Positions 1 through 41,645 of a stretch of DNA of 41,645 nt are shown here, piece after piece (within the stretch, counting starts at the first letter, position 1; each line of letters starts with the position of its first letter). The notes under the pieces are model-generated. The model saw only the letters and a list, made by a program, of their open reading frames with translations, was not told where the DNA came from and did not search any database. The stretch is from positions 1 to 41,645 of the IMG/VR virus record IMGVR_UViG_3300037961_002837; one strand, written 5' to 3'. The DNA is from a virus. The position numbers and the translations under genes were made by a program.

Positions 1-3000
1 AAATAATTGTTTTTGTGTAACTCTAGTCTTTTTCTTCTGCTCAAACTTTTGACCTAACTTTTTAGCAGCGCCTTCAGATACTTTAACTCTTTCACCTTTA
101 GTATATAAATCTCCAAGCTTAGTGTTAGCTATACCTGTAGCTTCGCCACTTCTTGTTTCGCCTTCTGGTAACAGCTTAAATAATACGTCGTTAAAACTAC
201 CGTCTTGATTTGTAGATAATTCTAGTATTTTTTCTTGAGCTGTTTGACGCTGAACATCTGTTAAGTCTTGATTAGCTAATATTCTAAGTGGATCAACACC
301 AAACTCTGAAGCTGTTACTTCTAATACATTGTACAAAGCACCAACAGGTACTACATCAGAAGTTTTTGTAGGAGGTTTTAGCTTACCGTTTTTATCTACC
401 TTCATAGCTTCAACCATAAGCTTTTTAAAACCTTTATATGTCAAACCTTCTAACGGTATATTAGCGTCAGCTACAATATCTCTAATAGCATCTTTTGCGT
501 CTTGAGAAAAGTTTAACTCATCTTTAGCTATAAGTTCGTTTACAGCTATTTCTCTAATAGCATCACGTCTACCTATAGATAAGTCTTCATTTTCTATAGC
601 TTCTACAACAGAGCTGTCGTCAGGTATTATATCTGCTACTGTACCAGCGTCTCCAATAGGCGCGTCTAACGATGGGGCTGCAGATGTAGGATCAGCTTTA
701 TACTCTGCCATTACATCACCTTTAGCTCTGTATATAACAGATCTACCTGCTCCACCAGCAACTCCTGTTAGCCAGCCAAACAAACTATCGTTTGAAACTC
801 TATATCCAGAGTCAGGTTTTACTTCACCTGTTTTCTTATCTACTGTAGGTAAAAATCTTTCACCAATTTTTTCTTTAACTTTTCTAGTAAACTCACGTAT
901 AGCAGCAGGTGGTAAACCTTTTTCTGTCATCTTGTGTTGAATTAAACCGTCTAAAGCTCTACCTTCTACTATAGTAAAGTAAGCGTTCCAATAATCCGGA
1001 CTGTCTTCCCAAGCTTGTTGCGAAGCATGTTTAGGAGTACCGTCTGCGTTTTGAGTAAACTTATCAAATGTTTCTTTAATATCAGGATCTGACTGTACAG
1101 TAGACTCTAAAGCTCTTGAAAACTCTGTCTCGCCTTTAATTTGCTCAGGTGTTCTAGTGTCTTTAAATATTTTGCCATTAGCACCTTTTTCCATCATACG
1201 TATAATGGCTTTGTTTGGCTTGTTGTTTTTAACAGATACGTCGTAGTCTTTTATAAAGTTTAATATATCTTTTTTACTATCAAGTCTTATATCTTTACCT
1301 AAATAGTTTTGAGCAAATCTTCTAAACGTACCTTTAATTTTATCAAGGCCAGAGTCTTTTATTGTAGCTTTGTTAGCTCTAACAAACTCTGTAAGGAACG
1401 TCATTTTTTCTTCACCTTTTCTATTGTTTTCGTATAGGTTTATTTTTTTATCAAAAGCTTCTTTTTGACCTTGCTCAAACACAACATCGCCAGAGTCTAT
1501 AATATCATCAACAACATTACCTAATCTTTCTCTAGCTATAGGATCTGCTTTAAGCGTGTTGTAAAAAGCTGCATGAACAAACTCATGTGAAGCAACATTA
1601 AACTCATTGTTAGTTAATGCTTGATCTTTGTTTATCTCTATATTTAATCCTGCTAAATTACCATTGCTATCAAACCTGGGTGTCATAGCCCCATAGCTAG
1701 AAGCGTTACCATCTATAAAGTTAAGCATACCTATGCCTTGCATAGTCTTGTTTTCAAAAACTTCTAAAGCTTCTTTAGCCTCTGCTTTTTCTTCTGCTGT
1801 AGCGTCTTTGTCATTTATTATTTCTTGAAACGCTATTGCCATACCACCAGACTCTAATGTAAAATCTTCAATCTCAGCTCTACTAAAATCAAACTGATCT
1901 CTAGATATTAAGTCATCAAACTCTTGTTGGTTTTTTTCGTTGACTTGCATTTCAACCACGCCTCGACTATTAACCTTATCCATGTAAACTTTAGCCATTT
2001 CCATTTCTTGTTTGTACTTGGCATCAACAACGTTAACAGGATATTTCTGTAGTATCTTGTTTTTATTTTTGTTTAAATCACTAAACTCATTTCTTAATTT
2101 ATCTATTTCAACTTTCTTTTGCTCTGCATTAAGATCTGCATTAGACTCTATGCTATTTGCTTGTTGTCTTATTCTTTGCTTTGCTCTTTCGATGTTTATT
2201 AACTCAGACTTTTCAGCATTGTCCATTACATCTATACGCTTAACGTCTTGCTCTATAGCTACGTTAGCTTCTTCTACTAAGTTAGCATATTCTGTTTCTA
2301 ACTCACTTCGTTTATCTGCTAGCTCTTGACCTTGAAAAGTTTCATTAAGCTTAACCATTTCTTTGCTTATGTCATTAAGCCTACTAGCTATAACGTCAAC
2401 TTTTCGAGTTGTTGATTCTTGTTGAAAAGGTCTTTTGAATTCTGCAAAAAGCCTTGGGCTTTGTATACCAGCGCTAATTACTATACCACTAGCAAAAGAC
2501 TCAGGCACGCCATCAAATAAATTTATGCTTTTGTCGCCACTAACTATGTCGGCGAAGTTACTACTCATTGTTGCTAATGACTCACTAAAGCCTTCTTCAA
2601 AAAGTTCTTTACCTGTAGCCTTTACATTGTCATAAGTAAATAGATTTTTTTTGAAATAGTTAAAATAACCTTGGTTTCTACTGACTCTACTTATACCACC
2701 TAGCACGTCTTTAGTTTTATCTACAGCGCTAAGAGTAACTCTTTCAGACAAAGCTTCCATAGTTCCTGTAAAAGCAGCATTTAAAGCCATTGTACCAAAT
2801 CTATGATTTCTACCATATAAGCCACCAGTATCAAAATACAACTGCTTCTGTTCTTGCATGTCGTAAAACTTTTGACCTGCGCTACTAGCACCCATAACAT
2901 ATAGCGAAGAACCACCTGTTACAGTCATTAAAGCTAGCTGAGGTATTTGCCCTGCAAATAAATTAGCACCCCACTCAATCGCAGATCCAGCACTATCTAT

Positions 3001-4764
3001 TTTGTCAAATTGAACTGGCTTTCTAATTTGAGAGGTTATCTCGTCAATCTGCCATTTGTCAATACTTCTATTTAGCTCTGTTAACTTTGTTTTTCTAGGA
3101 GGGCTTTTAGTTCGCACAGCGACTTCAAAACCTAAAGTAGATATTTCATCTATTTCATTTATAATTTCACCAATACCTTGATATACCAAATCTGCAGCAC
3201 CGCTAATACCTTGCAAAAGATCTATACTAGCGTTAGCCAAGTTACCTCCAAAAGTTACTATATGATTTGGATCTCTTGTTACAGCGTTTATATATGTTTG
3301 TAAGTCTTTTGATTTTTCTTCAAGAGGCGGTAAAGTTTCATAAATCTCATCTGCTTTTAATTGATAAATATTAGCTTGAGATCTAAGTTTATTATAAGTC
3401 TTAGCGTTAGCCTTATACATATCAATTTGATTTTGTGATGTATAAGAGCTAGGATCTTCTGTGTCAAAAAACTCTTGAAGCTGTTTCATTTGAATCAAGA
3501 TGTTATTCATGTCTTTACCTATAACACCTAGCGTAGAATACTTTTCTTTTAATCTTTTGTTTAAACCTTCTAACTCTTTTAAAGCTACGTTTTCTTTAAC
3601 ATCTCTTTTAAACGATCTATCTAAACCTAGCTCTATGAGCTCTTGTTTTGCCAGTACTTTTAGGTAAGGAGGCAAGTTAGCTATAGCGCCTTCGCTTAAA
3701 ACTTCTCCAACATCGTAAAGCAAACCGCTTTTTTCGTTTTTACTTATTTCTGCTTGTATTCTATCTTCAAGTAAACTAACTTCCTTTTGATTTAAAAAGT
3801 CTTGAGCAACGTACTCTTCTTGTTTTGTTAATTGCTCTTCGTCTAAAACAAACTCTTTTTCAAACTCTTTAAATTCTTCGCTATTTAATATTTGAGCTTT
3901 TTTATCTTTTGATTCTTGAGGCGTTAAGCCGTCTAGAGCGTTAGGCATTTTTGCTTTAATATAAGCTCTTAGAGCTTCGTTTTGAAAATAGCTTTTTTTG
4001 GCAGTATTCCTAAGTTCAACATCTTCTTTAATGCTTTTTTTATACTCCTTGTAGAAGTCTGATTTTTCATAGCTAACCACTCCCCAAGCTCCAATATCTC
4101 GAAGTTTTTTTGTAAGCTCAACATGATCTGCAGGCGCTTTAAAATCTGACATAGCGATTTGATTTTCCCTGTCTAGTACTTTTTGATACGCGTCTGATAT
4201 TTCTTTTTCGGTAGATCCTTCGGGTAAATCTAAAGCTACTCTAAGAGATTCTAGCTTTTGTGCTTGTTCTTTTCTTTTTTCAAGTATACCAGCTTGATCA
4301 CCTTCTGTTACTTCTTGAGATTTTAACATTTCATCTGCAGAAGTTACTAGTAGCTCTTGATCAGTTGGCCCTTCACCACCAGCGCCTTTAACGTAGTTTA
4401 TGATTTCTGGATTTGTTATTTTACCAGCGTCAATATCAGCTTTTAATTCTTCAGCTGTTCTATAACTGTTTACAATACTATAAGCTTCAGGACTTAGTTG
4501 TAACGAGTCCAAAGAAGTAGGCTCCGAAGTTGATGCCGTACTTTTGGACTCCGCAGTCGCATCGCCCTGTGGAGTCGTTTCTTTTTTTACTTTTCCAAAA
4601 AACTGACTGCCAAACTCTTCGTAAGATTTTGTGTAATCTCCTGAATTATTTAACGCGTTATAAAGCTCTTGTTGATTATCTTCTGATTCAAATTGTGCTT
4701 TAAACTCTTCAAATGTTTTTGTGTATTTACCTTGATCGTAAAGTGCTTGATATAATTCTTCCAT
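1..4764 (-). CDS. Giant virion protein with internal HExxH metallopeptidase-like motif (partial, runs off the left edge)
   Basis: An open frame reads from the ATG at 4764 to the window edge without a stop: 1588 residues seen, C-terminus missing. The N-terminus has two copies of a motif of the form LYxALxxxGxYTKxxEEFxxQF (residues 4-25 and 34-55, period 30). Long charged, helical segments follow, then Gly/Ala-rich hydrophobic stretches near the middle. HEFVH lies at residues 1060-1064 and E1126 is a possible third zinc ligand. Giant polyvalent proteins with buried peptidase domains are known at this place, last in the tail/ejection cluster, in podovirus and crAss-like phages; they are packaged and injected with the DNA. 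Function here is inferred from that context. The stop of the upstream 393 aa gene lies 11 bases before this start, and the leader is A-rich without a Shine-Dalgarno. Confidence 0.85.
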   Translation of the reverse strand, partial: MEELYQALYDQGKYTKTFEEFKAQFESEDNQQELYNALNNSGDYTKSYEEFGSQFFGKVKKETTPQGDATAESKSTASTSEPTSLDSLQLSPEAYSIVNSYRTAEELKADIDAGKITNPEIINYVKGAGGEGPTDQELLVTSADEMLKSQEVTEGDQAGILEKRKEQAQKLESLRVALDLPEGSTEKEISDAYQKVLDRENQIAMSDFKAPADHVELTKKLRDIGAWGVVSYEKSDFYKEYKKSIKEDVELRNTAKKSYFQNEALRAYIKAKMPNALDGLTPQESKDKKAQILNSEEFKEFEKEFVLDEEQLTKQEEYVAQDFLNQKEVSLLEDRIQAEISKNEKSGLLYDVGEVLSEGAIANLPPYLKVLAKQELIELGLDRSFKRDVKENVALKELEGLNKRLKEKYSTLGVIGKDMNNILIQMKQLQEFFDTEDPSSYTSQNQIDMYKANAKTYNKLRSQANIYQLKADEIYETLPPLEEKSKDLQTYINAVTRDPNHIVTFGGNLANASIDLLQGISGAADLVYQGIGEIINEIDEISTLGFEVAVRTKSPPRKTKLTELNRSIDKWQIDEITSQIRKPVQFDKIDSAGSAIEWGANLFAGQIPQLALMTVTGGSSLYVMGASSAGQKFYDMQEQKQLYFDTGGLYGRNHRFGTMALNAAFTGTMEALSERVTLSAVDKTKDVLGGISRVSRNQGYFNYFKKNLFTYDNVKATGKELFEEGFSESLATMSSNFADIVSGDKSINLFDGVPESFASGIVISAGIQSPRLFAEFKRPFQQESTTRKVDVIASRLNDISKEMVKLNETFQGQELADKRSELETEYANLVEEANVAIEQDVKRIDVMDNAEKSELINIERAKQRIRQQANSIESNADLNAEQKKVEIDKLRNEFSDLNKNKNKILQKYPVNVVDAKYKQEMEMAKVYMDKVNSRGVVEMQVNEKNQQEFDDLISRDQFDFSRAEIEDFTLESGGMAIAFQEIINDKDATAEEKAEAKEALEVFENKTMQGIGMLNFIDGNASSYGAMTPRFDSNGNLAGLNIEINKDQALTNNEFNVASHEFVHAAFYNTLKADPIARERLGNVVDDIIDSGDVVFEQGQKEAFDKKINLYENNRKGEEKMTFLTEFVRANKATIKDSGLDKIKGTFRRFAQNYLGKDIRLDSKKDILNFIKDYDVSVKNNKPNKAIIRMMEKGANGKIFKDTRTPEQIKGETEFSRALESTVQSDPDIKETFDKFTQNADGTPKHASQQAWEDSPDYWNAYFTIVEGRALDGLIQHKMTEKGLPPAAIREFTRKVKEKIGERFLPTVDKKTGEVKPDSGYRVSNDSLFGWLTGVAGGAGRSVIYRAKGDVMAEYKADPTSAAPSLDAPIGDAGTVADIIPDDSSVVEAIENEDLSIGRRDAIREIAVNELIAKDELNFSQDAKDAIRDIVADANIPLEGLTYKGFKKLMVEAMKVDKNGKLKPPTKTSDVVPVGALYNVLEVTASEFGVDPLRILANQDLTDVQRQTAQEKILELSTNQDGSFNDVLFKLLPEGETRSGEATGIANTKLGDLYTKGERVKVSEGAAKKLGQKFEQKKKTRVTQKQLF

Positions 4765-4775
4765 TAAATTAATTT

Positions 4776-5957
4776 TTAAGAGGTTCCAATATTGTCTAGT
4801 GACCCAGCGCCCTCAGTTTGTGCAATATCAGCTTTTAATTTAGCAGTTCTCATAGAAGTGTCTCTTCTAGCTTTAGCGTATTTTTCATCTTGCTGCGAAA
4901 CAAATCTAAAAAAATAATTAGATAATACAGACTGGCCTATATTAGGATCTTCTTGTATTGTTTTTAGAAGTTGTTGTTTATCATCTGGAGATATATTGTC
5001 GTACCAATTAGTTTCACCTTCATCAGGACTTATATTAAACTGTTTTAGTTGATCTGGAGTTAATAAATCTTGATATGTTAAATTATCTATCTCTTTAGAT
5101 ATATCATCTATAACTGTTCTACCAGTAGTTTCAAGCTTATCAGCAAATAAAGATTTATAGTCTTTGCTATTTAAGTTATTGTTTATTTGTCTTCTAATAT
5201 CTTGCTCATCAAAAAATCCTCCTTGTGCGGCGTTTTGCTGTACGGCTTTAGCTAACTTACCTATTGATAAATCAAACTCTGTAGCTTTAGGAATTAACAT
5301 GCCTTCTAATTCATCTCTAGTGCCTTCAAAAACATCAGGTGGTCCTACACCGCTTGCCGATGGTACTTCTATTCTATATATTTTTTTACCATCTTCACCT
5401 TGCGTTATTTGCGCTTCACCAGCATAAAATTTTTCAAGAAAACCTACCGCTCTTTGATCTGTAGCGCTACTAATTATAGACTTATTTTCGTTAGGATTCA
5501 TGCTAAAACCTTGTAAGTTTTTAGCGCTTGTTTTATCAAGGTTAGTTTGATTTTTTATTTCTGCAACATAAGCGTTAAACTCTCTTATTAAACCACTTCG
5601 CTCTTTCTCATCGGTGGAATTTAATATTTGTTCTCTAATACCCATGATCTTATCAAGACCAAAGTCATACTCGTTTTGATTAGATCCTACAGCTAAAAAT
5701 TCATCTAACTTTCCTTGTAGTTTACTTTCTAAAGCTTTTCTTTGTTCTTCTCTTTCTTGAGCTTCTTCTTCTTCTTTTAATCTTGCGTCTTCTACGAGCT
5801 TAGTGCCAGACTCTACAGCTATATCTCCTAACGCTGCGCCGAGACTAGTTTGTTTAAACTCGCCTACACCAGCCGCTGCTCGCGAAGCTCTATTAAGCCT
5901 GTCTAATTGACTAGAGTCTAAACCTAAATTTATACTAGGACTACTTTTTTTTGCCAT
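4776..5957 (-). CDS. Coiled-coil internal virion (ejection-type) protein
   Basis: 393 aa with no recognised family. Residues about 55-85 are a run of Glu, Lys, Arg and Gln that should form a coiled coil, and the rest is charged, soluble and helix-rich, with no signal peptide or membrane helix. It sits between the gp14-like membrane-active protein and the giant virion protein. In podovirus-like phages that position holds the internal core proteins that form the channel for DNA ejection. Assignment as a second ejection protein is by position and composition only. The spacing to both neighbours is about 11-12 bases, so the three are almost certainly co-transcribed. Confidence 0.8.
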   Translation of the reverse strand: MAKKSSPSINLGLDSSQLDRLNRASRAAAGVGEFKQTSLGAALGDIAVESGTKLVEDARLKEEEEAQEREEQRKALESKLQGKLDEFLAVGSNQNEYDFGLDKIMGIREQILNSTDEKERSGLIREFNAYVAEIKNQTNLDKTSAKNLQGFSMNPNENKSIISSATDQRAVGFLEKFYAGEAQITQGEDGKKIYRIEVPSASGVGPPDVFEGTRDELEGMLIPKATEFDLSIGKLAKAVQQNAAQGGFFDEQDIRRQINNNLNSKDYKSLFADKLETTGRTVIDDISKEIDNLTYQDLLTPDQLKQFNISPDEGETNWYDNISPDDKQQLLKTIQEDPNIGQSVLSNYFFRFVSQQDEKYAKARRDTSMRTAKLKADIAQTEGAGSLDNIGTS

Positions 5958-5969
5958 GTTTTATTTATT

Positions 5970-6725
5970 TTAAGAACCGGTATTTGGATCAGGCGTGTAC
6001 AAGTAAAAAGGATCGTAAACTACTTCGCCGGCTTGGTCAAACTGTACTAAGTCAGGTCTATTATTAATAGTAGTAGTTTTATTATCACCAACACCACCAG
6101 GCATACCATCACCACCAACACCGCCAGTAGCCATTTCCATGCCAACGCCTGCTATGTCACTTATACCTTCCATCATCTGTTGATTAGCTTGAGCTACAGC
6201 TTCTTGTTTATTGGCATAATCATCTGCAGCCATACCCATTAATGTTTTTGTTTTATCAGCTTCCATTTGTCTAGACATAATATCACCTTCTCTTTTTAAA
6301 CCTTGAAGTCTAGAAGCTTCTTTTCTTTCAGCCATTTGATTAGCTTGCTCTTGCTTGCCTATAGACACAGCGGCTTGTCTTGCATTTTTAGTTCCTTGAT
6401 TAGCTAGTGTTTGAGCTAACGCCGCAATGCCAGATCCACCAGCCGCGCCACGTAGGTCTTGTAAAATATTTGCTTGTGATTGTTGTTGTTGCTCAGCTAT
6501 AAATTGAGCTTCTTGTTGGTTTACTGTAAGATCTTCCATAGTGTTTTCCATGTTTTTATATGGATTAGAAGTATCTAAAGCTGCAAACGCTTCTTTTTGA
6601 GCTGCAAGCTCTGCCGCTGCTGCGGCTGCTGCTGCTTTAGCTTTTTTCTTTTGAACACCACCAGCTATTGTTTTTGCAATACCACCGGCAGCCCCTAGAG
6701 CTAAACCTACTGCTACAAATGACAT
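5970..6725 (-). CDS. gp14-like internal virion/ejection protein
   Basis: 251 aa. The N-terminus is a small-residue glycine-zipper stretch (residues 5-22, Gly/Ala/Val rich) followed by a basic cluster and an eight-alanine run, then a long Gln/Ala/Glu-rich helical region with a Gly-rich break (LRGAAGGSGIAALAQTLA). The C-terminus is polar and Gly-rich. This architecture is what T7 gp14-type and related internal virion proteins show: a membrane-active N-terminal helix and a helical body, packaged and ejected to open a path through the envelope. Family membership is inferred from architecture and from its place before the giant virion protein. Confidence 0.7.
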   Translation of the reverse strand: MSFVAVGLALGAAGGIAKTIAGGVQKKKAKAAAAAAAAELAAQKEAFAALDTSNPYKNMENTMEDLTVNQQEAQFIAEQQQQSQANILQDLRGAAGGSGIAALAQTLANQGTKNARQAAVSIGKQEQANQMAERKEASRLQGLKREGDIMSRQMEADKTKTLMGMAADDYANKQEAVAQANQQMMEGISDIAGVGMEMATGGVGGDGMPGGVGDNKTTTINNRPDLVQFDQAGEVVYDPFYLYTPDPNTGS

Positions 6726-6726
6726 A

Positions 6727-7344
6727 TTATTTTTCTTTAGTTAATTCAACATTTAAGCCTAGCTTTTCAGTTAGGCTTTGTATTTCGTCTAAACAAATAG
6801 CTTCATCATTAAAGCTTTTTGCTATTACTTCTTCTTCTACTTCTTCAGGAGTTGTCTTGTTTGTAGCATGTACTGTTACAAACTTGCATGGATCGTGAGT
6901 GTATATAACTCGTTTAGTCCCAGCTTTAGTAACTCCATGATGAGGAGCTTCAACTTCTATAACACCGTCTTCGGTTAATATAGACATTTTGCCACTCATT
7001 AAAAAGTACGGGTGGTCAACTTTGTGTATTTTAGTTACTAGCAGCATGTTAGCAGGATTATATATTTCTCTAATATAACAACCACCAGCGAACGTATGTT
7101 TTGTTGGGTTAAGCTTATGTAATTCTTTACCAACTATACCACCTTCATGTTCAAGCTGCTCGTGCAGCTCTGTTATTTTTTGTCTATACTCTTGTTTTTT
7201 TCTAATCTCTTGAGCTATTTCCCAAGCTTCGTCAAAAGTAAAAGTATGCTTTAGACCTAATTTTTCTGTTTGCTCTATAAATTGTTTTCTTAAATCTTCT
7301 TTAGACAAAGGATTATTTATAGCTTGATCACTTATGTGTTTCAT
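6727..7344 (-). CDS. Cupin-like (double-stranded beta-helix) protein of the tail cluster
   Basis: 205 aa. The N-terminal 70 residues are helical and charged. Residues about 85-170 read as a small beta barrel with cupin hallmarks: a Cys-Tyr-Ile-Arg-Glu strand, then KIHKVDHPYFLMSGKMSI with two histidines ahead of a Gly turn, then EAPHHGVTKAGTKRVIY and FVTVHATN. Cupin proteins of this type occur in tail modules of marine podoviruses. Whether it binds metal or acts as an enzyme or a structural part of the virion cannot be told. The next gene starts two bases after its stop. Confidence 0.65.
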   Translation of the reverse strand: MKHISDQAINNPLSKEDLRKQFIEQTEKLGLKHTFTFDEAWEIAQEIRKKQEYRQKITELHEQLEHEGGIVGKELHKLNPTKHTFAGGCYIREIYNPANMLLVTKIHKVDHPYFLMSGKMSILTEDGVIEVEAPHHGVTKAGTKRVIYTHDPCKFVTVHATNKTTPEEVEEEVIAKSFNDEAICLDEIQSLTEKLGLNVELTKEK

Positions 7345-7374
7345 TTAATTAAATTTACAATTTTACTATTACAC

Positions 7375-7764
7375 TTATTTGCTGCTTTCAAAAGCGTCAA
7401 CAGTTACATTGAATAGTTCTGCAAATTCATCTGAGTTATTTTTAAACTTAAACGATCCAAAATAACCTAACATAGAGCCGTACTCTTGGCAGTTGTCTTT
7501 ACTAAACAATATAAATAAAAACTCATCTCCATTAGGCTTAGGTTCTGGTATCTCATTAATATACAAGTCAGTTTGTATTGTAATACTACCATTGCTACTA
7601 CCTCTATTTATTCCAATTATTTCACCTAGCTTAGTTATATTTTGCTGATTAACATTGAAGCTTGAGTTAGGTACAGCTACTACGCCGTATGCTATATCGC
7701 CTACAGAGACAGAGTCTTGTATAGCGCAATTAAAATTTATTATTAGTGTAAATGGAGGAGGCAT
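7375..7764 (-). CDS. Small beta-rich tail-cluster protein, unknown
   Basis: 129 aa with no recognised family. It is mostly short beta-strand-like segments (TLIINFNCAI, GSITIQTDLYI, FLFILFSKDN), with no signal peptide and no charged helices. It lies directly behind the 421 aa tail protein, whose stop almost touches this start, so a joint role as a minor tail or fibre-associated protein is likely. That is inference from position only. Confidence 0.7.
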   Translation of the reverse strand: MPPPFTLIINFNCAIQDSVSVGDIAYGVVAVPNSSFNVNQQNITKLGEIIGINRGSSNGSITIQTDLYINEIPEPKPNGDEFLFILFSKDNCQEYGSMLGYFGSFKFKNNSDEFAELFNVTVDAFESSK

Positions 7765-7765
7765 A

Positions 7766-9031
7766 TTATGATAGTGTTACTATGTTATCTATATCTATTG
7801 TTATTGTTTCGCTTGTTGTACCAAATTTTTCTACAACTAAAAGTCCTGTTATAGTCAAAGTGTCTGTGGCATAACTAACATCAGCACCTTCAATTCTAAT
7901 TCGGTTTGCTATAGCTCCAGAATCAGTCTTTTCAAGAACAGTCAAGTCTGTTGGTGCTGACAAATCAATTAGTTGAGGTTTTCTATTAGTTACTAAAGCG
8001 GCTGAGCTTTTGCCACCACCAGCTCCAAAAGCCGCTGTTAAAGAAAACTGTTTATAACCAGGCTTGCCATCAACAAACTTCATGTCAACTTCTGGAAAAG
8101 TTTTTTTAGTTACTCTAAGAGGTTTTTTACCAGGTCTATCTGATATAGTGGCAGCTGATCCAATAGTCCAGTTAGAAGTGTTTGCTGTTTTTAAATTTAA
8201 ACTAATTGTAGTATCTATTCTCTGTGTAAACTCAAATGGATTTGATTTGCTAGGTACATCTTTAGCTAGCTTAGTGTCACCTATAGGCTCAACATAAATT
8301 TTGTAAACTGCATTAGCAGATATACCAGGATATTGTACTAAAAGTTTTTTAGCGCCAGCAGGAGCTAACGTTTCAATATGATCTACGTTTCTTCTGTTTT
8401 TTGTAAATCCACCGTACAATTCGTTATCGTCGTTAAAGTTATAGTACTCTCCTGTTGTTTTGTTATAAAGAACTACTTTGTAAGAAGCTTCTTTAGTATT
8501 TGATACTGTTACAAATTGAGCATTAGGAGTTTTTAAATTAGGAGTGTCTACTTTAAAAGAAGTAACAACAGCATCTCCATGCCCAACAGGATTAGGATTG
8601 TCATGGCGTATAACAAATTGACAAGAGCCATCATCTGATGTAGCTAAAGGATCATAGTTAATTGCCTCTGGATTTGTACAGCCTTTGCGCTCTTGCGGTG
8701 GAGGCACGGGCGATAGTGCTTTTCTGTCTATATCAATATGAACTGCGCTATTAGCTTGAACAACAAAAGCATTGTAGCTTATAGCAACATTTACAGTTCC
8801 GTCTCCATTGTCAGTAAAAGCAACTTGAGTTACTTCAGGTGAAACATTACCTCCAACAAAAAAAGCTCCATTAACATTTGCCGCTGCTGCAGCTCCGCCT
8901 ATAAAAAACTCTTCAGCAAATATTTCTTCGTCTCCAATAGGCGTTATAGTTAGATTAGCTACGCCAGCCGGTGTAACTTGCCCAACAAAACTATTTACTT
9001 CAAAGTCGCTTACTGTATAATTTATTGCCAT
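7766..9031 (-). CDS. Beta-rich tail/fibre protein carrying a Bacteroidetes GCTxPxAxNY...DDGSC motif
   Basis: 421 aa. Residues 1-105 are beta-rich and Ala/Gly/Val rich. A proline hinge (PVPPP, 109-113) leads to a cysteine-bounded motif at residues 117-137, beginning GCTNPEAINYDP and ending DDGSC. The motif is common as a repeat in secreted and cell-surface proteins of marine Bacteroidetes, where it looks like a small Cys- and Asp-stabilised, possibly calcium-binding, turn. The remaining 280 residues are again beta-rich. It follows the 1856 aa tail protein by one base, so it is probably a distal tail or adhesion protein. The motif supports a Bacteroidetes host. Confidence 0.75.
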   Translation of the reverse strand: MAINYTVSDFEVNSFVGQVTPAGVANLTITPIGDEEIFAEEFFIGGAAAAANVNGAFFVGGNVSPEVTQVAFTDNGDGTVNVAISYNAFVVQANSAVHIDIDRKALSPVPPPQERKGCTNPEAINYDPLATSDDGSCQFVIRHDNPNPVGHGDAVVTSFKVDTPNLKTPNAQFVTVSNTKEASYKVVLYNKTTGEYYNFNDDNELYGGFTKNRRNVDHIETLAPAGAKKLLVQYPGISANAVYKIYVEPIGDTKLAKDVPSKSNPFEFTQRIDTTISLNLKTANTSNWTIGSAATISDRPGKKPLRVTKKTFPEVDMKFVDGKPGYKQFSLTAAFGAGGGKSSAALVTNRKPQLIDLSAPTDLTVLEKTDSGAIANRIRIEGADVSYATDTLTITGLLVVEKFGTTSETITIDIDNIVTLS

Positions 9032-9032
9032 A

Positions 9033-12000
9033 TTAATCCCAATTTTCTCCTGTTACGCTAAAGCTTGAGTCTCTAAATATAACTCTTTTAGAAACTGGAG
9101 CTAGCTCGCCTGGACTGCTGTGCTGTATACTCTCTGCCTGCCCAATGCCTTGTACTGTAAACTCTTTTTCGTCTAAGTTATTAAAGTCAGTGCATGCTCC
9201 TTTTATAAAGTTAAACCATTTACCTTCTTTATCTATAAACTCAGGAACCTTACCGTCTTGAAGATCTGTAAATGCAGAGTCAACATACCAACCTCGTTTA
9301 GTTGACAAGTTATAGTATTGATCATCACGCGCGTCTCTATCTACTTTAGCTTGAGTGCCTTCGTATTTTATAGTTTGAAAGTTTTTAACAGAGCTAGGAG
9401 CATCGTTAAATAATATTTCTACATGCGACGGTACAAATCCTTCGCTATAAAAATCGTTTCTATTAGCATTGGTGTGATGCTTCCATAGAGATCCGTTTTT
9501 AAAAGTGTAGTAATCATTGTTTACACCAACTCCAGACTCAGGGTGAAAGCTTTTAAAGCTTACCCAGCCTTTAACTTGCTCATTATAAGTTATAGTTGTT
9601 GGCTCTATTGCTTTTAAAAAACTAGCTCTTTTACCTCTGCTTGATATTGTTAAGTTATAATTATCTTTCCTTTGGTCAAAAGTTCCAATTAATCTAATGT
9701 CTCTTATATTATTAAACGTATCTGTAAAATAATCTTTCATGCCATAGTCTGATATTGGCGTCATGCCGTCTTTAGATAATCTTATTACAGCACCTCTTTG
9801 AGTATCTGTAAAGTAGCATCTATATTTATCTGCAGCAAAACTCTCAGGGTTTTTAGATATTCCATAGTCACCTCCAAAAGCAATAGCTTGACCTAAAACT
9901 TTATTTGCAGCGGTTAGCTGAGCATTACCACCTGATTCAAACAAAGCGTCTTTATCAGACAAAACTTTCAACACTTTGTCTTCACAAAACGTTATTATGT
10001 CAGTATCTCTAGTAAATAACTTTTGTATACTACCGTTATCAGGATCAAGATCTTTAGTTATAGGTTCTGCTTGTATAAATTGATTTAATCTATTAACACC
10101 TGACAAGCTGTTGAATATACCAGAAAATATAAAGCTTTGCGATCTTCTTTCTTCTTTATATTGTTCTGCTATTGTTGTAGAAGCTTTTACACCGTTTTGT
10201 ATAGTTGGTTGATTAAAATCATCTCTTATTCTATCAGACTCTACACCGTTTCCAAACACATAGCAGTTATGCCAAGGCAAAGTTATCTCTGTAAAAGCAG
10301 AGTGAAACTTTTTATAAACATTTACACGTGTACTGTTATTAACTAATTCAGCTACAACTAAAGTTATCTGTCCACCATATCCATCGTTAATCAATAGCTC
10401 AGCACCTACGTTTGCAGTAATAGGGTTAGCGAGAGAAAGACGAGAGTTTTCTGAACCTGTAAAATGCCTTAAATTATTAACTCTATTAAACTCAGGCTCT
10501 AAATTACCAGCAACAGATACTAAGTCTGCATAGCCTGGAAGCAAAACAGTTTCTGTATTATTTGATTCTATTTCTATAGGATAAGCTCTACTAATCTCAT
10601 AATATATATCTAGCTCTATATCTTCTTTAGGTTTAGTTTCCCATACCGCTGGATTATCAGAAGAAAAACCAATGTCTTCGTTTCCGTATCTACCTAATAT
10701 TTGTATAGTTACTGTCTCTGTACCATCGTGAGCTATTGTAGATCTAGGGTCCCAGGCAAAAGGTTTATCAACTGCAATTGTAAATTTATTTCTTTTATTA
10801 GATTCTATTTGGTATCTACTCATACCATCAAGCACAGTTCTTATATTAATTCCATCGCCACCAGCCGCAAGATCAATAAGACGTTCAGCATTTTGAGTTA
10901 TATACCATGAAAGTGTAAATGGATTAATTAACTGTGAACCAAATAAATCTATATTTCTTAGTTGAAAATTTATGATGCCGTAATGCTTATATGCTTTTGT
11001 AACTTCATATATAGTCTTTTCTGGATCTTCTTTAAATCTCCATTTTATTCCAGGTAAAGTTAAATTTCTTAAAAAATTATATTCGTCCTTATTGTTTCCA
11101 TCGTTTAGTATGTATGGATTTAAAAATTGAAAAGCTTCAGGTACCTTCCAGCCGTTATTTCCAAACTCAGACCACGCAGCATCGTTTTCGTTAAACTCTC
11201 CGTGAAATCCACCTGTAACAGATATATCTATTAAATTACCTCTTATACCTCTAGATCCGTTTTGAGCAAATCCATTACCTTCACCCCATCTTGCTTCTTC
11301 AATAAGATCGTCACCTGCAATTTCACCAGCGTTAAAGTCGCCATTATGGTTTGGCGCGTTATGATATGGGCTAGAATTATTAGGATCTGGAAAAGCGTTA
11401 TCTAAAGTATGCGGCGTTTGTCTCCACGAAACAGCCCAAGCATCATCTATAAATATTTCAGCTTGGCCTTTTCTTGTAAAATAATTATGCCAAAACTCAA
11501 GGGCATGATCACCTTTTCCAATACCCCAATTGTTAGCGCCAGTAGCATCTCCTGCGTTAGTGTCTCTTACTTCAAAAGCACCATTTATTAGAGGTCCTCC
11601 GTAATTAGAATTATCACCCCAAGTGTAGCTAGTTTTATACGGATTAACGTGGTCTTTTTTTGCTTGAGATTCTCTCCACTGATCTCTAACATTTAAAGCA
11701 ATACCCATAGTAGCGTTATTTGTATTGCGACCTAAGTTAACACCACCGTATGGATTAGAAGAATCACCATTGTAAGTGTGAAGGTAACTAGTTTCATAAG
11801 CATCGACAACGACTAAATTTCTTTCGTCGTCTAATATCATAATAAAATCTTCTATGATTTGATCTTTGTATATCTTAGCAAAGAACTTACCTTCAAACTC
11901 AGGCTTATCTTCTTTTTCGTTTTGAACTATCTCTATTTGTAGTCCTAGTCTATTTGTAGCTGGCGTAAAAGATCCACCAGTAACATTGTTTACGTCAGCA

Positions 12001-14603
12001 TCAAAAGTATCTGATATAGTTATTTTGTAGCCATCGTTGTCTTGACCAAAGATATTATCTTTTCTTATATCTATTATGTCGTAGTACTTACTAAACTCTC
12101 CTGTTATTGTTCGTATTTTTACAGAGCAATCAGAAGCTATAGGTAAAACTACATCTGGATCAAAGTTTTCTTCAAAAGCGTTTTTTCTTATATGTATTAA
12201 ATTTTCACCAGATATAGGATAACCTATTGCAGCGCTACCAATTTGATTATCATCTACTCCATTATGCGAAGAGTTTAGTAGTGTACCTAAACTTTTTCTT
12301 TGAAGCTTTATAAATTCAGGAGCTTCATTGCTAATAGCTAGTATCTTATATCTAGCAGGTTGTTCTACGACTACATCACTATCGTGCGCTTTTTTTAATT
12401 CTAAAAATGTTTCTTCATCAACTTTATTTCTATCAGACGAAGGAAAAGACAACCATATATTACCATCTTCAGCGTTATACCAACGGTCCATTGCTAAGTT
12501 GTAATATTCGTTAGAGGTTTCTTTTATAAAAAATTTAAAAGATTTAGCCCAAATTGGTGCGCTATTTAAAACACTAACTTTAAGCGAGTTTAAATTGTCA
12601 CAAAACTCTTTGCCTACAGTAAAAGATCCTTTTTCTTTGTCTGCTAGTACAGGTGTTTCTCTTCCAAACTCGTCTTTGTATACAACTCCTAGCTGATATG
12701 TTCTTTGTGTTTTTATAGATTTAAAAGGAACACCTATATTAGGTGATATTCCAGGATCGCCGTAAGATTTTGAAATTAAACCTACTTTAAGCTCAGGTGT
12801 TAATAGTTTATTATTTGAATCTACAAGATCGTAGTTTTGAACATAGTTAGCATATATTAATCTATTAGCTGAAACTTCTTGAGCTAAAGCTTTTCTAGGA
12901 ACATTATCCCAAGGTCTTAATAATTGATTAGCTGGAACTACAGCGTGTATTAATTCTGACTCTATATTTAGACTACCTCTAAAAACTAATCCATCGTTTA
13001 AAACACTGGCAGCACTTCCTGCGCCTACACTATATCCACCAATCGCCGTGCTGAGTGGCCAAAGAGGTTGACCGTCTGAAGGCTTTATAGTTTTAACAGT
13101 GTAGACTGTAGTGGATCCTTCTTCTTTGTATAGCACGTCTATTTCTACTATATCTTTAGGTCTGTGATCAGGAGCTGGAGCGTAGTTTTCTACTCTTAAA
13201 CTTCTAACTCTATTAGCCATACCTAAGTTATATCCTTCTTTAGGATAATATTCGTATGGCCCGGGTAAAAAAGCTACTTCAGAAAAAGGAGCAAACGCAG
13301 AATATTGACCGTCTACATACTTGTATCTATAAGAAAATCTTGGAAACTTAAATTCAAACAAAGGATCTGGCTGTTCTAGTATAGTAAGAAAACCAGTTGA
13401 TGTATCTAAGTCATCAGCTATAGCTAGTATAGTAACGTCAAAGCTTGTATTGCTATTAACAGCATCTACTCTAACTCTAACATCGTGATCTGTAAAAGAC
13501 GTGGGTGGTTGAGTTAAGTCTTGTGTTATTAATATAAAGTCTCCAACAAAATAGCTAACAGGCTCGTCTGTTTGTAAGGTAAATCCAGATCCAGAAGGAA
13601 CTTGAGTAGCTTGTCCACCAGAAATAATAAAGAAAGGTGATTCTACTGGATTAAAAGGACTGTCTACTCTAAGAGCTCTTTCTACGGTAGAAGAGGACAT
13701 TCTCAACGTTGGAGGAGCTAAAGGACCTTTTCTTATAGTTGTATTATTTTCTAGCTCAGAGTATACTGGAGTGCCAGAATCTAAAAGACTAAAGTTTGTT
13801 ACTACTTCAAACCCTTCGTCATTAAAGCTGCCGTCTGTTCTTCTGCTAACAAGTCTAGTGTGAAAATCTGAAGAGTTATTTGCGCCGCTTGAATTTAAAA
13901 CATTATCTCCTGATCCTGTTCCTAATATCGATCTTTTTATATTTATTGTTTTAGGCTCGTTAATATTGTCTGTATACATTAATAAATCTTCAACAATATT
14001 TATAGCTGTTATATTTGTTTCGCTATTAAAACCTAAAACAGATTCTTTTTCAAAAGTATATGTTCCTGTAGGTATGTCTTCTCTAGATGGAAGAAATTTA
14101 TTGTCGTCAAAAGCAAATTGTATGTTGTTATCGTTGTCAAACACCATGCCTTTTCTTAGACCATAGCTACTAGAAACTTGTGTAAAATTAATCTCACCAA
14201 AAAGAATATTCTCTTCAGTAACAATACCAGTTACCTGCGTAGTGACTTTGTAAATATCTACGAATACAAAAGTAAGATTATTATCGTCAATACTATATTT
14301 TACGATATAATTTTTAGCAATTCTATTACCGCTTGAGTGAGTAAATTCGTTACCTGCGACTAAATAATATATGCAGTTAACTTCGTTATCAACTATAGAG
14401 CCGACGCAATAACCGCCCTCTGGTATTAAGTTTGTAGAAAGCTGACCATTACCTAGTATGTTTTCTAATGAACCAACGTTACTACCATCTGAAGTAGAAA
14501 CTTGTACGTTCATAGCGTCTCTGTACTGACCGGCTGGAATAAGGCGCTCGTCAAGATCTTTATTCATCTTACCTTGCGCAAAATTTCTATTAAATTCTGG
14601 CAT
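9033..14603 (-). CDS. Large tail protein (stabilisation/tubular type)
   Basis: 1856 aa, the longest complete gene here. The N-terminus (residues 4-50, NFAQGKMNKDLDERLIPAGQ onward) carries the conserved opening found in large tail stabilisation/nozzle-type proteins of crAss-like and marine podovirus-like phages: an arginine-rich entry, a QYRDAMNVQVS strand, then a Gly-Asn loop. The rest is almost all beta-strand and loop, rich in Asn, Asp, Thr and aromatic residues, as in beta-propeller or stacked beta-domain tail proteins. Position after three neck genes agrees with the gp10/gp12-like tail slot. The extra length compared with P22 gp10 or T7 gp12 suggests added receptor-binding or hydrolytic domains, but no catalytic motif is recognisable. 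Confidence 0.8.
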   Translation of the reverse strand: MPEFNRNFAQGKMNKDLDERLIPAGQYRDAMNVQVSTSDGSNVGSLENILGNGQLSTNLIPEGGYCVGSIVDNEVNCIYYLVAGNEFTHSSGNRIAKNYIVKYSIDDNNLTFVFVDIYKVTTQVTGIVTEENILFGEINFTQVSSSYGLRKGMVFDNDNNIQFAFDDNKFLPSREDIPTGTYTFEKESVLGFNSETNITAINIVEDLLMYTDNINEPKTINIKRSILGTGSGDNVLNSSGANNSSDFHTRLVSRRTDGSFNDEGFEVVTNFSLLDSGTPVYSELENNTTIRKGPLAPPTLRMSSSTVERALRVDSPFNPVESPFFIISGGQATQVPSGSGFTLQTDEPVSYFVGDFILITQDLTQPPTSFTDHDVRVRVDAVNSNTSFDVTILAIADDLDTSTGFLTILEQPDPLFEFKFPRFSYRYKYVDGQYSAFAPFSEVAFLPGPYEYYPKEGYNLGMANRVRSLRVENYAPAPDHRPKDIVEIDVLYKEEGSTTVYTVKTIKPSDGQPLWPLSTAIGGYSVGAGSAASVLNDGLVFRGSLNIESELIHAVVPANQLLRPWDNVPRKALAQEVSANRLIYANYVQNYDLVDSNNKLLTPELKVGLISKSYGDPGISPNIGVPFKSIKTQRTYQLGVVYKDEFGRETPVLADKEKGSFTVGKEFCDNLNSLKVSVLNSAPIWAKSFKFFIKETSNEYYNLAMDRWYNAEDGNIWLSFPSSDRNKVDEETFLELKKAHDSDVVVEQPARYKILAISNEAPEFIKLQRKSLGTLLNSSHNGVDDNQIGSAAIGYPISGENLIHIRKNAFEENFDPDVVLPIASDCSVKIRTITGEFSKYYDIIDIRKDNIFGQDNDGYKITISDTFDADVNNVTGGSFTPATNRLGLQIEIVQNEKEDKPEFEGKFFAKIYKDQIIEDFIMILDDERNLVVVDAYETSYLHTYNGDSSNPYGGVNLGRNTNNATMGIALNVRDQWRESQAKKDHVNPYKTSYTWGDNSNYGGPLINGAFEVRDTNAGDATGANNWGIGKGDHALEFWHNYFTRKGQAEIFIDDAWAVSWRQTPHTLDNAFPDPNNSSPYHNAPNHNGDFNAGEIAGDDLIEEARWGEGNGFAQNGSRGIRGNLIDISVTGGFHGEFNENDAAWSEFGNNGWKVPEAFQFLNPYILNDGNNKDEYNFLRNLTLPGIKWRFKEDPEKTIYEVTKAYKHYGIINFQLRNIDLFGSQLINPFTLSWYITQNAERLIDLAAGGDGINIRTVLDGMSRYQIESNKRNKFTIAVDKPFAWDPRSTIAHDGTETVTIQILGRYGNEDIGFSSDNPAVWETKPKEDIELDIYYEISRAYPIEIESNNTETVLLPGYADLVSVAGNLEPEFNRVNNLRHFTGSENSRLSLANPITANVGAELLINDGYGGQITLVVAELVNNSTRVNVYKKFHSAFTEITLPWHNCYVFGNGVESDRIRDDFNQPTIQNGVKASTTIAEQYKEERRSQSFIFSGIFNSLSGVNRLNQFIQAEPITKDLDPDNGSIQKLFTRDTDIITFCEDKVLKVLSDKDALFESGGNAQLTAANKVLGQAIAFGGDYGISKNPESFAADKYRCYFTDTQRGAVIRLSKDGMTPISDYGMKDYFTDTFNNIRDIRLIGTFDQRKDNYNLTISSRGKRASFLKAIEPTTITYNEQVKGWVSFKSFHPESGVGVNNDYYTFKNGSLWKHHTNANRNDFYSEGFVPSHVEILFNDAPSSVKNFQTIKYEGTQAKVDRDARDDQYYNLSTKRGWYVDSAFTDLQDGKVPEFIDKEGKWFNFIKGACTDFNNLDEKEFTVQGIGQAESIQHSSPGELAPVSKRVIFRDSSFSVTGENWD

Positions 14604-14606
14604 ATC

Positions 14607-15536
14607 TTATTTTATCCATTTAGACTTACCTCTCATTACTTGAGTAAGCTCTTGTGTTTTGTAATTTGATAATCTAATCTTAGCTTTTCTAAGCTCTGCA
14701 AATCTTTCTTTTTTTAATTGTTGTATAGTTGCAGGGCTATAATTTGCTCCTGTTGAAACTATACTATAAGCTACGCATTTATAAAAAGCTTCTTCAGCTA
14801 GCTTAGGTATCAAGGCATCGCCATCGTCTGCTAGACCATCGGTTATGTAATCTAATACTATTGTAGATCCAACTAAGCCTGAACTAAAATAAATATGTCC
14901 GTTAGCATAATCAAAAAAGTAGCTTCCGTTTATTTGAGCATGCTCTGGATCTAAACCATATCTTTGACCTAACGCAAATTCAGAGTGTCCGTCATTGTAA
15001 TTAAAGTCTGCTACTTGATCTTCATGGCTAGGAGTTGTTTGAAAAGCTTCTAAAGTTTTAGAGTCTTCTCCTTCTAAACCATTGTATTCAGTTTCTTGAA
15101 AAATATTGTAGTACTTCATAGTTTCCCACCACTCATCAAGATCTTGCGCGTTAACGTTTAAATCTTTTGTTTTAGGTCTAAAAGGATTTTGCGTATCTCT
15201 AGCTGGAAATAATGGGTGCTTTATACCAGAGCTGTCTGTGTAAAAAACATCGGTGTGGTTAACATAGTCATGAGGCATAGGTACGTACATGCGATTGTCT
15301 AACTCAAACTCTAATGTTTTCTTAGATCTTAATACATCGTAGTTCATTTCTTGTAAAGCTCTGCGGCCAAAAAAGAAAACGTCTTGTCTATTTGCTTTTG
15401 ATATTATTTTGTTTTCACCAACGTATACCATTAAAAACGTACTAACTAAAGCGTCTAGCGTTTGATACTGGTAAGACCCGTGCTGTGACTCTTGGTTATA
15501 GTAATTACTTATGCCTTGATTGCTGTACTCTCCCAT
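14607..15536 (-). CDS. Head-tail connector/ring protein (neck)
   Basis: 309 aa. The N-terminus is Tyr/Gln/Ser-rich, followed by a helix-strand pattern (TLDALVSTFLMVYVGENKII, then FFFGRRALQEMNYDVL) found in connector or ring proteins of Bacteroidetes phages, which stack under the portal. The C-terminal part is helical and basic. Its start codon overlaps the stop of the upstream 254 aa connector gene by one base, and the big tail gene starts three bases after its stop. This tight order, portal to capsid to connectors to tail, is the basis for the role. Confidence 0.7.
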   Translation of the reverse strand: MGEYSNQGISNYYNQESQHGSYQYQTLDALVSTFLMVYVGENKIISKANRQDVFFFGRRALQEMNYDVLRSKKTLEFELDNRMYVPMPHDYVNHTDVFYTDSSGIKHPLFPARDTQNPFRPKTKDLNVNAQDLDEWWETMKYYNIFQETEYNGLEGEDSKTLEAFQTTPSHEDQVADFNYNDGHSEFALGQRYGLDPEHAQINGSYFFDYANGHIYFSSGLVGSTIVLDYITDGLADDGDALIPKLAEEAFYKCVAYSIVSTGANYSPATIQQLKKERFAELRKAKIRLSNYKTQELTQVMRGKSKWIK

Positions 15537-16300
15537 TATGCTTTTTCGTTATTACCTTGTTCTACAACTTCAGCTTTAGCTAAGCTTGCAAGACCAGGCT
15601 TGTTAATAGTTATACCACTTAGCATAAGTATTCTGTATACTAAGTTTGTTTCTTCTGATGGGTGTAAATCAAAGTCTGAAGCATTAGTAGCATTGTATAA
15701 CGCTTTTTCATTTACAACAACGTAATCCCAAACAACCTTGTTAGGTACTCTTATATAACCAATGTTTATATTACCTGTAAATTCAGTTGAGCCTTCCGTG
15801 TATATTTTTATTAAGCCTGCGATTTCTTCTTCAAACGCTGGGCCGCTAGCTTGCACATTGTGCATGCGTACGTAAACTGGAGAGTTGTTGTGAGCTTGAG
15901 CGGCATATACAGCTCTAGCTTGATTTTTTAAATCTTTAAAAGTAATTTGTTGAGCTGTTGGACTAAGAATATCTGTGCCAGCACTTACCCTAGTTAATCT
16001 ATACATACGATTACTAGATGGCAATACGTATGCGTTTGTTTTTTCTTCTGTATACTGTAACTCTTCTGCTTCAACTATAAACCTTGAAATTTTATCTTGA
16101 ATATAATCTGCAGAGTCTGCATAGCTAGAGTCATTACCTGGATTTCTAAGGTATTGATTTAAGTGATGAAAATACTCTTCAAATATTTCCATCTGCGATT
16201 GATTTGCTAAAAGGTTAAACTCTTGCGGAGTTATATAACCTCTTTGTTCTTTATTTGCTAATGCTAGTACACGTTGATATACTGTATCTACACTTACCAT
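15536..16300 (-). CDS. Head-tail connector/adaptor protein (neck)
   Basis: 254 aa. The opening (VLALANKEQRGYITPQEFNLL, residues 11-31, followed by an NQSQMEIFEEYF helix) is a pattern recognised from neck proteins of Cellulophaga-type and crAss-like phages. The middle is beta-rich, and the C-terminal third is helical (TNLVYRILMLSGITI). Likely a ring protein under the portal. The gene is preceded by a strong UUCG hairpin and by a 36-base spacing from the 274 aa gene's hairpin base, which suggests that its expression may be set separately from the genes upstream. Confidence 0.7.
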   Translation of the reverse strand: MVSVDTVYQRVLALANKEQRGYITPQEFNLLANQSQMEIFEEYFHHLNQYLRNPGNDSSYADSADYIQDKISRFIVEAEELQYTEEKTNAYVLPSSNRMYRLTRVSAGTDILSPTAQQITFKDLKNQARAVYAAQAHNNSPVYVRMHNVQASGPAFEEEIAGLIKIYTEGSTEFTGNINIGYIRVPNKVVWDYVVVNEKALYNATNASDFDLHPSEETNLVYRILMLSGITINKPGLASLAKAEVVEQGNNEKA

Positions 16301-16318
16301 ATAATTATCTTTTATAGT

Positions 16319-16348
16319 TAAGTAACCACCCCGAAGAGTGGTTACTCT
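16319..16348 (-). promoter_or_regulatory. Strong UUCG-tetraloop hairpin between two neck genes
   Basis: On the minus strand the arm AGTAACCACTC (16346 to 16336) pairs with GGGTGGTTACT (16331 to 16321) around a TTCG loop: 11 base pairs with one G-U, closed by the exceptionally stable C(UUCG)G tetraloop. No T run follows, so it is not a classic terminator. It lies between the stop at 16361 and the start at 16300. It may protect or process the mRNA, or act as a weak attenuator. Confidence 0.75.
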
Positions 16349-16360
16349 TCTATAAAGTAA

Positions 16361-17185
16361 TTACATATTTAGTTGCTTTTCTATATTAGAGTATATCTCC
16401 ATACCTTCGTCTGTTTTAAACCAAGCGGCTAAAGCAGAATACGGATGCTCATCAAAAGGAACTGTCATTATTTTTCTATCGTTTGATCCCCACATAAAGT
16501 ATCGTTGATCTCTAGATAGTTTTAATATTCCAGCTTCAACAGCTTTAATACCAAAGTTTCTAAGCTCTACGTTTTCGTCTTGGACAAGCTCTAAGAACAA
16601 ACCTGGGTTTCTTCTTGCAAATACTAGACAATCTCGTTTAAGTTCCTTAGAACTCATCTCTGATACTTTAGAACCTAATTCTACTCGCATTATAGCTTCC
16701 ATCTTGTCAATGTCTAGCGTTCTAGCTAAAACTAAAGCGTCAGCTTCCATTTCTAAGTAATCTAACTCGTTAGCTGCTATTTCTACAGGCTTATGCTCGT
16801 AAAAAAGCTTATCACGCATTGGGTGATATAGAGATAATAGCTTTTGTAAAGTTGCTTTTTCTCTTGGAACGTACAGTGCTCCATTTCTAAATATAATGTG
16901 AGCTAGCCTTTGATCGCCTTGCATTTCGTCTACGAAAACAGTTCTTTGATTTTCACAATACTTTAACTCTCTTTCATAACCTTTTTCTTCGTCAAAGTAA
17001 TATATACCTGAAGACTTCATTGAATAAGATAAAGCTGATCTATTTTGTTTTAAATAATAAACTCTATCTTTTATTTCCCATTTTGGTTTTTTAGACTGTG
17101 GCTTAATAGCTACTTCTACCATTTCATTTGTAGCTTTTATTTCTGGCTGTGCTACTTCAGCTTTTTTTGTTTGCTTTTTTGCCAT
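16361..17185 (-). CDS. Neck/virion-associated protein of the capsid cluster, unknown family
   Basis: 274 aa. A Lys-rich disordered N-terminus (about 40 residues) precedes a soluble alpha/beta body with no recognised motif. The C-terminal half is helical with many Glu, Leu and Lys residues (EMEADALVLARTLDIDKMEA). It is the first gene after the capsid terminator and before the connectors, so a head-completion or capsid-associated role is plausible. The leader is A-rich and runs straight out of the terminator's T stretch, so the gene may depend on read-through or its own promoter. Confidence 0.7.
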   Translation of the reverse strand: MAKKQTKKAEVAQPEIKATNEMVEVAIKPQSKKPKWEIKDRVYYLKQNRSALSYSMKSSGIYYFDEEKGYERELKYCENQRTVFVDEMQGDQRLAHIIFRNGALYVPREKATLQKLLSLYHPMRDKLFYEHKPVEIAANELDYLEMEADALVLARTLDIDKMEAIMRVELGSKVSEMSSKELKRDCLVFARRNPGLFLELVQDENVELRNFGIKAVEAGILKLSRDQRYFMWGSNDRKIMTVPFDEHPYSALAAWFKTDEGMEIYSNIEKQLNM

Positions 17186-17205
17186 GATATAATATAATAA
17201 AAAAT

Positions 17206-17236
17206 TAAAAAAAAGATCGGGGCCGAAGCCCCGACC
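17206..17236 (-). terminator. Rho-independent terminator after the major capsid gene
   Basis: Minus strand: GGTCGGGGC (17236 to 17228), loop TTCG (17227 to 17224), GCCCCGATC (17223 to 17215), then eight T (17214 to 17207). The stem is nine pairs including one G-U, with a C(UUCG)G loop. It begins eight bases beyond the capsid stop at 17245. This is the only textbook terminator in the left arm. Confidence 0.93.
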
Positions 17237-17244
17237 TAATATAC

Positions 17245-18762
17245 TTACTTCATTAACATGAAGTTGTTAGCACCTTGAACAACTAAACATCTTTCAGATA
17301 GATAGTTTACTTGCATTGCATCAAGATCAGAAGTGATGTTTCCACCAACAGATCCAGTAATCCAAGTTTTCATTTTTCTATCGTCCATTTGAGAAGCTCT
17401 ATAACGTACGTGTAAAAACGGACGCTTTAAGTTTCTACCTAATGTTTGATCGTATACAGTTGATACACCAGCAGGAATAACAACACCACGAATACCAAAG
17501 CCTGCAGCTCTATCGTTGATAGATCCACGAGTAGCTTTGTCGTTTAAGTATCTCATGTCAGACTTATAGAAGTCGTAAGAACCTCTACGGAATCCAGAGA
17601 AACCTAAGTTCAATGCCATATCTTCGTCGTTATTGAATACTCCGTAAGAAGTACCACCAGCACCGTAAGAGTTCATTGAAGCTAACATATCGTCAATAGC
17701 CAAACTAGTTGAACGATTAACAAATAACATGTTTTCTTCGATAGCACCTTGCTTGTCAAACTCTGCTAAGATAGCGTCAAACTCTGCTAAATCAGTACCA
17801 GGGTTAACACCATTTACACCAGTAGTAACGTTACCACGAGTCTCAATAGCAGCGAATAAACCTTCAGTACCGAAGCTATCACCTGAAGCACTTAAGAACT
17901 CATCAATGTCAGAGTCACCAACACCAGTAGCAGCAGCTGCTCCCGGAACACCTTTAACAGCTTCCATCATAGTCATCTCTAAGTAATCAGTAAAGCGAGA
18001 GCGAGTGTCGCCTTCAGCTTTTAAATACCACAAGTAACCATTTTGTCCGTCTTCACCAGCGATTTCTACCCAACCGATTTGAGATACATCAGATCCGTTG
18101 ATTTCGTAGTAATCTTTCATGATGATAGGCTTGTTGCTAAAAGATTTGTGCTGTGGCTCTATAGCTTTAGCACCTTCAGCAGCTGATCCCTGACCAGGTG
18201 TTCCTTTACCAAATTCAGAACCATATACTAATACTGTACAAGCTACAGTACCAGTAGAAAATGCAGCAGCATCGTCGATATTGTCTTTCTCGTAAGGTCT
18301 AACAGTAACTACATCAGCTGTACCTTTTAAAGCGTCAGTAACTAAACACTTGATTACGCCCTCAGAAGTAGCAATGATAACTTGATCGTTTAATCTAATA
18401 CCGTGAGTAGTAGTTAGATCGTTACCGTCAATATCTTTTTGGATAGTTAAATCACCATTTGCAGTGTTAATTGTACCCGTGTAAGATAAGTGAAGTCTAC
18501 CTTGCTCTGTCCAAATAACTTGGTCAGAAGTCATAGACTCTTCAGCACCTACTTGAGATAAGAAACCTGAAATAGTTCTTGGTCCGAACACTTCAGCCTC
18601 AGCTTCAATTAGGTCTGGTAAATACTGCTGCGCCCAGTCGTTGCCAGCGCCGCTCGTAAAGTCAATGTAGTTTGAAGACAATGTAGCTCTCACTGGAGCA
18701 GCTACACTATTTAAACTACCTGTAGTCCCGGAATGCCCAGGACCTGGATTTGTAATTGCCAT
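17245..18762 (-). CDS. Major capsid protein
   Basis: 505 aa. It has the composition and layout of an HK97-fold capsid protein of the crAss-like/marine podovirus type. A disordered Gly/Pro/Ser N-terminus leads to a helix (DWAQQYLPDLIEAEAEVFG), a long beta-rich E-loop-like segment, an Ala/Gly-rich central spine with helices, and a C-terminal domain ending in hydrophobic strands (AMQVNYLSERCLVVQGANNF). The gene follows the acidic scaffold and portal and ends at a strong terminator. The codons look more biased and the DNA is slightly richer in G+C than its neighbours, as expected for the most expressed protein. I see no N-terminal propeptide cleavage motif. Confidence 0.88.
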   Translation of the reverse strand: MAITNPGPGHSGTTGSLNSVAAPVRATLSSNYIDFTSGAGNDWAQQYLPDLIEAEAEVFGPRTISGFLSQVGAEESMTSDQVIWTEQGRLHLSYTGTINTANGDLTIQKDIDGNDLTTTHGIRLNDQVIIATSEGVIKCLVTDALKGTADVVTVRPYEKDNIDDAAAFSTGTVACTVLVYGSEFGKGTPGQGSAAEGAKAIEPQHKSFSNKPIIMKDYYEINGSDVSQIGWVEIAGEDGQNGYLWYLKAEGDTRSRFTDYLEMTMMEAVKGVPGAAAATGVGDSDIDEFLSASGDSFGTEGLFAAIETRGNVTTGVNGVNPGTDLAEFDAILAEFDKQGAIEENMLFVNRSTSLAIDDMLASMNSYGAGGTSYGVFNNDEDMALNLGFSGFRRGSYDFYKSDMRYLNDKATRGSINDRAAGFGIRGVVIPAGVSTVYDQTLGRNLKRPFLHVRYRASQMDDRKMKTWITGSVGGNITSDLDAMQVNYLSERCLVVQGANNFMLMK

Positions 18763-18791
18763 TTTTAATTAGTTTTAAATGGATTAATAAT

Positions 18792-19910
18792 TTATTTTCT
18801 ACCTCGTTTGATCTTAACTTTGAAATCTGAAGTAGACTCTCCACTTAGTACTTTGTATGTAGTACCTCCAACTTTAACTTCTTTATTAGTTTGTCTTGGG
18901 TCCATGTTTATATTCTTAGACTTTTCGACAGAAGCTTTTAAAGCGTCGGCTTTACCTTGTTCGTAAAAGTGTTGAGCTATAGCGTCTGCGTTCATAGCGG
19001 TATATAAACCTTTATGATAACCCGCAGCGTCTTCCATTGATCCTTCTTTATTCAAAAACTTTTTGATAAAATTACCAATGTCACTTTGAGTTTCTTTAAC
19101 ACTATCAACATCTTTAACATTAAACCTAAATCTTTTCTCTCCTACGTTATATTCAAAACCTTTGAACTTTTCAGAGAAAAGAGTAGATGTTTTCTTGTTA
19201 AACACGTTCTGTATATGCTCGTTTCTTTTTTGAGCACCTTCAGACTCTTTGTTATATCTGTTGAAGAAGTCAATAGCTTTCTGTTGCTCTTTTGTAAGCT
19301 TCGATCCAGCTTTGATCTCTTCATAATATTTAGACTTTTGCCTGTCTAAGTAGGCTTTAGCCTCGGCAACTTGCTCTTTGAGGGCTATTTTTTTTCTTCT
19401 AACTTCTTTACTATCATCAACATCTTCATCATAGCTAAACGTTTCTTCCATTAAGAAAGATCTTTCTTCAGCGTTTAGATGTGGCTTAGTAATTTTGTAG
19501 TACTCTTCAAGAGCTGTTAAGTTATCCATATTGCTAAAGTCTTTGTTTAGCATAACATAATCTTCAACAGTACCACCTGTATCGTTTATAAATTCAACTA
19601 ATTTTTCTATGTTCTCAGGAAGTTCTACGCTTGGTTTTTCTTCAGCTACAACTTCTTCAACTACCTCTTCTTCTTCTTTTTCTTCTTCAGCTTGTTCGGT
19701 AATTTCTTCAATTGTTGGCTGCTCGTCTTCTTCGCGTACTTCTTCGCTAGTTTCGGATTCGTCGCGAACAGGTACCTCATCTGTGCTTTGCTCCTGAACG
19801 GCATCTTCTTCTTCTTTTTTAGTTAAATCTACTTTGTGAACGGTTTCGTTTGGTTTCTTTTTTAAATCAACCTTAGTAACGTTTTCATCTTTTACTTCTT
19901 TTTCTTCCAT
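18792..19910 (-). CDS. Scaffold/capsid assembly protein
   Basis: 372 aa. Residues 1-105 are extremely acidic, with repeated Glu and Val (EEVREEDEQPTIEEITEQAE and following), preceded by two VDLKKKP/VDLTKKE-like repeats. The rest is charged and helical, ending in a basic tail (FKVKIKRGRK). Acidic N-terminus, helical middle and basic C-terminus, directly between portal and major capsid, is the usual form of scaffolding proteins: the basic end contacts capsid subunits. No protease domain is visible. Confidence 0.78.
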   Translation of the reverse strand: MEEKEVKDENVTKVDLKKKPNETVHKVDLTKKEEEDAVQEQSTDEVPVRDESETSEEVREEDEQPTIEEITEQAEEEKEEEEVVEEVVAEEKPSVELPENIEKLVEFINDTGGTVEDYVMLNKDFSNMDNLTALEEYYKITKPHLNAEERSFLMEETFSYDEDVDDSKEVRRKKIALKEQVAEAKAYLDRQKSKYYEEIKAGSKLTKEQQKAIDFFNRYNKESEGAQKRNEHIQNVFNKKTSTLFSEKFKGFEYNVGEKRFRFNVKDVDSVKETQSDIGNFIKKFLNKEGSMEDAAGYHKGLYTAMNADAIAQHFYEQGKADALKASVEKSKNINMDPRQTNKEVKVGGTTYKVLSGESTSDFKVKIKRGRK

Positions 19911-19928
19911 AATATAAAATATAATAAT

Positions 19929-22277
19929 TTAAAACTGATCCATATTCAAGCCAGTCCTAAGTTCATCATTACCTGCTGACTCGAATTTTTTACTTGTTTG
20001 TTGCTTTTCACCTTCTAACTTACTTTTCTGTTTAGCCTCCATGTCTCTTAACTTTACATTGTACTGAAACTCTGCTTCCATTAATTGTTTTTTAATGTCA
20101 GCTTCTTGTTGTAAGTTTTTAGCTTTGAACTCTGCTTTTGCCTGCTCAAGTTGTATTTGAGCTTGAGTTACTTGTTGTTGTTTCTGTGCTTCAGCTTGAG
20201 CTTGAGCTTGAGCTGTTCTTTGTTGAGCTTGCTGCTGCGCTTGTATGTTTTGCTGCTGCATAGCTTGATCTTCTTGAACTTTTTTCTTTTCTTTTATTTT
20301 TAATAGTTCATTGGCAAGCTTTACGTTTTTAGTATTTCTAATATCAATAGCGTCTGATAGTTTTATTATCTTTTGAGATAAAGCCATTTGTATATTGTTT
20401 TCTAATAGCTGACGCTCTTCTTCATCTGGAGCAAGCTCTATAAATATGCCAAAGTCATACAAATGTAAATCAGCCATTTCTTCTAACGTAGCTACATTAT
20501 GTACTCCTATTTGTTGTAAGAAAGCGTCTCGAGTTGGCGAGTATTCAATAATATCTGATATACGTAGTGACACTTGCTCTGCTACGTCAGCTGTTAAATA
20601 TAAGCCAGCTTGTAATATATGTCTTGTAGCCGTATTACTATTTGCAGCTGCTAGTTTTTGAACTCCTACTAAAGCGTTTCTATCAGGAGTGCTACCATCT
20701 CTAGCTTCATTTAAGCCGGTCACGTCACGTATCATTTGCATGTAGTAGTTGTAGTTTGCTATAAGAGTTTGCATCTTACCTCCAGAGCCTTTACCATTAG
20801 ATATTTCTTGTATAGGTATTCTACCTGGATTTGGATCACCATCAACATTATATGATCTACCTATAACACTACCTGTTTGGAAAAACATATTTAAAGCTTC
20901 CTGCGGGTTATAGTTTGTTCCGTTGCCTAAATCTATTTCAGCTAAACCATCAGCGTCTAAATAAACACCATCTGGTACCATACGCGCCATTACTTGTTGT
21001 AGCTTTAAATGTGTAAGCTGTATCATGTCAGCAAAGCCTGTTATACGGCCAACTAAACTTTCTATTCTACCTTGATACATACGTGGAGCAACAAGACTAT
21101 AATTCATTTTAACTTTAGTCATATCGCTTTTTGGCCTAATCATATTCTCAGCCATCTCCCACTTTAAAAGTTTATCAGACCCTATTATCATAGCGCCTTC
21201 ATATATAACTTCTATTTGTCTAGATATTTTAGCAAAGCCACCTTCCATATTTGTTGGTGGATTAAAAGTGTCATCTTTTTCTATAGCTTTTTCTCCACCT
21301 GTTTTAGTTTCTTTCAACTTATATACTTCGTTCATATAAGTTTTCCAGTTAAAGTATAATACTTCAACTTGATTTATATCTTGATCTCTTCTACCCTTGT
21401 TGTACTCGTACGTTCTACTATTATTGTACTGTTGTATTTCTTCAAGATCATCTTGGCTTAAATGAGGAAACTCTTTTACTAGCTCGTTGACTGCTACAGT
21501 TTTAACTTCACCTACATAGTATACATCATCAAAGTATGGTGACTCACTATACGAGTGTACTATTCTATCTGGATCAACATAATCTATTTTTATACCTTCT
21601 GCTTTAGTAAAAGTAGTTTTAACAGCCGCCATACCTAAAACTGTTAAATCATAATATAGTCTTTTTCTAGTTAAATCGTATTGATTGCCGTGTAGCAATA
21701 CATTGATAGCTTGTTCTTCAGCTAGTTCTGTAGCTTGCTTATAGCTAAGTTGCATGTGAAGTTCTAACTCTTGCTCTGACTCTGGTAAGGTTTCAGGATC
21801 GTTTTCAGCTAGATCCATGTTAAGCTGTTGCTTAGCCATAGCGTCGAACTGTTTCATCTTCATATCTCTAAGCATGCTTTCCATATACTCAGTCCTTTTA
21901 GCTACGCCGTATGGATCTTGTGAAAATACTTTTATATCATAGTTTCTTTCAGCCATGCCGTTAACTACAATATCTACAAACTTAGGTATGACAGGTACAG
22001 GTTTCCAGTCTAAATTTAAAAAACTTAAATCACCATTTATAGATAATTCGTTTTTGTATTTCTGTACAGACTGTTCGCCTCTAGCGTATAGTCTTAAATT
22101 GTGAAAATTATTTTTATTACTATAAAATCTACCGTTGCCTCTAATGTTACCATCTTCATTTCTATCAAACCATTCGCTTTCGATAGCTTGAGCAACTTTT
22201 AAACCGTAATCGTAGCTTATTTTTTCTACATCAGGTACTACCTGACTTGGAAAATTATTTGTATTTCTGTAAGCCAT
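19929..22277 (-). CDS. Portal protein
   Basis: 782 aa. It lies immediately downstream of the large terminase (two-base gap) and upstream of scaffold and capsid. The body has the alternating helix-strand layout of large portal proteins, including LIANYNYYMQMIRDVTGLNEA and ARDGSTPDRNALVGVQKLAAAN, segments highly similar to portals of crAss-like and marine Bacteroidetes phages. The last 115 residues are Gln/Ala/Lys rich and should form the long coiled-coil barrel that projects into the head. It is the dodecameric DNA gate of the capsid vertex. Confidence 0.9.
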   Translation of the reverse strand: MAYRNTNNFPSQVVPDVEKISYDYGLKVAQAIESEWFDRNEDGNIRGNGRFYSNKNNFHNLRLYARGEQSVQKYKNELSINGDLSFLNLDWKPVPVIPKFVDIVVNGMAERNYDIKVFSQDPYGVAKRTEYMESMLRDMKMKQFDAMAKQQLNMDLAENDPETLPESEQELELHMQLSYKQATELAEEQAINVLLHGNQYDLTRKRLYYDLTVLGMAAVKTTFTKAEGIKIDYVDPDRIVHSYSESPYFDDVYYVGEVKTVAVNELVKEFPHLSQDDLEEIQQYNNSRTYEYNKGRRDQDINQVEVLYFNWKTYMNEVYKLKETKTGGEKAIEKDDTFNPPTNMEGGFAKISRQIEVIYEGAMIIGSDKLLKWEMAENMIRPKSDMTKVKMNYSLVAPRMYQGRIESLVGRITGFADMIQLTHLKLQQVMARMVPDGVYLDADGLAEIDLGNGTNYNPQEALNMFFQTGSVIGRSYNVDGDPNPGRIPIQEISNGKGSGGKMQTLIANYNYYMQMIRDVTGLNEARDGSTPDRNALVGVQKLAAANSNTATRHILQAGLYLTADVAEQVSLRISDIIEYSPTRDAFLQQIGVHNVATLEEMADLHLYDFGIFIELAPDEEERQLLENNIQMALSQKIIKLSDAIDIRNTKNVKLANELLKIKEKKKVQEDQAMQQQNIQAQQQAQQRTAQAQAQAEAQKQQQVTQAQIQLEQAKAEFKAKNLQQEADIKKQLMEAEFQYNVKLRDMEAKQKSKLEGEKQQTSKKFESAGNDELRTGLNMDQF

Positions 22278-22279
22278 AT

Positions 22280-24493
22280 TTAATTTTTAATTATTTTAGA
22301 GGTTACACCATCATTACTATACTTAGCAAATGAAAAATTAACTGGTTTTATTTGTTTCTCTTTTACTGGTCTATATAAATGTCTGTTGCAAGCCATTATA
22401 GCTAAACCTGAACTTATGGCTGCGTCAAACTTTGTACGTTTGTTTATATCAAACTTTGCCCAATCATTTAAAGTTTCAGTGAAGTACATTGTACCATAAG
22501 TACCGTCTTGCATTAAACCAACGTGATCGTTGATATACATTTCTATAGCAGCTGCATGAGCTTGCTTAATGTCTTCACTAGAGTTTGGTATACCTCCAAC
22601 TTCTCTCTCTGCTGCAGATAATTTATTCCAAATCTTATCTGGTCTATTCATACTGAAGCCTCTATATCCTCTACGTTTTAAATGATACAGTAGTCTTGGT
22701 TTATTATTTTCAGCAAGCAATGGCATACCATAAAATACTAATGCCATCAACACATCTTCAAAAAATATTTCAGCGGTTTGTGGTCTAGCTATATATTCTA
22801 AAAAAAACGTATTAGCAGGAGCTGACTCCATGCTAAACTTAGTTAATCCATGAAGAGATCCGTTGGATCCTCGACCATCAACAGTACCGCTAATATCATA
22901 GCTATCGCAGCCAAAAGCGCCCATGTGCTCGTTTCCAGGATATTTAACTCCATTTTTTATTATTACATTATTCTGCAGCTTAAAATCTGGAACCCAACTA
23001 AGCTTGAACCTACCGTTAGGATCTGGATTAAAAGTTACAGTAGTGTCTTTTACTCCATTAGTCCACTGGAAATTACCAGTGTTTAAAACTGCCGAGCTAG
23101 TTGCGCCTTCGTTATAGTCTACTTGCTCGTATATTTTAGCGAGATTAAACAAACTGTTTTTTGTTTCATCTCTAAACGCGTGCTCTTCAGTTCTTGGAAA
23201 CTGTCGATAAAACTCGTTTAACGCGTCTTGATCGTCTTTCAAACCTTCTACTTCGTTTTCCCAATGTGATATAACACCTATATCAATTAGTTCACCGTGA
23301 GGTCCATAACACTCTTGTGTTGGAGTATCAAAGACGGGTCGTCCAAACTCGTCAATAAATCCCTCATAGTTCCACTCCATTGGTATAAACAAAGAGTATA
23401 AACCAGACTTTGTTTGACCATTTCTATTTCTTTTAGTTACATCACTATCGTGATATAGCTTTTTAAAATTATCGCCGCCTTTATCTAACGAGTTACTAGT
23501 AGAGCCCATCATACACTTACCTATAATTCTACTACCTAATCTTAAACAAGTTTTAGTTACTCGCCAGTTGTTTAAAATATTATCAGGCCTTTCCCACTTA
23601 CCACTTTCATCGTGTACTAACAGATTAAGTTTTTCACCGTCATAGCTGTTATCACCTGTGTTTTTCCAATCAATAGTAGTGTCAAGTCCAACCAGCTCTT
23701 CCTGCTTTTCGTTCGACGTAATTTTTCTACGCGTAAACTTACTTGCAGGTACACGATAAGCAAGTTCACTTTTAGGTCTGTCCATACCATCTTGTATCGG
23801 TTTAAAGAAAAACGGATAGTTGATAGATATTGGTACAACCTTGTCGGTAAACATCTTTTTAGCATCAGCACCACTTTTAGATAATATTCCATATCTAGCA
23901 TCACTCGATATTGTAGCTAAGTTAACAGTTTCAGCTGAGCTCATAAAAGAAAAGCCGCTACGTCTGTTTTTTAAATAGCACATACCGTAGCAGCGTTTGT
24001 CTGCTTTGCAAGCCTCCCAAAATATAAAAAATATTCTATTAGCTTCTCTAAAATCAGGAGCACCAACATCAATTTTGCTCCATTGCAAATACATATAGTG
24101 AGCTCCTGTTATATAAGTTGGCTCATTATTATTCACAAACCAAAAGCCTTCGTCGCGACGCTTAAACTCTTCGTCTATATAATCATACCACTGATCTTTT
24201 GCTTCTTCAGGATATGCTCTCCAGTCAAATATACTTTTAAGTTTATTTAACTCTTTTGGATAATCTATTTTTTCCCATCTGTTATTGTGCACTCGCAGTT
24301 GTTGCGGTTTACTCGGCAACCCAATTCGCAAACCTTGAATCTCCACCACTTGTCCAATGCGTCCAGTTTTTGAGATAACCACGATGTCATGTTCTTTATT
24401 ATATCCATATTCCCATTTACGTTTTTTATTAAGTCGACTTATTGTAGTCTTCTTAATCGGTTCAACAATTTTATATAGTGTTTGTTCGTACAT
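22280..24493 (-). CDS. terL: Large terminase (packaging ATPase and nuclease)
   Basis: 737 aa. The ATPase domain shows a Walker A-like segment CYLKNRRSGFS (residues 172-182) after hydrophobic strands, Walker B LNLLVHDE (289-296, D295/E296), and a coupling motif around GSTSN (330-334). The C-terminal nuclease domain has GAFGCDSYD (525-533), with D530 and D533 as likely metal ligands. The Walker A lacks the usual GKS/GKT and has Arg-Arg-Ser-Gly instead, as in several large phage terminases. Its start overlaps the preceding small gene by one base, and portal follows after two. It pumps DNA into the prohead and cuts it. Confidence 0.93.
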   Translation of the reverse strand: MYEQTLYKIVEPIKKTTISRLNKKRKWEYGYNKEHDIVVISKTGRIGQVVEIQGLRIGLPSKPQQLRVHNNRWEKIDYPKELNKLKSIFDWRAYPEEAKDQWYDYIDEEFKRRDEGFWFVNNNEPTYITGAHYMYLQWSKIDVGAPDFREANRIFFIFWEACKADKRCYGMCYLKNRRSGFSFMSSAETVNLATISSDARYGILSKSGADAKKMFTDKVVPISINYPFFFKPIQDGMDRPKSELAYRVPASKFTRRKITSNEKQEELVGLDTTIDWKNTGDNSYDGEKLNLLVHDESGKWERPDNILNNWRVTKTCLRLGSRIIGKCMMGSTSNSLDKGGDNFKKLYHDSDVTKRNRNGQTKSGLYSLFIPMEWNYEGFIDEFGRPVFDTPTQECYGPHGELIDIGVISHWENEVEGLKDDQDALNEFYRQFPRTEEHAFRDETKNSLFNLAKIYEQVDYNEGATSSAVLNTGNFQWTNGVKDTTVTFNPDPNGRFKLSWVPDFKLQNNVIIKNGVKYPGNEHMGAFGCDSYDISGTVDGRGSNGSLHGLTKFSMESAPANTFFLEYIARPQTAEIFFEDVLMALVFYGMPLLAENNKPRLLYHLKRRGYRGFSMNRPDKIWNKLSAAEREVGGIPNSSEDIKQAHAAAIEMYINDHVGLMQDGTYGTMYFTETLNDWAKFDINKRTKFDAAISSGLAIMACNRHLYRPVKEKQIKPVNFSFAKYSNDGVTSKIIKN

Positions 24494-24768
24494 TACTTAG
24501 ATCTTCCTTCTGCAAAGCCTTTAAACACTTTATCTTTAACTTTATTTTCTTTACCTTCTAATATATTCTCTTCTTCTTGTATACGGTTAAGTATTTCAAA
24601 AGCATCGAATATAGCTAGCTTTTTAGTTGCCGCTGCATTTTTTAATCTGTCAGCAGAAACATCATCATCTGTATTAGTAATGATTTTTTCTTTAGCAACG
24701 TTTATTAATTCTTCAACCGCCCTGTGCCCAGCTTGGATTATACGTTTTTTCGTTTCCTTTACGCTCAT
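24493..24768 (-). CDS. Candidate small terminase subunit
   Basis: 91 aa, helical and highly charged (residues 42-75, ADRLKNAAATKKLAIFDAFE and on, form one long helix). It stands immediately before the large terminase and overlaps its start. Small terminases bind the packaging site and are usually helical oligomers next to TerL, which fits. No helix-turn-helix is obvious and the protein is short, so this rests on position and fold type. Its start lies inside the end of the 192 aa gene. Confidence 0.6.
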   Translation of the reverse strand: MSVKETKKRIIQAGHRAVEELINVAKEKIITNTDDDVSADRLKNAAATKKLAIFDAFEILNRIQEEENILEGKENKVKDKVFKGFAEGRSK

Positions 24769-25291
24769 ATTTAATTGTAATAAATTTATTCATCACCCTA
24801 TAAAGCTTTTGATTGTTTATTATAAACTCGTATTGCGAAAAAGGAGTATAACCTACAATCTCACCTTTATTATAAGTGCCATCACTATATACTATTACAC
24901 CTTTGTAAGGATCTTCTTTATCTTCAGATAAATTATTTTGATCTACTAACGGTTGAACAAAAGAATAACCAGGCATAGCTTTATTATTGTACAAGAATAT
25001 TTGATCTGCAGATACTATATACTTGTTGTCTTTGAAGTATGCTTTACTGTTTCTTTCTTGTCCTTTGACATCGTGCCATCTTCTAAATACGTTGTGATGT
25101 ACAATAACGTCGTCACCAGGTAGTATATCATACTTGCCAGCAATAGGGCAAGAAACAACAACGCCTCTGCGATTGACATACTCATGGTTATATATTTCAG
25201 TGTTTATTATTAAACTTTTATTGTCAACAGAAACAGAATTGTTATATCGCTCACCTACAGGTTCTATAACAAAACAAAAAGGACTCTGCAT
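24713..25291 (-). CDS. GroES-fold-like protein
   Basis: 192 aa. Residues 1-105 read like a GroES/gp31-type beta barrel: MQSPFCFVIEPVGERYNNSV, a long loop, RRGVVVSCPIAGKYDILPGD and DVIVHHNVFRRW, with the Gly-x-Val and Pro-Gly-Asp turns of co-chaperonins, then a strand reading DQIFLYNN. The C-terminal 80 residues are an added beta-rich part. Similar proteins occur next to terminase genes in other marine phages. It would be the second GroES-like protein here, besides the true GroES beside GroEL. The overlap with the following 91 aa gene is 56 bases. Confidence 0.6.
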   Translation of the reverse strand: MQSPFCFVIEPVGERYNNSVSVDNKSLIINTEIYNHEYVNRRGVVVSCPIAGKYDILPGDDVIVHHNVFRRWHDVKGQERNSKAYFKDNKYIVSADQIFLYNNKAMPGYSFVQPLVDQNNLSEDKEDPYKGVIVYSDGTYNKGEIVGYTPFSQYEFIINNQKLYRVMNKFITIKYERKGNEKTYNPSWAQGG

Positions 25292-25521
25292 TAATATTCA
25301 AGATTATATTCAACAGATATAGCCATATTCTTATTAAAGTCTTTCCAAGGTAAAACATTGCTACCTTTTTTAATGTATATAGAATATTTATCTTCTTCTT
25401 CAAGAATATCACAGATAGTATGCCCTCCGTAGACCTCTTGGCCTACAGAGTAATGCATAGCATCTATTTTATAATCTTTACCTATCGTTATTTTTCTTAT
25501 TAACTTGGTTGTTATCATCAT
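25291..25521 (-). CDS. Small unknown protein
   Basis: 76 aa from the Met-Met start at 25521 (MMITTKLIRKITIGKDYKID). An in-frame start at 25545 would add eight residues but lies deeper in the previous gene. A basic N-terminal strand-helix precedes a small acidic beta fold (GGHTICDILEEEDKYSIYIK). No family recognised. It overlaps the 99 aa gene by about 44 bases, and its stop shares a base with the start of the GroES-fold gene, so the genes are translationally coupled. Confidence 0.65.
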   Translation of the reverse strand: MMITTKLIRKITIGKDYKIDAMHYSVGQEVYGGHTICDILEEEDKYSIYIKKGSNVLPWKDFNKNMAISVEYNLEY

Positions 25522-25777
25522 TGTATTTAATTGTACCGTCAGCAATATTAATATCGTCTGTACCGTATTGTTCTTTAAATTCGTTTTGAAGCTCTACTAT
25601 TTGAGTCTGCATTTGAGTTATAGCATGTAAGGCTTCATGTTTGCGAACCTCTATTATACCAACATCCATTTGAGCTTTATTGATAGCTGAAACAACTTGT
25701 CTCATTTTAGCGAGTTGTTCATCTGTAATTTTTTCTGGTCTAAGGTCTTTCACCTTAGGCGTTTTTCTTTTTGCCAT
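25478..25777 (-). CDS. Coiled-coil protein, unknown
   Basis: 99 aa. A basic N-terminus (KRKTPKVKDLRPEKI) is followed by a heptad-like helix over residues 18-68 (EQLAKMRQVVSAINKAQMDV, then HAITQMQTQIVELQNEFKEQ), and the last 30 residues are Asn/Asp rich and probably disordered. It belongs to the run of small genes before the terminase. Such coiled-coil proteins could be chaperones or minor virion parts, but nothing in the sequence decides this. Confidence 0.7.
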   Translation of the reverse strand: MAKRKTPKVKDLRPEKITDEQLAKMRQVVSAINKAQMDVGIIEVRKHEALHAITQMQTQIVELQNEFKEQYGTDDINIADGTIKYNDDNNQVNKKNNDR

Positions 25778-25803
25778 TTTATTTAATTTAATTAGTTAAT
25801 AAT

Positions 25804-26022
25804 TTATATGTACCAATATTCAGTATCAGAAAATTCTATAGCGTCATATTGGTTGTATTCGTTTTCATCATAAAGCGGGCCGCCTTCTGGATTTATGTTT
25901 TGAGTTACCGTGTAAATTTCTTTATCGTTTTCATCTACAATAACAACAGCTGTTTCTTTTTGTAAAAGCTTTCCTCTATTAAATCCAGAGGTAGGTGCGT
26001 TTTTTTGTAATATTAAATTCAT
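25804..26022 (-). CDS. Small acidic protein, unknown
   Basis: 72 aa. A short N-terminal strand and basic patch (TSGFNRGKLLQKETAVVIVD) lead into an acidic C-terminus rich in Asn, Asp, Glu and Tyr that ends in EYWYI. No family recognised. Its ATG overlaps the stop of the 296 aa surface-type protein by four bases, so it is probably translated together with it and may be an accessory or chaperone to it. Confidence 0.65.
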   Translation of the reverse strand: MNLILQKNAPTSGFNRGKLLQKETAVVIVDENDKEIYTVTQNINPEGGPLYDENEYNQYDAIEFSDTEYWYI

Positions 26023-26909
26023 ATTTCTTTATTTCCTCTTATGTGAATATTGTCTAAAGCTACGTCTTGTTTAAAGAAGTTGCCACTGTGTGCGTTAGGT
26101 GTTGAAAAATAAGCTATCCACATATAAACACTACTTAGTCCTGCTATTGCTGATATATCAGATGTTACATATCTATATTTATCACTTGTGTTAGCTTGTA
26201 TTTCTCCTGCGCTACCAAGTCTAACGGTATTAGTATGTGTAGAATCTGTGCTAGTTAAAGAGTTGTCTTGCATTACGTTAAATGTTATTCCGCCTGCAGT
26301 TCTACTTGTAAAACCAAAACCAGTAGCAGCCTCGTCTGCACCACCCGAAGAAGTAGCTGAAGTAGTAAAAGCTATACCAATACCAGTTCCAGTTAAAGAT
26401 CCACTTACGTTTGTTGCAATATTATCGCCATGAAGATGAGCAAACATTGTTAGCTCTAAGTCTTGATAACCTGAAAAATCTAATTCAACTGATCTTATAG
26501 CTCTTATACCGCCGTCACCTCCTTGGTGCGCGCTCTTATATAAATTAGAAGCACCACTAGCGCTACTTGCTTCATATACTAAATAAAACTCACTACTACT
26601 TGTGTCAGGGTCTCCTAAAGTATCAAAACCTCCACCGTGCCCTCCGGTTGGACCTGTAGCACTTGAACCTGTAGCTGCAGCTCCATTAACCCAGCCGTGA
26701 GTATTTGCATTGCTTCCCATGCCGTGATAAGCTACGAGCGAGCCGCCTCCTGAAAAAGCCGCCATTGAATTTGTAGCTTTTGTAAAACCATGAGGATCTC
26801 CAGCAAAAGTTTGGTCTGTAGCTCCATCAAAATTATATTGAATAGCGCTTGTCATCGCTGTTTCAACTTTAGGCGATACTGAAGTTATACTATTACCTAG
26901 TCCTAACAT
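26019..26909 (-). CDS. Lectin-like surface/receptor-binding type protein
   Basis: 296 aa. Gly/Ser/Ala/Thr rich, with many aromatic residues and histidines. The layout resembles a galactose-binding-like or concanavalin-like jelly roll: VELDFSGYQDLELTMFAHLH in the middle, then at the end a strand pair ending YMWIAYFSTPNAHSGNFFKQ and DVALDNIHI, typical of the final strands of such domains. No signal peptide. It is probably displayed on the virion as a head or tail fibre, or as a decoration. The role is inferred from the fold pattern and from the neighbouring structural genes. Confidence 0.6.
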   Translation of the reverse strand: MLGLGNSITSVSPKVETAMTSAIQYNFDGATDQTFAGDPHGFTKATNSMAAFSGGGSLVAYHGMGSNANTHGWVNGAAATGSSATGPTGGHGGGFDTLGDPDTSSSEFYLVYEASSASGASNLYKSAHQGGDGGIRAIRSVELDFSGYQDLELTMFAHLHGDNIATNVSGSLTGTGIGIAFTTSATSSGGADEAATGFGFTSRTAGGITFNVMQDNSLTSTDSTHTNTVRLGSAGEIQANTSDKYRYVTSDISAIAGLSSVYMWIAYFSTPNAHSGNFFKQDVALDNIHIRGNKEI

Positions 26910-27505
26910 TAACGTCCAAAATAACAGATTATACCACCATCAGTATCGTCAGCGTTTAAAGATACTGAATCCCATCTACCGTAAATTGTTAATCCTTTTG
27001 GAAACACTTGAGCGTTAGCCAGTTGTTGCCCACCAACACCTTGTTCGTTTATAGCACCTGGTCTTAAAAATGCTAATATAAGACCATCGCCTATAGAAGC
27101 ACCGCTACTTATTTCTATTTCTTTAGTATTGTCGCCGTCTGGATTTAAAGCGGTTACAGTGGCTATAAGACTACCTGTTGATCCAAGGTAAATCTCATCA
27201 CCAACTTTTATTTCATCTTGATTACCTGTGCCTGCGTTTTCTTGGTCAAATATAACCTTTGTAGAGCTACTCGTCGCGCCATCAACTGTCCTAGTGTAAC
27301 GGCCGCTGTCATGAGCAGCGCTTGCTGTATTTACAAAAATATTAGCATCTTTAGCTACTAAAGAATCAAGTGAAGTGTTTGCTAAAAATTGTATTGCTAC
27401 TATAGCTAATTCTTCTGGCGCAGTAATAACGTTAGCTGCAGTATCAGCAAATGCAGATCCAAACTGACCAAAGCCATAAGCTACTTCTGTTGAATTTTGT
27501 CCCAT
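26909..27505 (-). CDS. Virion structural-type protein, beta-rich
   Basis: 198 aa. Rich in Ala, Gly, Thr and Asp, with beta-strand rhythm throughout. The closing segment (VFPKGLTIYGRWDSVSLNAD then GGIICYFGR) is a form I recognise from small structural proteins of marine phages, though no function is known for it. The stop TAA and next ATG share a base with the lectin-like gene, so the two are probably made together, for example as a decoration or fibre pair. Confidence 0.65.
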   Translation of the reverse strand: MGQNSTEVAYGFGQFGSAFADTAANVITAPEELAIVAIQFLANTSLDSLVAKDANIFVNTASAAHDSGRYTRTVDGATSSSTKVIFDQENAGTGNQDEIKVGDEIYLGSTGSLIATVTALNPDGDNTKEIEISSGASIGDGLILAFLRPGAINEQGVGGQQLANAQVFPKGLTIYGRWDSVSLNADDTDGGIICYFGR

Positions 27506-27506
27506 T

Positions 27507-27929
27507 TTATTTTTCTTTTATTTGTTCGTTTTTCTTTGAACTTCCACCGAAGAAGAAGTCTATAATTGTATTTACTTTAGCACTCATAGCGCCAAATATA
27601 GTTGATATGAAGCTAATTTCAAACTCACCTAAGTTTATTGATTTTGTAACAAAATAATTAAACATTACAAACGTAATACCAAAATAAGCTACAGTAAATA
27701 AAGTTGCTAATACTTTTTGAATAATAGCATCGTCTTTATACATTTCTCTTGCAGACTTGCGATCTTCAACTTCTTTTGCAAACGCTTCACGCTCTGCATC
27801 AAGAAGTAGCTTTTTAAGAGCAAGCTTAGCTTCATCGCGTTCTTTGTCTGTAGTAATAACTTTGTCAAGTATACCCTCTGCATTATCTACTATTTTACCA
27901 AATAAACCTCCTACTAAGTTGTTTATCAT
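27507..27929 (-). CDS. Holin-like membrane protein
   Basis: 140 aa. The N-terminal half is an amphipathic, charged helix (residues 20-65, Glu/Lys/Arg/Ala rich). A hydrophobic segment at 73-94 (VLATLFTVAYFGITFVMFNY) is followed by a second, weaker one at 105-127, and the C-terminus is basic and charged. This layout matches the phage family of helical-leader, two- or three-helix holins (3TM type), which form the inner-membrane lesion that starts lysis. No endolysin is recognisable beside it; the HExxH protein three genes away is the nearest peptidase candidate. Confidence 0.7.
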   Translation of the reverse strand: MINNLVGGLFGKIVDNAEGILDKVITTDKERDEAKLALKKLLLDAEREAFAKEVEDRKSAREMYKDDAIIQKVLATLFTVAYFGITFVMFNYFVTKSINLGEFEISFISTIFGAMSAKVNTIIDFFFGGSSKKNEQIKEK

Positions 27930-28453
27930 TTTCTTTTTGATTTAAGATCTTTTAGTTTAGCTTTAAGAAGTTTTAAGTTTTGAGTCATAGTAGCTTTCTT
28001 TTCTGTTGGTCCAGCTTCGTCAGATATGTCAGACTGCAAAAACTCTATTCGATCTTCAAGATCGTTAATTTTCTCTACTAAACTTTGTCCTTGATAAACT
28101 TCTAGATCTGGATTTTCTCCTGGTTGACGAGGTGGTTGCTTGTCATTACCATTTTTTCTTAACACTCCTTTGCCTTTAAGCTCTGACTTTGGAATATCTT
28201 TTTTCTTTCTAAACTCATCAGTACCTTCAAAAGTTGGATCAGGTCTATCAGCAGGTGGCTTAGTAGTACCCATTATAATATCTTCAAGTTTACTTTTTTT
28301 ATCTAACAAAACTTGAACTACACCTTTGTTCCCAAGTTTTCTTGCTTTAGCTATTTCATCATCAAGCTTCTGCATCTTTTTTATGTCTGCATTATTTTTC
28401 TTTAATGCTGGAGCTACATTTTTATTTAGTATTCCTTTTAATTTAAAAGCCAT
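27926..28453 (-). CDS. Coiled-coil protein with MAFKL N-terminus
   Basis: 175 aa. The N-terminus MAFKLKGILNK is followed by a Lys-rich helix, a Pro-rich charged linker (residues 65-115) and a C-terminal coiled coil (LVEKINDLEDRIEFLQSDIS, then LKLLKAKLKDLKSKRK). The first five residues equal those of the HExxH gene just upstream. It overlaps the holin-like gene start by four bases. A spanin-like or virion-linked role is possible, but there is no signal peptide or lipobox, so function is open. Confidence 0.65.
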   Translation of the reverse strand: MAFKLKGILNKNVAPALKKNNADIKKMQKLDDEIAKARKLGNKGVVQVLLDKKSKLEDIIMGTTKPPADRPDPTFEGTDEFRKKKDIPKSELKGKGVLRKNGNDKQPPRQPGENPDLEVYQGQSLVEKINDLEDRIEFLQSDISDEAGPTEKKATMTQNLKLLKAKLKDLKSKRK

Positions 28454-28456
28454 GTT

Positions 28457-28825
28457 TTAATCTTTAAATTCCCAAGGAAGATTAATATCCCCTTCTGGGT
28501 ACATCTTGCCTTCGTAGTTAATATAACCATCTTTTCTTTCGTAGATGTTACCATCCCAATAAACGTAGTTGTCATCATAATCTACTCTACCGAGCTTCAT
28601 GTGTACAATATGTTTCATCTCGTGTTGTAACACTCTGTTGTACTGCTCACTGTCTTTTTCTATGTTACTGTTAATATATATGAGACCTTCTTTGTGAGCT
28701 TCACCCATAACACCTTCGCCTAAATCAGCAAACTCTACTCTAACACCGCCGACAACATTTGACTTACCGCCAATGTTCAGCTTGTTATCAGTATTACCTC
28801 TTTTGCTACCTAGTTTAAAAGCCAT
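28457..28825 (-). CDS. Small HExxH metallopeptidase-like protein
   Basis: 122 aa. The start MAFKLGSKRG precedes a short beta sheet, then VLQHEMKHIVHM with HEMKH at residues 68-72, the zinc-binding signature of gluzincin/minigluzincin-type peptidases. No clear third ligand is visible, but several acidic and Asp-rich positions follow (GRVDYDDN). The size fits phage minigluzincins. The target is unknown: a capsid-maturation protease, a lysis endopeptidase, and a host-directed peptidase are all possible. Its start overlaps the stop of the winged-helix gene by one base. Confidence 0.7.
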   Translation of the reverse strand: MAFKLGSKRGNTDNKLNIGGKSNVVGGVRVEFADLGEGVMGEAHKEGLIYINSNIEKDSEQYNRVLQHEMKHIVHMKLGRVDYDDNYVYWDGNIYERKDGYINYEGKMYPEGDINLPWEFKD

Positions 28826-29265
28826 TATCTTTCTGGGTCTTTTATCATATCATCAATAGCTTTATTATAAACTTTATCTGTATATGACTTGTTATTGTAG
28901 AATACGCTTCGGTCTGATACTGGCAAGTCTTCTTCTCCGAGTAAGATCCTGTATATTCTACTTATTAGCTGGCTGCATTTAAAAGAAGTTTTAAAGACGC
29001 TGTACTTAATCGTAGTTCGATTTCGATGACGCCACACCTCTATCCAGCCTAGCTTTCTTAGTTTGTCCCACCGGGTTTTATCCCAGCTCATGGTATAAGT
29101 ACCATCTATAAATTCTTGTCTTGTAAAACGCTTCTTACAGTCTAAATATATTAAGAGCTCTAAGTCTGCGTCTGTTAACCCGTAAGTCTTACAAGCCCAC
29201 TTTCTAGTGAGCCTGTAATACTTAAGGATTTGTAATTCACGTATGTCGTGACTAGTTAATCTCAA
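28825..29265 (-). CDS. Winged-helix DNA-binding-type protein
   Basis: 146 aa. Residues about 20-90 have the order of a MarR-like winged helix: LTDADLELLIYLDCKKRFTR for helices 1 and 2, MSWDKTRWDKLRKLGWIEVW for the recognition helix and strand, then a basic wing (RHRNRTTIKYSV). The C-terminal part is helical. It is the only DNA-binding candidate in the late cluster and could regulate late transcription or bind the phage DNA during packaging. I cannot choose between these. Confidence 0.65.
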   Translation of the reverse strand: MRLTSHDIRELQILKYYRLTRKWACKTYGLTDADLELLIYLDCKKRFTRQEFIDGTYTMSWDKTRWDKLRKLGWIEVWRHRNRTTIKYSVFKTSFKCSQLISRIYRILLGEEDLPVSDRSVFYNNKSYTDKVYNKAIDDMIKDPER

Positions 29266-29274
29266 TTGCTAAGA

Positions 29275-29649
29275 TTAAGCTTCAGCTGTTACGTTAGTAG
29301 CACAACCAGTTATATGTGCACTAGCAAACACTGAGTTTGCAGCATCACAAATAGCAATCATTGGTTTATCAATATTTCTAGCTGCGTTTATAGCGGCTGT
29401 AATATCTGCGATAACTTCTTTTTGCTTATTAGCTGTTATAGTAAGTGTAACGTGGTCAGCGGTAAATGTGTCATCGTCAGAACTATTACCATAACCTACA
29501 AGCGCTTTAAGTTCTATTTCAAGTTCAGTAGTTGTACCGTTTGCTCTAAATCCTTTTAATCTACTTAGAGGAACACATAAACTGTCAAAAGCAGTGTTGA
29601 AAAGCCCGTCACTCTCATCCATGAAATATAAGTATTTTTCTTTTATCAT
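29275..29649 (-). CDS. Paralogue B of a two-gene family, virion-cluster protein
   Basis: 124 aa. It is clearly a duplicate of the gene just upstream: both begin with a YFMDESDG/YFMEETDG segment, share RLKGFRANGTT/RFKGFTNKSGS, contain TADHVTLTITANKQKEVIAD or its equivalent, end with SVFASAHITGC or SVYASSHITGC, and finish TAEA. The two share many identical positions. No domain is recognised. Being soluble, acidic, small, duplicated and next to chaperonins and structural genes, a capsid decoration or minor virion role is possible. Confidence 0.7.
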   Translation of the reverse strand: MIKEKYLYFMDESDGLFNTAFDSLCVPLSRLKGFRANGTTTELEIELKALVGYGNSSDDDTFTADHVTLTITANKQKEVIADITAAINAARNIDKPMIAICDAANSVFASAHITGCATNVTAEA

Positions 29650-29674
29650 TTTTTTATACTTTAAATGTTAATAA

Positions 29675-30070
29675 TTAGGCTTCAGCCGTTATTGTAATTG
29701 CACAGCCTGTGATGTGTGAGCTCGCGTATACTGAGTTTGAGTCATCAGCTATAACGATAAAACCATCAGAGTGTGTTCCATGTATTAAAGCTAATATATC
29801 TTCAATAACTTCTTTGTGCTTGTTGTCAGCTATTGTAAGTTCTACACTGTCAGCAACAAACGTTGCGTCGTCGTGTGATCCTGAATAACCAAGCATTGGG
29901 TCAAACTCCATAGTTAACTCATTTACAGCAGAAGATCCAGATTTATTTGTAAATCCTTTAAATCTCTCTACAGGAATAGCTACGCAGTCATTAGCTTCGT
30001 CAAACGCTCCATCGGTTTCTTCCATGAAATACAACATTCTACCAGATAGATGTCCTTGATGTTCTTGCAT
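29675..30070 (-). CDS. Paralogue A of a two-gene family, virion-cluster protein
   Basis: 131 aa. It starts MQEHQGHLSGRMLYFMEETD and has the same layout as the 124 aa gene that follows after 25 bases, including the closing HITGC...TAEA pattern. The start is preceded by a long A/T-rich leader with no Shine-Dalgarno, as usual in Bacteroidetes. Acidic and probably all-beta, with no signal peptide. No function can be assigned. Confidence 0.7.
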   Translation of the reverse strand: MQEHQGHLSGRMLYFMEETDGAFDEANDCVAIPVERFKGFTNKSGSSAVNELTMEFDPMLGYSGSHDDATFVADSVELTIADNKHKEVIEDILALIHGTHSDGFIVIADDSNSVYASSHITGCAITITAEA

Positions 30071-30146
30071 AATTTTTGTTTTTAATGATTAATAAATAAT
30101 TTGTTTTAGATTTTTTTGTTTAAGGATTTTGGTTTATAGTTTATGT

Positions 30147-30404
30147 TTAATCTACTAGTACAATATCACTTGCCTTTATAACAAAATAAAACTTACCGTC
30201 ATATTCTATTACATGGCCAGCATGTCTATCGTACCATACCATATCCTCTTGTTTAATTACTTCTACTAGATTACCTACAGAAACAACTCTACCTTTGAAG
30301 TATCTGATCTCTTCATCTCTAACTTCATCAAGTATAAGCCCACCTTTTGTTACAGGCTTTTCTTTTATACGGTCTACTACTACGTAGTGATTAACTGCTT
30401 TCAT
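30147..30404 (-). CDS. groES: GroES co-chaperonin
   Basis: 85 aa, a little short for GroES (about 95). The N-terminal strand [20 protein letters not shown] contains the mobile-loop signature GGLIL (residues 21-25, GGIVL in most GroES), followed by the beta barrel FKGRVVSVGNLVEVIKQEDM and a C-terminal strand KFYFVIKASDIVLV. The bacterial GroES partner that caps GroEL. It overlaps GroEL's 3' end by 14 bases and lies downstream of it, the reverse of the usual bacterial groES-groEL order. The short length reflects a reduced roof loop. Confidence 0.9.
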   Translation of the reverse strand: MKAVNHYVVVDRIKEKPVTKGGLILDEVRDEEIRYFKGRVVSVGNLVEVIKQEDMVWYDRHAGHVIEYDGKFYFVIKASDIVLVD

Positions 30405-31959
30405 TTACTCTAATGTTTGATATTACACAATCAGCTGATATAATAGTAGATACTACGCTTACAGCATTTTTTAAAGCAGACTTAGTTACAAGCACTGGAT
30501 CTATGATGCCCTCTTCTATCATATTAACACTTTCACCTGTTACTACGTTTATGCCATAGCCTTCTTCTTCACGCATGTCTACATTAGTGCTAATGCCAGC
30601 ATTGCCTAGTATAGTAGCCATAGGTACTATTATAGCATCAGCCAGCAATTGTTCACCGACATTGTCGGTCGAAATTTTTTGAGATGCATTAAAGAGGGCT
30701 ACGCCACCCCCTGGCACTATACCTTCTTTTAGCGCAGCCTTCGTAGCGTAAATAGCGTCCTCGACCCTGTCTTTCTTTTCTTTAAGTTCCACTTTAGAGT
30801 TCGCCCCAACACGGATAATTCCAACACTACCCGATAGCATAGACAGTCTCTGCTCCAGTTTCTTTTTAATAAAACTATTTTTTTCATCTGCAATTTGTTT
30901 ATTTACTTGATCAATACGTTCACCTATAGCTTCTGTATCTGCGTCAATAGTTATTACAGTATTTTTATCATCTGTTTCAGCATAATCAGCTTCGCCTAAA
31001 TCTTCAGGCGTCATAGCATCTAAGTCGTCACCAAGCTCCTCATTAAATAGCGTAGCACCTGTAAGTATAGCTAAGTCTTCGCATGTATCTTTTTTAGTAG
31101 GACCAAAGCCTGGTAAGTCAATAATATTTATTTTAATATTACCTTTTACTTTATTCATAAGCAAAGCTGACTTTACCTGTTGTGAAACTGGCGCTACTAC
31201 TAGTAACGATCTGTTTTGTTTTATAACATACTCAAGTATATTCTGTATCTTGCGTATATTAGGTATTTCAGATGTACATATTAATACTAGCGGATTGTCT
31301 AGCTCTGCTTTTTGTTTATCAGTGTTTGTTACAAAGTGAGGTGAAGTTAGCCCACAGTCGAACTGAACGCCGTCTACAGTCTCTATATACGTCTCTTCTG
31401 TCTCAGAGTGTTCCATAAGTACTACACCGTCTTTACCTACAGCTGTATAAGCTTCAGCTATAATGCCACCAAGCTCTTTATCATTGTTACAACTTATAGT
31501 AGCTACGTCTGATAATGTGTTATCTTCAACTTCTATCTTTATAGAGTCTAAATAATCTATAACTTTATCTAGACCAGACTGTAAACCTTGTTTTAATTCT
31601 CTAATAGTTGCTTTATCTATAGAATTATAGACATGTGTAAGTAATGCTTCAGCTAAAACAGTCGCAGTTGTAGTACCATCACCTGCTTCTCGCACCGTAT
31701 TGCTTGCAGCTTCTTTAATAAGTGTAGCTCCGATGTTTTCGACAGGGTCAAATAACACCACAGACTGCGCTACTGTAACGCCATCTTTAGTAATTACTGG
31801 ATTACCTCGGGCATCTTCGTAAATTACGCACTTACCAGACGCGCCGAGTGTAGATTTTACTGCTTTTGCTAGTTTGTTTACGCCAGATATGACGCGTTTT
31901 TTTGCATCATCGCCAAAATTAAGGTCTTTGACGATCTCGCTAGGGAGATTGTATTCCAT
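30391..31959 (-). CDS. groEL: GroEL chaperonin
   Basis: 522 aa, about 26 residues shorter than E. coli GroEL. Key residues are kept: DGVTVA (D59, equal to D52), the ATP loop GDGTTTAT (93-100), the peptide-binding face GLTSPHF (203-209), [13 protein letters not shown] with D401 (the D398 equivalent needed for ATP hydrolysis), and [10 protein letters not shown] (413-422). The C-terminal Gly-Gly-Met tail is missing. With all catalytic residues and its own GroES, it should be an active folding machine. It sits among virion genes, so capsid or tail proteins are the likely clients. The sequence is divergent from host GroEL, and its base composition matches its neighbours, so it is a long-term phage gene. 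Confidence 0.97.
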
Positions 31960-31985
31960 TATAGTAAATTAAATTAAATTATTGC

Positions 31986-32282
31986 TTATTTGTCGAAAGT
32001 TTTTACAACTGTAGGGCCTTTCGTAGCCTCTAATTTTTTAGTAAAGTGCTCAATTGAGCCGTCTATGGCTTTTTCTGCACCTTCTAAAGTTTCTCTACGC
32101 GTAACGTCAGACCATTTTTCCGCGTCATCGGGGTGATTTACCTCCGTTTGGTAGTAACCGTTAGGTAATTGGGTAATTCTCCAGTTTTTTTTGTCTGCAA
32201 GGTGTTCCCATTGGCCCTTGGTTTTGTCATTAATTTGTGGATTACCGGTCCACGTACTAGTTTTGTAATATAAATACGTCAT
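31986..32282 (-). CDS. Small unknown protein upstream of GroEL
   Basis: 98 aa. Rich in Trp, Lys, Asp and Thr, with no recognised family. A beta-like N-terminus (TYLYYKTSTWTGNPQINDKT, WRITQLPNGYYQTEV) precedes a charged helix (RRETLEGAEKAIDGSIEHFT). It starts after a 65-base gap with no T-run hairpin and ends 26 bases before GroEL, so it is probably co-transcribed with the chaperonins. No function assigned. Confidence 0.65.
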   Translation of the reverse strand: MTYLYYKTSTWTGNPQINDKTKGQWEHLADKKNWRITQLPNGYYQTEVNHPDDAEKWSDVTRRETLEGAEKAIDGSIEHFTKKLEATKGPTVVKTFDK

Positions 32283-32347
32283 TTTTGGTTTATGTATTGG
32301 TTAATAATTAGTTTACGGTAGTATAGTTACTCTATGTTTATCAATTT

Positions 32348-32575
32348 TTACCTTGGTAAAGTCTTAGGCTGTTGAATTTTAATATCTTTAGGCTTATTGA
32401 CTTTTGGATCAACTCTTCTTTGACCACCCATTTTTGGAATTCGTGGCGGAATAACTGGCATTTCCATTGGCTCCATTGGCTTCATTGGCTTAATTGGCTC
32501 GTTTTTGTTTAAAGCAGAACCATGATCTACGCCAGGTAGCATGTTAAATTTTGTTTTAATGTTTTTTAGTCCCAT
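32348..32575 (-). CDS. Proline-rich small protein
   Basis: 75 aa. Residues 27-48 hold a Pro-Met repeat (PIKPMKPMEPMEMPVIPP), and the ends are Lys/Arg rich and disordered. It opens MGLKNIKTKFN. Polyproline repeats of this kind appear in short virion or assembly tether proteins. It lies three bases after the 81 aa basic protein. Confidence 0.6.
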   Translation of the reverse strand: MGLKNIKTKFNMLPGVDHGSALNKNEPIKPMKPMEPMEMPVIPPRIPKMGGQRRVDPKVNKPKDIKIQQPKTLPR

Positions 32576-32578
32576 AAT

Positions 32579-32824
32579 TTATTGTTTATCTCGTTCTATA
32601 TTCATATCTTTATCTTGCAATCGTTCAGACGCTTGCTCCATTGGATTATATTTTTGGCTTTCTGTAGGGGCATAGTTTTGTATATCTCCACCAAAATAAC
32701 CTTCAATTTTTTGTGAACCTGGCTTTTTCTTTCTCATGCCTTTTACTATAGCACCTATAGCTCCTAAAAATTTAAGAGCAGATCTACGCCTTCTTTTGCC
32801 ATGCATTATTCTTCTAGTCCTCAT
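32579..32824 (-). CDS. Small basic protein, virion-cluster
   Basis: 81 aa. A strongly basic N-terminus (MRTRRIMHGKRRRRSALKFL) precedes a small Gly/Ala/Ile stretch (FLGAIGAIVKGM), another basic cluster, and then an acidic and polar tail. The arrangement could bind DNA or membrane. It overlaps the 339 aa gene's stop by four bases. Unknown function. Confidence 0.6.
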   Translation of the reverse strand: MRTRRIMHGKRRRRSALKFLGAIGAIVKGMRKKKPGSQKIEGYFGGDIQNYAPTESQKYNPMEQASERLQDKDMNIERDKQ

Positions 32825-33840
32825 CGCTTTTTTCTAAATGACATTGTTCTTTTGTTAAGCATGTGATTTGGATTAGTATACTTAAGCTTGTTAGTTACTG
32901 TTGCCTCACCACCTTCTCTTTGCATTTCTTTATATCTATCAAAAGGATTACTTGGCGATCTCATAGACTCTACAACTCCTTTAGAGCCGCCTTTAAGTTC
33001 TCTATTACCATCGTCTTTATTTATTCTTTCCCAAGATTTTGCCGCGTTATGAAGTGGTCGATCTTGACCTTTAGGCTTATACATGTTCATCACCCATCTT
33101 TCAAACGGCATTCTATCTTCAGACGTTCTACCAAATGCATCTGGTTTAGCGATTGTTTTATTATACTCTTTTCTAGCTTTACGCATCCATTTTTCGTCTT
33201 GCAAAACATCTAAAACTGGATTATCTTTACTATACGATGTGTCATAAAAACTTTTAGCAGCTTCTGTAAGATTACCACCTGTTTCTGGATTTACGTTAAA
33301 AAGCTCCATTATATTTGTTGAGCCTATTTCAGGTTGGCTTGGTGCTGCTTCACTCGCAGCTTCTTTAGTAGCTTCGCTTGTTGTAAAAGCAGGGTCTGTT
33401 AGTTCAATTGGATTAGCAACTCCAGCTTCACCTGTAATGTTGTATTTTTGATCTACATAAAACTTACCACCTTTTCTGTATATATCTAAGTTTTTAGTAT
33501 CTTTTCCATACATATCTGACAACGCTCGCTTCTGAACGTCACTCATGTTTTCAAAATCAACTTGTTCTGAATCACCGTAAAATCTGTTAGACGCTTGCCT
33601 TCTCTCTATAATGTCAACTTGAGATTGGCCTAGATCTTTTTTCATTTCGTCTCTACTCGCATACTGAGTGTTCTGCGCGTACCAATCATCTGGAAGTACA
33701 ATTTCGGCAGGATCAAACTTTATGTGTTTGCTTCTTACATCGTCTTTGCTAATACTGTCATACTCGTCCATAGTTGTTTTAAGTGCTGTTGTGCGCTTTT
33801 TATACATAGACATTGACCTGTGTTTTAATCTCTTGCTCAT
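32821..33840 (-). CDS. First gene of the leftward cluster, unknown charged protein
   Basis: 339 aa with no recognised family. Both ends are basic (MSKRLKHRSMSMYKKRTTAL and MLNKRTMSFRKKR), and the middle is charged, polar and partly disordered, with an Ala/Ser/Glu linker around residues 155-170. No membrane or signal segment. The start at 33840 is the first leftward start beside the divergent region, so it is the leading gene of the late transcript. A DNA- or capsid-linked virion protein is plausible. Confidence 0.65.
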   Translation of the reverse strand: MSKRLKHRSMSMYKKRTTALKTTMDEYDSISKDDVRSKHIKFDPAEIVLPDDWYAQNTQYASRDEMKKDLGQSQVDIIERRQASNRFYGDSEQVDFENMSDVQKRALSDMYGKDTKNLDIYRKGGKFYVDQKYNITGEAGVANPIELTDPAFTTSEATKEAASEAAPSQPEIGSTNIMELFNVNPETGGNLTEAAKSFYDTSYSKDNPVLDVLQDEKWMRKARKEYNKTIAKPDAFGRTSEDRMPFERWVMNMYKPKGQDRPLHNAAKSWERINKDDGNRELKGGSKGVVESMRSPSNPFDRYKEMQREGGEATVTNKLKYTNPNHMLNKRTMSFRKKR

Positions 33841-33892
33841 GAATATACTATCACTTAAAAAAGCACATTATAAATATAGGAGTAAAGCGTTG

Positions 33893-33949
33893 CCCCCTAG
33901 CCCCCCTTGGCCCCCTTATATATAAAAGTCAATATGTTAGGCCGGCCCC
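33893..33949 (-). promoter_or_regulatory. G-run tract, potential G-quadruplex
   Basis: On the minus strand this AT-rich spacer holds GGGG (33949-33946), then GGGGG (33915-33911), GGGGGG (33906-33901) and GGGGG (33897-33893). Four runs of four or more in one gap, against a surrounding A/T background, could form a G-quadruplex with one long loop. Confidence 0.4.
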
Positions 33950-33964
33950 GCCTTAGTTTTTTTC
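33939..33964 (+). terminator. Weak GC hairpin followed by a T run
   Basis: AGGC (33939-33942) can pair with GCCT (33950-33953) around a C/G loop, then TAGTTTTTTTTC follows. The stem is only four pairs. No rightward gene ends here, so it would matter only for read-through or as part of the control region. Confidence 0.3.
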
Positions 33965-33985
33965 GTTTATATATTTTTGCAAAGT

Positions 33986-34010
33986 TACTACGAATCTTTA
34001 TAGATAATAT
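33986..34010 (+). promoter_or_regulatory. Promoter-like repeat, copy 1
   Basis: TAC at 33989-33991 followed after N11 by GATAATAT (34003-34010), in register with the other copies, but the AAA before TAC is replaced by TAC. It precedes the gene at 34046 by 35 bases. A host-like Bacteroidetes -7 box TATATTTG overlaps its end (34008-34015), so this copy may be read by host polymerase. Confidence 0.6.
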
Positions 34011-34045
34011 ATTTGTAACTAATAACTAATTTAAACTAATTTAAT

Positions 34046-34276
34046 ATGTCACAAGAAACATTAACTAAAAAAAGATTTGTAATTGCAAAGTCACTAATTG
34101 GAAAAAATGTATTAATAACTTTCACAAACAAAAAAGGTGAAACATATACTTATGATCATGATGCAGTGTATAGTGCAAATCAAGAAAAGTTTGAAACAAT
34201 GCAATGCTTTCAACAATATGGAAATTATACTAATAGTAACAATGTTCCAACATTTGGTCGCGAGTACACACTGTAA
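34046..34276 (+). CDS. Small early protein, paralogue 1
   Basis: 76 aa, first rightward gene. It shares its whole length with the 76 aa protein at 35562: KKRFV(I/V)(A/S)K, then TNKKG, then YDHD and NQEK, then CFQ(Q/K)YGNYTNSNN. The motif YDHDAVYSANQEK recurs. A small beta-rich basic protein with no family. Being first in the arm, behind promoter copy 1, suggests early expression. Confidence 0.75.
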   Translation: MSQETLTKKRFVIAKSLIGKNVLITFTNKKGETYTYDHDAVYSANQEKFETMQCFQQYGNYTNSNNVPTFGREYTL

Positions 34277-34284
34277 AAAGTGTG
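34267..34284 (+). other. Short hairpin over the stop of the first early gene
   Basis: CACACT (34267-34272) pairs with AGTGTG (34279-34284) over a GTAAAA loop that contains the stop codon. No T run follows, so it is unlikely to terminate. Confidence 0.35.
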
Positions 34285-34333
34285 ACACTTGCCACCTACT
34301 ATACTTTACTTAATAACCTAATGTCACAGTTTT

Positions 34334-34420
34334 ATGATACATGATTTACTAATACTAATTATACTTGGAATTACTTTACAATATATTGAAATACAAATTG
34401 TAAATAGAGAAAGTGAGTGA
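34334..34420 (+). CDS. One-helix membrane microprotein
   Basis: 28 aa: an almost entirely hydrophobic N-terminal segment MIHDLLILIILGITLQYI, then a short polar tail. Reads as a single membrane helix with its N-terminus on one face. Too short to be recognised. It lies between two promoter-repeat genes, with nothing else in that frame. Several similar microproteins occur along this arm. Confidence 0.45.
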   Translation: MIHDLLILIILGITLQYIEIQIVNRESE

Positions 34421-34473
34421 TATACCTCACAACTAAAATTATTCACTAAACAATTATACTACTTTTACAGACT

Positions 34474-34498
34474 AAATACTATACTTGTTAGATAATAT
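34474..34498 (+). promoter_or_regulatory. Promoter-like repeat, copy 2
   Basis: AAATAC (34474-34479), N11, GATAATAT (34491-34498), upstream of the ATG at 34524. The 5' leader after it (34491-34515) is nearly identical to that behind copy 4. Confidence 0.75.
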
Positions 34499-34523
34499 AA
34501 ATGAACTTAATAAAAATAATACT

Positions 34524-34673
34524 ATGTTAAAAAACATTACTATAAAAATAGATGAAGACAATGATATTTATGAAATCACTATCAACAATGTAACTTATAC
34601 ACTTGATGATATTTATAACTCAAAATACTCTGAACTATTTGATGAACTAAATTTACTAATTGATAAATACTAA
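34524..34673 (+). CDS. Small early protein, unknown
   Basis: 49 aa from the ATG at 34524 (MLKNITIKIDEDNDIYEITI). A longer frame from a TTG at 34485 would start inside promoter copy 2 and is rejected. Acidic, with beta strands followed by a helix (SELFDELNLLIDKY). No family. Confidence 0.6.
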   Translation: MLKNITIKIDEDNDIYEITINNVTYTLDDIYNSKYSELFDELNLLIDKY

Positions 34674-34678
34674 TACTT

Positions 34679-34918
34679 ATGAAAATTACTAATACTAAAT
34701 ATAATATAAATGTAACTACTTACACACTTGGTTTACTTGAAGGTCACATTACTCAACAAGAATTTGAGTTACTATGTCTAATACCAAAGTCACAATCAAA
34801 AGTTACTCATGAGTTTACTGAAGAAGAATTAGAAAACTACATGGACTATTACAAAAGTATTTATGATAAAGACATGTATAAGTATTTTCAAATTGAGTTA
34901 CTTAAAATACAAGATTAA
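34679..34918 (+). CDS. Small early protein, unknown
   Basis: 79 aa. Beta strands with Asn and Thr at the start, then an acidic helix (EFTEEELENYMDYYKSIYDK). Soluble, no signal peptide, no family recognised. It follows the 49 aa gene after five bases, so the pair is one unit behind promoter copy 2. Confidence 0.65.
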   Translation: MKITNTKYNINVTTYTLGLLEGHITQQEFELLCLIPKSQSKVTHEFTEEELENYMDYYKSIYDKDMYKYFQIELLKIQD

Positions 34919-34924
34919 CAAACT

Positions 34925-34949
34925 AAATACTACAAGTATTAGATAATAT
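34925..34949 (+). promoter_or_regulatory. Promoter-like repeat, copy 3
   Basis: AAATAC (34925-34930), N11, GATAATAT (34942-34949), 13 bases before the ATG at 34963. The spacer contains the perfect inverted repeat AATACT-ACA-AGTATT (34926-34940), which may be an operator. Confidence 0.75.
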
Positions 34950-34962
34950 AATAAAACAATAT

Positions 34963-35187
34963 ATGAAAACTTTAAAAATCAATTCTTCAACCAATATTAT
35001 TAAATTAAATAATCAAACTTATATTCCATTTCAATTACATCAACTTCCAAAGTATTATAATGAAATATCTTTATCTGACCAATTTAATTTAAAAGGTTAT
35101 ACTTATATAAATATAAACTCTTTAAAATCTTATAATATTGATATTCATACTCTAAATAAAGACTTAGATTATAAATTAAAAAGATAA
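34963..35187 (+). CDS. Small Asn-rich early protein, unknown
   Basis: 74 aa, very rich in Asn, Ile, Lys and Tyr as expected in such AT-rich DNA. Alternating strands (IIKLNNQTYIPFQLHQLPKY) then a Lys-rich end. No family and no membrane segment. Confidence 0.6.
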   Translation: MKTLKINSSTNIIKLNNQTYIPFQLHQLPKYYNEISLSDQFNLKGYTYININSLKSYNIDIHTLNKDLDYKLKR

Positions 35188-35194
35188 ACAAAAC

Positions 35195-35219
35195 AAATAC
35201 TAATAGTATTAGATAATAT
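35195..35219 (+). promoter_or_regulatory. Promoter-like repeat, copy 4
   Basis: AAATAC (35195-35200), N11, GATAATAT (35212-35219), 25 bases before the ATG at 35245. The spacer has the inverted repeat AATACT-AAT-AGTATT (35196-35210), matching copy 3. Confidence 0.8.
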
Positions 35220-35244
35220 AAATGAACTTAATAAAATAAATAAT

Positions 35245-35451
35245 ATGTCAAGAGTAACAGACCAGAAAATAATAGATAAAGTAGTAGATGAAACAGTAGA
35301 TACTATAATAGATAAAATAGATGAAGTACTAGTAGATTATATGTATGAGTATGGAGACTATGAAGAGTCAGATAATAAGTTTTTTGATGAGAAAGAAGAA
35401 TTATTCTGTTCAGTAATAGAAGAATTATATAATAGAATTAATAAAAAGTAA
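35245..35451 (+). CDS. Small acidic early protein
   Basis: 68 aa, strongly acidic: VDETVDTIIDKIDEVLVDYM is one amphipathic acidic helix, followed by EYGDYEESDNKFFDEKEELF. The charge pattern is reminiscent of DNA-mimic or inhibitor proteins found in early phage regions, but this is speculation from charge alone. No family. Confidence 0.65.
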   Translation: MSRVTDQKIIDKVVDETVDTIIDKIDEVLVDYMYEYGDYEESDNKFFDEKEELFCSVIEELYNRINKK

Positions 35452-35452
35452 T

Positions 35453-35542
35453 ATGTCAACATTTAGAAGTATAAAAGTAAAAAGACAAGTGAAACAACAA
35501 AAGTTAAACTCACACAGAATTATAAATAAAAAGAAGTATTAA
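35453..35542 (+). CDS. Tiny basic protein
   Basis: 29 aa beginning MSTFRSIKVKRQVKQQKLNS and ending KKKY; about a third of residues are Lys or Arg. It starts one base after the stop of the 68 aa acidic protein. The pairing of a strongly acidic and a strongly basic small protein is notable. Short, so its reality rests on position and codon use. Confidence 0.4.
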   Translation: MSTFRSIKVKRQVKQQKLNSHRIINKKKY

Positions 35543-35561
35543 TAAATTAAAAATAGAAATT

Positions 35562-35792
35562 ATGTCAAATGTAGTAGAAAAAAAGAGATTTGTAGTCTCA
35601 AAAGGTATGGTAGGTAAAGAATTAGTAATTCAGTTTACTAACAAAAAAGGTGATGTCATCAAGTATGATCATGATGGTGTTTACGCTCTGAATCAAGAGA
35701 AATTAGAAACTATGGAGTGTTTCCAAAAGTATGGTAACTATACTAACTCCAACAATATTCCTACGTGGGCACGAGAGTGTCAAGTAGACTAG
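35562..35792 (+). CDS. Small early protein, paralogue 2
   Basis: 76 aa, homologous along its length to the 34046 gene (shared TNKKGD, YDHDGVYALNQEKLETM, YGNYTNSNN). The last residues (ARECQVD) diverge from paralogue 1, and exactly this 3' end is where a tRNA-like element begins. No promoter repeat lies just upstream, only A-rich leader. Confidence 0.7.
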   Translation: MSNVVEKKRFVVSKGMVGKELVIQFTNKKGDVIKYDHDGVYALNQEKLETMECFQKYGNYTNSNNIPTWARECQVD

Positions 35793-35831
35793 TGTAAATG
35801 GTTAATGGTGGTTCGATTCCACCTACACTCC
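35775..35831 (+). tRNA. tRNA-like element, apparently without a D-arm (loop reads GTA)
   Basis: A perfect T-arm GGTGG-TTCGATT-CCACC (35807-35823) is followed by TACACTC, which pairs six of seven with GAGTGTC at 35775-35781. Between them GACTA/TGGTT (35787-35791 and 35799-35803, two G-U pairs) closes a seven-base loop GTGTAAA with T33, anticodon GTA (35794-35796), A37 and A38. Only AAGTA (35782-35786) fills the place of the D-arm, and the variable region is AAT. The 5' part overlaps the end of the 76 aa gene. Alternatives: the 3' half of a tRNA left as an attachment site, or a decayed tRNA whose acceptor starts at 35790. Confidence 0.4.
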
Positions 35832-35841
35832 TATACAAAAT

Positions 35842-35866
35842 AAATACAATTACTAATGGATAATAA
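35842..35866 (+). promoter_or_regulatory. Promoter-like repeat, copy 5
   Basis: AAATAC (35842-35847), N11, GATAATAA (35859-35866). It overlaps the ATG at 35856, so the true start of the next gene is probably the in-frame ATG at 35874. Confidence 0.65.
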
Positions 35867-35873
35867 TAATGAT

Positions 35874-36065
35874 ATGAAAATTAAATTAAAAGAACTAGAA
35901 GCACTACTAGTCAGTCACGACTGGTACTATATGATGAGTGATGACAACCGTTGGTACAAACAAGGTAGAAAGTCATTTGAATTAATAACTAAACTAATGT
36001 TCGAGTTGAAAGACGGTGGTTATTACACTGAAGCGAACGAGTTATACGATAAATATAGTAAATAA
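35874..36065 (+). CDS. Small early protein, unknown
   Basis: 63 aa from 35874 (MKIKLKELEALLVSHDWYYM). An ATG six codons earlier (35856) is inside promoter copy 5 and would not be on the transcript. Helical and polar with a Trp/Tyr-rich centre (WYYMMSDDNRWYKQGRKSFE). This arrangement is common in small early phage proteins of unknown role. Confidence 0.6.
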   Translation: MKIKLKELEALLVSHDWYYMMSDDNRWYKQGRKSFELITKLMFELKDGGYYTEANELYDKYSK

Positions 36066-36066
36066 T

Positions 36067-36273
36067 ATGACAGTAACAATTAAACAAATCGGTAAAACTT
36101 ACAAGGTAAGTGACGATAATACGGTAAAAGTAACTCATGACCACGAAGCAGTAGTATCTGTATGTGGTGAATATTTCAAAAACAAATACACAGGTGAGTG
36201 GTTAAGTGAGTTAGAAGCCGAGCAGGCAATGATAGAAAGATATGAAGAAGATGAATCAAATAAGTACTACTAA
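36067..36273 (+). CDS. Small early protein, unknown
   Basis: 68 aa from ATG 36067 (MTVTIKQIGKTYKVSDDNTV), one base after the previous stop. A longer in-frame start at 36016 lies inside the previous gene and is rejected. A beta-strand N-half is followed by an acidic helix (EWLSELEAEQAMIERYEEDE). No family. Confidence 0.65.
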   Translation: MTVTIKQIGKTYKVSDDNTVKVTHDHEAVVSVCGEYFKNKYTGEWLSELEAEQAMIERYEEDESNKYY

Positions 36274-36344
36274 TGTTTGAGTGGACATGGGTAATATGTG
36301 CCTGTTGGTACTTAGGAAATATAATATATAGATATGATGAATAG
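36273..36344 (+). CDS. Trp/Cys-rich one-helix membrane microprotein
   Basis: 23 aa, MFEWTWVICACWYLGNIIYR then a polar end. Start overlaps the previous stop (TAATG) and its end overlaps the lipoprotein start, which is typical of real coupled genes. A single membrane helix directly ahead of a lipoprotein and a secreted protein suggests a shared envelope role. Confidence 0.45.
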   Translation: MFEWTWVICACWYLGNIIYRYDE

Positions 36345-36813
36345 TAAATTTATAGCGACGGCGGTAGCAGCTACTCTCGCGCTAACTTCTTGCGAGAAGA
36401 CAGACTATGACGTGCAGTTCGACAGAGATACTCACGTTAAAATTATGAGTGATAACAGTGTAAGTACTTACGCAGTATCAAGTTGTACAGGTAAAGACAC
36501 AAGTTTTACAGTCGACTTTGGTGTTGCTATGTGTATAAACGTAGCAAATCTGCCTGGTATTGACGATGTTCGCTACGATGAGTATGAGTTCTATGCTATG
36601 CTCGATGGTAGAAAAATAAAAGGTTTTCAAAACCTAAAAGACCAAGTGAGTAAATTATCACAAGGTATAATCGAAGGAAATATTAACATGCAACTTTCAG
36701 GTCATGACGACTTAGCTGTATACTTATTACACGAAAATATGTATAAAGCTCAGTTCTTTGTAGAGAACGGTGATGGTCAAATCTTTGAGTTACAATTAAA
36801 AGAAGTTTACTAA
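36334..36813 (+). CDS. Lipoprotein with signal peptidase II site
   Basis: 159 aa from the first ATG (a second Met follows at once). A classical lipoprotein signal: MMNSKFIATAVAATLALTSC with the lipobox LTSC and Cys20 as the lipidated residue, followed by EKTD. The mature part is an acidic beta-rich domain. The product should be anchored in the cell envelope of the infected host. Early phage lipoproteins often block superinfection by shielding receptors (T5 Llp is the known example), and that is the leading guess here. No family recognised. Confidence 0.8.
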   Translation: MMNSKFIATAVAATLALTSCEKTDYDVQFDRDTHVKIMSDNSVSTYAVSSCTGKDTSFTVDFGVAMCINVANLPGIDDVRYDEYEFYAMLDGRKIKGFQNLKDQVSKLSQGIIEGNINMQLSGHDDLAVYLLHENMYKAQFFVENGDGQIFELQLKEVY

Positions 36814-37193
36814 TGAAAAAACTAACACTATCAGTTGCTATATTACTAAGTAGTACAGCAGTTAAAGCACAAACAGAATATATAGATATTACAAGTAAAA
36901 AATTATTTAACAGAAGCGAAATGGTACTATATAACGATGATACTAATTACGATGATTTAGAATATTTTTATTTAGGTGCTTTTAATAAAAAGTATCATTG
37001 GGTAAAGTATACTAATGCAAAAAGTATTATTTTATCGCTAAATGATGACTTAGGCGACACAAGAGAAATATGTACTAAACAAGATACTTTCAAAACTTAT
37101 TGCGAAGTATATGATTCTTTTGCTCAACAATATAAAATAAATGTAACAACAAGAGAGTTTCAAATATGGATTTCAAAACCAAACGTAAAATAG
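36813..37193 (+). CDS. Secreted/periplasmic protein
   Basis: 126 aa. A textbook Sec signal MKKLTLSVAILLSSTAVKAQ with a predicted signal peptidase I cut after Ala19. The mature 107 residues are beta-rich with two cysteines about 15 residues apart (REICTKQDTFKTYCEVYDSF) that could form a disulfide in the periplasm. The start overlaps the lipoprotein's stop by one base, so the two exported proteins are co-expressed and probably partners. No family. Confidence 0.75.
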   Translation: MKKLTLSVAILLSSTAVKAQTEYIDITSKKLFNRSEMVLYNDDTNYDDLEYFYLGAFNKKYHWVKYTNAKSIILSLNDDLGDTREICTKQDTFKTYCEVYDSFAQQYKINVTTREFQIWISKPNVK

Positions 37194-37198
37194 TAATT

Positions 37199-37300
37199 AT
37201 GAGAAAGTTTAATCACACAGATTTAGCTATGATAGGTGGCGCGGCAGCACTACTAGGTTCAATAGTATTTATGTTAGTAACTAACGGTATTGCAAAATAA
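37199..37300 (+). CDS. One-helix membrane microprotein
   Basis: 33 aa: MRKFNHTDLAMIGGAAALLG then SIVFMLVTNGIAK. The hydrophobic, glycine/alanine-rich segment should cross the inner membrane with the basic N-terminus inside. It follows the secreted protein after five bases, completing an envelope cassette of four genes. Confidence 0.5.
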   Translation: MRKFNHTDLAMIGGAAALLGSIVFMLVTNGIAK

Positions 37301-37323
37301 ATACGAAAAGCGTCAGATAATAT
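37299..37323 (+). promoter_or_regulatory. Promoter-like repeat, copy 6
   Basis: AAATAC (37299-37304), N11, GATAATAT (37316-37323). Its first bases overlap the stop of the 33 aa microprotein. The zinc-ribbon gene starts at 37346, after a tiny in-frame peptide MTKAY at 37326. Confidence 0.75.
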
Positions 37324-37345
37324 ATATGACAAAAGCTTATTAAAT

Positions 37346-37561
37346 ATGAATAAATATTGTAAATGTGGTGAACTCGTACACCCAGTTAGACAAAAATACG
37401 GGTACAAAACATGTGTTAAATGTAGTAATGTAGAACGTGTCGCATCGGCACCTATTACTAATCATAAAACAGGTAACACAATACAAATAGTATCGCAAGC
37501 ACAATCAATAGCGATACATAAGGCAAGTCGCCGTAAAGGTTACGGTACATGTCTTAGATAA
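37346..37561 (+). CDS. Zinc-ribbon early protein
   Basis: 71 aa. Cysteines C5, C7, C23 and C26 (CKC ... CVKC) form a four-Cys zinc knuckle, followed by a segment NHKTGNTIQIVSQAQSIAIH and ASRRKGYGTCLR found in small zinc proteins of many phages. It is probably a nucleic acid-binding or protein-interaction module. It is the last coding gene before the structured RNA block, whose first bases follow its stop. Confidence 0.75.
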   Translation: MNKYCKCGELVHPVRQKYGYKTCVKCSNVERVASAPITNHKTGNTIQIVSQAQSIAIHKASRRKGYGTCLR

Positions 37562-37739
37562 AGAAACTAGTCAGGTTTAACAATAAGCGAAGCAGTAGAA
37601 GTATTGTGGGAGCCGAAGTGTAGGCGACAAGTCCTACCACCTGACGCCGGTATACGAGCGTGGCGCGTGAGACGTGTATGGGGGATAGAGCGATTTAGTG
37701 GACCTCAATCTTACTCACTTGGCCACCTCGTTTTCTAAC
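37562..37739 (+). ncRNA. GC-rich structured RNA block with a three-way junction
   Basis: No open frame fits here. P1 GTCAGGT (37570-37576) pairs with ACCTGAC (37639-37645). Inside lie ACAATA/TATTGT (37580-37585 with 37602-37607) and GTAGG/CCTAC (37620-37624 with 37633-37637), giving a 76-base three-way junction with 18 pairs. A second helix TATACG (37651-37656) with CGTGTA (37673-37678) follows, and GTGG/CCAC may close a third. In 37561-37813, 123 of 253 bases are G or C by hand count, far above the flanking genes. Such GC islands in AT-rich genomes usually mark structured RNA. I recognise no known class. Confidence 0.5.
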
Positions 37740-37813
37740 AAGCTAGGTATGGTACCTCGGCGTAAGCAAAGGTTAACTACTGACGAGTATGAGGTTCGAT
37801 TCCTCACTAGCTA
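37740..37813 (+). tRNA. tRNA-like element with abnormal anticodon arm
   Basis: AGCTAG (37741-37746) pairs with CTAGCT (37807-37812), and the T-arm TGAGG-TTCGATT-CCTCA (37790-37806) abuts it, as in tRNA. T48 and A49, A54, G59-G60 and A64 fit the conserved U8, A9, A14, G18-G19 and A21. The D-stem TGGT (37750-37753) with AGCA (37765-37768) has one mismatch. The anticodon stem holds only about three pairs (GTT with GAC), and the loop AACTACT (anticodon CTA, an amber reader) lacks the invariant T33. End-to-end length is about 74, normal for tRNA. Either a decayed tRNA or a non-decoding tRNA mimic. The first base pair is mismatched. Confidence 0.4.
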
Positions 37814-37832
37814 CTAATATTAAAATTGAATT

Positions 37833-38150
37833 ATGAAGAATACTAATGAAATAGAAAAGCAATTACAGCGCAAAGCTGATGATTATTTAGAACAAAAAGC
37901 ACAAGAATTACAAAACATACTGCAAGAAGTTAGAGACTTTGCAGGTGTAAGAGCTAGTTTTTATGACTATATTGCAGATCTTAGCGAGTTTAAACATACT
38001 GACACGCCAAAAGCAGATAATGCTTGCAGGTATACAGAATTTAGTAACATGAAAGGTAAGTTTCACAGAGAGTTGAAACTTAACTTTAAAAATGCTTTAG
38101 TGGCTAAATACACAAAAGAATTAATAACTAAACTAGATATATTTGACTAA
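37833..38150 (+). CDS. Helical early protein, unknown
   Basis: 105 aa, mostly helical. The N-half is a Gln/Glu/Lys-rich coiled-coil-like helix (EKQLQRKADDYLEQKAQELQ), the C-half mixed and Lys-rich. It starts 19 bases after the tRNA-like element, with an A-rich leader. No family and no membrane segment. Confidence 0.65.
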   Translation: MKNTNEIEKQLQRKADDYLEQKAQELQNILQEVRDFAGVRASFYDYIADLSEFKHTDTPKADNACRYTEFSNMKGKFHRELKLNFKNALVAKYTKELITKLDIFD

Positions 38151-38151
38151 T

Positions 38152-38679
38152 ATGAAATACAAAGTAACAACAGCTACCGAAGCATTGCAAGTTTTTGATA
38201 TGCTCGGTATTAAAAACGTCTCAACAAGGCGACAGAAGAAAAACGGTACACAAGTGTATGAATTACCTATACAACAAATGTGGCAGACTTGTAATCCAAA
38301 ACCTTTACGTTTTGCTTGTTATAAAACAGGTTACGTGCGTAATGTAAGTGAGTACAACCATAGTGCTTATCAAATTAACAAAACTAGATCAATAGTAGCA
38401 AAATATGGTATAAGCAAAGAGCGTATACTTATACCTAATTACGATGAGCGATTAGTATATTTAGCTAATTTTATACTAAAAAATTACTATCAAAAACCTA
38501 CATACTTGATAAACGACTATGTTATTAAGTGTTTGAAAGAGGCTTATTATGAGCAAAACAAAACAGGTTTGCCATTTAGTGATATAGTACACTCAGACTC
38601 TTCGCCGGTAGATGAAATACAATTAATTATTAACGGGCATAGATACAATTTATCTGAAGCGTTAAACGAAGGATTTTAA
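38152..38679 (+). CDS. Early protein, unknown
   Basis: 175 aa from the ATG at 38152, one base after the previous stop (a TTG nine bases earlier is rejected). The N-terminal third is basic with Arg and Lys (STRRQKKNGTQVYE); Trp and Tyr residues are scattered through mixed alpha/beta sequence. Several positively charged stretches suggest nucleic acid binding, but no motif is recognised. Confidence 0.6.
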   Translation: MKYKVTTATEALQVFDMLGIKNVSTRRQKKNGTQVYELPIQQMWQTCNPKPLRFACYKTGYVRNVSEYNHSAYQINKTRSIVAKYGISKERILIPNYDERLVYLANFILKNYYQKPTYLINDYVIKCLKEAYYEQNKTGLPFSDIVHSDSSPVDEIQLIINGHRYNLSEALNEGF

Positions 38680-38807
38680 TGAAAGTAAAACTAGATAAAG
38701 AAACATTAAAAGCTATATGGGACGCTAGTAAGCCTAACATAGAGCGTAATAAGAAAAAGTATACTCGTAAACGTAAACACAAAACAAATACGAATAAAGA
38801 CGGATAA
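38679..38807 (+). CDS. Small basic protein
   Basis: 42 aa. Starts in a TAATG overlap with the previous stop, and its own stop lies inside promoter copy 7. The N-half is MKVKLDKETLKAIWDASKPN, the C-half nearly all basic (KKKYTRKRKHKTNTNK). The basic tail could bind nucleic acid. A gene whose last bases double as the next promoter shows how compact this arm is. Confidence 0.55.
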   Translation: MKVKLDKETLKAIWDASKPNIERNKKKYTRKRKHKTNTNKDG

Positions 38808-38810
38808 TAT
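38786..38810 (+). promoter_or_regulatory. Promoter-like repeat, copy 7
   Basis: AAATAC (38786-38791), N11, GATAATAT (38803-38810), 24 bases before the ATG at 38835. It overlaps the end of the 42 aa gene. Confidence 0.8.
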
Positions 38811-38834
38811 TATAAACCAATTAAATAAACCATT

Positions 38835-39212
38835 ATGACTAAAGTAGAATTAGAAGTAAAGTTAGAAGCTTTACAAAAATTGCTTGATGAAAAAGCAAAC
38901 GAGCAAGCATCTTATGCAAGCCAAATAAGAGACTTAGAAAAACAACTAGCAGACTTAAACAAACCAAAGCTTACACCATTACAGTTCGATGAACTACGTG
39001 GCGCTATTGATGAAGCTATTGGCCACTACGACTTTGATGACCAAGACAATTACAGTATAGACTTTGGCATTGACTATGATAACAGAATTAACTGCGAATC
39101 ATTTTGCTTTGATAATGCTGATGATTTAGTTCATGAGATATACGAATATGTAGCAGCTCTGTTTGCTGAAGCGACTGCACCTGAAGATGATAACCAATTA
39201 AACCAAGACTAA
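38835..39212 (+). CDS. Coiled-coil early protein with acidic domain
   Basis: 125 aa. Residues 1-45 are a clear coiled coil (LEVKLEALQKLLDEKANEQA, then SQIRDLEKQLADL). The C-terminal part is acidic and Asp/Phe/Tyr rich (AIGHYDFDDQDNYSIDFGID). Unknown; the acidic Asp-rich part could mimic DNA. It leads the group behind promoter copy 7. Confidence 0.7.
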   Translation: MTKVELEVKLEALQKLLDEKANEQASYASQIRDLEKQLADLNKPKLTPLQFDELRGAIDEAIGHYDFDDQDNYSIDFGIDYDNRINCESFCFDNADDLVHEIYEYVAALFAEATAPEDDNQLNQD

Positions 39213-39213
39213 T

Positions 39214-39450
39214 ATGAAAACACTGTATCAACAGCTTAAACCAGAAATTAAGCAAGAACTAAATAAGCAAGAAGAAAAATATCCTTCAATGGTTAAAGCT
39301 CTTAAAATAGCATTAAAAGATAATTTTATATGGTCACACTTGTCTATTGGCGAAGTAAGAGATATTGTTTACTTTACAGATTATACTTATGCTAGCTTGT
39401 CTAGCTATGACTGGTCTTACGGCGAAAAATTCCTTATTGCTGATGAATAG
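39214..39450 (+). CDS. Small early protein, unknown
   Basis: 78 aa. Opens with a Lys/Glu/Gln helix (LYQQLKPEIKQELNKQEEKY) and ends in an aromatic segment (FTDYTYASLSSYDWSYGEKF). Starts one base after the previous stop. No family. Confidence 0.6.
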   Translation: MKTLYQQLKPEIKQELNKQEEKYPSMVKALKIALKDNFIWSHLSIGEVRDIVYFTDYTYASLSSYDWSYGEKFLIADE

Positions 39451-39553
39451 TCCATGGGAAATTATGAGACCTAAGCTCAAGGAACTTGGGTACTCAGATG
39501 AGCAAATAGATGATATGACACTAGCAGAATTATTCGAATTATGCGAAGATTAA
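39443..39553 (+). CDS. Tiny acidic helical protein
   Basis: 36 aa from ATG 39443 (MNSPWEIMRPKLKELGYSDE then QIDDMTLAELFELCED), overlapping the previous gene by eight bases. An upstream in-frame ATG at 39365 lies deep in that gene and is rejected. The sequence resembles a short helical interaction peptide. Confidence 0.5.
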   Translation: MNSPWEIMRPKLKELGYSDEQIDDMTLAELFELCED

Positions 39554-39648
39554 TATATGATATGTATTACAGAGATGAGATCTCTATAGACATAGCAGCT
39601 AGATTATTAAATAAATTAGAAGAATTAAGAAATAAAAAAAGAAGATAA
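39541..39648 (+). CDS. Tiny helical basic protein
   Basis: 35 aa beginning MRRLIYDMYYRDEISIDIAA and ending in a basic helix (EELRNKKRR). It overlaps the preceding small gene by 13 bases and shares its last base with the start of the next membrane microprotein. Position supports it, but nothing can be said about function. Confidence 0.45.
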   Translation: MRRLIYDMYYRDEISIDIAARLLNKLEELRNKKRR

Positions 39649-39731
39649 TGTATTTAGTTATATATGTACTAATATTATGTTATATATTTATAGATATAAT
39701 TATTGAATCAAACTCAAAATTTAAAGAATGA
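39648..39731 (+). CDS. One-helix membrane microprotein
   Basis: 27 aa, MYLVIYVLILCYIFIDIIIE then a polar tail. Nearly pure membrane helix. Its stop overlaps the next ATG (ATGA), typical of translational coupling in this arm. Confidence 0.45.
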   Translation: MYLVIYVLILCYIFIDIIIESNSKFKE

Positions 39732-40000
39732 CAGGAAAAGAAGTAGAAGATTATATTAAAAACGAGCTTGGTCATGAGCCAAGACATGATGTATATGCTA
39801 TAGCAGATGCAGCAGATGAGCTAGCATATTTATATAGTAATAGTACAACAGCTAAACAAATTGTTGAGTTTATGTTAGCAGATAAACCAATACCAACTCT
39901 AGCTACTCACAGTTATGGCTTTCATAGTCGTAGCGGCAGAAGAGTGCGAGAGATGTTTTCAGAATATTATAACAGTTATGTAAGAAACTATGGCAACTAG
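39728..40000 (+). CDS. Small early protein, unknown
   Basis: 90 aa. Acidic helices and an alanine-rich centre (AIADAADELAYLYSNSTTAK) end in a basic, aromatic tail (GRRVREMFSEYYNSYVRNYG). No family. The next gene's start overlaps by 11 bases. Confidence 0.65.
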   Translation: MTGKEVEDYIKNELGHEPRHDVYAIADAADELAYLYSNSTTAKQIVEFMLADKPIPTLATHSYGFHSRSGRRVREMFSEYYNSYVRNYGN

Positions 40001-40451
40001 AGCACTAATATGTTTTGCTAAACGTGAAGACAAAGTATCGTTTAGCGATTTTAAACTATACGACGACTGTGGTAGGCAAAGAGTTACACACCAAATATAC
40101 CATCATTATGACGGCGCACCTGGCTTTTTAGGTATAGCGTTAGCAGATTTTATTAATAATGTCGGTGATAAACACAATGGTGTACACTGTTTTGCGGCGC
40201 AGCTATTAACACACTTAAAACTAGGTATACATTACGGTAAATGCAGTAATGATTCACACAATGTGTACTTAGAAACGCCGGGCGTTGAGCACGGTGATCT
40301 TGATTATACGTATTATTTATGGTGGGGCAAAGGTGAGATATGGATTAGTATATTTAGATACGACCATACTACTGCTGATCACTGTATATTCGTAGGTCAA
40401 GCACGTAATCTTATATTTAAATACAAACTAAATACGAACGCTAATGGATAA
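39990..40451 (+). CDS. Conserved phage protein with YHHYDG motif
   Basis: 153 aa. The opening MATRALICFAKREDKVSFSD and the segment VTHQIYHHYDGAPGFLGIAL match a small group of uncharacterised phage proteins that carry a His/Tyr-Asp-Gly motif. Several His, Asp and Cys residues could bind metal, but no enzyme family is clear. Ends inside promoter copy 8. Confidence 0.7.
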   Translation: MATRALICFAKREDKVSFSDFKLYDDCGRQRVTHQIYHHYDGAPGFLGIALADFINNVGDKHNGVHCFAAQLLTHLKLGIHYGKCSNDSHNVYLETPGVEHGDLDYTYYLWWGKGEIWISIFRYDHTTADHCIFVGQARNLIFKYKLNTNANG

Positions 40452-40454
40452 TAT
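40430..40454 (+). promoter_or_regulatory. Promoter-like repeat, copy 8
   Basis: AAATAC (40430-40435), N11, GATAATAT (40447-40454). Overlaps the stop of the previous gene and the ATG at 40444, which makes the ATG at 40453 (or later) the more likely start of the next gene. Confidence 0.75.
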
Positions 40455-40707
40455 GAAAGATGAAACATTAAACAAGCTAGTTGTTATGCTAGCTGATGAA
40501 ATGACTAAAAGAATATATGGCATATCAAAACAAGAAAACAGAGATGATTTAGTTTTTTATGCAGACGATGATGAAGATCATTGTTTAGGTGAGTTAGCTA
40601 GGCTAATGACACTGTCTTCAATATATGAACAAAGAGAAGAATATGAAAAATGTGCTAATATTAAAAAGCATATAGATAAAATAAACTTAATACTAGATAA
40701 TTTATGA
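40453..40707 (+). CDS. Small protein with UVR-like helical hairpin
   Basis: 84 aa from ATG 40453 (MKDETLNKLVVMLADEMTKR); the longer start at 40444 lies in promoter copy 8. The end, IYEQREEYEKCANIKKHIDK, resembles the short UVR helical hairpin that mediates contacts in UvrB and UvrC, a theme reused in small phage proteins. Acidic and helical. It directly precedes the DNA ligase (ATGA overlap), so a role in DNA handling is likely. Confidence 0.65.
   Translation: MKDETLNKLVVMLADEMTKRIYGISKQENRDDLVFYADDDEDHCLGELARLMTLSSIYEQREEYEKCANIKKHIDKINLILDNL
40679..40703 (+). promoter_or_regulatory. Degenerate promoter-like repeat before the ligase
   Basis: AAATAA (40679-40684), N11, GATAATTT (40696-40703): same spacing as the eight good copies, with one change in each box. 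It lies in the end of the preceding gene just before the ligase ATG. Confidence 0.35.
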
Positions 40708-41558
40708 TGAGAAAAAAACCAATGCTAGCATATCCTGTTAGCGACAAACCAATTGATTATACCAATAAAGTATCAATGCAACCAAAGCTTGACGGCGTGC
40801 GTTGTCTTATACAGTACAACAAGCTAAACTGTGGAGAACACGAAGTAGTTGCGTACTCACGCACAGGCAAACAATGGAAAAACATAGCGCATATATGTGT
40901 AGCGCTAAAACCTTTTTTCGCGAAACATCCTAACGTTATACTCGATGGCGAGCTATACAATCATGCACTGCGCGATGACTTTGAAAAGATTATATCTTGC
41001 GTACGTAAAACAAAACCTACAGCTATTGATAGAGCTGAATCACGTAAGCTTGTACAGTTTCATTGCTACGATATTGTAGATGAAACAATGCTATTTGAAG
41101 ATCGTTACAAGTTTGTGTTTGATAATCTAAGAGATTGTTATGGCGTTAGAACTGTTGTAACTCGAGCTGTTGGCAATGAATCTTTATCTAAAGTTGTGCA
41201 TCAACAAAACCTAGATGCTGGTTATGAAGGCTCTATACTACGCTTAAACGATGTGTATCAATGTAAACGTTCACACAGCTTGCGTAAGTTCAAAGACTTT
41301 CACGATGCTGAAGCTACACTAACTAGCTGGGTCGAAGGTAAAGGCAAGCGTGCTGGTACTATTGGCAAGTTTATGGCTGTCGATGCCGATGGCAATGAGT
41401 TTGGCATGCCAGTTATGGACAATTTTAAAAAGTTACAAACAATGTTTGATGAGATGAAAACTTGGGTTGGCAAACAAGCTACGTTCACATACTTTGAGCG
41501 TACAAAAGCTAATAGCTACAGACATCCATTATTTAAAGCAATACGTGATTATGAGTAA
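40704..41558 (+). CDS. ATP-dependent DNA ligase
   Basis: 284 aa, the usual length of small phage/viral ATP ligases. Nucleotidyltransferase motifs are in order: motif I KLDGVR with lysine 28 as the AMP-bearing residue, SRTGK (52-56), motif III ILDGE (79-83), motif IIIa YDI (122-124), motif IV EGSILR (175-180), and motif V with K195 and K197 (RKFKDF). A small OB domain follows (about 205-284). It seals nicks during phage DNA replication or repair. The ATG at 40704 and the next at 40707 are both possible. The start overlaps the UVR-like gene, which may load or regulate it. No N-terminal DNA-binding domain is present. Confidence 0.95.
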   Translation: MMRKKPMLAYPVSDKPIDYTNKVSMQPKLDGVRCLIQYNKLNCGEHEVVAYSRTGKQWKNIAHICVALKPFFAKHPNVILDGELYNHALRDDFEKIISCVRKTKPTAIDRAESRKLVQFHCYDIVDETMLFEDRYKFVFDNLRDCYGVRTVVTRAVGNESLSKVVHQQNLDAGYEGSILRLNDVYQCKRSHSLRKFKDFHDAEATLTSWVEGKGKRAGTIGKFMAVDADGNEFGMPVMDNFKKLQTMFDEMKTWVGKQATFTYFERTKANSYRHPLFKAIRDYE

Positions 41559-41637
41559 TGAATTAAAGCTAAAAATTCAACACATGTTGAAAACATTAAA
41601 ACCAATTGAGACTGTGACAACAGCCTCTAATAAATAA
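41551..41637 (+). CDS. Tiny protein after the ligase
   Basis: 28 aa, MSNELKLKIQHMLKTLKPIE then a short Thr-rich end. Overlaps the ligase end by eight bases, the usual pattern here. A single amphipathic helix; nothing more can be said. Confidence 0.4.
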   Translation: MSNELKLKIQHMLKTLKPIETVTTASNK

Positions 41638-41645
41638 TTAGTAAC

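Follow-up and report, generated by a model that had tools for sequence, protein, structure and literature searches.

Genomic context of the noncoding block

The material is a 41.6-kb IMG/VR virus fragment (41,645 nucleotides), referred to here as the window (W in lists of loci). Structural genes occupy the minus strand up to position 33840, and small early genes follow on the plus strand from position 34046. The terminase, portal and GroEL genes match PHROGs families, and the terminase is 64% identical to that of the uncultured podovirus MW202828 and 31-44% identical to those of Flavobacterium elemo, Cellulophaga (phi19:3, phi40:1) and Tenacibaculum phages. Because of these identities, the host of this marine phage is probably one of the Flavobacteriia. 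A promoter-like motif (AAATACNA and GATAATA, separated by 8-12 bases) is repeated ahead of early genes, at 34491, 34942, 35212, 35859, 37316, 38803 and 40447 (seven copies on the plus strand and none on the minus strand, vs. 0.24 in shuffles). A conserved inverted repeat, TGTGACA...TGTCACA, is located at 34281-34328, 3′ of a paralogue of the gene at ORF 35562, and this long hairpin was found again in many relatives.

Within the early arm, a noncoding block is flanked 5′ by a zinc-ribbon-like gene (Table 1) and 3′ by an ORF at 37833-38150. The zinc-ribbon-like protein showed 77-96% identity in a 14-way alignment; Pfam and PHROGs gave no match for it, and none was found in the isolated phages searched. 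An earlier note on this DNA had described positions 37562-37739 as free of genes and approximately 50% G+C, amid an otherwise AT-rich arm, and windows of 200 bases confirmed this, with a G+C content of 0.475-0.515 over 37500-37799 compared to approximately 0.20-0.39 across the bulk of the early arm, where no window exceeds 0.44. The longest open stretch in the block is 55 codons and the insertions and deletions of relatives are not multiples of three. We therefore rejected a protein-coding reading, as there is no long or conserved frame, and the frame-conserved protein that the earlier note had named as a possible refutation is absent from the block. The window had no Rfam match at the gathering score or at E values up to 10 and no ARAGORN call. 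A blastn search for distant matches in phages gave nothing beyond chance matches of 20-45 bases, and a limited search of the open-access literature found no published description of the cassette.

Table 1. Coordinates of the cassette and of related elements in the window.
Feature	Position	Strand	Remarks
Zinc-ribbon-like gene	37346..37561	+	71 aa, CxC...CxxC; cassette anchor; RNA modules begin at its stop codon
Module A, three-way junction	37565..37650	+	11 homologues; RNAalifold; z -2.07
Module A helices	P1 37570-37576/37639-37645; P2 37592-37597/37602-37607, GAAG loop; P3 37620-37624/37633-37637	+	
Module B, long hairpin	37652..37734	+	Core in 28 viral contigs; arm permutation test; z -2.24
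Module B helices	37654-37658/37727-37731; 1-nt bulge; 37660-37664/37722-37726; internal loop; 37667-37671/37714-37718	+	
Module B exchangeable arm P2	37679-37683/37703-37707	+	Inner arm; TTTT trails module B as a whole
Shared hairpin M4 (GGGGATAGAGCGATTTAGTGGACCTC)	37681..37706	+	In module B of W; inside tRNA-like element of L114
Module C, tRNA-like, 72 nt	37741..37812	+	RNAfold fold matches arms exactly; discriminator A 37813, tail CTA
Shared hairpin M6 (GCGTAAGCAAAGG)	37760..37772	+	In C of W; in module B of L002
Minimal tRNA-like element, 39 nt	35791..35829	+	20 orthologues; RNAalifold de novo; model R1 57.6 bits

Structured modules within the block

The earlier note had proposed a comparison of fold energy with shuffled sequence. 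For the block as a whole this gave no signal, an outcome that the note had listed as refuting its claim, with RNAfold z-scores of -0.39 for 37562-37739 and -0.08 when the tRNA-like part was included, while the modules folded singly gave values around -2 (Table 1 for A and B; -1.44 for C and -1.95 for the minimal element at 35791). The folding energy of the whole block is misleading because the block consists of three modules. The first, module A, is the three-way junction of 7, 6 and 5 pairs that had been folded by eye (GTCAGGT/ACCTGAC, GCAGTA/TATTGT around GAAG, and GTAGG/CCTAC, respectively). RNAfold recovers the junction, and RNAalifold, run unaided on 11 homologues (W, L002, L006, L011, L015, L101, L103, L117, L123, L124 and L128), recovers the outer helix (P1) and the second helix (P2). 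Across these homologues, 99.3% of the cells in P1 and P2 are paired vs. 95.9% in shuffles, and slid controls gave at most 45% paired cells and no double changes. P2 carries compensatory changes, with GC/GU/CG/UA at one pair and UA/CG/UG at another. P1 is invariant and thus uninformative either way.

The further helix noticed beyond the junction turned out to be a complete, separate module, B, which is present in the window and in 28 viral contigs. It starts 1-227 nt past the zinc-ribbon stop codon in 27 of the 29 loci measured, the gene not having been found in the examined stretch for the other two. The frame of module B is nearly invariant, and so itself says little about selection. The arm between GTGT-N and N-TCTTA differs in almost every phage and still closes: over 25 arm variants, an arm's own ends form 4.48 of six possible pairs, compared to 2.36 when ends are swapped between phages, and none of 5000 permutations reached the observed value. 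The junction can also accommodate an optional second arm (L004, L008, L106, L110 and others).

Module C is tRNA-like. Its minimum-energy fold in RNAfold comprises a 6-bp acceptor (AGCTAG/CTAGCT), a middle arm (ACCT-CG-GC-GTAA-GC-AA-AGGT) in place of the D and anticodon arms, a 4-bp arm (TACT-GACG-AGTA) and a 5-bp T-arm (TGAGG-TTCGATT-CCTCA). Related elements occur in 11 viral contigs plus others. In relatives the acceptor changes to AACTAG/CTAGTT, both sides in step, and the GACG arm changes from TACT/AGTA to AACT/AGTT or TACC/GGTA. An apparent resemblance to a hammerhead ribozyme, prompted by CTGACGAG in module C and GATGAGTGATGGTAACGAAAC in L106, was rejected when Rfam gave no support, and the Rfam intron and ribozyme families likewise yielded no match for a self-splicing intron or a known ribozyme.

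The second tRNA-like element of the window, at 35791-35829, is smaller. It consists of an acceptor (AGTGTA/TACACT), a ten-base D-loop-like stretch containing GG (AATGGTTAAT) and a T-arm (GGTGG-TTCGATT-CCACC), with no anticodon or middle arm, and its 5′ end falls inside the stop codon (35790-35792) of the ORF at 35562-35792. Orthologues were chosen by homology of the upstream gene and by the T-loop motif, not by pairing. Of 103 homologues of the upstream gene, 38 are followed by the motif, compared to none in the reversed and reverse-complement controls; the other 65 downstream stretches have no such element. RNAalifold recovered the acceptor and the T-stem de novo from 20 sequences, in which 200 of 200 cells are paired and nine of the ten pairs are changed on both sides (82 double-changed cells vs. 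23.9 after shuffling). The covariance model R1 finds this element and 15 further places in 1.17 Mb, some of them outside its training set. Base-pair covariation in homologues, which the earlier note had asked to be examined, is seen in the second hairpin of module A and the arm of module B, and also in the 35791-35829 element.

Measured against canonical tRNAs (RF00005), both window elements have the TTCRANT T-loop, six acceptor pairs instead of seven (seven are found in many relatives) and no anticodon arm. The T-arm is stacked on the acceptor as in mascRNA-type elements, as indicated by the contiguous 3′ strand and by covariation.

Distribution and exchange of modules among relatives

More than 50 related loci were gathered by means of the neighboring gene, the zinc-ribbon gene and the B and C patterns. 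Module order and presence vary among at least 28 related phages: C occurs without A (L012), B without C (L003, L005, L007, L009), and B and C without A (L125, L249). Relatives also carry further hairpin modules, D (AATAAAG-WAGG...CCTACTTTATAAT type) and E (ACGTGTAGAACC...GGTTC). The locus L249 (JAAXIF010000025.1) is a 63-kb contig filed under a Sphingobacteriales MAG, and is a phage relative with D, B and C in that order. Because A, B and C are found in different subsets, we regard them as separable, and the comparison of loci suggests that the block is a cassette of structured modules that constitutes an undescribed kind of phage RNA. The idea that some 250 bases form one RNA with a tRNA-like terminus was not supported by this comparison, as A, B and C occur independently; the more general proposal of an undescribed structured phage RNA gained support from covariation and from the lack of an Rfam match. 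Close relatives, whose zinc-ribbon proteins are 93-96% identical, have different cassettes, indicating fast cassette turnover.

Arms are shared between scaffolds as well as between phages. Besides M6 (Table 1), this holds for the M4 hairpin, which belongs to module B in W, L006 and L123 and to a tRNA-like element in L114. M5 is found within B (L111), within outer hairpins of other kinds (L104, L199 and L201) and within a tRNA-like element (L187), and M8 is shared by D in L003 and a tRNA-like element in L105. M1 serves as the first B arm in L005 and L110 and as the second B arm in L114. One clade keeps the tRNA-like frame AGCGAGGTCAGGT...GACTGTTCTAGACATGAGAGGTTCGANTCCTCTCTCTCGCT unchanged around a middle of 0-70 nt of unrelated sequence. 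As far as comparative sequence analysis can establish it, A, B and the tRNA-like elements form genuine RNA structures selected for pairing, and their inner arms have been exchanged between scaffolds and phages.

All tRNA-like elements on our curated list are co-directional with the genes, and a scan of 13 records gave 24 tRNA or tRNA-like structures on the gene strand, a figure that includes real tRNAs and overlapping calls, vs. 0.8 per shuffled set. A true tRNA-Arg(UCU) occupies the slot in L010/L145 and several of L183-L194, replacing C in L010. The next start codon lies 2 nt past the discriminator in L122, L099, L173 and L176, and similarly 1-2 bases past the discriminator or acceptor end in L161, L169, L174, L178 and L181, and after the real tRNA-Arg of L183. 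This butt-joining would fit excision of the element, as an acceptor stem that stayed in place would crowd the start codon. A phage promoter behind each tRNA-like element was considered and rejected, as only 2 of 21 had one. In another clade (L161:1418, L169:4943, L174:4908, L178:4889 and L181:404), a tRNA-like element whose frame is constant and whose middle is hypervariable is directly 5′ of the zinc-ribbon start codon, and a co-varying hairpin with YGACGG in its loop lies 5′ of the element.

Several other elements were observed in further loci. The distant relative L197 has an 81-nt element (5537-5617) with an Rfam tmRNA score of 64 bits (E 1e-24), in which the whole mRNA/tag part is missing and G3-U70 is present; this tag-less domain is possibly a dominant-negative bait for trans-translation. 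G3-U70, the alanine identity element, is kept in the tRNA-like acceptors of L164:5219, L180:2835, L195 (downstream of 5240) and L197:5537, in which other acceptor pairs differ. A module common to L184:7106, L187:5219, L190:7133 and L191:5203 (CTCAGGGAGGAGAT) includes GGAGGAGAT, which has one mismatch vs. the Shine-Dalgarno stretch GGAGGTGAT, and the module might bind 16S rRNA. A normal-looking D-arm with long hairpins replacing the anticodon arm is seen in tRNA-like elements of MW202828, a complete podovirus genome (L206:523-629), and of the cultured Cellulophaga phage phi40:1 (L252:20679-20817, complement). In the Tenacibaculum phage Gundel_1, a 109-110-nt sequence at 68787-68896 (L255:29787-29896) that is annotated as tRNA-Tyr and is uncalled by ARAGORN resembles an expanded tRNA-like element.

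Possible functions of the cassette

We tentatively favor, as the leading interpretation though one short of an even bet, a noncoding RNA cassette within the early operon, in which the tRNA-like elements are cut like tRNA precursors and so separate structured RNAs from mRNAs, the arms being the working parts. Keeping an acceptor stem, a T-arm and an elbow, the elements would be recognized by host tRNA maturation enzymes, with RNase P acting 5′ and tRNA 3′ processing at the other side. The early transcript would thereby be cut between genes, and the adjoining noncoding RNAs freed or protected. RNase P measures the T-arm/acceptor stack from the elbow and cleaves other RNAs that present this stack (PMC4919913), and for this reason an element that retains only the T-arm/acceptor part is a plausible processing signal. 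The covariation of the 35791-35829 element, the B arm and the second hairpin of A, the gene-strand bias, the T-loop motif behind 38 of the 103 upstream-gene homologues, the exact fit between genes, the real tRNA-Arg(UCU) in the same slot in some relatives, and the identical hairpins across scaffolds (M4, M5, M6 and M8) all speak for this interpretation. Against it, the six acceptor pairs of C give an 11-bp stack rather than one of 12, the predicted RNase P cut at 35791 is inside the stop codon of the upstream gene, 65 of 103 stretches after the homologous gene have no element, and the TTTT tail of B also suits a plain terminator. Conserved frames combined with exchangeable arms suggest that the arms carry a selected function, perhaps in conflict with the host. 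More weakly, the interchangeable arms of A, B and C may be a functional payload, such as baits for host factors, and their turnover may be driven by an arms race. Our confidence in the structural claims, drawn from sequence comparison, is strong; in processing it is moderate, and the payload is speculative.

A competing explanation, which we rank somewhat lower and yet take seriously, is that these are purely cis-acting UTR elements: A and B would stabilize or terminate the zinc-ribbon mRNA at its 3′ end, and C and the minimal element would insulate or regulate the next gene, with no separate RNA and no target in trans. The first module always begins at the zinc-ribbon stop codon, all B copies listed end in CTCGTTTT, and the same place can be filled by unrelated hairpins that share this outer type (ACGAG...CTCGTTTT, AAAGWAGG...CCTACTTT). 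However, intrinsic terminators are G+C-rich hairpins followed by a U-run of approximately 6-8, and the run in B is only four T. Moreover, a terminator needs neither a conserved internal loop such as that of B (GUGAG-AYGUGU / UCUUA-CUCAC) nor nested arms of up to 120 nt, nor does it need the whole arms that B has in common with the tRNA-like elements.

Alternatively, the tRNA-like elements may be decoys that bind tRNA-binding host enzymes or tRNA-cutting defence nucleases, sparing the real tRNAs. They have lost the decoding arm but still have the elbow, the T-loop and the 3′ side, the alanine-type elements of L164, L180, L195 and L197 retain G3-U70, and the 64-bit tmRNA-type domain of L197 has no tag frame. 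However, most known tRNA-directed defence nucleases cut the anticodon loop, which is missing here, and each genome has one or two copies, every one wedged between two genes, which suggests a role in cis. We consider a decoy role improbable.

Far less credible is a single composite tmRNA-type RNA made of A, B and C and ending in a tRNA-like terminus. The modules are adjacent and co-directional, and the L197 element scores as tmRNA; against this, the window has no tag frame and no match to tmRNA or any other Rfam family at E up to 10, and relatives differ in their module subsets. The absence of a tmRNA signature reported by the earlier note was borne out, and the loose likeness to tmRNA that it drew fails for the window, although the distant relative L197 has a tmRNA-type domain without an mRNA part. 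Least tenable of all is an attP integration site or a decaying tRNA gene accompanied by hairpin clutter: real tRNAs hold the slot in some relatives and the attachment sites of phages are frequently copies of a tRNA 3′ end, but we rejected this since a search of 84,980 species genomes hit the 25-base T-arm/acceptor end only in one contig, a relative of this phage (L249), leaving no host tRNA with the 3′ half of C, and since decay would not yield nine of ten pairs double-changed, a covariation that refutes it.

Beyond the favored interpretation of a processed cassette, a broader and rather doubtful one is that of a mix-and-match RNA system, in which a few chassis (the anticodon-armless tRNA elbow, the bulged hairpin and the three-way junction) accept plug-in structured arms, so that RNAs for counter-defence or host takeover would evolve in a manner similar to protein domain shuffling. 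The exchange of arms at helix boundaries between scaffolds, accompanied by strong covariation, would provide a clear natural example of RNA evolving by modules in phages. The tRNA-like elements, 39-110 nt long and uncalled by ARAGORN or Rfam, would imply a gene class that phage annotation has missed, and a possible consequence is a tRNA-punctuation mode of cutting phage operons. Parts of this are open to bench experiments, as an isolated phage, Cellulophaga phi40:1, has related candidate elements.

Comparison with known systems

The closest parallels in placement are mascRNA/menRNA and other tRNA-like elements cut by RNase P (RF01684), as well as mitochondrial tRNA punctuation, in which a small acceptor and T-arm element with no decoding role lies between transcripts in the position of a processing signal. 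In contrast to mascRNA and menRNA, the elements described here belong to a DNA phage, lie between early genes and have hypervariable middle arms; their processing is inferred, and the Rfam models miss the window. The tRNA-like domain of tmRNA (RF00023) also lacks an anticodon arm, the alignment of the L197 element (64 bits) spans the whole tRNA-like part, and G3-U70 is conserved in several relatives, whereas the window elements have no tag frame, pseudoknots, G3-U70 or tmRNA match.

GOLLD and ROOL are ornate noncoding RNAs of phages and prophages that are found near tRNA islands (PMC12286853). Like the present modules, they are phage-borne, have no assigned function, neighbor tRNA or tRNA-like genes and combine a conserved with a variable part (PMC12286853). 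However, our modules are much shorter (80-200 nt) and have swappable arms on several scaffolds, and the Rfam covariance models of GOLLD and ROOL gave no match in the window. Species 1 and 2 of phage T4 are small stable RNAs made together with tRNAs; likened here by description only, they too are small phage RNAs with no assigned function, and to our knowledge no module exchange is known for them. Finally, armless or truncated mitochondrial tRNAs have lost arms, kept the elbow and still decode. The elements of the cassette likewise keep the elbow, whereas in their case it is the anticodon arm itself that has been lost.
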